Made by a program: the position numbers and the translations under genes
Notes under the pieces: model-generated
Database searches by the model: none
Told to the model about the DNA's origin: nothing
Seen by the model: the letters and a program-made list of their open reading frames with translations, nothing else
Source: Pseudoxanthomonas mexicana
GTDB taxonomy: Bacteria > Pseudomonadota > Gammaproteobacteria > Xanthomonadales > Xanthomonadaceae
Length of the DNA: 64,000 nucleotides
Assembly (NCBI RefSeq): GCF_010093385.1
Contig: NZ_PDWV01000001.1
Span: 124,001 to 188,000, forward strand
Direction of reading: 5' to 3'
Shown here: positions 1 through 64,000 of the stretch, piece by piece
Numbering within the stretch: position 1 is the stretch's first letter
Layout of the letters: every line of letters starts with the position of its first letter

Positions 1-1
1 A

Positions 2-2494
2 CTACGCCGCCAGGGCCGCGACGTGGTGGTGGGCATCGTGGAAACGCACGGCCGGGGCGAGACCGCCGCCCTGACCGAGGGGCTGGAGATCCTGCCGCGC
101 AGGCGCATCGCCTACCAGGGCCGCTGGCTGGAGGAAATGGACCTGGATGCGCTGCTCGCCCGGCGCCCGCAGATCGCGCTGGTGGACGAGCTGGCCCACC
201 GCAATGCACCCGGCAGTCGTCACGAGCGGCGCTGGCAGGACGTGATCGAACTGCTGGACGCCGGCATCGACGTCCACACCACCATCAACATCCAGCACCT
301 GGAGAGCCTCAACGACATCGTCCACCGCATCACCGGCGTGCGCGTCAGCGAGACCGTGCCGGATGCCGTGTTCGACCGCCTGCGGGACATCGTGCTGGTG
401 GACCTGCCGCCGCGTGAGCTGATCGAGCGGCTGCACCAGGGCAAGGTCTACCTGCCGGAACAGGCATCGCAGGCGCTGCAGGCGTTCTTCTCGCCGTCGA
501 ACCTGATCGCATTGCGCGAACTGGCCATGCAGACCGCGGCCGACCGCGTCGACGCCGACCTGCGCGAGGACCAGGCGGCGCGCGGCCTGCCGGGCATGCC
601 GCTGCGCCGGCGCGTGCTGGTGGCGATCGACGGTCTGGGCCAGTCCGAATACCTGGTGCGCGCGGCACGCCGCATTGCCGAGCGTCGCGACGCACCGTGG
701 AGCGTGGTGACCGTACAAGTGTCCGATACGGTGGACGAGGTACGCCAGCGCGAAATCGACCAGGCGTTCGCGCTCGCGCGCCGGCTGGGCGCGGAAACCG
801 ACGTGCTGCGCGGCACGCGCATCGCCGACGCGCTGCTGGACCACGCCACCCAGAACGGCGCCTCCACCCTGGTGCTGGGGCGCACGCGCGAGCGGCCCGT
901 GGCGCGCATGTTCAACCGCACCCTGACCCAGCAACCGCTGCAGCGGGGCGCGCACTACGAACTGGTCATCATCAGCACGCCGGAGGCCCGGGCCCGCGCG
1001 CGCCGTGGAGGCCCGCGTCCCTGGGACCTGCTGGGCCGGCACGATCTGGCCTTCGCCTTGATGGCGTCGATGCTGGCGGTCGGCGTGGCGGCGGTCGCGG
1101 AGCGCTGGGTCGGCCTGGACGATCTGTCGATGGTGTTCATCGTCGCGGTGGTGCTGGTGGCGGCACGCACACGGATGACCGCCGCGGTGGTGGCCGCGCT
1201 GTTGAGCTTCCTGGCGTACAACTTCTTCTTCATCGAGCCGCGCTTCACCTTCAACATTGGCGCGCGGCAGGGCGTGACCACGGTGTTCCTGTTCCTGGGG
1301 GCCGCGCTGGTCGCCGGGCGCCTGGCCTCGCGCCTGCGCATGCAGGTGGTGGCATTGCGTGCGGCCAACGCGCAGGCCACCGCGCTACAGGCGCTGGCCC
1401 GCGACCTGGCCGGTGCAGCGGATCTGGGGCAGGTGTTGGCAGCGGGTCGCAAGGCGCTGACGCGCGCGTTGTCGGCCGAGGCGTGGCTGCGGGTGCAGGG
1501 GCGGGAGGAACCGGACGGCGTCGCGGTGGGCGAGATCGATCGCGCCGCCGCCGACTGGGCGCAGCAGCACGGCCAGCCTACCGGGCGCCATACCGACACG
1601 CTGGCCGGGGCGGGGCGCTGGTTCCTGCCGCTGCGCGGTGATCGTGGCAGCCTGGGCGTGCTGGGCCTGCGCTTCGACGACGATGTGCGCCTGCTGCCGG
1701 AACAGCGCCGGCTGGCCGAGTCGATGGCCGAGGACATCGCGCAGGCAGTCGTGCGCACGCGCCTGGTGGCCGAACTGGAAGACGCGCGCGTCGGTGGCGA
1801 GACCGAACGCCTGCGTTCGGCGCTGCTGTCGTCGGTCTCGCACGACCTGCGTTCGCCATTGGCCTCGATGATCGGCTCGGCCAGCAGCCTGGCCAGTTAT
1901 TGGGACGCGATGGGCGGAGACGACCGGCGCGCCCTGCTGGAGACCATCCAGCAGGAAGGCGAGCGGCTGGACCGCTACATCCAGAACCTGCTCGACATGA
2001 CGCGACTCGGCCACAGCGGCCTCACCCTCAACCGCGACTGGATCGGCGTGGACGAACTGCTCGGTTCAGCGGTGCAGCGCCTGCAGCGCTACCAGCCGGG
2101 CGTACAGGTGCAGACCACGGTGGCGCCGGACCTGCCGGCGATCTGGGTGCATCCGGCGCTGATCGAGCAGGCGGTGTTCAACGTGCTGGAAAACGCCGCC
2201 AAGTTTTCGCCGCCGGATGAACCGGTGCGGATCGATGCGAAGCTCATCGACGGCGTGCTGCGCGTCGACGTGAGCGACCGTGGGCCCGGCATTCCGGAAG
2301 ACGAACGCGCGCGCATCTTCGACATGTTCTACAGCGTGGAGCGCGGCGACCGCGGTCGGCAGGGTACCGGCCTGGGGCTCGCGATCTGCCAGGGCATGGT
2401 GGGCGCACACGGCGGCAGCGTGCAGGCGTTGCCGGGGCCCGATGGTCGCGGCACGGTGATCCGGATTACCCTGCCGCTGCTCACCCCCGCCTAG
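2..2494 (+). CDS. kdpD: KdpD potassium-sensing histidine kinase (5' end cut off by the window)
   Basis: Membrane sensor kinase that, with KdpE, controls the high-affinity Kdp potassium pump. The reading frame is open from base 2, so the first roughly 60-70 residues, including the Walker A loop, lie outside the window. Visible in order: the KdpD N-terminal domain with the Walker B-like segment VDELAHRNAPGSRH, a USP-like region, four membrane segments around bases 1040-1360 (DUF4118), a GAF-like region, the H-box SVSHDLRSPL with the phosphorylated His at bases 1841-1843, then N-box NVLENAAKFSP, DRGPGIPEDE and GTGLGLAIC of the ATPase domain. kdpE follows after 8 bp. The kdpFABC pump genes are expected just to the left, but this is not visible. 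Confidence 0.95.
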   Translation, partial: LRRQGRDVVVGIVETHGRGETAALTEGLEILPRRRIAYQGRWLEEMDLDALLARRPQIALVDELAHRNAPGSRHERRWQDVIELLDAGIDVHTTINIQHLESLNDIVHRITGVRVSETVPDAVFDRLRDIVLVDLPPRELIERLHQGKVYLPEQASQALQAFFSPSNLIALRELAMQTAADRVDADLREDQAARGLPGMPLRRRVLVAIDGLGQSEYLVRAARRIAERRDAPWSVVTVQVSDTVDEVRQREIDQAFALARRLGAETDVLRGTRIADALLDHATQNGASTLVLGRTRERPVARMFNRTLTQQPLQRGAHYELVIISTPEARARARRGGPRPWDLLGRHDLAFALMASMLAVGVAAVAERWVGLDDLSMVFIVAVVLVAARTRMTAAVVAALLSFLAYNFFFIEPRFTFNIGARQGVTTVFLFLGAALVAGRLASRLRMQVVALRAANAQATALQALARDLAGAADLGQVLAAGRKALTRALSAEAWLRVQGREEPDGVAVGEIDRAAADWAQQHGQPTGRHTDTLAGAGRWFLPLRGDRGSLGVLGLRFDDDVRLLPEQRRLAESMAEDIAQAVVRTRLVAELEDARVGGETERLRSALLSSVSHDLRSPLASMIGSASSLASYWDAMGGDDRRALLETIQQEGERLDRYIQNLLDMTRLGHSGLTLNRDWIGVDELLGSAVQRLQRYQPGVQVQTTVAPDLPAIWVHPALIEQAVFNVLENAAKFSPPDEPVRIDAKLIDGVLRVDVSDRGPGIPEDERARIFDMFYSVERGDRGRQGTGLGLAICQGMVGAHGGSVQALPGPDGRGTVIRITLPLLTPA

Positions 2495-2502
2495 GAACCG
2501 GC

Positions 2503-3225
2503 TTGACGTACACCGCGCCACCGCCCGCATCCGCACCGCCGCCCCGCATCCTGGTGATCGACGACGAGCCGCAGATCCGGCGCTTCCTCGACATCAGCCT
2601 GCGTGCGCAGGGTTACGTGGTGGCGCTGGCGGAAAGCGGGCGCGCCGGCCTGGCCGAGCTGGCGGCGCACGGCGCCGACCTGGTCGTTCTCGACATCGGC
2701 CTGCCGGACCTCGACGGCCACGAGGTGCTTGGCGAGTTGCGCCAGTGGTCGCAGGTGCCGGTCATCATGCTGACGGTGCGCGACGGCGAGGCGGAGAAGG
2801 TCGCTGCACTCGATGGCGGTGCCAACGACTACGTCACCAAGCCCTTCGGCGTGCAGGAACTGATGGCGCGCATCCGCAGCCTGCTGCGCGCGCGCATCGC
2901 CCCGGCGGATACGGCGATGCCGCTGTTCGACGACGGCCACTTGCACGTGGACCTCGGCCGTCGCGAAGTGACGCTGGACGGCGAGCCGGTGGTGCTGAGC
3001 CGCAAGGAGTTCGCCCTGCTCGCCCTGCTGCTGCAGCACGCCGGCCGCGTGGTCACCCAACCGCAACTGCTGCGCGAACTCTGGGGTCCGGACCATCAGG
3101 ACGACACGCATTACCTCCGCATCCTGGTGGGCAAGTTGCGGCAGAAGATCGGCGACGATGCGACGGCGCCGCGGTACATCGCCACGGAGCCGGGAGTGGG
3201 GTTGAAGTTTGTTGTGCGGGAGTGA
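2503..3225 (+). CDS. kdpE: KdpE response regulator
   Basis: OmpR/PhoB-type DNA-binding regulator, partner of KdpD and activator of the kdp pump operon. The receiver domain has the acidic pair IDDE (about residues 19-22), phospho-acceptor Asp64 in VVLDIGLPD, and the conserved Lys in VTKPFG (about 113). A winged-helix domain follows, with the typical ending LRQKIGDD...IATEPGVGLKF. The TTG start at 2503 is the only plausible start in front of the receiver domain, 8 bp after the kdpD stop, so the two are almost certainly co-transcribed and translationally coupled. The length of 240 aa is normal for the family. Confidence 0.95.
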   Translation: MTYTAPPPASAPPPRILVIDDEPQIRRFLDISLRAQGYVVALAESGRAGLAELAAHGADLVVLDIGLPDLDGHEVLGELRQWSQVPVIMLTVRDGEAEKVAALDGGANDYVTKPFGVQELMARIRSLLRARIAPADTAMPLFDDGHLHVDLGRREVTLDGEPVVLSRKEFALLALLLQHAGRVVTQPQLLRELWGPDHQDDTHYLRILVGKLRQKIGDDATAPRYIATEPGVGLKFVVRE

Positions 3226-3255
3226 GGCGAGAAACCGCCAAGGTGCAACGGCTCC

Positions 3256-3330
3256 ATGACGTCCCCCCGTATTCCCCATGACGCCCTTCGCCTGTCCGTC
3301 ATCGCGATGATGAACTGGACGACCATCTAA
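3256..3330 (+). pseudogene. Left-over 5' end of dusA (24 codons) at the island's left junction
   Basis: An ATG at 3256 opens a 24-codon frame ending in TAA (3328-3330). Its tail reads DALRLSVIAMMNWTTI. The start of the intact dusA downstream reads ASLRLSVAPMMDWTDT, so the match is clear at both protein and DNA level (cgatgatgRactggacg). It starts 30 bp after kdpE, where an uninterrupted dusA would be expected. I infer that it is the original dusA start, cut off when an element integrated, and that it has drifted since. It may still be translated as a short peptide. Confidence 0.8.
3305..3321 (+). repeat. attL-like repeat (17 bp) matching the 5' end of dusA
   Basis: The 17 bases cgatgatgaactggacg match 16 of 17 bases of the segment at 7023-7039 inside intact dusA. 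The pair brackets the low-GC region. The 5' end of dusA is a known integration target for a group of tyrosine-recombinase islands and prophages, and the segment around PMMDWTD is the usual target. The exact crossover point cannot be read from sequence alone. Confidence 0.7.
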
Positions 3331-3377
3331 TGAAATAGATCCGAAATCAATACGTTGGATAGGCATGTGGGCGTCAT

Positions 3378-3393
3378 GTTGCAAATGTGCAAC
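3378..3393. promoter_or_regulatory. Inverted repeat upstream of the island's first gene (possible operator)
   Basis: GTTGCA-AATG-TGCAAC is a perfect 6+6 inverted repeat with a 4-bp spacer, about 80 bp upstream of the LprI-like gene. A weak promoter candidate with TTGACC at 3415-3420 lies between it and the gene. The position fits an operator for the island operon, but no regulator is encoded nearby and the function is a guess. Confidence 0.3.
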
Positions 3394-3472
3394 CTCGTCC
3401 TGTGAGCCTATGAGTTGACCCGCTTCTGATGTCGGAACACTATGGGCTGGCCCGTACGGCGCGAGGACAAGG

Positions 3473-4147
3473 ATGATGCTCGACAGATCGAGTAGATTTT
3501 CCGCAGCGATGTCGCTGCTCTTGGCAATGGGGCAGGGGTGCGCCCAACCTCCGTCACCGGAGGCGGTGGTTACGCAAAAGGTAACGAGGCCCGATGCTTC
3601 GGCGACCGCCCCGGATTCGAGCCGTGCCGGACTTGCCGATAGGTTACCTGCCGAGTCAACCGGCGCCTCAGCCTTTGCGGCCACGGGGGCAGGCGAGTCT
3701 TCGGTGAAGGACTGCGATGAGCTGCCCCTTGAAGACAAGGAATCGTGTTACGCCAGCTACGATAAAGCCGCGCTGGCCGAGTGCGAGCAGCTACGTCTCT
3801 ATCGCTGCGCACCCTATGCCCGCATGCACTTGGCAGAGGTGGAACTCAAGCAGATTGGAGAAGCCCTGCTGCAGAGTGTGCGTGAAGCTTACACATCCTT
3901 TGAGGACAACCAGCCGGGCTACGTGAAGGACGTAGAGCGCGCCTATGCTGCCGCCGACAGCGCGTGGCGTACATACCGGGATGCGCACTGCACGCTTGAG
4001 CCAGTCGTTCAAGGCATGTCTCGTCAGGAAGCTCCCGGACTCACCGAGGTGTGCCGTGCAATCATGACGGAGGCACGGGTCAAGGAACTCAAGGAGCAGG
4101 AGTCCACACTGTTCGCGGAGGGAGCCAGCGATGACGAACGGAAATGA
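3473..4147 (+). CDS. LprI-like (DUF1311) secreted protein, candidate immunity protein
   Basis: 224 aa with a hydrophobic signal segment (about residues 9-22) followed by GQGC, a poor lipobox, so it may be a lipoprotein or a cleaved periplasmic protein. The C-terminal third has the LprI/DUF1311 pattern: AAADSAWRTYRDAHC, a second Cys in EVCRAIMTEARVKEL, and four further Cys residues before it. LprI-type proteins inhibit lysozyme. The gene overlaps the next one by 17 bp, as toxin-immunity pairs often do. I infer that it protects the periplasm against the peptidoglycan-active protein encoded next. ATG codons at 3473 and 3476 are both possible starts. Codon use is more AT-rich than in the flanking genes. 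Confidence 0.6.
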   Translation: MMLDRSSRFSAAMSLLLAMGQGCAQPPSPEAVVTQKVTRPDASATAPDSSRAGLADRLPAESTGASAFAATGAGESSVKDCDELPLEDKESCYASYDKAALAECEQLRLYRCAPYARMHLAEVELKQIGEALLQSVREAYTSFEDNQPGYVKDVERAYAAADSAWRTYRDAHCTLEPVVQGMSRQEAPGLTEVCRAIMTEARVKELKEQESTLFAEGASDDERK

Positions 4148-5519
4148 TGAGCGGCGAGTCTACGATCCTCTTGATCGTACAACTTTCGATGCTATCGCTT
4201 ACAACGCTGTCGGGCGAGCATCCGAGATCAATACTTTCCCCGCGCTCAGCCTGACACACAGCAGTGGCAATTCAGGCTGGAGTGTAGGCATTGTACAGTG
4301 GGACTTTGGCCAGCCTGGGCGGGGCGAGAAGGTACATGAGCTGATGTCCGGCTACCAGGAATGGGCCAGTCCGCAAGAGCGATTCTCACCTGCAGAGGCG
4401 AATGACCTTACCCGACGACTACAAACCCGCGGCCAGGTGGGCAACGCGTTGACCGGCGAGGAACAGTCGCGTCTGAATCAGTACCTGCGCTCCGATCCTG
4501 GTCGCGAGTTGGTGAGTTCGCTCAACCGGGAGCAGATCGACAAGAAGTGGCAAAACGTCGGCGAACCGCTTTCCCGAATCGAATGGCTGCAGGATCTGCG
4601 TCGGACCGACCCTGGGCAGGCGACAGAAATTGTCGCCCAGGCAATGAAGCTCTACAACCAGAACGAGTTGCGCGGTGAGCGTCTGATTACTCACCTGGAG
4701 AACAACGAGCTGACCGCAGCGGAGACACACGACTGGATCGGATCGCAAGGGATCAGTGGATTGAATCCCAGCGCACGTCAGGCGATCGTGACAGGGCGCG
4801 ACAACGCGCTTGCGGGTGCTCAACTGATGAGCGCCTTGGAACTCGGCGACGGGCGGCTCGCTGAGGCATGGAGGCGCGAGGTTCACGAAAGTGGCAATCC
4901 GTCGCTTTACGAGGGATTTGTCAACAACCCTGATGTGCAAGTGCTCGATGCCATGATGCGAAGTCCAGCTGCGGGGCGCGCGATCTTCGACTACGTAGAC
5001 AACGGCCTACCGGCGAGGGATGCCAGGATTCGTGCGGCCCGACCCAACGCTGCGCTGGAAATGTCCCGTGTCGAGCTCAGTCGCGCGGGCGATCTGATCG
5101 TTACTAGCCCTAGCGCGGATATCTTTGAGATGACCCGCGACGGCTGGAACCGGAACGGCGTCCCGATGCAAGTCCAGCGTAGTCGGGAGGTGGATATGCC
5201 CGATCATACGGACGGCGTGCGTTTGCGACTGCCGCTACCGGGTAACGAACGTCATCCTGATCAGGTGCAGGTGCAAGATCAACCCAAGTCTTTACTCGAT
5301 CGTCTATACGAAGCGGCAGTCAACAAGGATGACAAGACGATGGATGCCGCGTTGGTGGAATATGCTCGAAGCCCCACTGGGCAGCAATTCCAGCGCGAAA
5401 TCGCGGGTGAGGAAAAATTGTGGCTGGCCGAGGTCCGCCAAGCTGAGTTGCAAGTGCAGCTTGCCGAGCAGCAGCGGATCCAGCAGATGGGACGCAGTGG
5501 TCCTGTGATGTCGATGTAA
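4131..5519 (+). CDS. Probable peptidoglycan-targeting secreted effector (type IV secretion effector-like)
   Basis: 462 aa with no signal peptide or membrane segment. The N-terminal part has LTHSSGNSGWSVGIVQWDFG, which resembles the glycan-binding cleft region of lysozyme-like hydrolases. A long helical middle follows. The C-terminal about 100 residues start with HPDQVQVQDQ and end in a Gln-rich helix (QVQLAEQQRIQQMG). Xanthomonas effectors carried by the killing-type VirB/VirD4 system combine a lytic N-terminal domain with a C-terminal XVIPCD recruitment domain, and this layout fits. The assignment is inference, because I cannot run the domain model. The upstream overlapping LprI-like gene fits an immunity role. 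It could instead be a phage-type endolysin. Confidence 0.5.
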   Translation: MTNGNDERRVYDPLDRTTFDAIAYNAVGRASEINTFPALSLTHSSGNSGWSVGIVQWDFGQPGRGEKVHELMSGYQEWASPQERFSPAEANDLTRRLQTRGQVGNALTGEEQSRLNQYLRSDPGRELVSSLNREQIDKKWQNVGEPLSRIEWLQDLRRTDPGQATEIVAQAMKLYNQNELRGERLITHLENNELTAAETHDWIGSQGISGLNPSARQAIVTGRDNALAGAQLMSALELGDGRLAEAWRREVHESGNPSLYEGFVNNPDVQVLDAMMRSPAAGRAIFDYVDNGLPARDARIRAARPNAALEMSRVELSRAGDLIVTSPSADIFEMTRDGWNRNGVPMQVQRSREVDMPDHTDGVRLRLPLPGNERHPDQVQVQDQPKSLLDRLYEAAVNKDDKTMDAALVEYARSPTGQQFQREIAGEEKLWLAEVRQAELQVQLAEQQRIQQMGRSGPVMSM

Positions 5520-5534
5520 CCAAGGGCGAAGGCA

Positions 5535-6098
5535 ATGGATCAGGAAGAAGGGAAGCTGGCCAAGCTTGGGTTCGTGATCAAGCACTACGCGGATCGCACC
5601 GAGGCAGCGGCAGCCAGGATGGAGCAAGGCGCTGAATCACTGGAGCGCGGTGCCAACGCTATGCTTTCCCAAGGACAGGGCTTGGTCAGCGCAGTGGTCA
5701 ATGGCGTCAAAGGGCAGGTTGCCAATGAAATAATGCGGTCTGTGGATTGCTCCATTTCACCGGTTCATGAAATGCTCGGTTCTGACGCGAAATCGATCGC
5801 GCGAATTGTCCAGGAGCTGCAAGCCGAGCGCGAAGCGATCAAAGCCGAGCGACACAAATGGACGATAATGGGAATGGGCGGCTTGGTGACGTGTGCGGTA
5901 CTGGCGTTTACCGGCATCGCTGCTTGGGGGATGTACTGGAAGAACAAGGCGGCAGGAGCCAGAGCCGAGCTAACCTGGGTTGAGGCCGTGAACCACGCGG
6001 ATTTCGTGCCCTGCGGCGACAAGCTTGTTTGCGCAAATGTAGACATGCAGGCCAAACCCGTCCAAGGGAAATACCGGCCAGTCAAGCTGAGGGAGTAG
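5535..6098 (+). CDS. Mobilisation (MobB)-like coiled-coil membrane protein
   Basis: 187 aa, starting 15 bp after the effector gene. It has a charged helical N-terminal part with coiled-coil character (about residues 15-110), one membrane segment (about 113-136) and a short C-terminal tail with VEAVNHADFVPCG, a second Cys and GKYRPVKL. The same order (coiled coil, membrane helix, VLEALRH, two Cys, GEYVLV) occurs in the protein at 62779-63375, which sits next to a VirD4-type ATPase. This suggests a relaxase-accessory or coupling-protein partner. Here neither a relaxase nor a VirD4 is nearby, so it may be a relic of a mobilisable element or a partner of the effector. The function is not established. 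Confidence 0.45.
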   Translation: MDQEEGKLAKLGFVIKHYADRTEAAAARMEQGAESLERGANAMLSQGQGLVSAVVNGVKGQVANEIMRSVDCSISPVHEMLGSDAKSIARIVQELQAEREAIKAERHKWTIMGMGGLVTCAVLAFTGIAAWGMYWKNKAAGARAELTWVEAVNHADFVPCGDKLVCANVDMQAKPVQGKYRPVKLRE

Positions 6099-6211
6099 CT
6101 TTGTAGAAGGCGTGGCCCAGCCAACTTTTGGTAAACATCAGGACACCACAACCCGTGGCAATGACGGAGGTGTTTACGGGCAACAGCAAGCGGTACGGAT
6201 GAGTTCCACGC

Positions 6212-6748
6212 CGAAGTGTTAAGCAGGTGATCGAGCGTGGCTTCAAGGTGATGGACGTCGCTCCCGGATCGGGATTCCCAAGCGCACGATGTAGGGGCGG
6301 GTACAAGCCGCCAGGAAGATGGCACCGGCAGCCGGTGCCGCAGTGGCGCCGACCTACTCAGCCGAGGTTCGCCGGCTCAAGGCCGAGCTCCAGCGATCTG
6401 GTGCTGCAGACGCTGGTTGGCGGTGCAAGCCGGGTCCAGGCGTGCGGTGCATTCGGATCAGGGCTGCCAGTTCACCAGCAGCGACTGGCAGTCGTTCCTG
6501 AAAGCGCCGGATGATGCCGAGCATCAGCCGACGCGGGGAGCTGCCACGACAATGCCGTGGCCGAGACCTTCTTCGGCGCCCCGAAGAAGAAGCGGATCAA
6601 GCGGCGGATCTACCCGACATGCGCCATAGCGAACTCGGACGGGTTCGACGGAATCGAGATGTTCTACAACCCGATCCGCCGGTATGGTTCCGCTGGCGGG
6701 TTGTCACCGGTAGAGTTTCAAAGGCACTACGCGCAGAGCGGCAACTGA
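6212..6748 (+). pseudogene. IS3-family transposase remnant (several frameshifts)
   Basis: Pieces of an IS3-type transposase lie in order but in different frames. VKQVIERGFKVMDVA (OrfA helix-turn-helix start) is at about 6218-6262 and SAEVRRLKAELQRS (OrfA leucine zipper) at about 6357-6400. AVHSDQGCQFTSSDWQSF (OrfB catalytic core) is at about 6440-6500. NAVAETFF, RRIYPTCAIANSD, IEMFYNPIRRYGS and LSPVEFQ (OrfB end) run from about 6551 to 6720. Most of the central part is missing. The bases just after the stop (tgagtgtctacggaaatctg) look like an IS3 right end. The insertion is dead. From 6776 to 6928 I see no gene. Confidence 0.8.
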
Positions 6749-6928
6749 GTGTCTACGGAAATCTGGCCGGTCCGTCTGCTGATGAACGTGGATGGGGGCG
6801 GAGTAACCTAATGATCCGTCCTCGCGACCGCGGCTGACGATGGGACCCGTGCGGGCGATGCTACATGGGCTCCCACGTAGCAAACAGCGTAGCAAGCCGA
6901 ACCCGAAAACTCCCGAAATTGATCGATC

Positions 6929-7972
6929 ATGAGTGCACTTGAGCAACAGGAAAAGCGGGATAACTCATTGGATTTGCGAGAAAGAGCGCGCTATGAGGCG
7001 TCCTTGCGTCTTTCGGTTGCTCCGATGATGGACTGGACGGACACGCATTGCCGCGTGTTCCACCGGCTTCTGGCGCCGAACGCGCGCCTGTATACCGAGA
7101 TGGTGCACGCGCAGGCGGTGATCCATGGCGACCGTGATCGGCTGCTGGGCTTCGATACCGTGGAGCACCCCGTCGCCGTGCAGCTGGGAGGCAGCGAGCC
7201 GGCACACCTGGCGCAGGCGGCGCGTATCGCCCAGGACTGGGGCTACGACGAGGTGAACCTCAACGTCGGCTGCCCGTCGGACCGCGTGCAGGCCGGGCGT
7301 TTCGGTGCCTGCCTGATGAAGGAGCCCGCGCTGGTGGCCGAGTGTGTGGCGGCGATGATCGATGCCGTCGACATCCCTGTCACCGTGAAGTGCCGCCTGG
7401 GCGTGGACGAGCAGGAGGACTACGACCTCTTCCGCGCCTTCATCGATACCGTGGCGGCCACCGGCTGCAACGTGTTCTTCGTGCACGCGCGCAAGGCCTG
7501 GTTGCAGGGCCTGTCACCGAAGGAGAACCGCGAGATCCCGCCGCTGCGCTACGACTGGGCCTACCGGCTCAAGCGCGAACGACCGGAACTGACGGTGGCG
7601 ATCAACGGCGGCATCACCACGACCGCGCAGGTGCACGAGCACCTCCAGCACAGCGATGGCGTGATGATCGGCCGCGCGGCGTACCACGAGCCCTACGTGC
7701 TGCACGAGATGCAGGCTTCGCTGTTCGGTGGCGAGCCCGCGCCGCGCGCGGACCTGCTGCGCGCATGGCGCCCCTACGTCGAAGCCCAACTCGCGAAGGG
7801 TGTGGCACTGAAGCACCTGACCCGTCACGTGCTGGGCCTGTTCCATGCACAACCGGGCGGTCGCGCGTTCCGGCAGGTCCTCAGCGAAGGCGCACACAAG
7901 CCCGGTGCGGACTGGTCGCTGGTGGAGCAGGCACTGGCGGCGACCCAACGCGAACTGCGGCCGGCGGCCTGA
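6929..7972 (+). CDS. dusA: tRNA-dihydrouridine(20/20a) synthase DusA
   Basis: FMN enzyme that reduces uridines 20/20a in the D-loop of tRNA. Family marks: SVAPMMDWTDTHCRVFHRLL at the start of the conserved domain, NLNVGCPSDRVQ, catalytic Cys in the GRFGACLM loop, VKCRLG, FFVHARKAWLQG and INGGI, with the length fitting DusA. The first 27 codons (MSALEQQEKR...) precede a conserved domain that in this family usually begins within about ten residues. They come from the island's right end, so the start codon appears to have been supplied by the insertion. No good in-frame alternative start exists before the conserved domain. The next gene starts 4 bp after the stop. Confidence 0.95.
   Translation: MSALEQQEKRDNSLDLRERARYEASLRLSVAPMMDWTDTHCRVFHRLLAPNARLYTEMVHAQAVIHGDRDRLLGFDTVEHPVAVQLGGSEPAHLAQAARIAQDWGYDEVNLNVGCPSDRVQAGRFGACLMKEPALVAECVAAMIDAVDIPVTVKCRLGVDEQEDYDLFRAFIDTVAATGCNVFFVHARKAWLQGLSPKENREIPPLRYDWAYRLKRERPELTVAINGGITTTAQVHEHLQHSDGVMIGRAAYHEPYVLHEMQASLFGGEPAPRADLLRAWRPYVEAQLAKGVALKHLTRHVLGLFHAQPGGRAFRQVLSEGAHKPGADWSLVEQALAATQRELRPAA
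7023..7039 (+). repeat. attR-like repeat (17 bp) inside dusA
   Basis: cgatgatggactggacg, the partner of the repeat at 3305-3321 with one mismatch. It encodes PMMDWT of DusA, the segment where dusA-specific integrases are known to act. Confidence 0.7.
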
Positions 7973-7975
7973 GCG

Positions 7976-8899
7976 ATGATCACGCGCGACATCGACGCTT
8001 TCATCGCCGTTGCGTGCACGTTGAAGCCGGACTTCGGCGCCGCGACGGCGCGGGCGGCGTTCCTGGTGTCGCCGGACGGCTTCGTCCGGGCGGAGCAGTC
8101 GGCGCAGGACAACCGCTACATGGCCGACCCGGGGGCGTTCGACGCGGACGCCGCGTTGCGCGAGCACCATGCGCTGCACCGCGCGCTGTCGCAGGAACTG
8201 CCCGTGGTCTGCTTCCCGGGCAGCGAGGCCACGCCGGACGCGGTGTTCCCCAACAACGTCTTCGCCACGACCCAGGTCGATGGCGAGCCGCGGCTGATCG
8301 TCGGCCGCATGCGCCATCCTGTACGCCAGCGGGAAGCGGAACGGCCGGACATCCGGGGTTACTTCCGCGACCTGCTGGGCTATGCGGAGACCGACCTGTC
8401 CGGCCAGACACACCCCTGCGAGCTGACCGGCGCGCTGGTCATCGACCGCGCGCGCGGTATCGGCTTCTGCGGCCTGTCCGAGCGCTGCGACGAAGCCGGC
8501 GCGGCGCTGATGCATGCGGCGTTCGGGCTGCGGGTCACGCTGATGTTCGACCTGGCGCCCGGGGAGTACCACACCAACGTGCTGCTCGCCGTGCTGGCCG
8601 GCCGGGCGGCCCTGGTGTGTCCGCACGCGCTGCAGGGCGATGTCTCCCGCGCCCTGCATGCGCTGTACGGGCCGCATGTCGTGACGCTGTCGCGGGCCGA
8701 GCAGGCGGCCTTCGCCGGCAATGCGATCGCCCTGACGGACCGGTCTGTCTGGATGAGCCGGCAGGCTCACCACCGCCTCGCGGAAGCGTCCCGCCGCCAG
8801 TTGGAAGAGGGCGCGGGTTTCTCGGTCCGCAGCGTACCGCTGGAGGCCATCGAGGCCGGCGGCGGGTCGCTAAGGTGTTGTGTGGCCGAGATTTTCTGA
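7976..8899 (+). CDS. ctlX: Amidinohydrolase of the arginine deiminase-related CtlX family
   Basis: 307 aa cytosolic enzyme of the guanidino-group modifying (GME) superfamily. It has the substrate-site motif TPDAVFPNNVF, catalytic His in PGEYHTNVLL, and the C-terminal GGGSLRCCVAEIF with the catalytic Cys region typical of these hydrolases. Relatives act on citrulline or methylated arginine; which substrate is used here cannot be read from sequence. It lies 3 bp after dusA and is probably co-transcribed with it. Arginase is encoded about 10 kb downstream, so the strain has at least two ways to process arginine-like compounds. Confidence 0.8.
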   Translation: MITRDIDAFIAVACTLKPDFGAATARAAFLVSPDGFVRAEQSAQDNRYMADPGAFDADAALREHHALHRALSQELPVVCFPGSEATPDAVFPNNVFATTQVDGEPRLIVGRMRHPVRQREAERPDIRGYFRDLLGYAETDLSGQTHPCELTGALVIDRARGIGFCGLSERCDEAGAALMHAAFGLRVTLMFDLAPGEYHTNVLLAVLAGRAALVCPHALQGDVSRALHALYGPHVVTLSRAEQAAFAGNAIALTDRSVWMSRQAHHRLAEASRRQLEEGAGFSVRSVPLEAIEAGGGSLRCCVAEIF

Positions 8900-9047
8900 C
8901 CATTCAGCTGCCTGAATGGGGCCCTCCGGGCTGTGGATAAATTCAGAACGGATTCACCGCCGGGGGCCAAGACTCTGCCTCCATATCCACAGAGGCGGTT
9001 TCGGGCTTCGTTCAGTTTCGCGATCCCAGTTCCGTTACGATTCCGTT

Positions 9048-9434
9048 ATGCGCTTTCGTACTCCCCTTCTCGCCGCTGTCGCCCTGGCCGCCCTCGTTTC
9101 CGTCGCGGGAGCCGCGGGTGCGTGGGCGCAGGATGAGCAGGGTGGCCCGCCCTCGCGCGAGCGGGCGTTCCCGCGGGCCGAAGAGCGCGCGCATCGTTCG
9201 TCGATGTCCGACTCGGTGCGGCGCGTACGCAACGAAACCGGCGGGCAGGTGCTGAGCGTCGAGCGCATGCAGTACGACGGTCGCGAGATCACCCGGGTGA
9301 AGTACGTGGACGACCGCGGACGGGTACGTGTCATGGACGATGCCGGCCCCGCCCGACGCGGTGCCGATGCGCCGGCGCGTCCGCGTCGTGACATGACCCC
9401 GCCTCCACGCGGCGATAACCCCCCGCGCCCGTAG
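9048..9434 (+). CDS. Small secreted protein upstream of phoPQ (PepSY-like, unproven)
   Basis: 128 aa with a clear signal peptide (MRFRTPLLAAVALAALVSVA, cleavage probably after AWA). The mature part has MSDSVRRVRNETGGQVLSVERM and ITRVKYVDDRGRVRVM, the shape of a short PepSY-type inhibitor or sensor repeat, then a Pro/Arg-rich tail. The ATG at 9048 was chosen because the signal peptide starts there. The gene lies 74 bp upstream of phoP on the same strand, so it may be part of the PhoPQ regulon or modulate the PhoQ sensor domain. This is inferred from position only. Confidence 0.65.
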   Translation: MRFRTPLLAAVALAALVSVAGAAGAWAQDEQGGPPSRERAFPRAEERAHRSSMSDSVRRVRNETGGQVLSVERMQYDGREITRVKYVDDRGRVRVMDDAGPARRGADAPARPRRDMTPPPRGDNPPRP

Positions 9435-9508
9435 TCTTACGTAGAATCACGGCTCACACGAGCACGTCCCGCGCGGCCTGGCGCCGCGCCGCATTCCAAG
9501 GAGAGTCC

Positions 9509-10195
9509 ATGCGTATCCTGCTGGTCGAAGATGAAGCCCCCCTGCGTGAAACCCTTGCCGCGCGCCTGAAGCGCGAAGGCTTCGCGGTGGACGCGGCCCA
9601 GGACGGCGAGGAAGGTCTGTACATGGGTCGCGAAGTGCCGTTCGACGTGGGCATCATCGACCTCGGCCTGCCGAAGATGTCGGGCATGGAGCTGATCAAG
9701 GCCCTGCGCGACGAGGGCAAGAAATTCCCGGTGCTGATCCTGACCGCGCGCAGCAGCTGGCAGGACAAGGTCGAGGGCCTGAAGCAGGGCGCCGACGACT
9801 ATCTGGTCAAGCCGTTCCATGTCGAGGAACTGCTGGCCCGCGTCAACGCGCTGCTGCGTCGCGCCGCCGGCTGGAGCAAGCCCACGCTGGAATGCGGTCC
9901 GGTCGCCCTCGACCTGGCGGCGCAGACCGTCAGCGTCAACGGCAGCAACGTGGACCTGACCAGCTACGAGTACAAGGTGCTCGAATACCTGATGATGCAC
10001 GCGGGCGAACTGGTCTCGAAAGCCGACCTGACCGAGCACATCTACCAGCAGGATTTCGACCGCGATTCCAACGTGCTGGAAGTCTTCATCGGCCGCCTGC
10101 GCAAGAAGCTGGACCCGGACGGCGAACTGAAGCCGATCGAGACCGTGCGCGGCCGCGGCTACCGCTTCGCCATCCCGCGCAGCGGCGAAGGCTGA
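9509..10195 (+). CDS. phoP: PhoP-type response regulator
   Basis: OmpR-family regulator for low magnesium, cationic peptide and acid stress responses. Receiver domain with VEDE near the start, phospho-acceptor Asp51 (IIDLGLPKMSG) and Lys101 (YLVKPFH). The C-terminal winged helix ends IETVRGRGYRF. The spacing and the partner kinase, which has a PhoQ-like periplasmic domain, support PhoP over other OmpR paralogues. A good ribosome site (AAGGAGAG) precedes the ATG. The length of 228 aa is normal. Confidence 0.9.
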   Translation: MRILLVEDEAPLRETLAARLKREGFAVDAAQDGEEGLYMGREVPFDVGIIDLGLPKMSGMELIKALRDEGKKFPVLILTARSSWQDKVEGLKQGADDYLVKPFHVEELLARVNALLRRAAGWSKPTLECGPVALDLAAQTVSVNGSNVDLTSYEYKVLEYLMMHAGELVSKADLTEHIYQQDFDRDSNVLEVFIGRLRKKLDPDGELKPIETVRGRGYRFAIPRSGEG

Positions 10196-10220
10196 TGCAT
10201 CGCGCCGGCATCGCCTGCAC

Positions 10221-11675
10221 TTGACGCCCGCGCCCCCCTCCGGCGCCGCAGCTTCCGCCCCCGTCGGCCGTGATCGGTTCGACGGGTGGCGGCCGCGTTC
10301 GTTGCGTGCGCGCCAGTTGCTGGCGGCCAGGCTGGCGCTGCTGGCGTTCCCCGCCCTGGCCGGTTACGCGCTGGACCGCGCCTTTGTCGACACCGCCGAA
10401 GACAACCTGCGCCAGCGCCTGAAGAGTTACGCGCTGTACTACACCGACAAGGTGGAATTCGGCCGCAACGGCACGCTCATCCCGCCGTACAACACGCCCG
10501 ATCCGCGTTGCGACATGCCCGACAGCGGCATGTACGCGCAGGTGGTGCTGCAGGGCGTGCCGCCGTGGGGATCCAATTCCACGCTCGGCCCCGAGCTGCC
10601 GGTGCCGCAGCTGCTGGGAGCGCTGGAGGAGTCGTTCGAGGGGCCGTTGCCGATCCGCCGCGCCGACGGCAGCGAGAGCCAGGCCTACCGGTACGGCGTG
10701 GGATACGCCTGGCCTGCGACCCACCAGCACGCCGAGATCCCCTACAGCATCTATATCCTGGAGGACGCGCAGGCGCTGAGTGCACAGATCCGCGTGTTCC
10801 GCGGCTCGCTGTGGGTCTATCTGGGCGGCGCGGGCGTCATCCTGCTGCTGCTGCAGATGCTGGTGCTGCGCTGGAGCCTGCGTCCGCTGCGGCGCGTGAT
10901 CTTCGAACTCAGCCGCGTGCAGCGCGGCGAACTGTCCGGGATGACCGAAAGCCATCCGCGCGAGCTGGAGCCGCTGACCGACAGCATCAACGCCTTCATC
11001 GAGAGCGAACGCGAGAACCTGGAGCGCCAGCGCAACACCCTGGCCGATCTGGCGCACAGCCTGAAGACACCCATCGCGGTGCTGCGCACGCAACTGGACA
11101 ACACCGCCGATCCGGATGCGTTGCGGCAGGAGCTGGACGTGCAGCTCAAGCGGATGAACAACCTGGTGTCGTACCAGCTGGCGCGTGCGGCTTCCAGCGG
11201 GCACAAACTGTTCTCCGCGGCGGTCGAGATCGAGCCCCACGCCGAAGAGATCGTGCGCGGCCTGGAGAAGGTCTACGCGTCAAAGGGTGTGATCTGCGAG
11301 TTCGAGATCGACCCGCGCGCACGCTTCCACGGCGAGACCGGCGACCTGCAGGAACTGATGGGCAACCTGCTGGAGAACGCCTTCAAGTGGGCGCGCTCGC
11401 GGGTGCTGCTGACGGTGGAGGTGGGTGCTACCGCACCGCAACGGCGTGCGGGCCTGTTCCTGGCGGTGGACGACGACGGTCCCGGCATCGCCGAGGACGA
11501 TGTGGCCAAAGTGCTGCAGCGCGGCGTCCGCGGCGACGAGCGCGTGCAGGGGCACGGCATCGGCCTGTCGATCGTGCAGGACCTGATCCGCGACTACCGC
11601 GGCGAGCTGCAGGTGAAGCGTTCGGAGGAACTGGGTGGCGCCCGCTTCGAGGTGCGCCTGCCGCCGGGTCTGTAG
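10221..11675 (+). CDS. phoQ: PhoQ-type sensor histidine kinase
   Basis: 484 aa membrane kinase partnered with PhoP. It has two membrane segments (about residues 31-50 and 198-215) flanking a periplasmic sensor of about 150 residues. A HAMP-like linker follows, then the H-box DLAHSLKTPIAVLR with His279, N-box MGNLLENAFKWARS, DDDGPGIAEDD and GHGIGLSIV. The TTG start at 10221, 26 bp after the phoP stop, is the first possible start in this frame, since upstream codons run into a stop. Some divergence from the enterobacterial PhoQ sensor is expected, so the signal may differ. Confidence 0.85.
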   Translation: MTPAPPSGAAASAPVGRDRFDGWRPRSLRARQLLAARLALLAFPALAGYALDRAFVDTAEDNLRQRLKSYALYYTDKVEFGRNGTLIPPYNTPDPRCDMPDSGMYAQVVLQGVPPWGSNSTLGPELPVPQLLGALEESFEGPLPIRRADGSESQAYRYGVGYAWPATHQHAEIPYSIYILEDAQALSAQIRVFRGSLWVYLGGAGVILLLLQMLVLRWSLRPLRRVIFELSRVQRGELSGMTESHPRELEPLTDSINAFIESERENLERQRNTLADLAHSLKTPIAVLRTQLDNTADPDALRQELDVQLKRMNNLVSYQLARAASSGHKLFSAAVEIEPHAEEIVRGLEKVYASKGVICEFEIDPRARFHGETGDLQELMGNLLENAFKWARSRVLLTVEVGATAPQRRAGLFLAVDDDGPGIAEDDVAKVLQRGVRGDERVQGHGIGLSIVQDLIRDYRGELQVKRSEELGGARFEVRLPPGL

Positions 11676-11708
11676 GGGTGCCGCGGAGCGTCTGCGCCGC
11701 GTCCGCGA

Positions 11709-12461
11709 TCAGGCGGCGAACGGCGACGGTCCGTAGAACCTGCGCAGGTGTCCGGCTACCGCCGGCATCGATCCGGCCAGCACGTCCGGGGCGGAGAAGT
11801 GGTACTCGGTGACGACCGCGAAGAACTCCTCGGGCGCTTCGGCGGCATACGGATCGATCGCGGTCTCGCGCCCCAGGTCTACCTGCATGCAGAAGTCATC
11901 GTAAGCGCGCTGGAAGTCGCGTGCCCATCGGCCGTGCCAGGCGTCGGGTAGCGGCGGCGTGCCGTCGAGTTCGCCGTCCAGTACATCCAGCTTGTGCGCC
12001 ATCTCGTGCACGGCCACGCAGAAGCCCGCATCGGGCTCGGCCAGGTCGGCCTGCACGTCGGCCCAGGACAGGATCAGTGGCCCCTGGTCCCAGGCTTCGC
12101 CTGCCAGGTCGTCTTCCCATTCGTGCAGCACACCGGCCGCATCGGTGTGCGTGCGCCGTACGCGGAAGGCGTCCGGATAGACGATCAGCTGCGACCAGCC
12201 GCGCAGTCCCGCTTCGCCGAACTCCAGCAGCGGCAGGCAGCACAGCGCCGCCAGTTGCAGGCGTTGACTGTCGTCCAGTTCCAGCCCGGCCAGCGGCGTG
12301 ATCGTCTTCTGGTGCAGGAAGCGTGCGGCCAGCCCGCGGAGGCGATCCGCGCGGGCGTCGTCGAGGGCCGATACCCAGGGCGTTCCGGCGCGCATGGCGC
12401 GCCAGAGGGTTTCGTCAACGGACGGGGCGGGGCGCCGCAGGCGGCGCAGCAGGCCGATCAC
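11709..12461 (-). CDS. mtfA: MtfA-family zinc peptidase (M90)
   Basis: 250 aa cytosolic zinc-dependent peptidase. The HExxH motif is HEMAHKLDVLDG at about residues 152-163, and the glutamate of EEFFAVVTEYHF is the third ligand region, as in E. coli MtfA. MtfA binds the glucose repressor Mlc in enterobacteria. Xanthomonads lack a typical Mlc/PtsG circuit, so its partner here is unknown. It is convergent with phoQ (33 bp apart). Confidence 0.9.
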   Translation of the reverse strand: MIGLLRRLRRPAPSVDETLWRAMRAGTPWVSALDDARADRLRGLAARFLHQKTITPLAGLELDDSQRLQLAALCCLPLLEFGEAGLRGWSQLIVYPDAFRVRRTHTDAAGVLHEWEDDLAGEAWDQGPLILSWADVQADLAEPDAGFCVAVHEMAHKLDVLDGELDGTPPLPDAWHGRWARDFQRAYDDFCMQVDLGRETAIDPYAAEAPEEFFAVVTEYHFSAPDVLAGSMPAVAGHLRRFYGPSPFAA

Positions 12462-12479
12462 CGGGTGTTGCCGTCCGCG

Positions 12480-12800
12480 TCAGCGGAACATGCCCGGCAG
12501 GAAGCTGTGCCACTTCGAACCACGACTGCGCGGCAGCGGCGTCTCGTCGTCGTCGCCACCTCCGCGCGGGGACGGGGACAGCACGGCGGCAGGGGCGGCG
12601 TACTTGCTGCGGACCGCCGTGGCACGCGCCCGACGCGCATCCGGCGCGGCCGGTATGGTGTCGGCTGCGCGCTCAGGGACCGCGCGGTCGCTCAGATCCT
12701 GGCAACTGGTGGACGCGTCATTGGCGATGCCGCGGCCGTTCTGGGCGAGCACGGCCGCCGAGGCACCGAGAAGCATCAGGGCAAGGCTGGCGCGAAGCAT
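12480..12800 (-). CDS. Hypothetical secreted protein
   Basis: 106 aa with a signal peptide (MLRASLALMLLGASAAVLAQ). The start at 12800 is set by the signal peptide and by an AGGAG about 10 bp upstream. The mature part is low-complexity, rich in Ala, Arg, Pro and Ser, with one Cys and a charged C-terminus. I do not recognise a family. The stop lies 18 bp from the mtfA start on the same strand, so the two are probably one transcript. It is divergent from the DAK2/DegV gene. Confidence 0.6.
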   Translation of the reverse strand: MLRASLALMLLGASAAVLAQNGRGIANDASTSCQDLSDRAVPERAADTIPAAPDARRARATAVRSKYAAPAAVLSPSPRGGGDDDETPLPRSRGSKWHSFLPGMFR

Positions 12801-12992
12801 CGGAGGGACTCCTGTCGGTCGGGTACAGCGGCCAGGGAACACCGCCGACTATAGCCTGAATGGCATCCGCCGGCACCCATCCGACCGTGCCGTGCGACGA
12901 AACGCGGGCCTGCGGCGACGGATCGAGGAAAAGCCGGCATCGGCTGCTGCGACGCAGCAGCTGGGTCGGACCGCTTGCGGCAGACTGCGCGC

Positions 12993-14813
12993 ATGCCCGA
13001 ACCCCAGAACCGCCCACTGACCGCACCCGCCCTGCGCCTGGCGCTGATCGCCGGCGCCAGGCGGGTCATCGCCGCGCGCGACGGACTGAACCGCATCAAC
13101 GTGTTCCCCGTGGCCGACGGCGACACCGGCAACAACCTTGCATCGACCCTGGGCAGCGTGCTGAACGGGGCGCTCAGCCAACCCAGCCAGCACGCCGGCG
13201 ACCTGCTGAGCCGCGTCGGCAACGATGCCATCGACGGTGCGCGCGGCAACTCCGGCGCGATCCTGGCGCAGTTCCTGTATGGGGTGGCCGAGCGCGTGCG
13301 GACCCTGCCGGAGCTGGACAGCCGCTCGCTCGCCGCGGCCGTCCGCCAGGGCGCGCAAAGCGCCCGCCAGGCCTTGGCGCAGCCGGTGGAAGGCACCATC
13401 CTCAGCGTCATCTCGGCGTTCGCCGACGAACTGGAGGCCGCCGCGGGCGAAGTCGATGCCCCGGCCGATACGCCCAGCGGCTTCGCACGTGCGCTGGACC
13501 GTGCGCGCCGCGCGCTGGCCGACACCCCACGGCAGATGGCGCTGCTGCAGAAGGCGGGCGTGGTGGACGCGGGCGCGCAGGGATTCGTCGACCTGCTCGA
13601 AGGCATCGCCGAGTTCGTCGAGGGCGGGCCCCGCGCCGTGCGCATGCGCGGCAGCGCGCCACCGGCCGCGAACGATGCCACCGATCCGCTCGGTCATGAC
13701 CACGACATCGATCCGGCGCGTCGCTGGTGCACCGAATGCCTGCTGCTGGGCGAAGGACTGGACCGGGAACGTCTTCGTACCGCATTGGAAGCGGTGGGCG
13801 CGGACTCCATCGTGATCGCAGGCGGCGCGTCGCGGTTGCGCGTGCATGCGCATACGGGATCGCCGCAGGCATTGTTCGACGCCTGCGCGGCGCAGGGCCA
13901 GGTCGAAGGCATGAAGGCCGACGACATGGTCCGCCAGCAGACCACCGCCGGATTGGCCCAGTCGCTGGTGATCGTCACCGACAGCGCGGCCGACCTGCCG
14001 GAGGACATCGCCGAGCGCTACGCCATCGGCGTGGTACCGGCGCGCGTGGATCTGGATGGACGCGACTACCTGGACAAGGTGGGCCTGTCCACGGCCGAGT
14101 TCTACCGGCGCATGGCAGCCTCGCGCCAGCTGCCCCGCACCAGCCAGCCGCCGCCGGGGGATTTCCGTCGGCAGTTCGAGCTGTCGCTCGCGCACCATGC
14201 GCGCGTGCTGTACGTGGGCCTGTCGCGCGCGCTGTCCGGCACCCTGCAGTCGGGCGAGCACGCCGCGGCACGCGACCCCGGAGCGCGCGTGCGCGTGTTC
14301 GACACCGTCAATGCCGCGTGTGGGCAGGCGCTGCTGGTCTGGCGCGCGGCGGAACTCGCCGCACAGGGGCAGGGCGAGAGCGAGGTGGTGGCGGAACTGG
14401 AGCGCCTCCGCCCGCTCACGCGGATGTGGGCGATCGCGCCGGACATCTCGCACGCGGTGCGTGGCGGACGCATTCCGCGCTGGGCCGCGCCGATCGCACG
14501 CCTGACGGCGTTGACCCCCATGGCGAAGATGAGCGCGGACGGCCGGATGGTCGTGGCGGGCCTGCTGCTCACGCGTGCGAACGCGCCGGAAGCGTTCGCA
14601 CGGCGGGTCGCACGGGCGTTGCCGGGCGGCCGGCGCTGGCGTCTGATCGTAGGTCACTGCGACGCGCGGCCGTATGCGGAGCGCCTGCTGGCCGCGTTGC
14701 GCACGCGTCTGGATATTTGCGAGGACCGGTTGGTGGAAACCGGCGCTGCCATCGGCGCGCATGCGGGACCGGGTGCGCTGATCGTGGCCGTGCAGCCGGC
14801 CCCCGATGGCTGA
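12993..14813 (+). CDS. DAK2-DegV fusion protein (fatty-acid kinase-like)
   Basis: 606 aa. The N-terminal half is a DAK2 kinase-type nucleotide-binding domain (NVFPVADGDTGNN, GARGNSGAILAQFLYG). The C-terminal about 280 residues, from VIVTDSAADLPED, are a DegV fatty-acid-binding domain (ARVDLDGRDYLDK, TSQPPPGDF, GLSRALSGT). In Firmicutes these are separate proteins, FakA and FakB, which phosphorylate exogenous fatty acids. Here kinase and acyl carrier sit on one chain. The ATG at 12993 is preferred over the TTG at 12975. plsY, the acyltransferase that uses acyl phosphate, follows 30 bp downstream, which strongly supports a role in feeding acyl phosphate into phospholipids. Confidence 0.85.
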   Translation: MPEPQNRPLTAPALRLALIAGARRVIAARDGLNRINVFPVADGDTGNNLASTLGSVLNGALSQPSQHAGDLLSRVGNDAIDGARGNSGAILAQFLYGVAERVRTLPELDSRSLAAAVRQGAQSARQALAQPVEGTILSVISAFADELEAAAGEVDAPADTPSGFARALDRARRALADTPRQMALLQKAGVVDAGAQGFVDLLEGIAEFVEGGPRAVRMRGSAPPAANDATDPLGHDHDIDPARRWCTECLLLGEGLDRERLRTALEAVGADSIVIAGGASRLRVHAHTGSPQALFDACAAQGQVEGMKADDMVRQQTTAGLAQSLVIVTDSAADLPEDIAERYAIGVVPARVDLDGRDYLDKVGLSTAEFYRRMAASRQLPRTSQPPPGDFRRQFELSLAHHARVLYVGLSRALSGTLQSGEHAAARDPGARVRVFDTVNAACGQALLVWRAAELAAQGQGESEVVAELERLRPLTRMWAIAPDISHAVRGGRIPRWAAPIARLTALTPMAKMSADGRMVVAGLLLTRANAPEAFARRVARALPGGRRWRLIVGHCDARPYAERLLAALRTRLDICEDRLVETGAAIGAHAGPGALIVAVQPAPDG

Positions 14814-14843
14814 GCGCGCTCGCACCTGGCCCATAATGGCGCC

Positions 14844-15470
14844 ATGCTGATCGTCTGCTTCCTGTTGCTGCTGGCCTACCTGTCGGGGTCCGTCTCCGGC
14901 AGCCTGACCTTGGGCCGCCTGCGTGGCGTGGACATCCGCACGCAGGGCAGCGGCAACGCGGGTGGCACCAACGCTTTCCGTACCCAGGGTGCGAAGTTCG
15001 CCCTGGGTGTGGTGCTGATCGACATCGGCAAGGGTGCGCTGGCGGCGTGGCTCGCGCTGCGGTTCGCGCCGGTGGATGGCGTGCTGCCCGTGCGCACGGT
15101 CGCGTGGCTGGCCGTTCTGGCGGCCGCGCTGGGCCACGTGTGGCCACTGTGGCACGGGTTCCGCGGCGGCAAGGGCGTGGGTACGTTGCTGGGTGGCGTG
15201 GCGGTCCTCTGGCCCGTCGCGTTGTTGCCGTTGTTCCTGGTGTGGGTGTGCGTGCTGGTCGCCAGCGGTTACGTCGGGCTCGCCTCCATCATCGCCACGG
15301 CCTGCCTGCTGCCGCTGGCCGTGTGGCTGAGAGCGGATGTCGCTACGCAGGCCTTCGCGGCAGTGGCGGCGCTGCTGGTGCTGTTCACCCATCGCGCCAA
15401 CGTGCAGCGTCTGCGCGCGGGCACCGAGTCGCGCTTCGAGCGCGTGCGCTTCTGGCGCCGTCGCGCATGA
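14844..15470 (+). CDS. plsY: Glycerol-3-phosphate acyltransferase PlsY
   Basis: Membrane enzyme that transfers the acyl group of acyl phosphate to glycerol-3-phosphate, the first step of phospholipid synthesis. Motifs: SGSVSGSLTLGRL near the N-terminus, GSGNAGGTNAFRT, and HVWPLWHGFRGGKGVGTLLG, with five to seven hydrophobic segments. 208 aa is normal. The stop overlaps the birA start (ATGA). Confidence 0.95.
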   Translation: MLIVCFLLLLAYLSGSVSGSLTLGRLRGVDIRTQGSGNAGGTNAFRTQGAKFALGVVLIDIGKGALAAWLALRFAPVDGVLPVRTVAWLAVLAAALGHVWPLWHGFRGGKGVGTLLGGVAVLWPVALLPLFLVWVCVLVASGYVGLASIIATACLLPLAVWLRADVATQAFAAVAALLVLFTHRANVQRLRAGTESRFERVRFWRRRA

Positions 15471-16429
15471 GCGGCGAGCGCGACCTGCTGGTGCGTCTTG
15501 CGGAAGGACCGGTCTCGGGCGATGCGCTCGCACGTGCCGTCGGGCAGACGCGCGCGGCGGTATGGAAGCGCATCGAAACCCTGCGCGAGGGGGGTGTACG
15601 CATCGATGCGCGGCCGGGCCGGGGCTACGCTCTCGCGACGCCGGTCGAACTGCTGGAATCGGAACGCATTCTCGCGGGGATGCGGCAGGCAGGTTCGGTG
15701 TCGGCCCTCGAAGTGGCATGGTCGCTGGACTCCACCAACAGCGAACTCCTGCGCCGCAAGGCGCCCGCGCAGGGCGCCGCGGTGTTGCTGGCCGAACAGC
15801 AGACCGGCGGGGGCGGGCGCCGAGGCCGGCATTGGGCATCGCCGATCGCGGCGAACCTGTACCTCTCGGTGTCCCGGCAGTTTCCCGGCGGCCTCGCACG
15901 GTTGGGCGGCCTGGGTCTGGTGGTCGGTGTGGCCGTCGCCGAAGCGCTCCGGCAGGCGGGCTACGACGGCGTCGGCGTGAAGTGGCCCAACGATCTGCTG
16001 GCCGGTGGCGCCAAGCTGGGCGGCATCCTGGTGGAAGGCGGGGGCGAGCATGCCGGGCCGGCGCGCGCGGTGATCGGCATCGGCCTGAATGTGCGCATGC
16101 CTGCCGACTTCGCCGCCACGATCGACCAGGCCTGGACCGATCTCGCGCGCCAGGGTGTGGATGCGCCATCGCGCAACGCGCTGGCCGCCTGCCTGCTGGA
16201 TGCCTTGCTGCCGGCGCTGGACCTGTTCGACGACGAGGGTCTGTCGCCCTTCCTGGCACGCTACGCCGCGCTCGATGTGCTGGCGGGTCGCACCGTGACC
16301 GTGCATGGCGCGCAGGGCGACGAACACGGTATCGCCGACGGCATCGGCGAGGATGGCGCGCTGCGCGTGCGCATGGCGCAGGCCGTGCGCCGGGTGCATG
16401 CGGGCGATGTCAGCGTGAGGGCCTCATGA
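15467..16429 (+). CDS. birA: Biotin-protein ligase / biotin repressor BirA
   Basis: Attaches biotin to acetyl-CoA carboxylase BCCP and, in bifunctional forms, represses biotin genes. 320 aa with an N-terminal winged helix (DALARAVGQTRAAVWKRIETL, GRGYAL), the biotin/AMP loop GGGGRRGRHWASP, catalytic KWPNDLL and the C-terminal SH3-like domain. The helix-turn-helix makes it the bifunctional type. The start overlaps the plsY stop (ATGA) and its own stop overlaps the coaX start, so plsY-birA-coaX is one operon. Confidence 0.95.
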   Translation: MSGERDLLVRLAEGPVSGDALARAVGQTRAAVWKRIETLREGGVRIDARPGRGYALATPVELLESERILAGMRQAGSVSALEVAWSLDSTNSELLRRKAPAQGAAVLLAEQQTGGGGRRGRHWASPIAANLYLSVSRQFPGGLARLGGLGLVVGVAVAEALRQAGYDGVGVKWPNDLLAGGAKLGGILVEGGGEHAGPARAVIGIGLNVRMPADFAATIDQAWTDLARQGVDAPSRNALAACLLDALLPALDLFDDEGLSPFLARYAALDVLAGRTVTVHGAQGDEHGIADGIGEDGALRVRMAQAVRRVHAGDVSVRAS

Positions 16430-17175
16430 CGCAGTGGGTATTCGACCTGGGCAACTCCCGGATGAAATGCGCGCCGCTGCAGGCGGACGGTCGCCTGGGC
16501 GAGGTGCGGGCGCTCGGTTACGGCGACGACGTCGCGGGCGCACTCGATGACGCCATTCCCGCCGCGGTCACCGGCGAAGCGGCCTCCGCCGTCCTGGCCA
16601 GCGTCGCGTCGCCAGCGCGCACGGCGGCGGCGGTGGACTGGCTGACCCGCCGTTTCGGCTGCATCTCCATCGTGCGTACGCAGCCGACGCTGGCGGGCGT
16701 GCGTATCGCCTATGCCGATCCCGCGCGCCTGGGCGTGGACCGGTTCCTGGCCTTGCTGGCTGCGCATGCGCGCGGCACGCGGGCCTGGCTGGTGGTCGGC
16801 GTGGGCACCGCGGTGACCATCGACCTGCTGGACGCGCAGGGTCGTCATCACGGGGGGCGCATCGCGCCTTCCCCCCGGCTGATGCGCGAGGCGCTGCAGC
16901 AGGCGGTGGCGCAGCTGCCGGCCCAGGGGGGCGACTATCTGGAATTCGCCGCCGACACCCGCGATGCGTTGGCGTCCGGCTGCGAGGGGGCGGCGCTGGG
17001 ATTGATCGAACGTAGCCTGGCGCAGGCCGAACAGCGGCTGGGCGAGCGCCCCGCGTTGCTGCTGCATGGCGGCGGCGCAGGGGAGCTGGCGTCGCACCTG
17101 GACCACGCCATGCTTGCGCCTTCGCTGGTGCTGGAAGGCGTGGCCCTCTGGGCACGGCTCGGTGCCGACGGCTGA
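16426..17175 (+). CDS. coaX: Type III pantothenate kinase CoaX
   Basis: First step of coenzyme A synthesis, in the cytosol. 249 aa with the ASKHA-fold signatures FDLGNSRMKC (phosphate 1), GVDRFLALLAA and GVGTAVTIDLLDAQGRHHGG (phosphate 2). The ATG at 16426 overlaps the birA stop, the usual birA-coaX arrangement. Confidence 0.93.
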   Translation: MTQWVFDLGNSRMKCAPLQADGRLGEVRALGYGDDVAGALDDAIPAAVTGEAASAVLASVASPARTAAAVDWLTRRFGCISIVRTQPTLAGVRIAYADPARLGVDRFLALLAAHARGTRAWLVVGVGTAVTIDLLDAQGRHHGGRIAPSPRLMREALQQAVAQLPAQGGDYLEFAADTRDALASGCEGAALGLIERSLAQAEQRLGERPALLLHGGGAGELASHLDHAMLAPSLVLEGVALWARLGADG

Positions 17176-17194
17176 GCACGGCTAGAATCGGCGC

Positions 17195-17863
17195 ATGCTG
17201 ATCCGCGCCCTGATCGTCCTGTTGGTGGTGTTGAACCTGGGAGCTGCCGCCTGGTGGCTGACCCGTCCCGCGCCGACGCCGCCAGCAGAGCCCGCACTGC
17301 CCGCCGGTGTGGCTCGCCTGCAACTGGTGAATGAAGCACCGTCGATGCCGACGCAGGCGCCGGTCCCGCAAGCGCGCGATGCGGTGCCGCCTGCCGCCTT
17401 GGCCGCATGCTTCAGCCTGGGGCCCTATACCCGCGAGTCCTCGGCCCTGCAGGCACAGGCGGCCCTGGCCGGCCGGATCCTGCACGCGCGCCTGCGCGAA
17501 GTTCCCGGCGCCGGCACCGGGGGATACCAGGTGGTGTTGCCGCCCGCGGCATCGCTGGAGGAAGCGCAGGCGACGGCGGGCCGCATCGGCGCGGCCGGCT
17601 TCGACGATTTCCTGGTCGTGCGCCAGGGCGAGCAGGCCAACGGCATCGCCCTGGGCCGTTACCGCAGTCGCGAAGCGGCGGAACGTCGCCTGACGCAGTT
17701 GCAGGCCGCCGGTTTCCCCGCGCAGATGCAGCCCGTGGGACGTGCGGGCCCCAGCCTGTGGTGGCTGGATGCGGGCGCGGCCGCCGGCGCCGACCTGGAT
17801 GCGCTGGCGCGCCTGGCATCCAGCGGCGCGCCGCAGCCGCTCGAATGCGCTGCGCTGCGCTAG
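17195..17863 (+). CDS. SPOR-domain membrane protein
   Basis: 222 aa with one N-terminal membrane anchor (residues 3-23). A Pro-rich linker follows, then a region with GYQVVLPPAASLEEAQATAG and IALGRYRSREAAERRLTQL that matches the SPOR fold, which binds denuded peptidoglycan at the septum. It follows coaX by 19 bp, as in other xanthomonads, and is probably the operon's last gene. A division-related role is inferred from the SPOR-like region. Confidence 0.8.
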   Translation: MLIRALIVLLVVLNLGAAAWWLTRPAPTPPAEPALPAGVARLQLVNEAPSMPTQAPVPQARDAVPPAALAACFSLGPYTRESSALQAQAALAGRILHARLREVPGAGTGGYQVVLPPAASLEEAQATAGRIGAAGFDDFLVVRQGEQANGIALGRYRSREAAERRLTQLQAAGFPAQMQPVGRAGPSLWWLDAGAAAGADLDALARLASSGAPQPLECAALR

Positions 17864-17876
17864 AATTGCCGCCCAC

Positions 17877-17952
17877 GCCGCTTTAGCTCAGCTGGTAGAG
17901 CAACCGCCTTGTAAGCGGTAGGTCATCCGTTCGATTCGGATAAGCGGCACCA
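17877..17952 (+). tRNA. tRNA-Thr (anticodon TGT)
   Basis: 76-nt cloverleaf. The acceptor stem GCCGCTT pairs with AAGCGGC, discriminator A and an encoded CCA. The D-arm is AGCTCAGCTGGTAGAGC, the anticodon stem ACCGC/GCGGT encloses the loop CTTGTAA with anticodon TGT, and the T-loop is TTCGATT. It begins 13 bp after the SPOR gene stop. Confidence 0.97.
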
Positions 17953-18046
17953 TCAAGCCCCGCCACGCGCTGCGCGTGTTGCGATGCCACAGGGCCGTCA
18001 TCGCCTCCGGCTTAGACTGTGCGCCTGTTTTCCGCAGGACGTATCC

Positions 18047-18970
18047 ATGAGTCGAACCTTTCCCCCCGTGTCCCTGATCGGCGTGCCCACCGACGTCGGT
18101 GCCGGCCATCGCGGTGCGCGCATGGGACCCGATGCGTTGCGTATCGCAGGTCTGGGCGAGGCGCTGCTGGCGCGCGGCGTGGATGTGATCGACACCGGCA
18201 ACGTGCAGGGGCCGGCCAATCCGTGGACCGGGCCGGTCGACGGCTATCGCCATCTGGATGAAGTCGTGGCCTGGAACCGCGCCGTCATGGACGCGACGGC
18301 GGCCGAACTGGCACGTGGACGCCTGCCGATCATGATGGGCGGCGACCACTGCCTGGCGATGGGCTCGATCACCGCCGTGGCGCGCCATTGCCGGCAGGCC
18401 GGCAGGAAGCTGCGCGTGCTCTGGCTGGACGCGCACTCGGACTTCAACACCAGCGAGGTCACGCCGTCGGGCAACATCCACGGGATGCCCGTGGCCTGCC
18501 TGTGCGGCATCGGCCCGGATGCGCTGACGAAACTCGGCGGCGACGCCCCGGCCATCACCCCGGCCATGGTCCGGCAGATCGGTATCCGTTCGGTCGATCC
18601 CGAGGAAAAGAAGCTGATCAAGGACCACAGGGTCGACGTGTACGACATGCGCTACATCGACGAGGTCGGCATGAAGCGCACCGTTGAAGCCGCGCTGGAG
18701 GGCATGGATGCCGACACCCACCTGCACGTCAGCTTCGACGTGGATTTCCTGGACCCCAGCATCGCGCCGGGCGTGGGCACCACCGTGCCGGGCGGCCCCA
18801 ACTATCGCGAAGCGCAGCTGGTGATGGAGATGATCGCCGACACCGGCCTGATGGGCTCGCTGGACATCGTCGAACTCAACCCCGTGCTGGACCGGCGCAA
18901 CCGTACCGCCAAGCTCACGGTGGACCTGGTGGAAAGCCTGTTCGGCAAGTCCACCCTGATGCGCGACTGA
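18047..18970 (+). CDS. rocF: Arginase
   Basis: Manganese enzyme that hydrolyses arginine to ornithine and urea. 307 aa with the three metal-site motifs GGDHCLAMGS, LDAHSDFNT and SFDVDFLDPSIAPG, plus TTVPGGPNYRE. The ATG at 18047 starts the conserved region (SLIGVPTDVGAGHRGARMGP). It is monocistronic, downstream of tRNA-Thr. Urease or urea uptake genes are not in the window. Confidence 0.95.
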   Translation: MSRTFPPVSLIGVPTDVGAGHRGARMGPDALRIAGLGEALLARGVDVIDTGNVQGPANPWTGPVDGYRHLDEVVAWNRAVMDATAAELARGRLPIMMGGDHCLAMGSITAVARHCRQAGRKLRVLWLDAHSDFNTSEVTPSGNIHGMPVACLCGIGPDALTKLGGDAPAITPAMVRQIGIRSVDPEEKKLIKDHRVDVYDMRYIDEVGMKRTVEAALEGMDADTHLHVSFDVDFLDPSIAPGVGTTVPGGPNYREAQLVMEMIADTGLMGSLDIVELNPVLDRRNRTAKLTVDLVESLFGKSTLMRD

Positions 18971-19116
18971 GTCGGGCGGGGCAGGAAAACTGCGACTGAA
19001 CGGCTCGCTGCGGGCTTCACGCGCCCTATACGGCGCCGCGTCGAAGGTGGACGCACACGCCGCCGCGGAGTGGGACGCACCCGCGACGGCACCGCTATCC
19101 ACCAAGGAGAAGACCC

Positions 19117-19269
19117 ATGAAGCGTGCGATGACCCTGCTGATGCTGGCCCTGTTCTCGACGGCCGTCCTGTCCGGTTGCAACACCATGGCCGGCGCCGGC
19201 AAGGACGTGCAGAAGGTCGGCGAGAAGGTCGAGGACAAGGCCCAGGACTGCAAGGACGGCAAGTGCTGA
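19117..19269 (+). CDS. Entericidin-like lipoprotein (first of two)
   Basis: 50 aa lipoprotein. The signal MKRAMTLLMLALFSTAVLSG ends in a perfect lipobox (LSGC), and the mature part is NTMAGAGKDVQKVGEKVEDK with a C-terminal Cys pair region. The entericidin A/B family are short stress-induced lipoproteins. The ribosome site AAGGAGA is 6 bp upstream of the ATG. A strong terminator follows, so it is its own transcription unit. It is closely similar to the next gene; a tandem duplication is likely. Confidence 0.9.
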   Translation: MKRAMTLLMLALFSTAVLSGCNTMAGAGKDVQKVGEKVEDKAQDCKDGKC

Positions 19270-19306
19270 GCCAGCGGAACTGACGCCTCGTCCGCGACAG
19301 CCTGAG

Positions 19307-19345
19307 CAAGGGCCGGGGTGGCTCCCCGGCCCTTGTTCGTTCCTG
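19307..19345 (+). terminator. Rho-independent terminator after the first entericidin gene
   Basis: Perfect 12-bp stem CAAGGGCCGGGG / CCCCGGCCCTTG with a 5-nt loop, followed by TTCGTTCCT. Confidence 0.8.
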
Positions 19346-19445
19346 CGTGGTCAGCCGCCAGCCAGTATGGTTGAATCAGACTGCGCGGCCGGTCCGGTGC
19401 GGACCGCCGGCCGCTGGCCGTGAATACCGTCCACAGGAGTCGCCC

Positions 19446-19580
19446 ATGAAGCGTTTCGTCGCGTTGATGCTGTTGTCCCTGTTCTCCGTCGCCGTGCTGT
19501 CCGGCTGCAACACCGTCAAGGGGTTCGGCAAGGACGTGCAGAAGGTCGGCGAGAAGGTCGAGGAATCCTCGGGCAAGTGA
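19446..19580 (+). CDS. Entericidin-like lipoprotein (second of two)
   Basis: 44 aa with signal plus lipobox (SVAVLSGC). The mature part NTVKGFGKDVQKVGEKVEES is nearly the same as in the upstream copy but lacks its Cys-containing tail. It has its own upstream region and terminator, so the two copies can be regulated separately. Confidence 0.9.
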   Translation: MKRFVALMLLSLFSVAVLSGCNTVKGFGKDVQKVGEKVEESSGK

Positions 19581-19601
19581 CCCGCGGCTTCCGGTGAATG
19601 G

Positions 19602-19628
19602 ACGGGCCGCATCGCGGCCCGTTTCCAT
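19602..19628 (+). terminator. Terminator after the second entericidin gene
   Basis: Stem ACGGGCCGC / GCGGCCCGT with a 3-nt loop (19602-19622), then TTCCATTT. Confidence 0.7.
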
Positions 19629-19783
19629 TTCAGCGTGCGTCCACCGTTCCGCGTCGTCATGCCGCTGAACCATTCAGCGTCTTCTAATGGCGCGTTGACG
19701 CGCAGTTGATCGGATGGGAACGCACGGCCTGCGACGCTGCGCATGCGGCAACCCCCTGCCGCGAAACACGAAGAGGAAACGCC

Positions 19784-20005
19784 ATGAACCAGGACATCAT
19801 CGCCGGCAACTGGAAGCAGCTGAAGGGCAGGATCCAGGCCAAGTGGGGCGATCTCACCGACGACGATTTCAAGGTGGCCCAGGGCAATGCGGAGTATCTG
19901 GAGGGCCGGCTGCAGGAGCGCTACGGCTACGACCGTGATCGCGCGCATACCGAAGTGGAGGATTTCCAGCGCTCCCTTCGTTCGGACAAATCCATGAACC
20001 ATTGA
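19784..20005 (+). CDS. CsbD-family stress protein
   Basis: 73 aa hydrophilic protein with the CsbD pattern [20 protein letters not shown] followed by WGDLTDDDF and [18 protein letters not shown]. The start is chosen at the ATG after AAGAGGAAA. CsbD proteins accumulate under general stress, and their mechanism is unknown. With the two entericidins it makes a small envelope/general stress cluster. Confidence 0.92.
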
Positions 20006-20027
20006 CCGGCTGATTCCGCGTCGAGCA

Positions 20028-20060
20028 GGACGGGCCGCCTCGCGCGGCCCGTCTGCGTTT
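20028..20060 (+). terminator. Terminator after the CsbD gene
   Basis: Stem GACGGGCCGC / GCGGCCCGTC (20029-20053), then TGCGTTTT. It sits between the CsbD gene and the convergent gene at 20067-20873 and could serve both. Confidence 0.7.
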
Positions 20061-20066
20061 TCGCGC

Positions 20067-20873
20067 TCAACGATAGCGCGGCGGATCGGCGACAAAGCCG
20101 CCGGGGAACGCGGAAGGCGCGTCCTCGCGCCAGATCGGACCATGGCGCCGCGGTACAACGCCGAGCGCCACCAGGCGACGATAGTCGTCGTAGCGCACTT
20201 CGCTCACCTGCTCCGGCTGGCGGGTCGCGCGTTCGAAACCCGTGCGCGAGGTCGGGGCCCATTCGCGGTCCCCGTGCCCGGTGCCGATGCTCTGCTGGCG
20301 CATGGATTCTTCGGCCGCAAGGCCACGTGACGTGTCTGCGGGCGCGGCGGCGGCGTCATTGGCTTCGCCACGCTTCTCCATCCGTCCACGCGCGATCGGC
20401 GGCGGCGTGTACTGCGGATAGTGGGTGCGGGCTTCGCGGAACGCCGCTACACCGATCACACCGACGTTGCGCGGCCGGCCGGTACGTGCGGCGTAGCTGT
20501 CGCCGAGGTCGGTGAAGACGAACTGCGCCACGTCGTGCATCGACTTGCGCCAGCCGTTGATCTCCGTTGCTTGCCACGGTTCCAGCACGTAGCCGGCCTG
20601 CGAGGGGTGCGCAGTCTGGCCCGTGATCGCGTTGACACCATCGACCGACAGCACGACGAGTACGCGCTCGCCGGTAGTGTTGGTCAGGCGGACGCTGTAG
20701 CGATGGCCGGGCGAACCGGCCACCCAGACATCGCCCCGGTGGGAATGTTGGGACAGCCATTCGCCGGTGTCGCGGTCGACCACGCTGACGTCCACCAGGG
20801 GGCGGGCATGGGACGGGGCGCACGCGGCGAGCAACGCCAGCGTGGCCAGGGAAGCAAGGAAGCGATGCAGCAT
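20067..20873 (-). CDS. Hypothetical lipoprotein
   Basis: 268 aa with signal MLHRFLASLATLALLAACAP and lipobox LAAC; the start at 20873 was chosen for this reason. The mature N-terminal part (YSVRLTNTTGERVLVVLSVDGVNAITGQ, then GYVLEPWQATEINGWRKS) is typical of a widespread proteobacterial protein of unknown function with a beta-sandwich look. The C-terminal half is low-complexity and charged. No catalytic motif is seen. Confidence 0.75.
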   Translation of the reverse strand: MLHRFLASLATLALLAACAPSHARPLVDVSVVDRDTGEWLSQHSHRGDVWVAGSPGHRYSVRLTNTTGERVLVVLSVDGVNAITGQTAHPSQAGYVLEPWQATEINGWRKSMHDVAQFVFTDLGDSYAARTGRPRNVGVIGVAAFREARTHYPQYTPPPIARGRMEKRGEANDAAAAPADTSRGLAAEESMRQQSIGTGHGDREWAPTSRTGFERATRQPEQVSEVRYDDYRRLVALGVVPRRHGPIWREDAPSAFPGGFVADPPRYR

Positions 20874-21064
20874 GTCCGTTCTCCAGGTGGGGACGATGCT
20901 GGGAACGGACGGCCCATGGCAGTGGGGTTGCCGGGGACGGCGACATCTACGCCGGTTAAGCGGCCAGTGGGGCGTGCCTGCGACGCCGTGTCGCACGGTC
21001 CCCCCGGCACCGCCTGGCCCCAGCCGGTAAACTGGCCGCTTTCCCGCATTCCCCCGCTTCGCAC

Positions 21065-22360
21065 ATGACCACCCGCGTCCTTACCGGCATCACCACTTCG
21101 GGCACCCCGCATCTGGGCAACTACGTCGGCGCCGTGCGCCCCGCCGTGGCCGCCAGCCGTGCCGCGGACACGGAGAGCTTCTACTTCCTGGCCGACCTGC
21201 ACAGCCTGATCAAGGCGCAGGATCCGGTGCGTACCCAGCGCTCGACGCTGGAGATCGCGGCGACCTGGCTGGCCTGCGGGCTGGAGCCGGACAAGGTGTG
21301 GTTCTACCGCCAGAGCGACGTGCCGGAGATCACCGAGCTCACGTGGTTCCTGACCTGCGTGGCGGGCAAGGGCATCCTCAACCGTGCCCACGCCTACAAG
21401 GCCGCGGTGGACAAGAACGTCGCCGAGGGCGAAGACCCGGATGCCGGCGTCAGCGCGGGGCTGTTCATGTATCCGGTGTTGATGGCGGCCGACATCCTGA
21501 TCTTCAACGCGCACCAGGTACCGGTGGGCCGCGACCAGATCCAGCACATCGAGATGGCGCGCGACTTCGGCCAGCGCTTCAACCACGTCTACGGCAAGGC
21601 GTATTTCACCCTGCCGGAAGCGCTGATCGACGACAACGTGGCCACGCTGCCCGGCCTGGACGGGCGCAAGATGAGCAAGAGCTACCACAACACCATCCCG
21701 CTGTTCGCGCCGCGCGAGGAACTGAAGAAGCTGGTGTTCTCCATCCTGACCGACTCGCGCGGCCCCGGCGAGCCGAAGGACACCGAGGGTTCGGCCCTGT
21801 TCCAGCTGTACCAGGCCTTCGGCAGCACCGAGGAAACGCGCGCGTTCGCGCAGAAGTTCGCCGACGGCATCAGCTGGGGCGATGCCAAGCAGCAGCTGTT
21901 CGAACGCATCGATGCGGAAATCGCGCCGCTGCGCGAGAAGTACGAAGCGCTGATGGCCAGGCCGGCCGACATCGAAGCCATCCTGCGCGATGGCGCGCGT
22001 CGCCTGCGCGAGCGCTATGCCACGCCGCTGCTGGCCGAGCTTCGCCATGCGGTGGGCCTGCGCGACCTCTCGCAGCAACCGGTGGTCGAGGCGAAAGCCA
22101 CGGCATCGAAAGCCGCGCTGCCGGCGTTCAAGCAATACCGCGATACCGACGGCCGCTTCTACTTCAAGCTCACGGACGCCGAGGGCAACGTGCTGGTGCA
22201 GAGCAATGGCTTCGATTCGCCGAAGGACGCCGGCAGGCTGATCGGCGTGCTGAAGCAGGCCGAGCAGGCCGATGCCATGGAGACGCCGGAGATCGTGCTG
22301 CAGGTCCCCGCCGGCGACGTGCTTGCGGCGTTGGCCGCGTTGCGCGCCGCGGAGGCCTGA
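21065..22360 (+). CDS. trpS: Tryptophan--tRNA ligase with C-terminal extension
   Basis: Class I aminoacyl-tRNA synthetase. 431 aa versus about 330-350 for the usual enzyme. Signatures: TSGTPHLGNYVGAVRP (HIGH-like), GRDQIQHIEMARD and GRKMSKSYHNTI (KMSKS). The extra about 75 residues from FKQYRDTDGRFYFKLTDAEG onward (LVQSNGFDSPKDAGRLIGVLK) resemble the YegP/DUF1508 fold. The domain-fused form is what I expect in xanthomonads; the role of the extension is unknown. The small membrane-protein gene follows 3 bp after the stop. Confidence 0.95.
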   Translation: MTTRVLTGITTSGTPHLGNYVGAVRPAVAASRAADTESFYFLADLHSLIKAQDPVRTQRSTLEIAATWLACGLEPDKVWFYRQSDVPEITELTWFLTCVAGKGILNRAHAYKAAVDKNVAEGEDPDAGVSAGLFMYPVLMAADILIFNAHQVPVGRDQIQHIEMARDFGQRFNHVYGKAYFTLPEALIDDNVATLPGLDGRKMSKSYHNTIPLFAPREELKKLVFSILTDSRGPGEPKDTEGSALFQLYQAFGSTEETRAFAQKFADGISWGDAKQQLFERIDAEIAPLREKYEALMARPADIEAILRDGARRLRERYATPLLAELRHAVGLRDLSQQPVVEAKATASKAALPAFKQYRDTDGRFYFKLTDAEGNVLVQSNGFDSPKDAGRLIGVLKQAEQADAMETPEIVLQVPAGDVLAALAALRAAEA

Positions 22361-22363
22361 GTC

Positions 22364-22663
22364 ATGCCTTACCTGGCGGTCATCCTGTTCCTGCCGTGGT
22401 TCCTGTTGCTGGGATCGTTGTACTGGCTGTTCCCGCGCCAGCCGCGCACCGCACGCCGCAAGGGCTTCGATCTCGCGGCGCTGGCGGTGGCCTTCGTGCT
22501 CAGCTTCATCGGCATGCAGTGGGGGTATGCGCTGGGCGCGTCCGACGTCGGCACGGGCGCCATCTGGAAACAGGTGCTGGCCACGCTGGTGGCGTACGGT
22601 GCCTTCCTGTTCGTACTGACACTGGCGGTGCCGCCGCGCGGCTGGTGGCTGTCGCGCGGCTGA
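22364..22663 (+). CDS. Small membrane protein of unknown function
   Basis: 99 aa with three hydrophobic segments (about residues 3-23, 38-58 and 67-88). It lies 3 bp downstream of trpS and is likely co-transcribed. I do not recognise the family. Confidence 0.65.
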   Translation: MPYLAVILFLPWFLLLGSLYWLFPRQPRTARRKGFDLAALAVAFVLSFIGMQWGYALGASDVGTGAIWKQVLATLVAYGAFLFVLTLAVPPRGWWLSRG

Positions 22664-22754
22664 GCCGCGAGGACGGCGTGTTCCACCAAAGGCGGGTCTG
22701 CCAGTGCGACGCGGGGACTAGAATCGGTCCATCCGTTCCCACACAGGCCCGCGG

Positions 22755-23684
22755 ATGAGCCTCCACGGCATCCACACCATCGACACCGCGTTCCAGCGCG
22801 ACCATTTCGACGCCGCCTACCTGATCGTCGAGGACGGGCGGGGCGCGTTGGTCGATTGCGGCACGAATCATTCCGTCGCGCATCTGTTGGCGGCCGTGCA
22901 GCAGGCGGGCATCACGCCCGCTGACATCGACCTGCTCATCGTCACCCACGTGCACTTGGACCATGCGGGCGGCGCCGGCTTGCTGATGCAGCAGCTGCCG
23001 AACGCCACTCTGGTCGCGCATCCGCGCGCCGCGCCGCACCTCATCGATCCGGAAAAGCTCATCGCCGGCGCCACCGCCGTCTATGGCGAAGAGGAAATGC
23101 AGCGCAGCTACGGCACCCTCCAACCCGTGCCGGAGGCGCGCGTGCGCGTGGTGGAGGACGGCGAGTCGGTCATGCTGGCGGGTCGCGCGCTGGAGTGCGT
23201 CGATACGCCGGGCCACGCGCGCCACCATCACTGCATCTGGGACGCGCGCAGCCGCAGCTGGTTCACCGGGGACACGTTCGGGCTTTCGTATCGCGAGCTG
23301 GACGGGCCGCAGGGTGCCTTCATCCTGCCCACGACCACACCGGTGCAGTTCGAACCGCAGGCCCTGAAGGCCAGCATCGCCCGCATGGTGGAGCGTGCAC
23401 CCGAGGCGATGTACCTCACCCACTACGGGCCCGTATCCGATGTGCCGCGCCTGGCGCAGTCGCTGTACGAACAGATCGATGCGATGGTGGCCATCGCCGA
23501 CGCCTGCGACGGGCGTGCGGATCGTCATCGCTGCATCGCCGCCGCATTGTCGGCGCTGTACCTCGAGCGCGCCCATGCCCAGCAGGTGCCGCTGGCAGAC
23601 GAGGACGTACTGCGCCTGCTTGCGATGGACGTCGAACTCAATGCGCAGGGCCTAGGCGTGTGGCTGGATCGTGGGCGGCCGTGA
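22755..23684 (+). CDS. Metallo-beta-lactamase-fold hydrolase
   Basis: 309 aa cytosolic enzyme with the metal motif THVHLDHAGG, a second His in TPGHARHHHC, FTGDTFGLSYREL and a late His in LTHYGPVSDV. This is the glyoxalase II/alkylsulfatase-like branch and the substrate is unknown. No signal peptide. It is followed by a pair of palindromic repeats. Confidence 0.85.
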   Translation: MSLHGIHTIDTAFQRDHFDAAYLIVEDGRGALVDCGTNHSVAHLLAAVQQAGITPADIDLLIVTHVHLDHAGGAGLLMQQLPNATLVAHPRAAPHLIDPEKLIAGATAVYGEEEMQRSYGTLQPVPEARVRVVEDGESVMLAGRALECVDTPGHARHHHCIWDARSRSWFTGDTFGLSYRELDGPQGAFILPTTTPVQFEPQALKASIARMVERAPEAMYLTHYGPVSDVPRLAQSLYEQIDAMVAIADACDGRADRHRCIAAALSALYLERAHAQQVPLADEDVLRLLAMDVELNAQGLGVWLDRGRP

Positions 23685-23700
23685 GGCGCTGCGTCTACCT

Positions 23701-23826
23701 GTAGGAGCGACGTAAGTCGCGACCGGAAGGAAAGGGGGCCTTGGCTGTTACGAAAGGCGCCGCGTCGTGCGCATCTTGCCAACCGTGTTCGCAGGGCGTG
23801 CGGTCGCGACTTACGTCGCTCCTACA
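23701..23826. repeat. Inverted REP pair (GTAGGAGCGACGT type)
   Basis: GTAGGAGCGACGTAAGTCGC followed by GACC (23701-23724) and its reverse complement (23802-23825), each with an inner palindrome GCGACGTAAGTCGC, separated by about 77 bp. This is the common intergenic repeat of Xanthomonas/Stenotrophomonas-like genomes. It can form a large hairpin between the metallo-hydrolase and the peptidase gene and probably ends transcription. Confidence 0.85.
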
Positions 23827-23871
23827 GCGATCCTTTAGACTCGGGGCGCTGATCGAATGAGGGGGAGTTCC

Positions 23872-25518
23872 ATGAAACGCGCCGTTCCTTTTCTGCTCCT
23901 GCCGCTGGGATTCCTTCCCGCCTTCGCCGCCGACATCCCCGGCGGAGGCATCACCCCCGACCATCTGTCGCGGCATGTGCGCGTGCTGGCCTCGGACGCA
24001 TTCGAAGGCCGGGCACCGGCCACGCCCGGTGAAGAGAAGACGATCGCCTACGTGGTTGACGAGTTGAGGAAGGCCGGCGTTCAGCCCGGTGGCGAACGGG
24101 GCACCTGGACCCAGGACGTGCCGCTGGTGCGTGCGCAGGTGGAGGGCGCGATGAGCGCATCGCTGCGCATCGGTGGCGAAACGCAGGCGCTGACCAACGG
24201 CGATGACGTGGTGCTGCAGAGCCTGAGCCCGGTCGATCGTGTCGCGCTGGTGGACGCGCCCCTGGTGTTCGTCGGCTATGGCATCACCGCACCCGAGCGC
24301 GGTTGGGACGATTACAAAGGCGCCGACCTGAAGGGCAAGGTCGCCGTGGTGCTGGTCAACGATCCCGATTTCGAGACCGACGCGCCGGGCGCGTTCGACG
24401 GACGCGCCGTGACCTACTACGGACGCTGGACCTACAAGTACGAGGAGCTCGCGCGCCAGGGCGCCGCGGGCGTGCTGATCGTGCACGAAACCGTACCGGC
24501 CGCCTACGGGTGGGCAACCGTGCGCGCATCGGGGCTGTCGCCGGTGTTCGACATCCCGCGTCCCGACGCGGCCACGTACCACACGCTGCTGCGGGGCTGG
24601 ATGCAACGCGATCTGGCCGTGTCGCTGTTCAAGCGTGCGGGGCTGGACTTCGAAATGGAGAAGCGTCGCGCGCAGACGAAAGCGTTCACCCCTGTGCCGC
24701 TCGGCGACGCCACGTTGTCCGCCGCGTTCGACGTCGAGCGCGACCGGGTGGTCACCCGCAACGTCATCGGCCGGCTGGAGGGGGCGCAGCGCCCCGACGA
24801 GACCGTCATCTATTCCGCGCACTGGGATGCGTTCGGCATCGGCGAGCCGGATGCCGCGGGCGACGCGGTCCGCCACGGCGCCGTCGACAACGCCACCGGT
24901 GTCGCGGCGGTGATCGAACTGGCGCGCGTGTTCGCCGCCGGCCCGCGGCCGCAGCGCACGCTGCTGTTCATGGCGCTGACCGCGGAAGAGAAGGGCCTGC
25001 AGGGTGCGACGTTCTACGCGGCGAATCCGCTCATGCCACTGGCGAAGACCGCGGCCGTGCTGAACATCGAAATGCTCAGTCCCGATGGTCCCGCGCGCGA
25101 TATCGCCTCCTGGGGCAAGGGTCGCGTGTCGCTGGAGAACGACCTGAAACGCGTGGCGGAAGCCCATGGGCGCACGTATTCGCCGGATCCCAACCTGGAA
25201 GCCGGCTTCTTCTACCGTGCGGACCACTTCGCCTTCGCGCGCGCCGGTGTTCCCGCGATCACCGTGGGCGCGGGACTCGACCGGATCGATGGCGGTGTCG
25301 CGAGCGGAAAGGCGCTGCGCGATGCCTACTTCGCCCGCTGTTATCACCAGCCTTGCGATGCCTGGACAGCGTCATGGGATGCCCGCGGCCAGGCGCAGGA
25401 TGTGGCGCTGCTGTACGCGCTTGGCCGCGAGATCGCTGACGGCGATGCATGGCCGCACTGGCTGAACGGTTCAGAATTCAAGGCCGTGCGCGAACGCAGC
25501 GAGACTGAACGAAAATAA
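23872..25518 (+). CDS. Secreted M28-family metallopeptidase
   Basis: 548 aa with signal MKRAVPFLLLPLGFLPAFAA. A PA-domain-like insert lies in the first half (LVFVGYGITAPERGWDDYKG). The M28 zinc-site motifs are SAHWDAFG, VDNATGVAAVIEL, LTAEEKGLQGATFYA, NIEMLSPDG and RADHFAFARAGVPAI. A periplasmic or extracellular aminopeptidase is likely. The start at 23872 follows GGGGGAG; an earlier in-frame ATG at 23857 overlaps that ribosome site and is less likely. Confidence 0.9.
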   Translation: MKRAVPFLLLPLGFLPAFAADIPGGGITPDHLSRHVRVLASDAFEGRAPATPGEEKTIAYVVDELRKAGVQPGGERGTWTQDVPLVRAQVEGAMSASLRIGGETQALTNGDDVVLQSLSPVDRVALVDAPLVFVGYGITAPERGWDDYKGADLKGKVAVVLVNDPDFETDAPGAFDGRAVTYYGRWTYKYEELARQGAAGVLIVHETVPAAYGWATVRASGLSPVFDIPRPDAATYHTLLRGWMQRDLAVSLFKRAGLDFEMEKRRAQTKAFTPVPLGDATLSAAFDVERDRVVTRNVIGRLEGAQRPDETVIYSAHWDAFGIGEPDAAGDAVRHGAVDNATGVAAVIELARVFAAGPRPQRTLLFMALTAEEKGLQGATFYAANPLMPLAKTAAVLNIEMLSPDGPARDIASWGKGRVSLENDLKRVAEAHGRTYSPDPNLEAGFFYRADHFAFARAGVPAITVGAGLDRIDGGVASGKALRDAYFARCYHQPCDAWTASWDARGQAQDVALLYALGREIADGDAWPHWLNGSEFKAVRERSETERK

Positions 25519-25590
25519 CGGCGCGGGCGCACGCCGTTCATGGGATCCGCTGCGCTATGCTGCGCTTCCTTTCGCGCTACCGGAACGCAC

Positions 25591-26025
25591 GTGGCCCCTC
25601 TGCACGCCCTGGTCTATCAGAGCCAGGCCACGCGTCCGCTGGATGCGAACGACCTCGACCGGCTGCTGCTGGATGCGCGTGTGGCGAACGAGCTGGCCGA
25701 CGTGACCGGTGCACTCCTGCATGGCGGTCAGCGCTTCGTGCAGTACCTGGAAGGAACGCGCGCGGACGTGGAGCAGATCTACGCCCGCATCGCGCGCGCC
25801 AGCCAGCACCATCGACTGGAGATCCTGGAGCAGGGCAGGGTGGAAAAGCGCCTGTTCCAGCGCTGGCACATGGGCTTCGCCACCGCACCGCAGACGCTGG
25901 TGCAACAGCTCAGCCAATCGCAGTGGCGTCGCGAGATTCCGTGGCTGGAAGACGAGTCCGCTGCGTCCTCGGGTCTGACGCGCCTGCTCGCCTTCTGGAA
26001 AGAGGAAGCCGGGCTCGCGCACTGA
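25591..26025 (+). CDS. BLUF-domain blue-light sensor
   Basis: About 144 aa single-domain flavin photoreceptor. The N-terminal strand LHALVYQSQA carries the conserved Tyr. RVANELADVTGALLHGGQ has the flavin-binding Asn, and RFVQYLEGTRADVEQIYARI carries the conserved Gln region; RWHMGF is the loop near the flavin. A GTG at 25591 gives the usual BLUF N-terminus; an ATG at 25540 would add 17 residues and cannot be excluded. No output domain is fused, so it acts through a partner protein. Confidence 0.88.
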   Translation: MAPLHALVYQSQATRPLDANDLDRLLLDARVANELADVTGALLHGGQRFVQYLEGTRADVEQIYARIARASQHHRLEILEQGRVEKRLFQRWHMGFATAPQTLVQQLSQSQWRREIPWLEDESAASSGLTRLLAFWKEEAGLAH

Positions 26026-26031
26026 GGCGCG

Positions 26032-26418
26032 TCAGGGCCAGCGGTTGGGTTTGCCGCGGGTACTGTCCTCATCCATCGGCACCACGCAGAAGCGGTGGCC
26101 GGTGGGCGCTTCCATCACCCACCAGCGGTTGCGCACGTGCTGCACGCGCTTGGCGCCCAGCGCTTCCAGGCGCGCGACTTCCGCTTCGATGTCGTCGGTC
26201 TCGATGTCCAGATGCACGCGCGCCTCGTGCTTCACCTTCTGCACTTCGATGTGCAGGCCGCCCGGGCCGGGTTCGAACTTGTCGTAGAGCCCAAGGTCGC
26301 CGTCATCCGGGTGCGTGACCTTCAGTCCGAGCGCGGCGCTCCAGAACGCCGACGCGGCATGCAGGTCGTCGACCTGGCTGTCGATGATGAAACCGGCCAG
26401 ACGGCTGCGATGGCTCAT
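26032..26418 (-). CDS. VOC (glyoxalase-like) family protein
   Basis: 128 aa with a single glyoxalase/bleomycin-resistance fold: GFIIDSQVDDLHAASAFWSA, VHLDIETDDIEAEVARLEAL, and the end WVMEAPTGHRFCVVP. The start at 26418 is set by the conserved N-terminus. The substrate is unknown. It is convergent with the BLUF gene, with only 6 bp between stops. Confidence 0.85.
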   Translation of the reverse strand: MSHRSRLAGFIIDSQVDDLHAASAFWSAALGLKVTHPDDGDLGLYDKFEPGPGGLHIEVQKVKHEARVHLDIETDDIEAEVARLEALGAKRVQHVRNRWWVMEAPTGHRFCVVPMDEDSTRGKPNRWP

Positions 26419-26548
26419 GGCGACTCCTGCGGTGGGATCACCGCGGCATCCTGCCACGCATCGCGGGCGAATGCTGCCCGCAGTGCGTCGGTTCCCACAG
26501 GGAGCGGGTGGGCGACGGGTACATGGCCGGCCACCCGCACGCAGTCGC

Positions 26549-27919
26549 TCAGTACGGCAGGGCCAGGTCGTCGATCAGCGCCTTCAGGAAGCGCGCCGCC
26601 TCGCCCCCCGTGCAAGCGCGATGGTCGAAGGTCACCGACAGCGGGATGACCTTGTGCGATTCGAATCCCCCCATCACCGGCTTGACCTGGTGGCGGGCGC
26701 GGCCGGCGGCGACGATGGCCACGCACGGCGGTACCACCACGGGGGGGGCATAGCGGCCGGCGAACATGCCGAAGTTGCTCAGCGAAATCGTGTAGCCGGT
26801 CAGCTCGGACGGCGGAATGCTGCGGTCCTCCACCTGCGCGCGCAGGCGGTTGATGCTCTCGCGCACAGCGCCGGCTTCGAGCAGGTCTGCGTTGCGGAGT
26901 GCCGGCACGAACAGGCCGTCATCGGTATCCACCGCGATGCCGATATCGACATGCGGGTGCAGTGTGCGGGTCAGCTTCTCACCGTCGAACCAGGCGTTCA
27001 TCGCCGGCACCATCTTGCAGGCGCGGACGATGGCGCGGACCAGGCGGCCGGTCATGTCGTTGCCGGGCGTCCAGGCGTGGATGTCGGCGTCGTCGCTGAG
27101 CGTGGTCGGCACGACCTTGGCATGCGCATCGGCCATCACGCGCGCCATGTTCCGGCGCACGCCCTTGAGCTGTTCGGGCTGGCCGCTGACCGACACGCCC
27201 GGCGGCTGCGTGCGCATCGGCTTGCCGGTGGCGGACAGTGTGGTGCGCTGCGGGTTCGCGACCGGTGCCGCCGCGGCGGCCGGCGCGGTGGTGCGTGCGG
27301 GTGCGGCGGTCGTGGTGCCGCGCGCGGACCCGTCTGCAGCGGCCTGTTTCACGTCCTGCATCGTCACTGCGCCGTCGGCGCCGCTGGCGCGCACGCGCGA
27401 CAGATCCACGCCCAGCTTCTTCGCCATCGCGCGCACGGCCGGCATGGCCTTGACGCCGCCGACGGCGATCGCCTGTTCGGTGTGCACCGCATTGGACGAC
27501 TGCATGGCACCCACCACGGTGCCGGCGTCGGCATCGGCCTCCGTGGTAGCGACGTCAGTCGCGATAGAGGCTGCATCGGGCGTAGGGTTCGCGACTGACG
27601 TCGCTCCCACGGTGGACTTCGGCGGACCGTGGTGATGGCCGGTGTCCTGGCCTTCCGCGCGTTGCGGCAGGTTGGCGTCGGGCTCGAATACGGCCAGCAT
27701 GCTGCCGGTGACGACGACATCGCCCGCGGCACCGGCCAGCTTCACCACCTTGCCGGAGACCGGAGACGGCACTTCGACCACGGCCTTGGCGGTCTCCATC
27801 GACACCAGCGGTTCGTCCAGGCGGATCACGTCGCCTTCCTTGACGAACCACTCGACGATGGTCGCGTCCGGGAGGCCTTCGCCCAGGTCGGGAAGGTGGA
27901 AGGTCTTGCTCTCGCTCAT
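26549..27919 (-). CDS. 2-oxo acid dehydrogenase E2 (dihydrolipoamide acyltransferase)
   Basis: 456 aa core subunit. The lipoyl domain (residues about 4-80) carries the lipoylated Lys in VSMETAKAVVEVPSP. A long Ala/Thr-rich linker follows, then the subunit-binding domain (KAMPAVRAMAKKLGVDLSRVRASG) and the catalytic domain. The usual HRxxDG active-site motif reads FDHRACTGGEAARFL here, so the catalytic His is present but the Asp position is Thr. The linker-coding region contains a palindromic repeat (27543-27610). Last gene of the operon with E1alpha, E1beta and the SH3 protein. A branched-chain role would fit the iso-fatty-acid-rich lipids of xanthomonads, but pyruvate cannot be excluded. Confidence 0.88.
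   Translation of the reverse strand: MSESKTFHLPDLGEGLPDATIVEWFVKEGDVIRLDEPLVSMETAKAVVEVPSPVSGKVVKLAGAAGDVVVTGSMLAVFEPDANLPQRAEGQDTGHHHGPPKSTVGATSVANPTPDAASIATDVATTEADADAGTVVGAMQSSNAVHTEQAIAVGGVKAMPAVRAMAKKLGVDLSRVRASGADGAVTMQDVKQAAADGSARGTTTAAPARTTAPAAAAAPVANPQRTTLSATGKPMRTQPPGVSVSGQPEQLKGVRRNMARVMADAHAKVVPTTLSDDADIHAWTPGNDMTGRLVRAIVRACKMVPAMNAWFDGEKLTRTLHPHVDIGIAVDTDDGLFVPALRNADLLEAGAVRESINRLRAQVEDRSIPPSELTGYTISLSNFGMFAGRYAPPVVVPPCVAIVAAGRARHQVKPVMGGFESHKVIPLSVTFDHRACTGGEAARFLKALIDDLALPY
27543..27610. repeat. REP element inside the E2 coding region
   Basis: Two arms, GTGGTAGCGACGTCAGTCGC at 27543-27562 and GCGACTGACGTCGCTCCCAC at 27591-27610, form an inverted repeat of the same family as the intergenic GTAGGAGCGACGT repeats. 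It is read through in frame and encodes part of the flexible linker after the lipoyl domain. Confidence 0.8.
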
Positions 27920-28284
27920 TCGGATGTCTCTTCGGTAATCGTATCGTTGATCAGGTCAAGGTCGCGCGCCGGCAGCCAGCCGCTGCGGCCGTCCGCATGC
28001 GTGCACCACCACCAGTCGCCCAATTCGTGCTGGAGGGCGACGGTGTCGCCGGCCCGCACGTCCAGCTCCTGTGCGGAGTAGTCACGCAGGGCGACGGCAT
28101 GGCCGTCGTCCCGCGGTTGCAGCCAGTCCACAGGCGCCCACCCGGCATTGCCGTCGGCGGTGGGGGTCCAAGCGAAGGCCGGCCATTCGGTGTCGCGGGC
28201 GCCGAGCGCGACCACGTCGCCGCGCGCGAACCTGATGGGGTTCGCGTACTGGGTGCGGTAGTCGCGGACGGCGCGGGCGCGCAT
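27916..28284 (-). CDS. Tandem SH3-like domain protein in the 2-oxo acid dehydrogenase operon
   Basis: 122 aa with two SH3-like repeats. The first is VRDYRTQYANPIRFARGDVV...AGWAPVDWL (residues 6-55); the second is LRDYSAQELDVRAGDTVALQ...RSGWLPARDL (about 65-110). The start overlaps the E1beta stop (ATGA) and its stop overlaps the E2 start, so all four genes are translationally coupled. A structural or assembly role for the complex is inferred from this position only. No signal peptide. Confidence 0.75.
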   Translation of the reverse strand: MRARAVRDYRTQYANPIRFARGDVVALGARDTEWPAFAWTPTADGNAGWAPVDWLQPRDDGHAVALRDYSAQELDVRAGDTVALQHELGDWWWCTHADGRSGWLPARDLDLINDTITEETSE

Positions 28285-29327
28285 CAGCCGGCCGCCATCA
28301 CCCGCTTGGCCGCGGCGACGATCTTGTCGACGCTGGGCAGGTACTTCATTTCCAGGCGGAACAGCGGAATGTGGGTGTCGTAGCCGGTGACGCGCTCGGC
28401 CGGGGCCAGCAGGTCGTACATGGAGTGCTCGGCCAGGCGGGCGGCGATCTCGGCGCCGAAGCCGGCGGTGCGCGGCGCTTCGTGCACGATCACGCAGCGG
28501 CCGGTCTTGGCCACCGATTCGGCGATGGTGTCGAAGTCGAGCGGACGCAGCGGGGCCACGTCGATGACTTCGGCGCTGATGCCTTCGCCGGCGAGTTTGT
28601 CGGCGGCTTCCAGCACTTCCTTCACCTGCGCCCCCCAGGTCACCAGGGGGACGTCGGTGCCGTCGCGCAGCACGAAGCACACGTCCAGCGGCAGCGCTTC
28701 GCCGTCGTCGGTGACCACTTCCTTGTACTGGCGGTAGATGCGCTTGGGCTCCCTGTAAATGACCGGGTCCGGGTCGCGGATCGCGGCCAGCAGCAGGCCG
28801 TAAGCGCGCTGCGGCGAGGACGGCATCACCACGCGCAGCCCGGGCACGTTGGTGAAAATGGCCTCGTTGGCTTCGCTGTGGTGTTCCGGCGCGCGGATGC
28901 CGCCGCCCCACGGCACGCGCAGCACCATCGGGCAGTGCAGGCGGCCGCGCGTGCGGGTGCGCAGGCGGGCGGCGTGGCAGATGATGTGGTCGACCATCGG
29001 ATAGACGAAGCCGTCGAACTGCGCTTCGGCCACGGGCTTCATGCCCTGCGCGGCCAGGCCTATGGTCAGGCCGGCGATGGTGGTCTCGTCCAGCGGCGTG
29101 TCGAGCACGCGCTCGGGGCCGAACTTCTGCTGCAGGCCGGCGGTGGCGCGGAACACGCCGCCGTTCACGCCCACGTCCTCGCCCAGCACCAGCACGGATT
29201 CGTCGGGCGCGATCTCCCAGGCCAGCGCCTGGGTGATGGCTTCGATCAGGGTGATCGCGGTCGGGGTGGCCACGGTCTCGGCGTTCTGGGTCTTCGCCAC
29301 GGTCTTGGTCTCCATCACGGCGCTCAT
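28284..29327 (-). CDS. 2-oxo acid dehydrogenase E1 beta subunit
   Basis: 347 aa transketolase-type subunit that with E1alpha decarboxylates a 2-oxo acid using thiamine diphosphate. Motifs: LVLGEDVGVNGGVFRATAGL, DTPLDETTIAGLTIGLA, EAQFDGFVYPMVDHI, RVPWGGGIRAPEHHSE and a C-terminal APRTAGFGAEIAARL. The start at 29327 overlaps the E1alpha stop (ATGA). It could be the pyruvate or the branched-chain enzyme. Confidence 0.92.
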   Translation of the reverse strand: MSAVMETKTVAKTQNAETVATPTAITLIEAITQALAWEIAPDESVLVLGEDVGVNGGVFRATAGLQQKFGPERVLDTPLDETTIAGLTIGLAAQGMKPVAEAQFDGFVYPMVDHIICHAARLRTRTRGRLHCPMVLRVPWGGGIRAPEHHSEANEAIFTNVPGLRVVMPSSPQRAYGLLLAAIRDPDPVIYREPKRIYRQYKEVVTDDGEALPLDVCFVLRDGTDVPLVTWGAQVKEVLEAADKLAGEGISAEVIDVAPLRPLDFDTIAESVAKTGRCVIVHEAPRTAGFGAEIAARLAEHSMYDLLAPAERVTGYDTHIPLFRLEMKYLPSVDKIVAAAKRVMAAG

Positions 29328-30409
29328 GCGCGTCCCTCCGCGGCGATCGCGGCGGCGCGCTGCTGCAACAGTTCCGGCGGCGGATCGGCGTAGAGGTAGT
29401 CGAACATCGCCTCGACCGGCTGCACCGGCGTGTTGAGGTAGGCGTTGACCTCCTCGTCCACGCGCGCGCCGCATTCCTCTTTCCACGCGGCTTCGTCGGC
29501 TTCGCTCCAGGCGCCCTGCGCGGTCAGCCAGGTGCGCAGGCGCGTCATCGGTTCGCGTTCCCAGCCGGCCTTCACTTCGGCATCGTCGCGGTAGCGGCGC
29601 GCATCGTCGGCGGTGGTGTGGTCGGACAGGCGATAGGTGACGAACTCGATCACCGTGCCGCCTTGGCCCTTGCGGGCGCGCTCGCTGGCGCGGCGCATGC
29701 CCTCGAGCACGGCGATCAGGTCGTTGCCGTCCACCTGCAGGCAGTGCAGGCCGCCGGCCAGGCCCTTCTGCGCCAGCGTCTGCGCACCGGTCTGCGCGCT
29801 GCGCGGCACCGAGATCGCCCAGCCGTTGTTGATCACGCCCAGCACCAGCGGCAGCTCGTAGGCGCCGGCGGAATTCAGCGCCGCGTAGAAATCGGTCTTG
29901 GACGAACCGCCGTCGCCGCAGGTCGCCACCGCGATGTGCGGTTGCTTGCGCAGTTTGAACGACAGCGCTGCGCCGGCCGCATGCAGGCACTGGGTGGAGA
30001 TCGGCACGCAGAACGGGAAATCGCTGCGCGCATCGCTGTCGCGGTCGAAGTCGCTGCCGCGCTCGTCGCCGCCCCAGTACATCAGCACGTCGCGCGGCTT
30101 CACCCCGCGCATGAACATGGCGCCGTATTCGCGGTAGCTGGGCGCGTACACGTCGCCCGGGCGCATCGAGGCGCCGATGCCGACGTGGGTGGCCTCGTGG
30201 CCCAGGCAGGCCGCATAGGTGCCCAGCTTGCCGGTGCGCTGCAGGGCGATGGCCTTGGTGTCGAAGGTGCGCACGAACAGCATCTGCTTGAACAGCTCGC
30301 GCAGGCGGGCGACATCGCGCCCGGCCTCGGGCAGGTCGTTGCGCACCAGGGTGCCGTCGGGGCCCAGGTACTGGAGGTATTCGATCTCGAAGCTTGCGGC
30401 GATGCTCAT
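29324..30409 (-). CDS. 2-oxo acid dehydrogenase E1 alpha subunit
   Basis: 361 aa. Thiamine diphosphate motif CGDGGSSKTDFYAALNSAG ending INNGWAISVP. Substrate side: GTYAACLGHEATHVGIGASM and PSYREYGAMFMRG. The phosphorylation-loop-like segment is TYRLSDHTTADDARRYRD. The ATG at 30409 is chosen because the conserved N-terminal FEIEYLQYLGPDG starts there. First gene of the minus-strand operon; its promoter should lie in 30410-30540. Confidence 0.92.
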   Translation of the reverse strand: MSIAASFEIEYLQYLGPDGTLVRNDLPEAGRDVARLRELFKQMLFVRTFDTKAIALQRTGKLGTYAACLGHEATHVGIGASMRPGDVYAPSYREYGAMFMRGVKPRDVLMYWGGDERGSDFDRDSDARSDFPFCVPISTQCLHAAGAALSFKLRKQPHIAVATCGDGGSSKTDFYAALNSAGAYELPLVLGVINNGWAISVPRSAQTGAQTLAQKGLAGGLHCLQVDGNDLIAVLEGMRRASERARKGQGGTVIEFVTYRLSDHTTADDARRYRDDAEVKAGWEREPMTRLRTWLTAQGAWSEADEAAWKEECGARVDEEVNAYLNTPVQPVEAMFDYLYADPPPELLQQRAAAIAAEGRA

Positions 30410-30623
30410 CTGGACGGTGTTCTCGTCAGTGGCGGAAATGGTTTCAAATGTAATTTTAGGAGCTGAGCGCCCGGCAGCTGTCGTGCAATGCAACAAGACG
30501 GGGGTGGATGGCGCGGGCCCTACGGTGAAACCGGTGCTGAAACAGCGGCTTGGACGGCGGTCGTCCCGCGGCAGTCCGTCTGTTCCCGGACGTGACGCGC
30601 GTCGCGGCCTGCGCAAACGACAA

Positions 30624-30645
30624 GGGGCGCGGTTGCCCGCGCCCC
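30624..30645 (-). terminator. Terminator after the extracellular nuclease gene
   Basis: Stem GGGGCGCG / CGCGCCCC with a 6-nt loop, followed on the minus strand by TTGTCGTTT. It lies 27 bp beyond the nuclease stop. Confidence 0.5.
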
Positions 30646-30671
30646 TGTCGACCCCACGATGACGGGAAAGT

Positions 30672-33600
30672 TCAGCGGATGCGCTGGATCAGGCGATCGT
30701 GGTTGTTGGTCGGGTTCGGGTCCGTCGTCGTGCTGCTGACGGTGGCGTCGAACTCCAGCGAGGTGCCCCGCTTGGGCTTGCCCGGCACCACCAGAGCGAA
30801 GGCCAGCGTCTGCACGCCGCGCGCCATGGCGCCGCTGCGGCTGCAGTCGGCAGCAGCGCCGTCCGGGGTGTCCTGCACGCGGGTGCAGCTCCAGCCGCTA
30901 GGGGCGGCGACGGCGGCGTAGCGGGCATCGACGTTGCTGGTCAGGCGCACGGTCACCTGCTCGGCTGCATCCGGCCCGGCGTTGCGCACCGGCACCAGCA
31001 GCGTGGCGATGGTGCCGCGGCGCAGCGGCAGGGCGGCGCCGAGCAGCTTCACCGACAGGTCGGCGCGGGTCTGCGGCAGTGCGGCCACGGCCACCGAGAC
31101 GGCAGCGGTGTTGTCGCCGTTGGCCGGGTCGAGCACGGTCGAGTTGGCCGACACGCCCAGGCCGAGCGTGGCACCTGCTGCGCTGGCCGGGACGACGGCG
31201 TCAATGGCGAAGGTCGCTTCGTCACCCACCGCCAGCGACGGCACGGTGCAGGCCACGCGGGTGGTGCCCGCCGAGACTTCCGGCGCCGCACAGCTCCAGC
31301 CGGCCGGCAGCGTGGCCAGCGACGGCGACAGCTCGGCCGAGAACACGAACGCGAACGCGGCCGGCGATGCCGCACCCGGGCCCGCATTGCGGACGGTGCG
31401 GTGTAGCGCACGGTGTCACCGACGTTGGCGTCGGCACGGTCGGCCGACACAGTCGCCGACAGGTCGGCGCGGGCGAAGGACGGCACGCGGATGCTCCGGC
31501 GCACCGGATCGTGGTCGGACGAACGCACGGCCAGCGAGGCGTCGCCGAAGTTGTCCACGCCGAAGTCCGCATTGATGCGCGCATGGTCCACGCGCAGCGC
31601 GGCATCCATCACCAGCGACTCGTTGACCAGCACGTGGTCCAGCGTCTGCGCATTGCCCTCAAACGAATACGAGTAACGCTGCGCCGGATCGGCGATCAGC
31701 TGCGACCCATCCACCAGCGGCACGGTCAGCGGGCTGGGCATCCAGGTCAGCACCTGGTCTTCCGGCGCGGCGTCGCCCCGGATGATGCCCATCACGTCAA
31801 CGTAGCCGTCGTTGAACTCGAACGCGTTGAAGTCGCCGACCAGCACGATCTTCTCGTCCGGGTTCGCCTGCTGCATCTCCTCGACCAGCTGCGCCAGGTA
31901 GACGGCCTGCGCACCGCGCTTCACCCGCACGCGCTCGCCGCCGGTGGCCCAGCCGCTGCTGCCGGGCAGGGTGTCGTTGATGTCGTTGAGCGAACGCAGG
32001 TGGTTGACGATGACCGTCAGCGGATAGCTCGAGGTCGCGTCCTGGTGCACGCGGGCGCGCAGGCGCAGCGGCGGACGGTCGTTGAGCAGGCTGGTGGTGC
32101 CGTTCGGGTTGGCAAGGGTGGTCTCCTTGCCGAACTGCGCCACGTCCAGCACCTCGACGCGGGCCACACCGTCGGCGGTCAGGCGCGAGCTGACCAGGAA
32201 GCCGACGTTGATGCCGCCCACGTCGTTGCCCGGCTGCAGGTACGGCACATAGCCCGGGCGCGCGGCGCAGGTGGCGTCGATGCGTTCGGACAGCAGCTGC
32301 AGCACGCGCAGGTTCTCCACTTCCACCGCGCCCAGGATGTCCGGGGTCTTCAGGTAGTCGCAGATCGCCAGTGCCGCCTTGGCCAGCCGCTTGTCCAGCG
32401 CTTCCGGCGTCAGCGTCACCGCGCCGTTGCTGTCGTTGACCTCGTCGAACAGACGCAGCAGGTTGAAGCTGCCGACGGTGACTTCGTCGTAGTGGGGGTC
32501 GTTGACGGCTTCCGGCAGGCGGCCACCGCTGACGGTCGGCGGCGTGGCCACGTCGGGCAGCAGCGCCCAGGTGCCGGCGAAGTAGTCCAGCACGCCCAGC
32601 AGGCCCGCGACCTCCGCCCCGGTATCGACCGAAAGCGGCTGTGCGCCGACCTGGCCGCGGCTGCGCACCATCAGGCGTTCCTGGTTGGTGTCGAAGCGCG
32701 GCGGGGTCTTGCCGGCCGGCAGGGGGATGGCATCCATCCCGCCGATGCCGGCTTCGCGGAACGGACGCGCCACGCCGGGCAGGGCGACGTGGAACACGCC
32801 GTCGCTGAAGGACAGCGCGTCGTTCTCATCGATGCTGCCGCCGGACGGGGCGATCACCACCGACTGCGCCACGCTCACGCGCATGGCTTCCAGCCGCTCC
32901 AGCGTGCCGGGCAGGGCGTCGGGACCCAGTTCGGCGGCGGTCAGTTCGATCGCGGCGGGCAGGGCGAGGCCGGTTTCCAGCACCTCCACCGTCGGCGTGA
33001 CGATCTCGGTGATCGCCAGTTGATGCGGATTGGACGACGGGGTGGATTCCTCGACCGTGCCGGTCACGCGCACGCGGTTGCCGACCGCGGCGGTGGCGGG
33101 CGGTGCGCTGCTGGTGAACACGAACACGGCATCGGACGTGGCCGGGTCGCCGTCGTCGTTGGCGGCCTGCAGGAAGAAGCCGTTGTTGAACTTGATCGCA
33201 GTGACGATGCCCTCGGTCACCACGCGCTTGCCATTGTGCGGCGACAACAGGCCGTTGCCTTGGATCTGGGCGATGGTCAGCGCCAGCGGCGGATCGGGCG
33301 GTTCCGGCGGCTCCGCGCCGCTGTTGCGCGGGTTCGGCGCACCGACCGCGAAGTCGGCGCCGTTGTTGTTGGTGTCGATGCTGCCATCGCCGCCACGCAG
33401 CGCAGCGGTGGTGTTGCTCAGCGTGCCGGTCGGCGCGCTGCCTTCGAAGCAGTTGGCCGCGCTGCCGAAGCCGACGAAGTCGACCACGTTCGCATCGGCG
33501 GTCGGGCAAGCACCGGTCAGCGCCGTCGTGCTGCGGCTCAGCGCGACCTTGCCGGCCGTGCCGGCCATGGCGATGGTACCGGTGGCGTCGGGCGTGGGCA

Positions 33601-33916
33601 GGTCCACCGTGCCGCCGGCGCCCTGCGCCTGCTGGATCAGGTAGAAACCGCCGGCCGGGATGCTGCCGCTGAGGTTGGTGCGGCCATTCCAGGTGGTACC
33701 CGTGGAGGAGGCGTACTGCACGCTCCAGCCGGTCAGGTCGACCGCGGTGGGTCCGTTGTTGCGCAGCTCGATGAAGTCGTTCTTCAGCGTGGCGCCGCTG
33801 TTGCCGCCGCCGCCGTAGACCTGGCTGATGACCACCTGCGCCTGCACCGACGACGCGGCGAAGAGCAGGGCGAAAGACGCGAACACGGCCGCAAGGCGGC
33901 CCCGTGGCATTTCCAT
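30672..33916 (-). pseudogene. ExeM/NucH-type extracellular nuclease, frameshifted
   Basis: Signal peptide (FASFALLFAASSVQA), then a lamin-tail domain (VVISQVYGGGGNSGATLKND), an OB-fold-like region and an endonuclease/exonuclease/phosphatase domain (VGSFNLLRLFDE, VVEVENLRVL-like, IVNHLRS, LVGDFNAFE, DHVLVN, SSDHDPV). DUF11-type repeats complete the chain. The frame breaks in the first DUF11 repeat near 31398: RYT-VTVRNAGPG is expected, and adding one base between 31398 and 31399 restores the frame to the stop at 30672. Upstream of the break the nuclease domain is complete, so a shorter active enzyme is possible. It may be a sequencing error or a true one-base deletion. ATG codons at 33916 and 33910 both fit. 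Confidence 0.8.
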
Positions 33917-34127
33917 GTAACGGGTTCTCCCTCAGTGGATTGGATGCCGCCCCCTGTCGGGGGCGGATCCGCCCCCGGCCGGCGCAATGTAGCCCAAGCC
34001 TGTGGTACACGCATTGCATGGGCATGACATAAGTGCCGGTTTTCCATCGCCTTGCCGGGGTCGGCCACCGGCATCGGTTACGCTGGCGCCCCCGCCGCCC
34101 CCGGGCGGTGCCCCGGTTGATCGACGG

Positions 34128-34988
34128 ATGGCCGTAGAAAAGAACGAGCGCCCGCTGGAAGCGGGCATCCACACCGACCTTGCCGGTCGCATGAGCTATG
34201 GCGGCTACCTGCAGCTGGACCGCCTGTTGTCCGCGCAGCACCCGGTCTCCGATCCGCCGCACCACGACGAGATGCTGTTCATCGTGCAGCACCAGGTCTC
34301 GGAGCTGTGGATGAAGCTGATGATCCACGAGCTGCAGGCCGCCATCGGCTTCCTGCAGCGCGACCAGGTCTGGCAGTGCCGCAAGGTGCTGGCCCGCGCC
34401 AAGCAGGTGATGCGCCAGCTGACCGAGCAGTGGTCGGTGCTGGAGACGCTGACACCGTCCGAGTACATGGGCTTCCGCGACCTGCTGGGTCCGTCCTCGG
34501 GCTTCCAGTCGCTGCAGTACCGCACCATCGAGTTCCTGCTGGGCAACAAGAACGCGGCGATGCTGAAGGTGTTCTCGCACGATCCGGAAGACCATGCCGG
34601 CCTGGAGGCCGTGCTGGATGCGCCCAGCCTGTACGACGAGTTCCTGATGTATCTCGCCCGCTGGGGCCATGCGATCCCCGCCCAGCCCCTGCAGCGCGAC
34701 TGGCGCCAGTCGCATGCCGCCGACGCTGCGCTGCTGCCGGTGTTGGAGGCCATCTACGAAGATACCGACCGCTACTGGCGGGAGTACTCGCTGTGCGAGG
34801 ACCTGGTGGATCTGGAAAGCCAGTTCCAGCTTTGGCGCTTCCGCCACATGCGCACGGTGATGCGCATCATCGGCTTCAAGCGCGGCACCGGCGGCTCGAG
34901 CGGCGTGGGCTTCCTGCGCCAGGCGCTGGAGCTGACGTTCTTCCCGGAGCTGTTCGACGTGCGCACCTCGATCGGACCCGGCCGCTGA
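34128..34988 (+). CDS. kynA: Tryptophan 2,3-dioxygenase
   Basis: Heme enzyme that opens the indole ring, first step of the kynurenine pathway. 286 aa with [75 protein letters not shown] (heme-side His) and [11 protein letters not shown]. The ATG at 34128 is the preferred start, since the sequence upstream is Pro-rich and not conserved. The next gene begins 3 bp after the stop. Confidence 0.95.
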
Positions 34989-34991
34989 GCG

Positions 34992-35630
34992 ATGGACGCG
35001 ATGGCCGCGCTGCAGTGGCTGGCGGGCGCGGTGGCGCTGGCGGTCCTGGCGCTGGCCGTGCCCCGGCTGCCCTGGCACAAGCTGCAGGGCGATCCCGAGG
35101 CCCAGCGCGTGCTGGGCATGGCGACCATGGCGCTGGTGCTGCTGCGCGTCTTCAACACCCATGGCCTGGCCGGCGTGCAGCTGAACTTCACCGGCGCGAT
35201 GGTGGCGGTGCTGATGTTCGGCCCGGCGTTCGCCCTGTGGGCGCTGGCGGTCGCCTCGCTGGTGGCCTGGCCGTTCGGTTACGCGTGGCTGGGACCCGGC
35301 CCGGATTTCCTGGCCACGGCGGCAGTGCCGGTGGCACTGGGCCGGGCGTGGTCACGGTTCTGCGAACGCCGCTTGTCGCCCAATCTGTTCGTGTACGTGC
35401 TGGTGCAGGGCTTCCTGGGCGGCGCCCTGGCCATCGCGGCCAGCAACCTGGTCAAGCATCTCGCCGCGGTCTGGCTGGGGCTGCCGGGCGCCGGGTTCTA
35501 CCTGCTGGCAACGCCGCTGATGATGTTCGGCGAGGCGTTCCTGTCCGGCGGGGCGATGGCGCTGATCGTGGTCTACCGTCCCCACTGGTGCAGCACATTC
35601 GACGATGCGCGCTATCTCCGGTCGCGTTGA
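34992..35630 (+). CDS. Integral membrane protein (CbiM-like ECF permease family, tentative)
   Basis: 212 aa with six to seven hydrophobic segments and the stretch NFTGAMVAVLMFGPAFALWALA, which resembles energy-coupling-factor substrate/permease proteins of the CbiM/ECF type found in proteobacteria without a linked ATPase. No transporter ATPase is nearby, so the substrate is unknown. Probably co-transcribed with kynA. Confidence 0.55.
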   Translation: MDAMAALQWLAGAVALAVLALAVPRLPWHKLQGDPEAQRVLGMATMALVLLRVFNTHGLAGVQLNFTGAMVAVLMFGPAFALWALAVASLVAWPFGYAWLGPGPDFLATAAVPVALGRAWSRFCERRLSPNLFVYVLVQGFLGGALAIAASNLVKHLAAVWLGLPGAGFYLLATPLMMFGEAFLSGGAMALIVVYRPHWCSTFDDARYLRSR

Positions 35631-35841
35631 CGGCACGAAGTCCGGAGGTATTCCCCCGTCGCGCAGGACGTCAATTTCCTGCGCAATCAGTCATTTGCGT
35701 CGCTGAATAGGCCGAAACGCCGCCCGCGGGGCAGTGTTTCATCGATTTGACGGGGGCTGGCCGTCTCGGTGATCCTCGCCCGTCCCGTGCCGGTTGCACG
35801 GGAAACCGAAATCCTGAACCACTTTTCTAGGGGGAGCCCGC

Positions 35842-37347
35842 ATGAGCGGAGCCGTCGACACGTCAACGCCGGAACGGATACCGGAATTCAAGCAACTGCT
35901 GGGGCATCCGCGCCCCCTGTGGATGCTGTTCATGACCGAGTTCTGGGAACGCTTCGCGTTCTATGGCATGCGGTGGGCCCTGGCCCTGTACATCGTCGCG
36001 CAGTTCTACGGAGGCGATAGCGCCGGCGAAGCGCCGGCCAGTCGCCTGTACGGCGCGTATCTGGCGCTGGTCTACGCGGCGGCGCTGTTCGGCGGCTACG
36101 TGGCCGACAAGGTCATCGGCTACCAGCGTTCGATCCTGCTGGGTGCGGTGGTCATGGCGGCGGGTCTGTTCATGATCATGTGGCCGGACGAGAACATCTT
36201 CAAACTCGGCCTGGCCACGGTGATCGCGGGCAACGGCCTGTTCAAGCCGAACATCTCGACCATGGTCGGCAAGCTCTATCTGCAGGGCGATGATCGCCGC
36301 GATTCCGGTTTCACCCTGTTCTACATGGGCATCAACTTGGGCGCGATGATCGCGCCATGGCTGACCGGCCTGCTGGCCGAGCGGATCATGGGCGGCTCGT
36401 CGGACATGCCGGTCTACAAGGTCGTGTTCCTGGTCTCCGGCATCGGCATGCTGATTTCGCTGGTGTGGTTCTGGTTCGGGCGCAAGCAGCTCGAAGGCAT
36501 CGGCCGGCCGATGCCGGGCACCGAGGGAGCCGGCCGCGTGCTGGTGACGGCGATCTGCACGCTGGTCGCCATCCCGGTCATCTACTTCCTGCTGTCGATC
36601 GGTGCCGGTGCCCTCCAGTGGATCCTGACCGCGCTGTTCGTGGCGCTGTGCGTGCTGATCCTGCGCGAAGGCTTCAAGGATGGGCCGGTGCGTCGCGACA
36701 TGGCCATCGCCATGCTGATCATCTTCGCGTTCAACGTGCTGTTCTGGTGCTTCTTCGAGCAGGCCGGCAGTTCGTTCAACTTCCTCGCCCAGAACATCGT
36801 CAATCGCGATTTCGGTGGCTGGACCTTCCCCGTGGGCTGGTTCCAGTCGGTGAATTCCATCGCCATCATCACGATGGCACCGCTGCTCGCCTGGCTGTGG
36901 GTGAAGCTGGGTAGCAACAACCCGTCGATTCCGCGCAAGTTCGGCCTGGGCCTGCTGTTCAACAGCCTTGCCTTCCTGCTGCTGATGTTCGCGCTGTCCA
37001 GCCTGGTGGATCCGCAGAGCCTGAAGATCCCGTTCTGGACCCTGTTCGCGGTCTATTGGATCCAGTCGATCGGCGAGCTATGCCTGTCGCCCATCGGCCT
37101 GTCGATGGTGACCAAGTTGGCGCCGGTGCGCCTGGTCGGCTTCGGCATGGGTGGCTGGTTCCTGTCCACCGCGATCGGCAACAACCTCTCCGGCATCTTC
37201 GCCAGCCACGTCAGTGGCGAGAGCGGGATGAGCGTGGAGTCCGCGTTGAGCGGCTATACCTTCGGGTTCTGGGCATTGTTGATCCCGGGCGTGCTGCTGT
37301 TCCTGATCGCGCCGCTGATCCAGCGCCTGATGCACGGCGTGAAGTGA
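35842..37347 (+). CDS. POT-family proton-coupled peptide transporter
   Basis: 501 aa major facilitator protein with about 12-14 membrane segments. The family signature TEFWERFAFYGMR (ExxERFxYYG) is at residues about 32-44, with GGYVADKVIGYQRSILLGA and the FYMGINLGAMIAPWLTG motif. It imports di- and tripeptides with protons. Monocistronic, with a terminator 70 bp downstream. A long leader (35631-35841) precedes it, in which I see no gene. Confidence 0.93.
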   Translation: MSGAVDTSTPERIPEFKQLLGHPRPLWMLFMTEFWERFAFYGMRWALALYIVAQFYGGDSAGEAPASRLYGAYLALVYAAALFGGYVADKVIGYQRSILLGAVVMAAGLFMIMWPDENIFKLGLATVIAGNGLFKPNISTMVGKLYLQGDDRRDSGFTLFYMGINLGAMIAPWLTGLLAERIMGGSSDMPVYKVVFLVSGIGMLISLVWFWFGRKQLEGIGRPMPGTEGAGRVLVTAICTLVAIPVIYFLLSIGAGALQWILTALFVALCVLILREGFKDGPVRRDMAIAMLIIFAFNVLFWCFFEQAGSSFNFLAQNIVNRDFGGWTFPVGWFQSVNSIAIITMAPLLAWLWVKLGSNNPSIPRKFGLGLLFNSLAFLLLMFALSSLVDPQSLKIPFWTLFAVYWIQSIGELCLSPIGLSMVTKLAPVRLVGFGMGGWFLSTAIGNNLSGIFASHVSGESGMSVESALSGYTFGFWALLIPGVLLFLIAPLIQRLMHGVK

Positions 37348-37416
37348 CGCATCGGCGCGTGCCCCAAGGGCGCGCGCCTTTGCCGATGCGTCATCTCCGC
37401 GCAAGCGGGGATCCAG

Positions 37417-37449
37417 TGAAAACGGCGGCCATGGGCCGCCGTTTTTTTT
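37417..37449 (+). terminator. Rho-independent terminator after the peptide transporter
   Basis: Stem AAAACGGCGGCC / GGCCGCCGTTTT with a short loop, followed by a run of eight T. Confidence 0.9.
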
Positions 37450-37450
37450 C

Positions 37451-37515
37451 GTAGAGCGGAGCTTGCTCCGCTGCTGTCGGGTTGGTACATCGCGCAGCCG
37501 AGAGCTCGGCTCTAC
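37451..37515. repeat. Inverted REP pair (GTAGAGC type)
   Basis: GTAGAGCGGAGCTTGCTCCGCT (37451-37472) and GCAGCCGAGAGCTCGGCTCTAC (37494-37515) are both palindromic and face each other with GTAGAGC/GCTCTAC ends. They sit between the transporter terminator and the marR stop. Confidence 0.75.
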
Positions 37516-37528
37516 GTAAGCGGGCCGC

Positions 37529-38002
37529 TCAGCCCTCGATGCGCCTGACGCCTTCCCCGGCCAGCTTGTCGATCAGCCGGTCCAGCATCGTCCGCTCCTC
37601 TTCGGTCAGCGGTTCCAGCATGCGCTGGTGGTATTCGATGACCATCGGCGCGACCTCGTCGTAGACCCGGAAGCCTTCGTCGGTCAGCGCCAGCACCGAG
37701 CGGCGGCGGTCGTCGCCGTGGATCTCGCGCTGGATCAGCGCCCGTTCCAGCAGGCGGGCCACCGCCCGGCTGACCGCCACCTTGTCCATCGCGGTCCGGG
37801 CGGCCACCTCGCCGGCCGACAGGCCCGGGAAGCGCCCCAGCACCGCCATGACCCGCCATTCGGTGATCGCCAGGCCGAAACGGCGGTGGTACTCGCGGGA
37901 AATCGCCCCGCTGATCCGGTTGGACAGCACGCTCAGCCGGTACGAAAACAGGCGGTCGAGGTCGAAATCGGCGTGGACGACGGGGTTGGCGGGTTCGCTC
38001 AT
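37529..38002 (-). CDS. MarR-family transcriptional regulator divergent from hppD
   Basis: 157 aa winged-helix regulator: LSVLSNRISGAISREYHRRF, then the recognition helix region MDKVAVSRAVARLLERALI and the wing with HGDDRRRSVLALTDEG (the DDRRR motif is typical). It is divergent from hppD with a 76-bp gap holding a perfect palindrome. A repressor responding to tyrosine, hydroxyphenylpyruvate or homogentisate is a reasonable inference, as for HpaR/HmgR-like circuits. Confidence 0.88.
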   Translation of the reverse strand: MSEPANPVVHADFDLDRLFSYRLSVLSNRISGAISREYHRRFGLAITEWRVMAVLGRFPGLSAGEVAARTAMDKVAVSRAVARLLERALIQREIHGDDRRRSVLALTDEGFRVYDEVAPMVIEYHQRMLEPLTEEERTMLDRLIDKLAGEGVRRIEG

Positions 38003-38024
38003 GCTGCGCTGCTACTTGTGGGTG

Positions 38025-38038
38025 GTTTCAGCTGAAAC
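38025..38038. promoter_or_regulatory. Perfect palindrome in the marR-hppD intergenic region (candidate operator)
   Basis: GTTTCAGCTGAAAC is a 14-bp perfect palindrome midway between the divergent starts (38002 and 38079). The size and symmetry fit a MarR-dimer site and could control both genes. Confidence 0.6.
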
Positions 38039-38078
38039 TATATTGGGGCGTATTCCGGCAAGCCTAGCGAGGTGCCCC

Positions 38079-39176
38079 ATGAACGCACAACCCAACCTGG
38101 GCATGCAGCCCACGACGTTCGACAACCCGATGGGCATCGACGGCTTCGAATTCGTCGAGTTCGCCGCCCCCGCCGGCCAGGTCCATCACCTGCACGACTA
38201 CTTCCGCAAGCTGGGTTTCGTCCAGGTCGCGCGGCACAAGACGCGGCCGATCAGCACCTACCGTCAGGGCGACTGTACGTTCCTGATCAACGAAGATCCG
38301 GACTCCTTCGCCGCCCGCTTCGCGGCCCAGCATGGTCCCAGTGCCTGCGGTTTCGCGATCCGGGTGAAGAAACTGGCCGAGTGGGCGCGCGTGCAGGCGC
38401 TGAAGAACGGTGCCGAATCGTTCGACGCCGCCGACGAACTGACCAAGGCCGTTGCCGCGCCGGTCATCAAGGGCATCGGCGACTGCATGCTCTATATCGT
38501 CGACCGTTACGACGACAAGGGCACCATCCATGACCCGGACTACGAATACCTGCCCGGCGTGGACCTGATGCCGAAAGGCTTCGGGCTGACCTTCATCGAC
38601 CACCTGACCCACAACCTCTACCACGGCAACATGGCCAAGTGGGCGGACTACTACGAGCGGTTGTTCAACTTCCGCGAAATCCGCTACTTCGATATCAAGG
38701 GCGCCAAGACCGGCCTGCTGTCCAAGGCGATGACCGCGCCGGACGGCATGGTGCGCATCCCGCTCAACGAGTCCAGCGATCCGAAGAGCCAGATCAACGA
38801 GTACCTGGACGCCTACAAGGGCGAGGGCATCCAGCACATCGCCTGCTTCACCGACGATATCTACACGACGGTGGAGAAGATGCGCGAGGCGGGGGTGGAA
38901 TTCCTGGATACGCCGGATACGTACTTCGAGGTGATCGACCAGCGCATCCCCAACCACGGCGAGGACGTCGCGCGGCTGGCGCGCAACAAGATCCTGATCG
39001 ACGCCGACGTGGAGACCAAGCAGCGCAAGCTGTTGCAGATCTTCACCCAGAACGCGCTGGGGCCGATCTTCTTCGAGATCATCCAGCGCAAGGGCAACGA
39101 AGGCTTCGGCGAGGGCAACTTCCAGGCGCTGTTCGAGAGCATCGAGCGGGACCAGATGAAGCGCGGGGTGCTGTAG
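38079..39176 (+). CDS. hppD: 4-hydroxyphenylpyruvate dioxygenase
   Basis: Fe(II) enzyme that makes homogentisate in tyrosine breakdown. 365 aa with two VOC-type halves. GFEFVEFAAPAGQVHHLHDY lies in the first half. The iron site is in the second: IDHLTHNLYHGNM (His), GIQHIACFTDDIY (His) and LGPIFFEIIQRKG (Glu), plus EGNFQALFESIE at the C-terminus. It is separated from hmgA by the DUF559 cassette. Confidence 0.97.
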   Translation: MNAQPNLGMQPTTFDNPMGIDGFEFVEFAAPAGQVHHLHDYFRKLGFVQVARHKTRPISTYRQGDCTFLINEDPDSFAARFAAQHGPSACGFAIRVKKLAEWARVQALKNGAESFDAADELTKAVAAPVIKGIGDCMLYIVDRYDDKGTIHDPDYEYLPGVDLMPKGFGLTFIDHLTHNLYHGNMAKWADYYERLFNFREIRYFDIKGAKTGLLSKAMTAPDGMVRIPLNESSDPKSQINEYLDAYKGEGIQHIACFTDDIYTTVEKMREAGVEFLDTPDTYFEVIDQRIPNHGEDVARLARNKILIDADVETKQRKLLQIFTQNALGPIFFEIIQRKGNEGFGEGNFQALFESIERDQMKRGVL

Positions 39177-39187
39177 GCTCCCGCTCC

Positions 39188-39227
39188 AAGCCCCTCTCCC
39201 TGCGGGAGAGGGGTTGGGGTGAGGGGC
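39188..39227 (+). repeat. Left inverted repeat of the DUF559 cassette
   Basis: About 40 bp: a hairpin CCCCTCTCCCTGCGGGAGAGGGG followed by TTGGGGTGAGGGGC. It is the reverse complement of the repeat at 39596-39635 except for a few loop bases. Confidence 0.85.
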
Positions 39228-39239
39228 AGGAGAACCACG

Positions 39240-39638
39240 ATGAAGATCCACCGCAGACCTCCCATGGCGACCCGATCCCTCGAGCGTGCGCGGGAACTGC
39301 GTAGTGGTTCGACGGATGCGGAGCGTAAGCTGTGGTCGGTCTTGCGTGGAGGCAACATCGACGGGCTGAAATTCCGCCGACAGCATTCCATTCCCCCCTA
39401 TACGGTCGACTTCTGCTGCTTGTCCGCTGGTCTGGTGGTTGAAGTCGATGGATCGCAGCACTCGGAAGAATCGGATCGCGCGCGAACCCGGTTTCTGGGG
39501 TCGAAAGGTTTCACTGTCCTGCGCTTCTGGGACAACGACGTACTGACGCAGATTGAAGCGGTGGTCGAGGCGATCTGCCGGACCGTCTCACCATCGCCCC
39601 TCACCCCAACCCCTCTCCCGTCGGGAGAGGGGCTTTGA
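39240..39638 (+). CDS. DUF559 (Vsr/restriction endonuclease-like) protein in a repeat-bounded cassette
   Basis: 132 aa with the DUF559 pattern: [58 protein letters not shown] (putative metal-site D..E) and [21 protein letters not shown]. This fold is close to very-short-patch-repair endonucleases. The last residues ([16 protein letters not shown]) are translated from the right inverted repeat. The gene sits between hppD and hmgA, which elsewhere are adjacent. The start at 39240 is favoured, with 39264 possible. Its biological role is unknown. Confidence 0.8.
39596..39635 (-). repeat. Right inverted repeat of the DUF559 cassette
   Basis: About 40 bp mirror image of 39188-39227 (GCCCCTCACCCCAACCCC then the CTCTCCCGTCGGGAGAG hairpin). 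The end of the DUF559 reading frame lies within it, and the hmgA start follows 15 bp later. Confidence 0.85.
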
Positions 39639-39649
39639 AGGCATCGAAA

Positions 39650-40957
39650 ATGAAGATGTGCACTGACGGCGATTACCAGACCGGCTTCGGCAACCACTTC
39701 GCCAGCGAGGCGATTCCCGGCACGCTGCCGGAAGGCCGCAACTCGCCCCAGCGGGTGGCGCACGGGCTGTACGCCGAACAGCTCAGCGGCACCGCCTTCA
39801 CCGCGCCGCGGGCGGAGAACCGGCGCAGCTGGCTGTACCGCATCCGCCCGGCGGCGATGCACGGGCCGTTCCAGCCCTACGCGCAGCACCGCCTGCACAG
39901 CGATTTCAGCGCCGGACCGGTGTCGCCCGACCAGATGCGCTGGTCGCCGCTGCCCATGCCGGAGTCGCCGACGGACTTCGTCGACGGCCTGTACACGATG
40001 GCCGGGAACGGCGGGCCGGAAGGCCAGCACGGCGTCGGCATCCACCTGTACGCCGCCAACCGGTCGATGCAGGGGCGCTACTTCTACGACGCCGATGGCG
40101 AGTTGCTGATCGTCCCGCAGCAGGGGCGCCTGCGCATCGCCACCGAGTTCGGCGTGATCGAGATCGAACCGCAGCAGATCGCCGTGATCCCGCGCGGCGT
40201 GCGCTTCCTGGTCGAATTGCCCGATGGCGAGGCGCGCGGCTATGTCTGCGAGAACTTCGGTGCAGCGCTGCGCTTGCCGGACCTGGGGCCCATCGGCTCC
40301 AACGGCCTGGCCAATCCACGCGATTTCGAGACGCCGGTGGCGGCCTACGAGGACGTGGAAGGCGAGTTCGAACTGATCGCCAAGTTCCAGGGCCACCTGT
40401 GGCGCGCGGACATCGGCCATTCGCCGCTCGACGTGGTGGGCTGGCATGGCAACTACGCGCCCTACCGCTACGACCTGCGCCGGTTCAACACCATCGGCTC
40501 GATCAGCTACGACCATCCGGATCCGTCGATCTTCCTGGTGCTGCCCTCGCCCAGCGATCCGCCGGGCGGGGGCAACATGGACTTCGTGATCTTCCCGCCG
40601 CGCTGGCTGGTGGCGCAGGACACGTTCCGTCCGCCGTGGTTCCACCGCAACATCGCCAGCGAGTTCATGGGCCTGATCCATGGCGTGTACGACGCCAAGG
40701 CCGAGGGCTTCGCGCCGGGTGGTGCGTCGCTGCACAACTGCATGACGGGTCATGGGCCCGATGCGGCGACCTTCGAGAAGGCGTCGAACGCCGACCTGTC
40801 GAAGCCGGATGTCATCGACGACACGATGGCCTTCATGTTCGAGACGCGCGCGGTGATCCGCCCCACCCGCCAGGCGGTCGAAGCCGCGCATCGCCAGCGC
40901 GACTACCAGGCCTGCTGGGCCGGCCTGCGCAGGCACTTCGTGCCGCCGCAGGCCTGA
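39650..40957 (+). CDS. hmgA: Homogentisate 1,2-dioxygenase
   Basis: Ring-opening enzyme of tyrosine/phenylalanine breakdown giving maleylacetoacetate. 435 aa with [77 protein letters not shown] (iron ligand His), [11 protein letters not shown] (Glu) and [14 protein letters not shown]. The ATG at 39650 is chosen; a TTG at 39635 and an ATG at 39656 are alternatives. Its ribosome site and upstream sequence have been replaced by the DUF559 repeat. The later pathway genes are not seen here. Confidence 0.96.
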
Positions 40958-40963
40958 GACCCC

Positions 40964-41497
40964 TCAGGAAAGGGACGCGTCGGCGCGGGCGTCCAGCAAA
41001 GCCTGCATGCGCCGCAGCGGCGCGTGCGGCAGCGCTTCGAACAGCCGGTCGCGGATGCGGCCGGCCAGCGTGGGCGCGACGCGGCCCTCGAGGAAGCCGT
41101 ATGCATCGGCCAGTGCTTCGAGCAGGGCCTCGTCATCCAGTCGTGCCTGCAGCCGGCCGCGATGATGTGCGGCCTCGGGGTCGCGCTGCAGTTCCAGCAT
41201 GCCCGACAGGTAGACCTTGGCCGCCACCAGCGAGCGACGCGTACCCGTCGAAGGCGTGATGGGTACCGCGCCCGAGGGTGGCGGCTGCACGGCCTGCTGC
41301 GTGGAGGGAGCCACCAGGTAGCCCGCCGAGACCAGGCGCTGCACCAGCAGCGGCGCGTCCTGTCCCAGCAGCCGCACCAGTTCGGCTAGGTCGCGTTGCC
41401 CATCGCAGAGGATCAGTGCGCGCCGCTCGCGCATGCCCAGCGCACCCGAGTGGGTCTGCAGCGGCTGCCGGGCGGGGTCGGTCTTGATCGGGCGCAT
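40964..41497 (-). CDS. Hypothetical protein with possible winged-helix N-terminus
   Basis: 177 aa with no signal or membrane helix. GMRERRALILCDGQRDLAELVRLLG followed by LVQRLVSAGYL has the look of a short winged helix; the C-terminal half is helical and ends RRMQALLDARADASLS. The start at 41497 (MRPIKTDPARQPL) is favoured. Convergent with hmgA. I do not recognise a function. Confidence 0.65.
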   Translation of the reverse strand: MRPIKTDPARQPLQTHSGALGMRERRALILCDGQRDLAELVRLLGQDAPLLVQRLVSAGYLVAPSTQQAVQPPPSGAVPITPSTGTRRSLVAAKVYLSGMLELQRDPEAAHHRGRLQARLDDEALLEALADAYGFLEGRVAPTLAGRIRDRLFEALPHAPLRRMQALLDARADASLS

Positions 41498-41620
41498 GGC
41501 GGGCGGAGGGCGAGTGCGCGCGCAGGCTAGGCCGCGGTGATGAAGTGCGGATGACAGCGGCATTCGCGGCGACTTAACGCCGCGACGCTACGATTCAGGT
41601 TTGTGCAATGGAGAGAGCCG

Positions 41621-42241
41621 ATGAAGTCGTTGTTGCCCCTCGTGATGGCGGTCACGCTGTTGTCCGCGTGCCAGCGCGACCCGGCCGCCGCGCCCGCGAC
41701 CGAACCGCAGACCACCGCGACCGCCACGCCGATGGCCGAAGCTCCCGCGCCCACGCCTGCCGCCGACGACACGGCGGCGCCGGCCGGACCGGTCAGCCAG
41801 GCGAGTTTCCTGGGCTACGGCGACATGAAGCTGGGGAGCACGGTTGAAGAGGCGCGCGCTGCCTGGGGCGGCGAACTCAACGGCGCACCGATGGAGGGCA
41901 CGACCTGCCACTACCTGTGGCCGAAGTGGATCACGCGGCCCGCCGACTTCGCCTTCATGATGGAAGACGGCAGGTTCGTCCGCTACGACGTGGGCACGGA
42001 CAAGGAAACCGCGCCGGGTGGCGGCAAGGTCGGCATGAGCGTGGAGGAACTGCAGAAGCTCTACGGTGGCGCGCTGAAGGGGGCGCCGCACAAGTACACG
42101 CAGGGTGGCCAGTACCTGTCCATGGACGCCGGCGACGTGGCGCCGACCAGGCTGGTGTTCGAGGTCGACGCAGCCGACAAGGTCACGTCGTGGCGCGTGG
42201 GCCTGTCGCCGCAGGTGGAGTACGTCGAAGGCTGTTCCTGA
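41621..42241 (+). CDS. Hypothetical lipoprotein
   Basis: 206 aa with signal MKSLLPLVMAVTLLSACQR and lipobox LSAC. A Pro/Ala/Thr linker of about 50 residues is followed by a domain with YGDMKLGSTVEEARAAWGGEL and KVGMSVEELQKLYGG, two copies of a short 'I/MxLGSTxEEV' motif typical of small periplasmic proteins in Xanthomonadaceae. Function unknown. The start at 41621 is set by the signal peptide. Confidence 0.75.
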   Translation: MKSLLPLVMAVTLLSACQRDPAAAPATEPQTTATATPMAEAPAPTPAADDTAAPAGPVSQASFLGYGDMKLGSTVEEARAAWGGELNGAPMEGTTCHYLWPKWITRPADFAFMMEDGRFVRYDVGTDKETAPGGGKVGMSVEELQKLYGGALKGAPHKYTQGGQYLSMDAGDVAPTRLVFEVDAADKVTSWRVGLSPQVEYVEGCS

Positions 42242-42292
42242 GGAAGCGGGGCGGCATAGAATCCCTGCCATCCACGAGGGGAGGGCGGGGCG

Positions 42293-43243
42293 ATGACGGA
42301 AGCCTGGGGATATTTCGCGCTGGGCCTGCTGCTGCTGGCGCTGGGCGGCGACTCCATCGTCAAGGGCGCATCGGGCCTGGCGCAGAGGATCGGGGCGTCG
42401 CCGTTCGTGGCGGGCCTGCTGCTGATCGCCTTCGGTACCTCGCTGCCGGAACTGGCGGTCAATGCGCGCGCGGTGTGGGTCGGTTCCCAGGAACTGGCCC
42501 TCGGCAATGCCGTCGGCAGCAACATCGTCAACCTGGGGCTGACGCTGGGGCTGGCCGCCGTGGTCGCGCCGCTCCTCGTGCGGATGCGGGTGCTTTCGCC
42601 CCTGCTGGTGCTGCTGGCGCTGGCGTCGCTGGCGCTCATCGTGTTCGGTCTGGACGGCGTGGTGGGGCGGGGCGAGGGAATGGCCCTGCTGCTGGGCTTC
42701 GTGGCGGCCCTGGCATTCCTGCTGGCGCGCGCATCGCGCGAAGACGCGGGCGTGCGCGCGGAGGTCGAGGCGTTCGCCGCCACGCGCACGGTGCTGTGGA
42801 TGAACCTGCTGCGCTTCGTGGTGGCCGCTGCGCTGCTTTACTACGGCGCGCGCTTCGTCGTGCAGGGTGCGCCGGTGATCGGTGCCCACTGGGGTCTTTC
42901 GCCGCTGCTGACCGGCCTTCTGCCGGTGGCCATCGGCACTGCGCTGCCGGAGATCGCGGCCGCCGCGATGGCGGCGCGTCGCGGGCAGGGGGACATGGTG
43001 GCCGGGCACGTGATCGGTTCGAGCCTGTTCAATCTGCTGGTGGTGGTGGGCGGCATGGCGGCCTTCCGCCCCATGGCGCTGCCGGAGTCGTTCGTCCGGC
43101 TGGAACTGCCCGCCGCCATCGCCTTCGTGCTGGTGCTGTATCCGATGCTGCGCGGCGACCTGCGCATCAGCCGCACGGAAGGCGGTCTGCTGCTGGCGGC
43201 CTTCGCGGGTTGGGTGCTACTGGAGATCGCGCTGCTCGCCTGA
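42293..43243 (+). CDS. Calcium/sodium exchanger-family membrane protein
   Basis: 316 aa with ten or more membrane segments and the two alpha-repeats of the CaCA superfamily: GTSLPELAVNARAVWVGSQ ending in NAVGSNIVN, and GTALPEIAAAAMAARRGQGD with GHVIGSSLFNLLV. It is of the YrbG type and probably moves Ca2+ or Na+ across the inner membrane. It directly precedes the Mrp sodium/proton antiporter operon by 90 bp, so the two may form one cation-homeostasis region. Confidence 0.88.
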   Translation: MTEAWGYFALGLLLLALGGDSIVKGASGLAQRIGASPFVAGLLLIAFGTSLPELAVNARAVWVGSQELALGNAVGSNIVNLGLTLGLAAVVAPLLVRMRVLSPLLVLLALASLALIVFGLDGVVGRGEGMALLLGFVAALAFLLARASREDAGVRAEVEAFAATRTVLWMNLLRFVVAAALLYYGARFVVQGAPVIGAHWGLSPLLTGLLPVAIGTALPEIAAAAMAARRGQGDMVAGHVIGSSLFNLLVVVGGMAAFRPMALPESFVRLELPAAIAFVLVLYPMLRGDLRISRTEGGLLLAAFAGWVLLEIALLA

Positions 43244-43334
43244 CTGAATGACGGCTCAGGCAGCTGTGAACGGGTTTGTTAAACTCGGGGCGATTGCTCG
43301 CGAATGACGCATTCCCTGCAACGCAAGGCGGTTG

Positions 43335-46166
43335 ATGATCCCTTTCCTTGAAATCCTGCTGGCGCTGCCGTTCGTGCTCGCGCTGGTGGTGGCGCTGGCG
43401 CGCGGCCTTCCGCGCGGCGCCACTGCATGGCTGGCCGGCCTGGCACCGCTGTTGGGCCTGGTGCTGCTGGCATGGATGACGCCCAGTGTGCTGAATGGGT
43501 GGGACCTGCGTGCCGACCACGCCTGGATTCCCCAGATCGGCCTGTCGTTCACCCTGCGGCTGGATGGGCTGGCGTGGATGTTCGCCGGGCTGGTGCTGGC
43601 GATCGGCGGGCTGGTGGTGGTGTACGCGCGCTACTACCTCAGCCAGAAGGACAGCGCGCCGCGGTTCTTCGCCTCCCTGCTGCTGTTCATGGGTTCGATG
43701 CTGGGCGTGGTGCTGGCCGGCAACCTGCTGCTGCTGGTGGTGTTCTGGGAGCTGACGAGCATCAGCTCGTTCCTGCTGATCGGGTTCTGGTCGCATCGTC
43801 AGGACGCGCGCGAAGGCGCGCGCATGGCGCTGGCCATCACCGGCGCCGGCGGGCTGGCGCTGCTCGGCGGCGTGCTGCTGCTCGGGCGCATCGTCGGCAG
43901 CTACGACCTGGACGTGGTGCTGGCCTCGGGCGACCTGATCCGGGGCAGCGCGCTGTATCCGTGGGCGCTGGCGCTGGTGCTGGCCGGCGTGTTCACCAAG
44001 AGCGCGCAGTTCCCCCTGCATTTCTGGCTGCCGCACGCGATGGCGGCGCCCACGCCGGTATCGGCCTACCTGCACTCGGCCACGATGGTGAAGGCGGGCG
44101 TGTTCCTGCTGGCGCGCCTGCATCCTGCGCTTGCGGGCACCGACCTGTTCTTCTACGTGGTCAGTACCGTCGGCGCGTTGACCCTGCTGGTAGGCGCCTG
44201 GTACGCGATCTTCCAGCACGATCTGAAGGGCTTGCTGGCCTACTCGACCATCTCGCACCTGGGGCTGATCACGCTGCTGTTCGGCATCTCCACGCCGATG
44301 GCGGTGGTGGCCGGCGTGTTCCACATCATCAACCACGCCACGTTCAAGGCCTCGCTGTTCATGGCGGCGGGCATCATCGACCACGAGACCGGCACCCGCG
44401 ACATGCGCCGGCTGGGCAACCTGCGCCACTACATGCCGTGGACCAGTGCGCTGGCGATCATCGCGTCGCTGGCGATGGCGGGCATCCCGCTGCTCAACGG
44501 CTTCCTGTCCAAGGAAATGTTCTTCGCCGAAGCGCTGGATATCCCGGGGCATCGCGCGATGCGCGACGCGATCAGCGTGGCGGCGCTGCTGTACGGCGTC
44601 TTCGGCGTGGCCTACAGCCTGCGCTTCGTCTACGAGACGTTCTTCGGCGATGGGCCGCGCGCGCTGGAGATGACGCCGCACGAACCGCCGCGCTGGATGA
44701 AGATCCCGGTGGAAGTGCTGGTGGTGCTGTGCGTGGCGGTGGGCATGTTCCCGGCATGGACGGTGGCGCCGGTGCTGCATGCGGGCGCCGCCGCGATCCT
44801 CGGCGAGGCCATGCCCGACTACAGCCTGGCGGTGTGGCACGGGATCAACAAGCCGCTGCTGATGAGTCTGGCCGGCATCGCGGGCGGGATCGCGCTGTAT
44901 TTCGGACTGCGGCGCCTGTTCGACCTGCATGCCATCGTGAGGCGCTCGCTGGGGCGCAGGGTGTTCCGCTGGAACATGGAGGCGCTGTACGCGCTGGCCG
45001 GCCGGTTCACCGATACCCTGGCCAACGGCAGCCTGCAGCGCAGCCTGCTGTGCCTGGTGCTGGCGGCGGCGGCGGCCGGTGCCGCCCCGTTCGTCGGTGG
45101 CGAGGCGTCGCCGCTGCAGTGGCGCGCGCCGCCGCCGATGCCGCTGCTGGGCTGGCTGTTGTGGCTGGTGCTGGTGGTCTGCGCGCTGTGGACGATCCGG
45201 CTATACCGGCAGCGGCTGCTGGCGGTGGTCGTGCTGGGCGGTGCCGGCCTGATGGTGAGCCTGGCCTTCGTGTTCCTGTCCGCGCCGGACCTGGCGCTGA
45301 CCCAGCTGATGGTGGAAATGGTCAGCCTGGTCCTGCTGCTGCTCGGCCTGCACTACCTGCCGCCGCGCGCGCCGCCGGAGCGCACGCCGCGCCGGCGGCT
45401 GCGCGACATCGCGGTGGCGCTGGTCGCGGGCACCGGCGTGGGCCTGCTGGCCTACCAGGTGATGACGCGGCCGGGCGATACGATCAGCGGCGAACTGCTG
45501 GCGCGTTCGCTGCCCGAAGCCTACGGCGCCAACGTGGTGAACGTGATCCTGGTGGACTTCCGTGGCTTCGATACCTTCGGCGAGATCACCGTGTTCGGCA
45601 TCGCCGCGCTGATCGTGCACGCGCTGCTGCGGCGTGCGCGCATGGCGCCGGAAAAGGTGATGTCGGGTCCGCCGATCAAGCTGCCGGTTCCCGCGGATCT
45701 CGCGCAGATCATGTTCCCGCTGACGCTGACCGTGTCGGTGTTCCTGTTCCTGCGCGGTCACAACGCGCCGGGCGGCGGCTTCATCGCGGGACTGGTGCTG
45801 GCGGTGCCGCTGCTGGTGCAGTACGTCATCCAGGGCGCGGCTTCGGTGGAGTCGCGCTTCGGGTTCGACTACGTGCGCTGCGTTGGCGCGGGCCTGATCG
45901 TCGCCGGCGTGAGCGGCGTGGCGTCGATGGCCTTCGGTGTGCCGTTCCTGACCAGCGGGCACCTGGACCTGGAGCTCCCGCTGATCGGGACGGTGCCACT
46001 GGCCAGCGCCATCGGCTTCGACACCGGCGTGTATCTGGTGGTGTTCGGCGGCGCCATGCTGATCCTCTCGATGATGGGCACCATCCGCCCGTCGCGCACG
46101 CGCGTGTCGCACCTGGGGGTGATGGAACCGGGTGAGCGTTCCACCCGCACCGGAGAACTGCGCTGA
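43335..46166 (+). CDS. mrpA: Mrp Na+/H+ antiporter subunit A fused to subunit B
   Basis: 943 aa. The N-terminal part resembles the NuoL proton-pumping subunit (TSISSFLLIGFWSHRQDAREG, LHSATMVKAGVFLLARLHP, FHIINHATFKASLFM). The C-terminal about 170 residues are an MrpB domain (PVPADLAQIMFPLTLTVSVF, RGHNAPGGGFIAGLVL, GGAMLILSMMGTIRP). This fused A/B form is the group 2 type. The ATG at 43335 follows a TTG; a -10-like TGTTAAACT lies about 55 bp upstream. Confidence 0.95.
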   Translation: MIPFLEILLALPFVLALVVALARGLPRGATAWLAGLAPLLGLVLLAWMTPSVLNGWDLRADHAWIPQIGLSFTLRLDGLAWMFAGLVLAIGGLVVVYARYYLSQKDSAPRFFASLLLFMGSMLGVVLAGNLLLLVVFWELTSISSFLLIGFWSHRQDAREGARMALAITGAGGLALLGGVLLLGRIVGSYDLDVVLASGDLIRGSALYPWALALVLAGVFTKSAQFPLHFWLPHAMAAPTPVSAYLHSATMVKAGVFLLARLHPALAGTDLFFYVVSTVGALTLLVGAWYAIFQHDLKGLLAYSTISHLGLITLLFGISTPMAVVAGVFHIINHATFKASLFMAAGIIDHETGTRDMRRLGNLRHYMPWTSALAIIASLAMAGIPLLNGFLSKEMFFAEALDIPGHRAMRDAISVAALLYGVFGVAYSLRFVYETFFGDGPRALEMTPHEPPRWMKIPVEVLVVLCVAVGMFPAWTVAPVLHAGAAAILGEAMPDYSLAVWHGINKPLLMSLAGIAGGIALYFGLRRLFDLHAIVRRSLGRRVFRWNMEALYALAGRFTDTLANGSLQRSLLCLVLAAAAAGAAPFVGGEASPLQWRAPPPMPLLGWLLWLVLVVCALWTIRLYRQRLLAVVVLGGAGLMVSLAFVFLSAPDLALTQLMVEMVSLVLLLLGLHYLPPRAPPERTPRRRLRDIAVALVAGTGVGLLAYQVMTRPGDTISGELLARSLPEAYGANVVNVILVDFRGFDTFGEITVFGIAALIVHALLRRARMAPEKVMSGPPIKLPVPADLAQIMFPLTLTVSVFLFLRGHNAPGGGFIAGLVLAVPLLVQYVIQGAASVESRFGFDYVRCVGAGLIVAGVSGVASMAFGVPFLTSGHLDLELPLIGTVPLASAIGFDTGVYLVVFGGAMLILSMMGTIRPSRTRVSHLGVMEPGERSTRTGELR

Positions 46167-46587
46167 TGGAACTGGCGATGGCAAGCGCGATCGGCATCCT
46201 CACCGCCGCGGGCGTGTACCTGCTGCTGCGCGCGCGCAGCTTCGATGTGATCCTCGGACTGACGCTGCTGTCCTATGCGACCAACCTGCTGATCTTTTCC
46301 GGCGGACGGTTGGTGCCGGGAAAGCCGCCGGTGCTCCGCGACGGCGTGCCGGCCGACCTGGCGCACTACACCGATCCGTTGCCGCAGGCGCTGGTGTGAC
46401 CGCCATCGTCATCGCCTTCGCGATGACCGCGGTGACCGTGGTGCTGGCGATCCGCAGCCGCGGCGACAACGACAGCGACCATGTGGACGGCTCCAAGGCC
46501 GAGCGCGAATTCCTTGCCAGCGAGCAGCGCCGGCATGAGGAAGCCCGCGACGCCGCGAAGGCCGACGAGGGGGAGCCGCGCGCATGA
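46166..46587 (+). pseudogene. mrpC: Mrp antiporter subunit C, frameshifted
   Basis: The first 77 codons (VYLLLRARSFDVILGLTLLS to YTDPLPQALV) match MrpC but stop at TGA 46397-46399. The missing C-terminal part continues in another frame (TAIVIAFAMTAVTVVLAIRS...) to a stop at 46585-46587 that overlaps the mrpD start as ATGA. Inserting one C after 46396 gives ...PQALVLTAIV..., the expected MrpC sequence. It is either a one-base deletion or a sequencing error. MrpC is required for the complex in known systems, so a true mutation would disable the antiporter. Confidence 0.85.
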
Positions 46588-48149
46588 ACCACCTGCCGGC
46601 CCTGCCCATCCTGATCCCGCTGTTTGCCGCGTCGATCGCCCTGTTCTTCGAGCATCGCCGGTTCGGCATGGTGCCGCAGCGCATCGTGGCGTGGGCCTCG
46701 ATCGCGGCGATGCTGGCCGTGACCTGTGTGCTGGTCGGCTCGGCGGCGTCCGGCGAGGTCTCGGTCTACCTGCTGGGCGACTGGCCGGCGCGCCTGGGCA
46801 TCGTGCTGATGGTGGATCGCCTGTCCGCGCTGATGCTGCTGGTCGGGCTGCTGCTCGGTGCGGCGTGCCTGCTGCATGCCTGCGCGGGCTGGGACCGCCG
46901 TGCGCCGCACTTCCATGCGTTCTTCCAGTTCCAGCTGATGGGTTTGAACGGGGCCTTCCTGACGGGCGACATCTTCAACCTGTTCGTGTTCTTCGAAGTG
47001 CTGCTGATCTCCTCGTACGGGTTGATGCTGAGCGGCGGCCGCGGCGAGCGCATGCGTGCCGGCCTGCATTACGTCACTTTCAACATCGCGGCATCGACGC
47101 TGTTCCTGATCGCGCTAGGCCTGCTGTATGGGCTGTTGGGTTCACTGAACATGGCCGAGCTATCGGTGCGCGTGGCCCAGCTGCCGCCGGACGACGTTGC
47201 GCTGGTGCAGGCGGCGGCCGGCCTGCTGTTCGTGGTGTTCTGCGCCAAGGCCGCGCTGCTGCCGATGTATTTCTGGCTGCCGGAAACCTACACGCACGCA
47301 CCGGCCGCGGTGGCCGGCCTGTTCGCCATCATGACCAAGGTCGGGCTGTACGCGGTGTTGCGGCTGGGCACGCTGAGCTTCGGCGCGTTGGGGCCGCTGG
47401 ACGGCTTCGCATGGCCAGCGCTGCTGGTGCTGGGCACGGCGACACTCGTGCTGGCATCGCTGGGCGTACTGGCGGCCACGCGGCTGCGCGCGCTGGCGGC
47501 CTATCTGGTGCTGGGATCGGCGGCGACGCTGTTCGTCGCGTTCTCGCTGGGAACGGCGGGCACGATGGGCGCGGGGTTGTACTACCTGGTGCACAGCAGT
47601 TTCGCCGGTGCGGCGCTGTTCCTGCTGGCCGACCTGATCCGCCGTCGTCGCGGACGCGCCGGTGACCGCAAGGATGTGATCGCGGCATTGCCGGACAAGA
47701 CCGTACCCGGCCTGCTGTTCCTGGTGGCGGCGGTGTCGCTGGCCGGGCTGCCGCCCTTGTCGGGTTTCATCGGCAAGCTGTTGCTGTTGGAGGCCGTGCC
47801 GGCCGGTCCGCGCACGTTCTGGGTGTGGCTGCTGGTGCTGGGTACCAGTTTCATGATGCTGGTCGGATTGGCGCGCGCAGGCACGCGGCTGTTCTGGCGC
47901 GTGGCACCGTGGCCGGACGCCGGGCAACACCGGTTGGAAGCCTTCACGCCCGAGCACGAGATGGTGCCCGCGCCCTCGCGCCCCTTGGAGACGGCGGCCA
48001 TCGTGCTGCTGCTCGCCTATGGCGTGGCGCTGGTGGTGGCGGCCGCCCTGGTGCTGGACTACACGCGCGCCACCGCCTTGCAGCTGCTGTCGCCCGGCGA
48101 CTACGTGGAGCACGTGCGGGCCGCGCTGCCGATCCTGAGGGAGCCCTGA
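46584..48149 (+). CDS. mrpD: Mrp Na+/H+ antiporter subunit D
   Basis: 521 aa NuoM/N-like membrane subunit with about 14 segments. FEVLLISSYGLMLSGGR, AKAALLPMYFWLPETYTHAPAA (with the conserved Lys) and HSSFAGAALFLLADLIRR are characteristic. The start overlaps the end of mrpC (ATGA). mrpE begins 2 bp after the stop. Confidence 0.95.
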   Translation: MNHLPALPILIPLFAASIALFFEHRRFGMVPQRIVAWASIAAMLAVTCVLVGSAASGEVSVYLLGDWPARLGIVLMVDRLSALMLLVGLLLGAACLLHACAGWDRRAPHFHAFFQFQLMGLNGAFLTGDIFNLFVFFEVLLISSYGLMLSGGRGERMRAGLHYVTFNIAASTLFLIALGLLYGLLGSLNMAELSVRVAQLPPDDVALVQAAAGLLFVVFCAKAALLPMYFWLPETYTHAPAAVAGLFAIMTKVGLYAVLRLGTLSFGALGPLDGFAWPALLVLGTATLVLASLGVLAATRLRALAAYLVLGSAATLFVAFSLGTAGTMGAGLYYLVHSSFAGAALFLLADLIRRRRGRAGDRKDVIAALPDKTVPGLLFLVAAVSLAGLPPLSGFIGKLLLLEAVPAGPRTFWVWLLVLGTSFMMLVGLARAGTRLFWRVAPWPDAGQHRLEAFTPEHEMVPAPSRPLETAAIVLLLAYGVALVVAAALVLDYTRATALQLLSPGDYVEHVRAALPILREP

Positions 48150-48151
48150 GC

Positions 48152-48652
48152 ATGGCCGCGACGTGGCGCAAGCGCTGGTTGCCGTCGTTGCCGTTGAGTG
48201 TGACGGTGTTCTGCTTCTGGCTGCTGATGAATGACGAGATCAGTGTCGGCCAGGTGGTGATGGCGCTGGTGCTGGCCCTGGTGATCCCGCCGTTCGCGGC
48301 GCGGCTGGACCGCGAGTTCGCCCGCATCGGCCGGCTGCGCAGCGTGCCGCGCATGCTGGGCGTGCTGCTGTGGGACATCGTGCAGGCCAACGTCACCGTC
48401 GCGCTGCAGGTGCTGGGTCCGGAACGGAAGATTCGGCCGGGTTTCATCTGGGTGCCGCTGGACATCGACAACATCCACGGCATCGCCGCGCTGACCAGCA
48501 TCATCACGCTGACGCCGGGTACGGTGTCGTCGGCCCTGTCGGACGATCGCCGCCACCTGCTGGTGCACGTACTCAACCTGGACGATGCCGACGACGTGAT
48601 CCGGCAGATCAAGACGCGCTACGAGGTGCCGCTGATGGAGATCTTCCCATGA
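48152..48652 (+). CDS. mrpE: Mrp Na+/H+ antiporter subunit E
   Basis: 166 aa with two N-terminal membrane helices. LLWDIVQANVTVALQVLGPERKIRPGF and LTSIITLTPGTVSSALSDDR are the family marks. The stop overlaps the mrpF start. Confidence 0.93.
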   Translation: MAATWRKRWLPSLPLSVTVFCFWLLMNDEISVGQVVMALVLALVIPPFAARLDREFARIGRLRSVPRMLGVLLWDIVQANVTVALQVLGPERKIRPGFIWVPLDIDNIHGIAALTSIITLTPGTVSSALSDDRRHLLVHVLNLDDADDVIRQIKTRYEVPLMEIFP

Positions 48653-48933
48653 CCCCGCAGGCCCTAGTGATGTACGCGGTCATCGGCGCGATGCACGTGG
48701 TCGGCGTGGCCATGCTGCTGGCGCTGTACCGGCTGGTGCGCGGTCCCAGTGTGCCGGACCGCATCCTCGCCCTGGATACCCTGTATGTCTGCGCGATCGC
48801 GCAGCTGATGCTGTTCGGCATGTACCTGGGCACGGCGGTGTACTTCGAAGCGGCGCTGATCATCGCCATGCTGGGCTTCGTGGGCACGGTGGTGCTGAGC
48901 AAGTACGTGCTGCGCCGGGACATCGTCGAATGA
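48649..48933 (+). CDS. mrpF: Mrp Na+/H+ antiporter subunit F
   Basis: 94 aa with three membrane helices and the signature RLVRGPSVPDRILALDTLY. It overlaps mrpE and mrpG by 4 bp each. Confidence 0.93.
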   Translation: MTPQALVMYAVIGAMHVVGVAMLLALYRLVRGPSVPDRILALDTLYVCAIAQLMLFGMYLGTAVYFEAALIIAMLGFVGTVVLSKYVLRRDIVE

Positions 48934-49301
48934 GCTGGGTCTTCGCCATCCTGCTGGTGCTGCTGCTCGCGGTGGGCAGCTTCTTCATCCTCGTGGGCTC
49001 CTTCAGCCTGGTGAAGCTGTCGGAGTTCTTCAAGCGGCTGCACGGACCGACCAAGGCCAGCACGCTGGGCGTGGGCTGCGTGCTGATCGCCTCGGTGGGG
49101 TACCACGCGCTCGGCGGCACGGATCCGCAGCCGCGCGAACTGCTGATCACCGCGTTCCTTTTCATCACCGCGCCGATCAGTGCGCACCTGATGGCGAAGG
49201 CGGCGCTGTCGCTGCACATGGCCGAGCGTCCGCCGATGTCCGACGGCGAGCCGCCGCAACCGATCGATGCGGTCGACGAAGACGCCCGCCCGGATGCCTG
49301 A
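48930..49301 (+). CDS. mrpG: Mrp Na+/H+ antiporter subunit G
   Basis: 123 aa with three hydrophobic segments and the motif VKLSEFFKRLHGPTKASTLG. The hydrophilic C-terminus (PPMSDGEPPQPID) is longer than in short homologues. It overlaps the next gene by 8 bp. Confidence 0.93.
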   Translation: MSWVFAILLVLLLAVGSFFILVGSFSLVKLSEFFKRLHGPTKASTLGVGCVLIASVGYHALGGTDPQPRELLITAFLFITAPISAHLMAKAALSLHMAERPPMSDGEPPQPIDAVDEDARPDA

Positions 49302-50166
49302 CGCGCCGACGCGCACCGCGCTGGTGTTCGGTGCCAGCGGCCAGATCGGGGAGGCGCTGCTGGCGCGGCTGGCAGGCGCGGGATGGCAGGTGTTCGCGGT
49401 GTCGCGTGGGCCGCGTCCACCGGCAGGCGGGGTGACCTGGCTGACCGGCGAGTTCGCCAACGTCGGCGGACTTCCCGAGGCTGTCGACGTGGTCTTCAGC
49501 ACCGGGCCGCTGGACGGCTTTGCGCAATGGTATGCGCGCGGGCAGGTCGCCACGCGACGCGTGGTCGCGTTCGGTTCCACCAGCCTGGATACGAAGCAGG
49601 CGTCGGCCGACGCCTACGAACGCGACATCGTCGCGCGCTTGCGGGCGGCGGAGCGCATCGTCTTCGACACCGCCTCGGCCAACGGGGCGGCGGCGACAGT
49701 GCTGCGTCCGACGCTGGTCTATGGCGCGGGACGCGACCAGACGCTGGCACGCATCGCGGCGATGGGGCGACGCATGGGTTTTTTCGTGCTGCCGCGGGGC
49801 GCCAACGGAAAGCGTCAGCCGGTGCACGTGGACGACCTGGCGCACGCAGCGTTCGCGGTGGTGGACGCGCCTGCCACGGATGGCAAGGCTTATGCGCTGC
49901 CGGGGGGCGAGACGCTCGCCTATCGCGACATGGTCGCGCGCACGCTGGCGGCGCTGGACCCGCCCGCAAGACTCTGGGAGGTGCCGATGCCGGTGTTCAG
50001 GACCGCGTTGTGGCTGGCCCGCAAGGCCGGCATGATGCGCGGCCTGACCGATGACGCGGTCGCGCGCATGCGTGAAGACCTGACCTTCGATGCGTCCCCG
50101 GCCCTACACGACTTTGGTTATGCGCCGCGTTCTTTCATTCTGGACACGCGGGCGGTCGGTTCGTAG
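49294..50166 (+). CDS. NAD-dependent epimerase/dehydratase-like protein
   Basis: 290 aa atypical short-chain dehydrogenase. The nucleotide site is TALVFGASGQIGEALLARLA, with FGSTSLDTKQ in place of the catalytic region, RPTLVYGAGRD and VHVDDLAHAAF. The YxxxK pair is not obvious, so it may bind rather than convert its substrate. It overlaps mrpG by 8 bp and may be co-transcribed with it. Confidence 0.75.
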   Translation: MPDAPTRTALVFGASGQIGEALLARLAGAGWQVFAVSRGPRPPAGGVTWLTGEFANVGGLPEAVDVVFSTGPLDGFAQWYARGQVATRRVVAFGSTSLDTKQASADAYERDIVARLRAAERIVFDTASANGAAATVLRPTLVYGAGRDQTLARIAAMGRRMGFFVLPRGANGKRQPVHVDDLAHAAFAVVDAPATDGKAYALPGGETLAYRDMVARTLAALDPPARLWEVPMPVFRTALWLARKAGMMRGLTDDAVARMREDLTFDASPALHDFGYAPRSFILDTRAVGS

Positions 50167-50246
50167 GGTGCAGCTTGCGCCGCTGCTCCCGGGAAAGTCG
50201 ATGCGATCCCAGGCCAGGCTCCAGCGGGGCAGGTCCGGCCCCTCGC

Positions 50247-50726
50247 TCAATACTTCCAGCCCATCTTCCGATAGAACTTGCTGAGCACCCACACCGGCCC
50301 GATCAGCAGGTAGGTGAGGTCGGTCAGGAAGCTGGGCTTCTTGCCTTCGGTCTTGTGGCCGATGAACTGCGCGATCCAGGCCAGTACGAAGACGGCGATG
50401 GCGAGGTAGAGCAGGTTCTGCAGACCCAGCAGCGCTTCCAGCCAGCGCGTCAGCCAGGCCATCGCGATGAAGATGGCCAGCATGCCGAAGCCCAGTGGAC
50501 GGGACAGTTTGTAGTAGTACATCCAGGCGGCGAACATCGCCAGGGCCGCCCACGCGCCGGACTTGATCCAGGTGCCGAACACCGGGATGCACCACAGCAG
50601 CGCCACCACCGTCCACAGGATGGTGGGCACGGCGAAGACATGGATCAGCTGGTTGGTGTCGTTCTGGTGGTCGCCGGAATAGCTGGCGAACCAGCGGTCC
50701 ACCGGACGTTGCGCGGTCGCGTTCAT
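50247..50726 (-). CDS. Mpo1-like (DUF962) membrane protein
   Basis: 159 aa with four hydrophobic segments and the family features WFASYSGDHQNDTNQLIHVFA and QFIGHKTEGKKPSFLTDLTYLLIGPVW. The His residues lie where the yeast Mpo1 dioxygenase binds iron. Mpo1 shortens 2-hydroxy fatty acids by alpha-oxidation; a similar lipid role is possible here. Confidence 0.88.
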   Translation of the reverse strand: MNATAQRPVDRWFASYSGDHQNDTNQLIHVFAVPTILWTVVALLWCIPVFGTWIKSGAWAALAMFAAWMYYYKLSRPLGFGMLAIFIAMAWLTRWLEALLGLQNLLYLAIAVFVLAWIAQFIGHKTEGKKPSFLTDLTYLLIGPVWVLSKFYRKMGWKY

Positions 50727-50811
50727 TCATCCCTCCCGAGGATGGCAATGCGGCAGGGTATGGAGCATACCCCAGCCCGGACAGGACGGGCGGGCCGGCC
50801 ATCGCAACATC

Positions 50812-50885
50812 GTAGGAGCGGGCCATGCCCGCGATGCCCTTCGACCAGCGTGCGTAAAAGCATCGCGGGCATGGCGCGCTCCTAC
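50812..50885. repeat. Inverted REP pair (GTAGGAGCGGGCCATGCCC type)
   Basis: The arm at 50812-50837 and its near reverse complement at 50860-50885 share GTAGGAGCG ends and the core CATGCCCGCGATGC. They lie between the Mpo1-like gene and the purC stop. Confidence 0.8.
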
Positions 50886-50899
50886 CGGGACGGGGTAGC

Positions 50900-51832
50900 T
50901 CAGTCGACCGTGATGCCGGCCAGCTTCTGCAGCGCCTCGGCGTACTTGGCGCGCGTGCGCTCGATGACCTCGGACGGCAGCGACGGACCGGGCGCGGTCT
51001 TGTTCCAGTCCAGCGTTTCCAGATAGTCGCGCACAAACTGCTTGTCGTAGCTCGGCGGGCTGGTGCCGACCTCGTACTGGTCCGCGGGCCAGTAGCGCGA
51101 GGAATCCGGCGTCAGCATCTCGTCCATGATGTACAGGCGGCCATCCTCGTCCGTGCCGAATTCGAACTTGGTGTCGGCCAGCAGGATGCCGCGTTCGGCC
51201 GCGAAATCGGCGGCGAATCGGTAGATGCGCAGGGTGGCGTCGCGCACGCGTTCGGCCAGTTCCGCGCCCACGGTCTTCACCATGGCGTCGAAGTCGATGT
51301 TCTCGTCGTGGTCGCCGACGGCGGCCTTGGTCGACGGGGTGAAGATCGGTTCGGCCAGCTTCTCGGCCTGGTGCAGGCCGTCGGGCAGCTCGATGCCGCT
51401 GACCTTGCCGGTGCGCTGGTAGTCCTTCCAGCCGCTGCCGATCAGATAGCCGCGGGCGATCGCTTCCACCGGCACGGGCTTGAGCTTCTTCGTCACCACC
51501 GCGCGCCTGGCATACAGCGACGAATCCACGCCGGCCGGCAGCACCGACGCGACATCGATGCCGGTCAGGTGGTTGGGCATCAGGTGCGCGGTCTTGGCGA
51601 ACCAGAAATTGGAGATCTGGCAGAGCATCTCGCCCTTGCCGGGAATCGGGTCGGGCAGCACCACGTCGAACGCGGACAGGCGGTCGGTGGCCACCATCAG
51701 CAGGCAGTCGCCCTCGGGCGCATCGGCGGGCAGGCGGTCGCGGGGCAGGTCGAACACGTCGCGGACCTTGCCGCGGTGGCGCAGGGTGAGGCCGGGCAGA
51801 TCGGATTGGAGCAACGTCGTGGGCACAAACAC
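50900..51832 (-). CDS. purC: SAICAR synthetase PurC
   Basis: Phosphoribosylaminoimidazole-succinocarboxamide synthase of purine synthesis. 310 aa. [69 protein letters not shown] and [18 protein letters not shown] are the family motifs. It belongs to the longer yeast-like class. The region to 52023 upstream holds its promoter; I see no riboswitch there. Confidence 0.95.
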
Positions 51833-52023
51833 TCCTTGGGGAGTTCCGGAAACCAGCGAGGCGTACAGCGTCGTGGGGGCGTGCGGCAGGCCGTGCGCCC
51901 GTGCCCCGGGTGGCCCTTCACCCGCTGCTGCGGGGCCAGGTACCGGACCGGGCCGCGTAGTGTACGGCGCTTGGGGCCCGCGTGTGCCGTAAAATGACGC
52001 GGTTGCCGGAGAAGGCGGGCCGA

Positions 52024-52353
52024 ATGAAGCGCTGGTACGGAAAACTGCTGGGATTCGTGGCCGGTTGGCTGCTGATGCGCCACCCGCTGGGCGGCCTGGT
52101 CGGCCTGATCATCGGCCATGCGTTCGACGAGGACTGGTTCCGGCTCAGCCGCGACAACCCGTACCGGGTGTTCGACCTGACCAGCGATGCCAGCGACGCC
52201 GAGATCGACCAGGCCTATCGCCGGCTGATCTCCCAGTACCACCCCGACAAGATGGCCGGCGCCGCGGATGATCTTCGCCGCCAGGCCGAACGCAAGGCCG
52301 GCGAGATCAATGCCGCCTACGACCGCATCAAGACCCTGCGCAAGCGCAAGTGA
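52024..52353 (+). CDS. J-domain co-chaperone with N-terminal membrane segment
   Basis: 109 aa. The N-terminal [20 protein letters not shown] plus [17 protein letters not shown] resembles the DjlA membrane/glycine-zipper start. The C-terminal J domain is complete, with helix II ending before the HPD motif ([13 protein letters not shown]) and [12 protein letters not shown] at the end. A DnaK partner at the membrane is likely. rpe follows 8 bp later. Confidence 0.85.
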
Positions 52354-52361
52354 GCCCCTCC

Positions 52362-53039
52362 ATGTCGAACTGCATCATCGCCCCGTCCATCCTGTCCGCC
52401 GACTTCGCCCGCCTGGGCGAGGAAGTCGACAACGTGCTGAAGGCCGGCGCCGACTGGGTGCACTTCGATGTGATGGACAACCATTACGTGCCCAACCTGA
52501 CCATCGGCCCGATGGTGTGCAGCGCGCTGCGCAAGCACGGCGTCACCGCGCCGATCGACGTACACCTGATGGTGGAGCCGGTGGACCGCATCGTGCCGGA
52601 CTTCGCCGAGGCCGGCGCCAGCATCATCAGCTTCCACCCGGAAGCCTCGAAGCACGTGCACCGCACCATCCAGCTGATCAAGTCGCTCGGCTGCAAGGCC
52701 GGCCTGGTGCTCAACCCCGGCACGCCGGTCGAGGTGCTGGACTGGGTGCTGCCGGAACTGGACCTGGTGCTGCTGATGTCGGTGAACCCCGGCTTCGGCG
52801 GGCAGGCCTTCATCCCGTCGGCGCTGGACAAGCTGCGCGCCGTGCGCGCGATGATCGACAAGACCGGCAAGGACATCCGCCTGGAGATCGACGGCGGCGT
52901 GAAGGCCGACAACATCGGCCAGATCGCGGCGGCGGGCGCGGATGCCTTCGTCGCCGGTTCGGCGATCTTCAACGCCCCGGACTATGCGGATGTCAACGCC
53001 CGCATGCGCGCCGCGGTCGCAGACGCGCGCGGCGCCTGA
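52362..53039 (+). CDS. rpe: Ribulose-phosphate 3-epimerase
   Basis: Pentose phosphate pathway TIM-barrel enzyme. 225 aa with [68 protein letters not shown] and [11 protein letters not shown]. The ATG at 52362 is preferred over the GTG at 52350. A weak stem-loop follows at 53050-53073. Confidence 0.96.
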
Positions 53040-53175
53040 CAAAGCAGAAGGGCGATGGCTTTCGCCACCGCCCCGGAAGAATTGGAGGCTGATCCTGCCT
53101 CCGCCCGTCGTCCCTGCTATGGCCTTCTACGCTACGCGGGATCTGTGACGGACAGATGACGATGGCTGGGCAGTT

Positions 53176-53281
53176 GTAGGAGCGACGTGAGTCGCGACCG
53201 CATGCTGTCGCCGCCAGCGAACCTGTCTACCCGAGAACCCTGGGACTGATGATCCGCGGTCGCGACTCACGTCGCTCCTAC
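53176..53281. repeat. Inverted REP pair (GTAGGAGCGACGT type)
   Basis: GTAGGAGCGACGTGAGTCGC plus GACC (53176-53199) and its exact reverse complement (53258-53281), about 58 bp apart. Same family as 23701-23826. The stretch 53040-53322 has no gene. Confidence 0.85.
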
Positions 53282-53322
53282 AGGAGAGCGGCTATCCTCA
53301 CGCGTCCCCGAAGGAACCTCCT

Positions 53323-54261
53323 ATGCCCCCACCGCACTGGCGCCTGATCCTCAACGGTAAATCCGCCGGTGACGACGACCTGCGCGCGGCCGTGCAGACC
53401 CTGCGCGAGACGGGCATCGCCCTGGACGTGCGCGTCCCCTGGGAAGACGGCGATGCCGAGCGCTATGTCGCCGAGGCCATCGCCGACGGCGTCGATACGG
53501 TGATTGCGGCCGGCGGGGACGGCACCTTGAGTGAGGTCGGCGCCCCGCTGGCGCATCGCGACGCGACCGCCGACGCGATGCCCTCGCTGGGACTGGTGCC
53601 GCTGGGCACCGCCAACGATTTTGCCACGGCAGCCGGCATCCCCGACGGACCACTGGCGGCGTTGCAGTTGGTCCGCGAGGTAGCGGCCGCGCCGCTCGAC
53701 CTGTTGCGCATCGACGCCGACGATGGCACCCACTGGTGCGCGAACCTGGCCAGTGGCGGCTTCGGTACCGAAGTGACGGGGGAAACGGACGAGGGGCTGA
53801 AGAAGATGCTCGGCGGCCTGGCGGACCTGATCACCGGCATCGCCCGGCTCGGCCGCATCGATCCGCTGCAGGCCCGGCTGCGCGGACCGGACTTCGCGTG
53901 GGAGGGCGACCTGATCGCCCTCGGGATCGGCAACGGCCGGCAGGCCGGGGGAGGCCAGGCGCTGTGCCCCGATGCGCTGGTCGACGACGGCCAGCTGGAC
54001 CTGACGATCGTTCCCGACCTCTCCGGCGATGTCGCGGCCACCGTGGGCACCCTGATCAAGGAGGGCAAGCATGCGGCACTGGACCGGGTGGCGACCCGCA
54101 TCCGCCTTCCGTGGGTGGAGCTGGCCTCCGACGAACCGCTGACGCTCAATCTGGATGGGGAGCCGGTGGCCTCCCGCCGCTTCCGCGTCGACTGCGTGGC
54201 GGGACGCGTGCGGATGCACCTGCCCCTGGCGTGCCCGTTGCGCCTGAAACCATGCGCATAG
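53323..54261 (+). CDS. yegS: Lipid kinase of the YegS/diacylglycerol kinase family
   Basis: 312 aa: [19 protein letters not shown], the nucleotide motif [44 protein letters not shown], and LNLDGEPV near the end. It phosphorylates a membrane lipid, probably phosphatidylglycerol by analogy with YegS. It lies 145 bp upstream of trpE on the same strand, but the trp promoter region separates them. Confidence 0.93.
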
Positions 54262-54406
54262 TGGTCGGTCGGCGGCCGCATCGGGTAGAGTAGGGGCGTG
54301 TCCCACCCCACGCGCCCGCTTTCCCAATTTTCCGCACGCCGCAGCTGGCGATGGTGGCCCGTAGCCGTCGCCCGCCCCGCCATCGCGTCCCGGAAGGAAA
54401 GCCCGC

Positions 54407-55879
54407 TTGATCCCGCACGACCCGTTCCAGCAGTTCGCTGCTGAAGGCTTCAACCGCATCCCCGTTGTCCGTGAAGTGCTGTCCGACCTGGACACGCCGC
54501 TCTCGGTCTACCTGAAGCTCGCCGACGCGCCGCACACCTACCTGTTCGAATCGGTGGAAGGCGGCGAACGCTTCGGTCGCTACTCCATCATCGGCCTGCC
54601 GGTGCGGCGCGTGGTCACCTTCCATGGTCATCGTCTGGAAATCCGTGACCAGGGCCAGCTGGTCGAGGCACGCGAGGTCGAAGACCCATTCGCCGAAGTC
54701 GAGGCGCTGCGCGCGGCGTATTCGGTGCCGCGCCTGCCGGACCTGCCGGGGTTCACCGGCGGCTTGGTGGGCTGGTTCGGCTTCGAGTGCATCGGCTACA
54801 TCGAGCCGCGGCTCGCCACGGGCGACAAGCCGGACGAACTGGGTACGCCCGACATCCTGCTGATGCTGTCGGAGGAAGTCGCGGTCTTCGACAACCTCAA
54901 GGGCCGTCTCTATCTGATCGTGCACGCCGATCCACGCGAACCGGGTGCGTGGGAACGGGCGCAGGCGCGGCTGGATGCGCTGACCGCCAAGCTGCGCCAG
55001 CCCGGCTTCTATCCCGCGCCGATCACCCGCGACGTGCTGGACGAAAGCCACTTCGTGTCCGGCTTCACCCATGACGGCTTCATCGCCGCGGTGGAGCAGT
55101 CGAAGGAATACATACGCGCCGGCGACATCTTCCAGGTGGTGCTGAGCCAGCGCCTGAGCGTGCCGTTCAATGCGCGTCCCGTCGATGTGTACCGCGCGCT
55201 GCGCGCGCTGAATCCGTCGCCGTACATGTACTTCCTCGATGTTGGCGACGTGCAGGTGGTGGGTTCGTCGCCGGAGATCCTGGTGCGCCTGGAGCAGGGT
55301 GAAGTCACCGTGCGCCCGATCGCCGGCACCCGTCCGCGTGGGAAGACGCACGACGAGGATCTCGGGCTGGAAGCCGAGTTGCTCGCCGATCCGAAAGAAC
55401 GTGCCGAGCACCTGATGCTGATCGACCTGGGCCGCAACGACACCGGCCGGGTGTCGGAGGCCGGCACGGTGCAGGTGGGCGAGCAGTTCGTCATCGAGCG
55501 CTACAGCCACGTCATGCACATCGTCAGCGAAGTCACCGGCAGGCTTCTGCCCGGACTGAGCTATGCCGACGTGCTGCGTGCGACGTTCCCCGCCGGTACG
55601 GTCAGCGGCGCGCCTAAGATCCGCGCGCTGGAAGTGATCCGCGAACTGGAGCCGATCAAGCGCAATGTCTACGCCGGCAGCATCGGCTACATCGGCTGGC
55701 ACGGCGATGCCGACACCGCCATCGCCATCCGCACCGCCGTCATCAAGGACGGCCGTCTGCACGTGCAGGCCGGCGCCGGCATCGTCTACGACTCCGATCC
55801 CGAGAAGGAATGGGACGAGACGATGAACAAGGGGCGTGCGCTGTTCCGTGCGGTCGCGGAAGCGGCGAAGGGCCTGTGA
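54407..55879 (+). CDS. trpE: Anthranilate synthase component I TrpE
   Basis: Makes anthranilate from chorismate with TrpG. 490 aa. The N-terminal feedback site segment is [20 protein letters not shown]. The chorismate core has [56 protein letters not shown] and [13 protein letters not shown]. It starts with TTG at 54407 after AAGGAAAG; no in-frame ATG fits. In the 145-bp leader I did not find a clear attenuator peptide with adjacent Trp codons. Confidence 0.97.
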
Positions 55880-56970
55880 TGGAGATCGCCACAGACAACG
55901 CCAGGATCAGCCTGCGCAACGACTACAGCGAGGGCGCACATCCACGCCTGCTGCAGGCGTTGGCTGTCGCGAGCGCCGAGGTCAACCGGGGCTATGGTCT
56001 CGATGTCCACAGCGCACGCGCCGCCGCGCTGATCCGCGACCGCCTGGGTCGCGACGCCGACGTCCATTTCCTGGCCGGCGGCACCCAGACCAACCTCGTT
56101 GCGCTGGCGGCTTTCCTCCGGCCGCACGAAGCGGTGATCGCGCCGGCCAGCGGCCATATCGCCATGCACGAGACTGGCGCCATCGAGGCCAGCGGCCACA
56201 AGGTGCTGACGGTCGCCACGCCGGACGGCAAGCTGAGTCCGGCGCTGATCCGGCCGTGCGTCGACGGCCACCACGGCGAGCACATGGTGAAGCCGCGGCT
56301 GGTCTACATCTCCAACAGCACGGAATGGGGAACCGTCTACAGCGCCGAGGAACTGCAGGCGCTGGGCGGCTTCTGTCGCGATCACGGCCTGCTGCTCTAC
56401 GTCGACGGCGCGCGTCTTTCCTCGGCGTTGACGACCGAAGGCAATGACGTCGACCTCGCCTTGCTGGCCGGGCAGGCCGATGCGTTCTACATCGGTGGCA
56501 CCAAGAACGGTGCGTTGCTGGGCGAGGCGCTGGTCATCGTCAATCCGGTCCTGCGCACGGATTTCCGCCACATCATCAAGCAGCGCGGTGCGATGCTGGC
56601 CAAGGGCATGGTGGTGGGTGCGCAGTTCGAAGCGCTGTTCGAGGACGGCCTGTACTTCGTGCTGGCCACGCATGCGAACGCCATGGCGGCGCGGCTGCGC
56701 GAGATCCTGCAGCGGGCCGGCGTGCCGCTGGCCGTGGACTCGCCCAGCAACCAGGTGTTTCCGGTGCTGCCGGACGCGGTGGTGGAGCGCCTGCGGTCGT
56801 TCGTGGAGTTCGAAACCTGGGAGCGGCGAGGCGACGGGACCACGGTGATCCGGCTGATGACGTCGTGGGCGACGCCGGAGTCCGACATCGAAGCGTTCGC
56901 GGCGACTTTCTCCGCGCTGTATACAGAGGGTCGGGCCGTTGGTGCCGCCCAGCAGGCACAAGGAGCCTGA
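55879..56970 (+). CDS. ltaE: Low-specificity L-threonine aldolase
   Basis: PLP enzyme that cleaves threonine/allo-threonine to glycine and acetaldehyde. 363 aa with NDYSEGAHPRLLQAL, FLAGGTQTNLVALAAFL, ISNSTEWGTVYSAEEL, YVDGARLSSAL and the Schiff-base Lys in FYIGGTKNGALLGEAL. Its ATG overlaps the trpE stop and trpG follows 3 bp after its own stop, so it is embedded in the trp operon. Confidence 0.92.
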   Translation: MEIATDNARISLRNDYSEGAHPRLLQALAVASAEVNRGYGLDVHSARAAALIRDRLGRDADVHFLAGGTQTNLVALAAFLRPHEAVIAPASGHIAMHETGAIEASGHKVLTVATPDGKLSPALIRPCVDGHHGEHMVKPRLVYISNSTEWGTVYSAEELQALGGFCRDHGLLLYVDGARLSSALTTEGNDVDLALLAGQADAFYIGGTKNGALLGEALVIVNPVLRTDFRHIIKQRGAMLAKGMVVGAQFEALFEDGLYFVLATHANAMAARLREILQRAGVPLAVDSPSNQVFPVLPDAVVERLRSFVEFETWERRGDGTTVIRLMTSWATPESDIEAFAATFSALYTEGRAVGAAQQAQGA

Positions 56971-56973
56971 CCG

Positions 56974-57552
56974 ATGCTGTTGATGATCGACAACTACGAC
57001 AGCTTCACCTACAACCTCGTGCAGTACCTGCAGTCGCTGGGTGCCGAGGTGAAGGTGGTGCGCAACGATGCGATGACGGTGGACGAGATCGCGAAGCTCG
57101 CGCCCGAGCGCATCGTCATCTCGCCCGGCCCGTGCACGCCGAATGAAGCAGGCGTCTCGCTGGAGATCATCGAACGGCTGGGTGCGAACACGCCGATCCT
57201 GGGTGTGTGCCTGGGCCATCAGAGCATCGGCCAGGCCTACGGCGGCCACGTCATCCGCGCGGGCCGCATCATGCATGGCAAGACCTCGCGTATCCGTCAC
57301 GAAGGCAAGGGCGTGTTCGCCGGCCTGCCGGATGCCTACGAGGCCACGCGCTACCACTCGCTGGTGGTGGAGCGCAGCAGCCTGCCGGATGCGCTGGAAG
57401 TCACCGCCTGGACCGAGAACGAGGACGGCAGCTTCGAGGAAATCATGGGTCTGCGCCATCGCGAATATCCCGTGGAAGGCGTGCAGTTCCACCCCGAGTC
57501 GATCCTGACGGAGCACGGGCACGCGCTGCTGAAGAACTTCCTCGAACGATGA
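56974..57552 (+). CDS. trpG: Anthranilate synthase component II TrpG
   Basis: Glutamine amidotransferase subunit supplying ammonia to TrpE. 192 aa class I domain: [29 protein letters not shown], catalytic Cys in [12 protein letters not shown], and the His-Glu pair in [15 protein letters not shown]. The length and absence of further domains show it is TrpG/PabA type. Confidence 0.96.
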
Positions 57553-57556
57553 CGCA

Positions 57557-57610
57557 GGGCGGGCCTCGGCCCGCCATCGCCATGCCGGTGGGTCAGGGCC
57601 CACCCTACGG
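57557..57610. repeat. Two short hairpins between trpG and trpD
   Basis: GGGCGGGCCTCGGCCCGCC and GGTGGGTCAGGGCCCACCCTACGG. The second looks like the GTAGGGTGGG-type repeat seen in many Xanthomonas-like genomes. They could attenuate or stabilise the mRNA between trpG and trpD. Confidence 0.5.
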
Positions 57611-57617
57611 AGCCGAC

Positions 57618-58664
57618 ATGCCACTGACCCCACAAGAAGCCCTCCAGCGCACCATCGAGCACCGCGAGATCTTCCACGACGAGATGGTCGACCTGATGCG
57701 CCAGATCATGCGCGGCGACGTCTCGCCGACCATGACGGCCGCCATCCTGACCGGCTTGCGCGTGAAGAAAGAGACCGTCGGCGAGATCGCCGGCGCCGCC
57801 ACGGTGATGCGCGAGTTCTCGCGCACCGTCGAAGTCGCCGACCGCACGCATCTGGTCGACATCGTCGGCACCGGCGGCGACGGTTCCCACACCTTCAACA
57901 TCTCCACATGCTCGATGTTCGTCGCGGCGGCGGCCGGTGCGCGCATCGCCAAGCATGGCAATCGCAGCGTGTCGTCGAAGTCCGGCAGCGCCGACGTGCT
58001 GGAAGCGCTGGGCGTCAGCATCGAACTGCAGCCCGAGCAGGTGGCGCAATCCATCGCGCAGACAGGAATCGGCTTCATGTTCGCGCCCATCCATCCCCCC
58101 GCGATGAAGGTGGTCGCGCCGGTGCGGCGCGAAATGGGCGTGCGCACCATCTTCAACATCCTTGGTCCGCTGACCAATCCCGCGGGCGCGCCCAGCATCC
58201 TGATGGGCGTGTTCCATCCGGACCTCGTCGGCATCCAGGCCCGCGTGCTGCAGGAGCTGGGTGCCGAGCGCGCGCTGGTGGTCTGGGGTCGCGACGGCAT
58301 GGACGAACTTTCGCTCGGCGCCGGGACATTGGTCGGCGAACTGCGCGACGGCGAAGTGCGGGAATACGAGCTGCACCCGGAAGACTTCGGCATCGCGATG
58401 GCCGCCAGCCGCAACCTGCGCGTGGCCGACGCGGCCGAGTCGAAGGCGATGCTGCTGGGCGTGCTGGACAACAAGCCCGGCCCAGCCCGCGAGATCGTGG
58501 TGCTGAACGCGGGTGCGGCGCTGTACGTGGCCGGCGTGGCGGAGAGCATCGAGGATGGCATCGCCCGCTCACGCGATGCCATCGCCAGCGGCCGGGCCCT
58601 GGAGCGCCTGCAGCAGTTCGTTGCGACCACACAGGCCCTGGGCCTGTCGCATGGGGAGGCATGA
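57618..58664 (+). CDS. trpD: Anthranilate phosphoribosyltransferase TrpD
   Basis: 348 aa: [68 protein letters not shown] and GMDELS. It adds phosphoribosyl pyrophosphate to anthranilate. The abm gene follows 1 bp after the stop. Confidence 0.97.
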
Positions 58665-58665
58665 C

Positions 58666-59025
58666 ATGGCTGCCAGCGGATTCGCTCGCCTACCCAAACC
58701 CCCTTATTACGCGGTGATTTTTTCGTCGTTGCGCAACAGCCAGGATGGGGCCGGCTACGGTGCCATGGCTGAGCGGATGGTCGAACTGGCGCAGCGGCAG
58801 CCGGGGTTCCTCGGGATGGAATCCACCCGTGGGGCGGATGGTTTCGGCATCACCGTGGCGTACTGGGAAAGCGAGGCCGCGATCCTCGCCTGGCGCCAGC
58901 ATGCCGAGCACACGGCCGCGCGCGAGCAGGGCCGGCGGGACTGGTACGACCACTTCGAACTGCGGGTCGCCAGGGTCGAGCGGGCCTACGGCTGGGGCCG
59001 CGGAACCGCCGAGCGCCGCGGATAG
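58666..59025 (+). CDS. Antibiotic biosynthesis monooxygenase (ABM)-fold protein in the trp operon
   Basis: 119 aa. [19 protein letters not shown] and [17 protein letters not shown] lead to [21 protein letters not shown], matching the ABM/DUF4188-like ferredoxin-fold. Such proteins act on small quinone-like or heme substrates; here the substrate is unknown. The location between trpD and trpC suggests a role linked to indole or anthranilate oxidation, or simple co-expression. Confidence 0.82.
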
Positions 59026-59071
59026 TGCGAAAATACGGGCCCCGTACGGGCGGGATCCGCCTGAGGACTGC

Positions 59072-59866
59072 ATGAGCGACATCCTGACCACCATCCTCGC
59101 CCGCAAGGCGGACGAGATCGCCGAGCGCAGCGCCCGCGTCTCGCTGGCCGACCTGCGCGCGCGCGTCGCCGATGCGCCGCCGACGCGCGGCTTCGCCGAC
59201 GCACTGAACGCGATGATCGCGCAGGGCGATCCGGCGGTGATCGCCGAGGTGAAGAAGGCCAGTCCCTCGAAGGGCGTGATCCGCCCGGACTTCCGCCCTG
59301 CCGATATCGCCGTCAGCTACGAGTTCGGCGGCGCGGCCTGCCTGTCGGTGCTGACGGACGTGGACTTCTTCCAGGGCGCGGACGACTATCTGCGCCAGGC
59401 GCGTGACGCATGCACGCTGCCGGTGCTGCGCAAGGACTTCACCGTCGATCCGTACCAGGTGTACGAAGCGCGTGCGTTGGGCGCGGACTGCATCCTGCTG
59501 ATCGTGGCGGCGCTGGACGACGGCCAGCTGGTCGACCTGTCCGGCCTGGCCATGCAGCTGGGCATGGACGTGCTGGTGGAAGTGCACGACATCGACGAAC
59601 TGGAGCGCGCCCTGCAGGTGCCGGTGCCGCTGGTCGGGATCAACAACCGCAATCTGCGCACCTTCGAGGTCAGTCTGGACACCACGCTGGCGATGAAGGA
59701 CGCGGTGCCGAAGGACCGGCTGCTGGTCACCGAAAGCGGCATCGTGGTGCCGGAGGATGTCGCCACGATGCGCGACGCGGGCGTGAATGCCTTCCTGGTG
59801 GGCGAGACCTTCATGCGCGCCGAAGAACCCGGCGAGGCCCTGCGTCAGCTATTCTTCGCGACATGA
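59072..59866 (+). CDS. trpC: Indole-3-glycerol phosphate synthase TrpC
   Basis: 264 aa TIM barrel: [86 protein letters not shown] and [13 protein letters not shown]. It is monofunctional, since no TrpF domain is fused. Its stop overlaps the next start (ATGA). Confidence 0.97.
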
Positions 59867-60585
59867 CGGACGCTCCTTATCCGACGCCGCGTGCCGATGC
59901 GCCGGTTGTCGTCTTCGACTTCGACCACACGCTTTACGATGGCGATTCCGGCGGCCATCTGGTCAAGTGGCTGATCCAGCGCAATCCACTGCGCATGATC
60001 GCGGCCTTGGCCGCATCCGTCGTGCTGGGGCCGATGGTGGCGTTCCTGCCGACACGGCGTCGCGGCATCTCCGGGTACATCTGGATCGGCACGTTCGGCC
60101 TGCACGGTCGGCGCAGCTTCGATGCGCTGATCGACCAGTACGTGGCCATCCATCGCGAGGACGTGCAGCGACGCCTGCTGCCGCATGCGCTGGAGGTGTT
60201 CCGCGAGCATCGGGCCACCGGCGACCGCGTCGTCGTCGCGACCGGCGCCCCGCCCGAGCTGGCGCGTGCCATCCTCAGTTTCGTCGCGCACGAGGACGTG
60301 CCGGTGATCGGCACGGCCGTCGGCCCGCGCCTGGGCGCGGTCGTGGCCACGCGCCACTGCCACAACGAAGAGAAGATGCGCATGCTGCGCGAGCGAGGCT
60401 ATGGCGAAATCGCGGTGGCGTACTCCGACAGCAGTGCCGACCTGCCATTGCTGAAGGCGGCACGCGCGCCCGTGGTGGTCAACCCGAAGCCGGCGCGCGT
60501 GGACATGTTCAGGCGCGTGCTGCCGCCGGGAACCCCCATCCTCAACTGGGGCTGCAGGGAGCGGGGCGGGGCGGCGGCGTCCTAG
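59863..60585 (+). CDS. HAD-family phosphatase
   Basis: 240 aa with the HAD motifs [20 protein letters not shown] (I), [12 protein letters not shown] (II), a Lys in NEEKM (III) and [12 protein letters not shown] (IV). This is the subclass IB/PSP-like group often annotated as phosphoserine phosphatase-like. It overlaps trpC, is probably the last gene of the trp unit, and converges with the zinc-ribbon gene. Confidence 0.85.
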
Positions 60586-60597
60586 GCGCCCGCCGCG

Positions 60598-60972
60598 TCA
60601 GAAGCGCTCGGGCGCGTTCCAGTCCTTGATCAGGTCGGCGAACTCGATCTCCGCAAAGTCTCGGTACTCGCCTGCATCGTAGAATCGGCCGTAACACCCC
60701 TTGCAGCTCTCGAACCAGATGTGAGGCTGCAACGGGTCGACCATCCGGATCAGGTCGCGATGGCCCACGCACGCGGGACATTTGATCCGGTCGATCTTGT
60801 TGTACTGCTCGCCCTGGACCGGATCGCCGACATCGAGTTCGCCAGCCCGGTCTTTCAGCGTTTCGTGATCCACCATCTCGAACCACAGGCCTCTGCACCC
60901 TTCGCAGCGATGAACGTTCGCTTGCGCCATGGCGATCGGTTCCATCGTGCTGTGGCATTTCGGGCATTGCAT
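60598..60972 (-). CDS. TFIIB-type zinc-ribbon protein
   Basis: 124 aa with two Cys4-type ribbons: MQCPKCHSTMEP...HRCEGCRGLWFE and KCPACVG...ESCKGCYGRFYDAGEYRDF. This is the zf-TFIIB/DUF2150-like small protein common in Xanthomonadaceae. The function is unknown; nucleic-acid or protein binding is likely. Confidence 0.88.
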   Translation of the reverse strand: MQCPKCHSTMEPIAMAQANVHRCEGCRGLWFEMVDHETLKDRAGELDVGDPVQGEQYNKIDRIKCPACVGHRDLIRMVDPLQPHIWFESCKGCYGRFYDAGEYRDFAEIEFADLIKDWNAPERF

Positions 60973-61051
60973 GAAAAGACCTCGGAAGGCGGGTGAGCAG
61001 ACCGCTGGATTCTAACCGGGCGCCGGTTTGCCGTGCGAACGGCTGCGATGG

Positions 61052-62746
61052 CTAGAGTTGCAGGGGTTCCACCGCCACCTTCGGCAACAGCCGCCGGGTG
61101 AAGTAGCTCTCTTTGTAGTAGCGCACCTTCCGGCACAGGATCGGATGGGCCAGACCTTCGTAGAGCACGATTTCCTTCTCCGGCCCCATGGCCTTGAGTT
61201 CCTGGGGCAACATCAGGGCGCGCTTCTCCAGCACCTCGTTATCCGAGACATTGCGACCCTGTCCATGCGAGCGGGTCCGTGCGCGGCGACGGATCGTCGT
61301 ATAGCCAAGCATTTCCGAATAGTCGTTGGCGTCCTGCTGCTCGCGGGGCGCATAGATGATCTGCAGCGCGTGATTGGTGATGATGGTGCGCGAAAGCTCC
61401 TTGCCGTAGACCGCATCCAGCTGCGCCATCGACTGGATGATGGGCAGCAGCCGCAGGTTGTAGCCGGCCATGTAGGCGACGGCCTTGGAGATGATGTCCA
61501 CGCGTCCGATCGAGGTGAACTCATCCATCAGCAGCAGGCACTGGTGTTTCAGTGACGCGTCGTTATGCGGCAACGTCTTGGTGTTGACGTTGATCAGCTG
61601 GCTGAAGAACAGGTTCACGATCAACCGACTCTCGGCAAGCTTGTTCGGCTGGATGCCGACGTAGATCGTCATCCGACGCCGACGCACGTCGTCGAGGCGG
61701 AAATCATCCTCGCTGGTCGCCGCGTCGAGCACCGGATTGAGCCACGGATTCAGTGGCTCCCGGAACGAACCGATGATGGACGCGAACGTCACGTCGGCCT
61801 GCGAGAGCAGGCCGGAAAACGCCGTACGGGACTGCTGGCTGAGGAAGGGCGCTTCCACGAGTTTCTGCAGGTAGGGTTTCAGCTCTCCGCCGTCACCGGA
61901 TGCGAGCCGCAGCACCGCGCCGAGGGTGGGCTTCTCGGTAGTGTCGTCGTGCTCGTGCCGCTCGAACAGATACAGCGCGAACGCCAGAAACGCATTGCGC
62001 GCCTGGCTGACCCAGAACTTGTCCTTGTCGTCGCCATCGGGGTAGAGCATCGCGGCGATGCTCTGCAGGTCGGAGACGCGGAAGGCAGGGTCCGGCGACA
62101 CGTAGGTCATCGGATTCCACCGATGGGTCCGGCGATCTTCCGCGAACGGATTGAACAGGTACACCTCGTGCCCGATCGATTGCCGCCAACCCGAAGTGAG
62201 GTCGAAGTTCTCCTGCTTGATGTCGAGCACCACCGCGGATTCGCGATAGTCCAGAAGATTCGGTATCACGACGCCCACGCCCTTGCCCGAACGGGTGGGG
62301 GCGGCCAGGATCACGAACTGCTGACCGCGCAAGCGCAGCAGCTTGCCGCTCATCTGGCCCACGACGATGCCGTCGTCCCCGCCGCCAAGGAATCCCTTCC
62401 TGCCCAGATCGACCATGCCGGCGAACCTGGCCCGGCCGTGCAGGTTACGGTGACTGCGCAACTTGTAGATCATCACCACCAATGCAGCCCATGCAAGCAG
62501 CATCAGTCCGCCGCCGATCGCGCCCGCAGTCTTGATGCGCCAGGCATAAGGCTGTACGCGCGGGTGGTCCAGGTGCCTCAGATAGTCGAAGTAGGTGCTC
62601 CATCCGACCTGCCCACCATCCAGGCCGAGGAACAGCAGCGAGAGATAGCCGGCCAGATAGATCGCCGCCAAGAGAGCGGCGATGCCGAGCACGACGCTTG
62701 CCAGAATACGCACGTTTCCCAAGAGTCCCCCTGTCACCGATTCCAT
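61052..62746 (-). CDS. virD4: VirD4/TraG-type coupling ATPase (type IV secretion or conjugation)
   Basis: 564 aa inner-membrane coupling protein that hands DNA-protein or effector substrates to a type IV channel. Two N-terminal membrane segments (residues about 8-35 and 73-92) precede the RecA-like core: Walker A APTRSGKGVGVVIPNLLDYR, RWNPMTYVS, and Walker B LLLMDEFTSIGRVDIISK, plus ITNHALQIIYAPREQQDANDY. No VirB genes are visible in the window. The paired upstream membrane protein suggests a mobilisation module. It may belong to a conjugative element or to the effector-delivering system. Confidence 0.88.
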   Translation of the reverse strand: MESVTGGLLGNVRILASVVLGIAALLAAIYLAGYLSLLFLGLDGGQVGWSTYFDYLRHLDHPRVQPYAWRIKTAGAIGGGLMLLAWAALVVMIYKLRSHRNLHGRARFAGMVDLGRKGFLGGGDDGIVVGQMSGKLLRLRGQQFVILAAPTRSGKGVGVVIPNLLDYRESAVVLDIKQENFDLTSGWRQSIGHEVYLFNPFAEDRRTHRWNPMTYVSPDPAFRVSDLQSIAAMLYPDGDDKDKFWVSQARNAFLAFALYLFERHEHDDTTEKPTLGAVLRLASGDGGELKPYLQKLVEAPFLSQQSRTAFSGLLSQADVTFASIIGSFREPLNPWLNPVLDAATSEDDFRLDDVRRRRMTIYVGIQPNKLAESRLIVNLFFSQLINVNTKTLPHNDASLKHQCLLLMDEFTSIGRVDIISKAVAYMAGYNLRLLPIIQSMAQLDAVYGKELSRTIITNHALQIIYAPREQQDANDYSEMLGYTTIRRRARTRSHGQGRNVSDNEVLEKRALMLPQELKAMGPEKEIVLYEGLAHPILCRKVRYYKESYFTRRLLPKVAVEPLQL

Positions 62747-62778
62747 TCACACGGCCGTGTGCGGCCTTTCGCCCGTCG

Positions 62779-63375
62779 TCAGCGCTGTCCTGCGGGTTCG
62801 CTGCCGTCCGCGGCTGCGCCATCGACCAGCACATACTCCCCGTTCTTCTTCCACCGGCGCAGACCCTCCTCGAGCTTGATGCAGGGCGCGCCATCGCACG
62901 CAGTGATCGTCACGTGACGCAGGGCTTCGAGCACCTCCGCATCCACGTACGCGCGCTGAGCGCGCTGCACGTTGTGCCATGACGCATAGCCGGTCCCTGC
63001 CACCAACAGCAGGCATGCCACTGCGATAGCCCCCAGCGTACCCGCACCCAGGAAGCGCAGCCGTCTTTCGAGTGCCGCCTGCTCGTGTTGAAGACGATCC
63101 GTCACCTGCTTCAGGCGCGCCGTGGTGTCGAGAATCGCCTGCGTCGCAGCGGGCACCTTCTCCGACAGCGCCGAGGAAACGGCAGAACCTGCGTGCTCGA
63201 CAAGCTCGCGCTTCCCTTCCTCGATCGTCCTTCGTACCACGATCGCTGCGCCCTGAAGATCCTGCGCCGAGGCCTGCTGCGAAGCCGCTGCCTGCTCGCA
63301 CTTTTCCTTGAGGTGGGCGGCGAGCAGTGCTGCATTGGCGACGAATTCATCCATCTTCGACGAGTCCATATCCAT
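62779..63375 (-). CDS. Mobilisation (MobB)-like coiled-coil membrane protein upstream of virD4
   Basis: 198 aa. A coiled-coil N-terminal half (about residues 5-115) is followed by a single membrane helix (about 120-145) and a tail VLEALRHVTITACDGAPCIK ending KNGEYVLVDG. The layout and the paired Cys match the island protein at 5535-6098 (VEAVNH..PCG..C..GKYRPV). It lies 32 bp upstream of virD4 on the same strand, so it is likely a coupling-protein partner or relaxase accessory. The ATG at 63375 is chosen because the hydrophilic N-terminus begins there. Confidence 0.6.
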   Translation of the reverse strand: MDMDSSKMDEFVANAALLAAHLKEKCEQAAASQQASAQDLQGAAIVVRRTIEEGKRELVEHAGSAVSSALSEKVPAATQAILDTTARLKQVTDRLQHEQAALERRLRFLGAGTLGAIAVACLLLVAGTGYASWHNVQRAQRAYVDAEVLEALRHVTITACDGAPCIKLEEGLRRWKKNGEYVLVDGAAADGSEPAGQR

Positions 63376-64000
63376 CCCTGTTCGATGTGAAGCGAGGTGA
63401 TCGACCTTTTTCAGGATGCTGCACAACGTTAGGTACTTCAATATCCAGCTGATGCTGGTCGCACGCATGTCTCAGTCATCTAGGTGAATCCGATTTTCAC
63501 ATTGGATGTGACGCGGTGCGTACTTTCACAATCACCTTCACGTCCATGAGTGAAGTAATGATCGTCGCTTCACGAATATGCAATAAACAGCTTGTTTTAT
63601 GGGGTTTCGTGCGCATGCTTCGGGGGCAGCGAATGTTCATACACATGTTTACTCGAGTAAGTGTCTTGACGGCACAAAATCGCGTGGATATGTTCGGCGC
63701 GAATGTCGTGATGCAGTACGCGGATCGGATGTGATTCGCGAATGCCACCGTTTCAACGGAGCGTTAACCACATGGATGCGTACAGGGGGTATGGCACGGG
63801 CCTTCAATCCGTGCGCGGTGAAGATCGCGGCTTGCCCGCGGATCCCGATGCGCGTTCGCGCACTGCCGCCCACACACAATCTTCAGTACCGCGGAGCGTC
63901 CAGCGATGGGGCGCAGCGGATGGGTGTTGCCGACGATTGCAGGGTGGTCTACACGTGAGTGGAAACGCTGTCTTTCGCGCGTCTCTGATGGCGGGCGTGA
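63376..64000. other. Gene-poor, lower-GC end of the window
   Basis: 625 bp with no convincing gene. Base composition is more AT-rich than in the housekeeping part. It contains short TTCAC-based direct and inverted repeats (63482-63570), a perfect 12-bp palindrome and the -10-like stretch of the virD4 leader. An oriT or the promoter of the virD4 operon could lie here. A possible GTG start at 63955, with SGNAVFRASLMAGV, would run out of the window. Confidence 0.4.
63649..63660. promoter_or_regulatory. Perfect 12-bp palindrome near the window end
   Basis: TTACTCGAGTAA is self-complementary and lies in the AT-richer region upstream of the mobilisation genes. It is a possible regulator site; no further support. 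Confidence 0.25.

Follow-up and report, generated by a model that had tools for sequence, protein, structure and literature searches.

What is a lone nuclease gene doing inside a frame built of one repeat, between two dioxygenase genes? The locus lies in the window, a stretch of 64,000 nucleotides from Pseudoxanthomonas mexicana. The flanking genes are hppD (4-hydroxyphenylpyruvate dioxygenase, 38079–39176, forward strand) on the left and hmgA (homogentisate 1,2-dioxygenase, 39650–40957, forward strand) on the right. The initial annotation had described a repeat-bounded unit at 39188–39637, and the arm, the lone gene and the inverted arm are all present in the sequence. The left arm (39188–39227, forward strand) is a triplex-type repeat with its tail toward the gene. 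It consists of a hairpin (39191–39213, loop 39201–39203), a second loop TT (39214–39215) and a mirror third strand (39216–39225). The right arm (39596–39635, reverse strand) is the same repeat inverted, with the third strand at 39598–39607, the second loop at 39608–39609 and the hairpin at 39610–39632. Each arm is 40 nt long, with a 10-3-10 hairpin followed by TT and GGGGTGAGGG on the gene-facing side; the two can be extended to 43 nt (39185–39227 and 39596–39638, 93% complementary). The gene itself (39240–39638, forward strand) matches the Pfam family DUF559 (PF04480). An alternative GTG start at 39219 lies inside the left arm. The final 16 residues of the protein are encoded within the right arm, as the initial annotation had noticed, and the ATG of hmgA at 39650 follows just past the arm.

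The DUF559 gene is the only ORF between the arms; the other match was a sub-threshold REase. No Y1 HUH transposase or any other transposase of its own was found in the cassette, in agreement with the initial annotation. A gene flanked by inverted copies of a dispersed palindrome is nevertheless a trait of REPtrons, and this trait is present here. There are two copies of the 20-mer GAGAGGGGTTGGGGTGAGGG in the window (0 expected from shuffles) and no third. The whole genome (3.97 Mb) contains 12 exact copies of it, 19 matches to a 22-mer with up to 3 mismatches, and a single DUF559 match. Gene-less copies of the repeat, which the initial annotation had proposed to look for, do exist. The pattern CCCCTCTCCCNNNNGGGAGAGGGG, with a 4-nt loop, gave no matches because the hairpin loop is 3 and not 4. 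A reversed-pattern control for the 22-mer search (9 vs 9) is uninformative because the pattern is nearly symmetric; the exact-pattern controls gave 0 matches, except for one reverse-control match in G019. No structured RNA was matched in Rfam, either at 38000–41000 of the window at E 0.5 or at three loci at the gathering threshold. A role in anti-phage defence was considered and set aside: PADLOC gave a single weak match (DpdF, E 0.0015), and the endonuclease matches in PHROG were weak as well.

The window ORF matches DUF559 with an E value of 5e-36 (123.3 bits, curated cut-off 20.6). Pfam assigns no function to this family. An AlphaFold2 model of the protein is confident (mean pLDDT 88). The nearest solved structure found by Foldseek is a DUF559 protein (PDB 3hrl, E 1e-9). 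The catalytic domain of the homing endonuclease I-Bth0305I (PDB 3r3p) is matched with E 1.3e-5, and with E 5e-4 in a profile comparison, so the fold is that of the EDxHD homing endonuclease catalytic domain; the active-site positions align with those of I-Bth0305I in part only. The structural match to Vsr is weaker (E 0.015) and ranks below Toxoplasma mitoribosomal proteins. The Vsr/restriction-type nuclease named by the initial annotation is thus borne out as a DUF559 protein with a Vsr- and homing-endonuclease-like fold. Residues D45, E56, D58 and H62 (numbered by the first row of the alignment) are invariant across 20 diverse members of the family, and are probably catalytic. Purifying selection on the gene is strong: dN/dS is 0.06–0.23 in 9 pairs, and 89 of the 91 copies in related genomes are free of stops. 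Among other members, YcjD has been linked to Vsr by profile comparison (PMC1189080). The Caulobacter DUF559 protein VsrA has a genetic tie to DNA damage, interpreted in PMC12907096 as mismatch repair linked to a cytosine methyltransferase.

The frame is not peculiar to this locus. We collected 97 DUF559 matches from 45 of 61 related genomes and kept 91 in 42 genomes, dropping 6 that were fragmentary or weak. Each locus was scored by its best inverted repeat within 350 bp on either side of the gene; the window cassette scores 34. A score of at least 20 was reached by 62/91 DUF559 loci, compared with 4/473 neighbouring genes and 1/1533 random placements, both controls being drawn from the 60 DUF559 stretches of at least 8 kb. 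A wider set was taken from the best 80 DUF559 relatives among named genomes, including Chloroflexi, Cyanobacteria/Melainabacteria, Geobacter, Rickettsiales, sphingomonads, Acinetobacter and others. Of these, 79 were usable (L194 was dropped for a run of N), and at least 3 of the 79 (L157, L176 and L205) are also in the set of relatives. Here 45/79 loci scored at least 20, compared with 0/1386 random placements. We ruled out chance or repeat-rich surroundings as the cause of the pairing because neighbouring genes of the same stretches rarely score.

By eye, the arms fall into at least ten sequence families with a common plan, a hairpin outside and a G-rich tail inside. A simple rule recovers this plan in 99 of 124 arms, and inspection by eye in 19 of the remaining 25. 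A detector built from the hairpin and mirror-tail plan alone found the motif on at least one side of 70/91 DUF559 genes in the relatives (neighbouring genes, 8/497) and of 64/79 in the wider set (neighbouring genes, 2/92). The motif was on both sides of 48/91 and 41/79 DUF559 genes, compared with 1/497 and 0/92 neighbours. It points toward the gene in 118/148 cases in the relatives and 97/141 in the wider set, and away from it in 30/148 and 44/141. The detector found no motif at 21/91 loci of the relatives and 15/79 of the wider set. The gonococcal locus L186 has no clear flanking repeat (inverted-repeat score 10). DUF559 matches also occur in 31 plasmid records, and four of the five loci inspected there have the motif on one side. 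The pairing of DUF559 with triplex-type repeats is general and extends beyond related genomes, a larger pattern that is absent from the initial annotation. Two variants were seen. In six loci of distant taxa in the wider set (L149, L155, L162, L168, L189 and L213) the arms by eye appear reversed, with the tails outward. At the location called site 1 (L026, L045, L049, L082, L114 and others), DUF559 lies directly upstream of a gene that we take to resemble NAD synthetase, often with an upstream repeat only, as if it had joined an operon.

The plan of the arms is that of a motif already described. The intrastrand triplex motif, earlier called BoxC or PIT, is a hairpin whose adjacent purine tract mirrors the stem (PMC4666352). 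Both window arms have this build, with a pyrimidine–purine hairpin and, next to it, a mirror third strand rich in purines. Since the G-rich tail of the palindrome mirrors the purine strand of the stem, one strand could fold either as a hairpin or as an intrastrand triplex. The mirror relation is maintained across loci: over 79 distinct site-and-stem arms (27 of 220 arms were left out for want of a usable stem or tail), the mean score of stem–tail mirror covariation is 0.65, compared with 0.49 when the tails are permuted among sites, and 0 of 1000 permutations scored as high. According to the main text of PMC4666352, E. coli K-12 has 23 such motifs, always intergenic, and in its five inverted motif pairs a type A always stands opposite a type B. 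Folding into a triplex was shown there in vitro for single strands, and stable triplexes in vivo are described as lacking support. The same text links the motifs to local instability and reports no association with mobile elements. The words 'endonuclease' and 'ycjD' do not occur in it, and the motif is assigned to no enzyme.

We then ask what the repeat does away from the gene. We call the hppD–hmgA type of repeat A (its gene location is site 0) and a second type B. We inspected 15 of the 19 A copies of the window's own genome, leaving out the two of the cassette (L005 and L006), L013 as the partner of L003, and L020 with 3 mismatches. Among these 15, a B arm is the partner of eight by pattern and of a ninth (L007) by eye; two are paired with an A arm. 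The ten gene-less elements that were measured span 120–184 bp. The other four copies include L008 and L009, which are the ends of one longer element. That element (L008:1488–2264, contig 42) is about 750 bp long, with inverted A arms at its ends, no convincing ORF, and an internal second palindromic repeat (GGCCCTACTTTTCTTTGC ... GCAAAGAAAAGTAGG). The B tail forms a small second stem with compensatory variation (GCCCGAAGGGC, GGCCGAAGGCC, GGCGCGAAGCGCC).

Eight places of the own genome with an A–B pair were compared across five relatives. The pair is present at 8/8 places in G014, 7/8 in G022, 6/8 in G007, 1/8 in G013 and 0/8 in G021, and G021 has no DUF559 match. In G013 a damaged pair remains at two further places. 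The spacer between the arms is often very different between genomes at one place, with the arms retained. A solo hairpin stands in L131 where the relative L133 has a pair; such solo hairpins could also result from slippage between palindromes during replication. A joined-flank search and alignment at the eight places brought no recognisable target-site duplication to light; the flanks there are too diverged, and other palindromes occupy several of the empty places. Two further observations concern these places. At one further place in G007 (L319, the place of L019), an F3-like pair (F3 being another of the repeat families) stands where other genomes have an A–B pair. Some A hairpin loops (L012, L015, L018, L019 and orthologous places) contain a GGCGACCGCAGGAAGTCCCTGT-like segment of 22–23 nt, which is present or absent between genomes at the same place. 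The dispersed entity is the gene-less repeat pair and not the gene.

The gene behaves differently. Single-linkage clustering on the flanking ORFs groups the 91 DUF559 genes by location into 24 clusters. Within the genus, 13 of 23 genomes with an hppD–hmgA locus carry the cassette there, so cassette-free sites exist and not every locus has the gene, a point on which the initial annotation had made its reading depend. Two of the 10 cassette-free sites (G010 and G006) keep a solo hairpin, and the spacers of five (G004, G011, G012, G021 and G024) contain no hairpin, GTAG pair or other ORF. By eye, the spacer of G013 (L052) has a GTAG-type palindrome pair where relatives have the cassette, and those of G008 (L071) and G015 (L073) have a different small ORF, similar in both. 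Outside the genus, six hppD–hmgA loci of the same order that were inspected have no cassette, and G056, of another family, carries it. The site-0 type of cassette is also found between hppD and hmgA in three Xanthomonas loci, in Lysobacter spongiae, in Thermomonas haemolytica and in two proteobacterial MAGs. In occupied sites both flanking palindromes are whole.

Trees were calculated for 88 of the 91 DUF559 genes and for 18 of 20 site-0 sequences. All 19 site-0 genes of the genus group together in a single clade (93/95). The cassette tree splits 11 genomes that form a fully supported clade in the flank DNA, and this clade is rejected for the cassette (AU p 0.0024). G019, G023 and G030 have a cassette interior like those of G026 and G018, with flanks close to G000. 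Since the cassette tree conflicts with the flank tree, the interior has been exchanged while its location stayed fixed. A freely jumping cassette finds no support as far as the gene itself is concerned: it stays at conserved sites (the 24 clusters, and hppD–hmgA in several genera), though alleles are exchanged. Of the mobile, possibly homing-like cassette of the initial annotation, the exchange at its own site therefore stands, and the roaming of the gene copy does not.

Repeat and gene are also matched in type. Over the 14 clusters whose arms are clear, the more alike two DUF559 proteins are, the more alike their repeats tend to be (Mantel r 0.37, permutation p 0.0018). Copies of A were counted in 37 genomes of the genus. 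Their median is 15 in the 19 genomes with a site-0 gene and 0 in the 18 without (p 2.5e-7, ignoring kinship), and the contrast holds when the two cassette copies are subtracted (p 2.3e-6, 37 genomes, again ignoring kinship). In four genomes with a B-type DUF559 only, the A counts are 0, 0, 1 and 4. For A and B copies taken together, the median is 34 where an A- or B-type gene is present (23 genomes) and 2 where both are missing (14 genomes; p 1.3e-5, ignoring kinship). The contrast is less sharp for F3 and its matching gene (p 0.004, and 0.019 after subtraction, ignoring kinship). For the family F5 it is p 0.0006, and 0.11 without the cassette copies, again ignoring kinship and with copies too few to judge. 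There are exceptions. G004 has 16 F3 repeats and no DUF559 match, and without an A- or B-type gene G024 has 35 B copies, G002 has 18 B copies and G008 has 8 A copies. The number of DUF559 genes correlates with A+B copies (rho 0.58). The number of Y1-transposase genes also correlates with repeat copies (rho 0.38 for A, 0.53 for B; these correlations, too, ignore kinship), and general repeat-richness may therefore play a part. In G049 (contigs C12, C21, C24 and C26) B-type repeats were seen in regular tandem arrays with a spacing of about 88 or 99 bases.

The E. coli member of the family, YcjD, has the same neighbour. Downstream of ycjD, K-12 has a triplex motif, which is no. 9 in Table 1 of PMC4666352 (1,351,204–1,351,239). 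In strain S1-SRB-02-B an inverted motif lies within the 3' end of ycjD, as it does in the window gene, and K-12 is without 12 nt of this motif. The two sapF–fabI loci L325 and L281 show this 12-nt difference in ycjD length. The passage on ycjD in PMC12817139 notes the 12-nt difference at the 3' end and leaves the motif unnamed. The gene was found in 3365/5426 genomes. Its absence is not a clean empty site because, in strains without ycjD, the eef operon occupies that place (PMC12817139). We took 60 E. coli genomes at even steps from 5399 records. In 36 of them the ycjD-locus copy is matched along its full 44 bases. The median number of motif places is 19 in these 36 (12–28) and 5 in the other 24 (1–19), a contrast with few independent lineages behind the genomes. 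In a spot check, three of the 36 had ycjD beside the match, once frameshifted, and two of the 24 had motifs at other places.

We lean towards the explanation that DUF559 is the dedicated nuclease of triplex-type palindromes and promotes their spread or conversion, in the manner of RAYT and REP with unrelated chemistry. The cassette would be the enzyme-bearing member of a repeat system, and its small nuclease would be dedicated to the framing repeat. The nuclease would nick or cut the folded repeat, perhaps at a loop. Repair from another copy would then spread or convert whatever lies between two repeats, and that interval may be a short spacer, as in a REPIN-like pair, or the DUF559 gene itself. 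The occurrence of the pairing in many bacteria suggests that DUF559 supplies the enzyme that a widespread repeat has so far lacked. A broader version is more tentative, and we hold it to be somewhat doubtful: that DUF559 proteins, YcjD included, are the missing enzymes of BoxC/triplex repeats across many bacterial phyla, forming a second counterpart of RAYT and REP with independent chemistry. There the homing-endonuclease-like protein would recognise and cut the repeat folded as a hairpin or as three strands, and in this way copy or convert both the pairs and its own gene at palindromes.

The repeats might instead be spread by a RAYT-type Y1 transposase or an IS, with DUF559 as cargo or as a resident of repeat-rich spacers. 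Y1 matches in 50/61 genomes, whose number correlates with repeat copies, and GTAG-type palindromes seen by eye in the same genomes speak for such a passenger. The Y1 genes themselves do not: A, B or F3 repeats lie within 500 bp at 0/30 Y1 loci examined, compared with 58/91 DUF559 loci, and several of these 30 have GTAG-type palindromes of their own. RAYT ownership of the repeats is thus without support among these loci. With neighbouring genes rarely carrying the triplex motif (8/497) and the repeat family following DUF559 similarity, we regard this explanation as quite improbable.

We also think it unlikely that DUF559 is a housekeeping, structure-specific repair nuclease that resolves hairpins or triplexes, the flanking repeats being regulatory or co-inherited and nothing being spread. 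The strong purifying selection, the Vsr-like fold and the tie of VsrA to DNA damage (PMC12907096) all agree with it, and solo hairpins and loop changes could be products of repair. It leaves unexplained why the gene stands between two inverted members of its own repeat family, and why the cassette is exchanged at one site. A strict homing element, whose nuclease would cut cassette-free hppD–hmgA alleles so that repair copies the cassette in, draws on the fixed site in several genera, the exchange across lineages, the homing-endonuclease-like fold and the solo hairpins as possible targets. Against it, several empty sites (G021, G011 and G012) have no palindrome of the A type, insertion destroys no obvious target because an occupied site keeps its two flanking palindromes intact, and part of the data could also be explained by vertical inheritance with losses and ordinary recombination. 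Its probability seems to us low. The dedicated nuclease of the palindromes remains the explanation that we favor.

Triplex repeats, those of E. coli K-12 included, have been described as a source of instability, without a named enzyme (PMC4666352). We found no link between DUF559 and triplex-type repeats in the literature searched, which covers few subscription journals. As the pairing is systematic, the repeat and DUF559 each gain a testable partner. If the proposed partnership is real, it would suggest that partnerships between a nuclease and dispersed palindromes, as for RAYT and REP, arose at least twice, with unrelated enzymes.

YcjD of E. coli, NGO0050 (PDB 3hrl) and VsrA of Caulobacter are of the same Pfam family as the window protein. 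Like the window gene, ycjD has adjacent triplex motifs; for VsrA, the string 'palindrom' does not occur in the main text of PMC12907096. EDxHD homing endonucleases such as I-Bth0305I (PMC3943268) share the fold and the exchange of a gene at a fixed site, whereas the DUF559 cassette lacks introns and inteins, encodes nothing besides the catalytic domain and has no known target. With the BoxC/PIT/triplex motif the window repeat shares the hairpin and mirror third strand, the intergenic location and the inverted pairs of A and B copies; the difference is that a nuclease family is paired with the motif here, and the main text of PMC4666352 names none. The architecture is also close to that of the REPtrons (RAYT/TnpA-REP) as described in PMC3733652, PMC2817692 and PMC3116915. 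In both, a chromosomal gene is framed by inverted palindromes, gene-less palindrome pairs occur in the same genome, and there are several repeat families, each with its own type of enzyme. Here, however, the enzyme is a DUF559 nuclease and not a Y1 HUH transposase, and the palindrome has a mirror G-rich tail and is found at 0/30 Y1 loci. The system would work like RAYT and REP, but with no Y1 transposase it is not a REPtron, and it resembles a homing system with a putative cleavage step.
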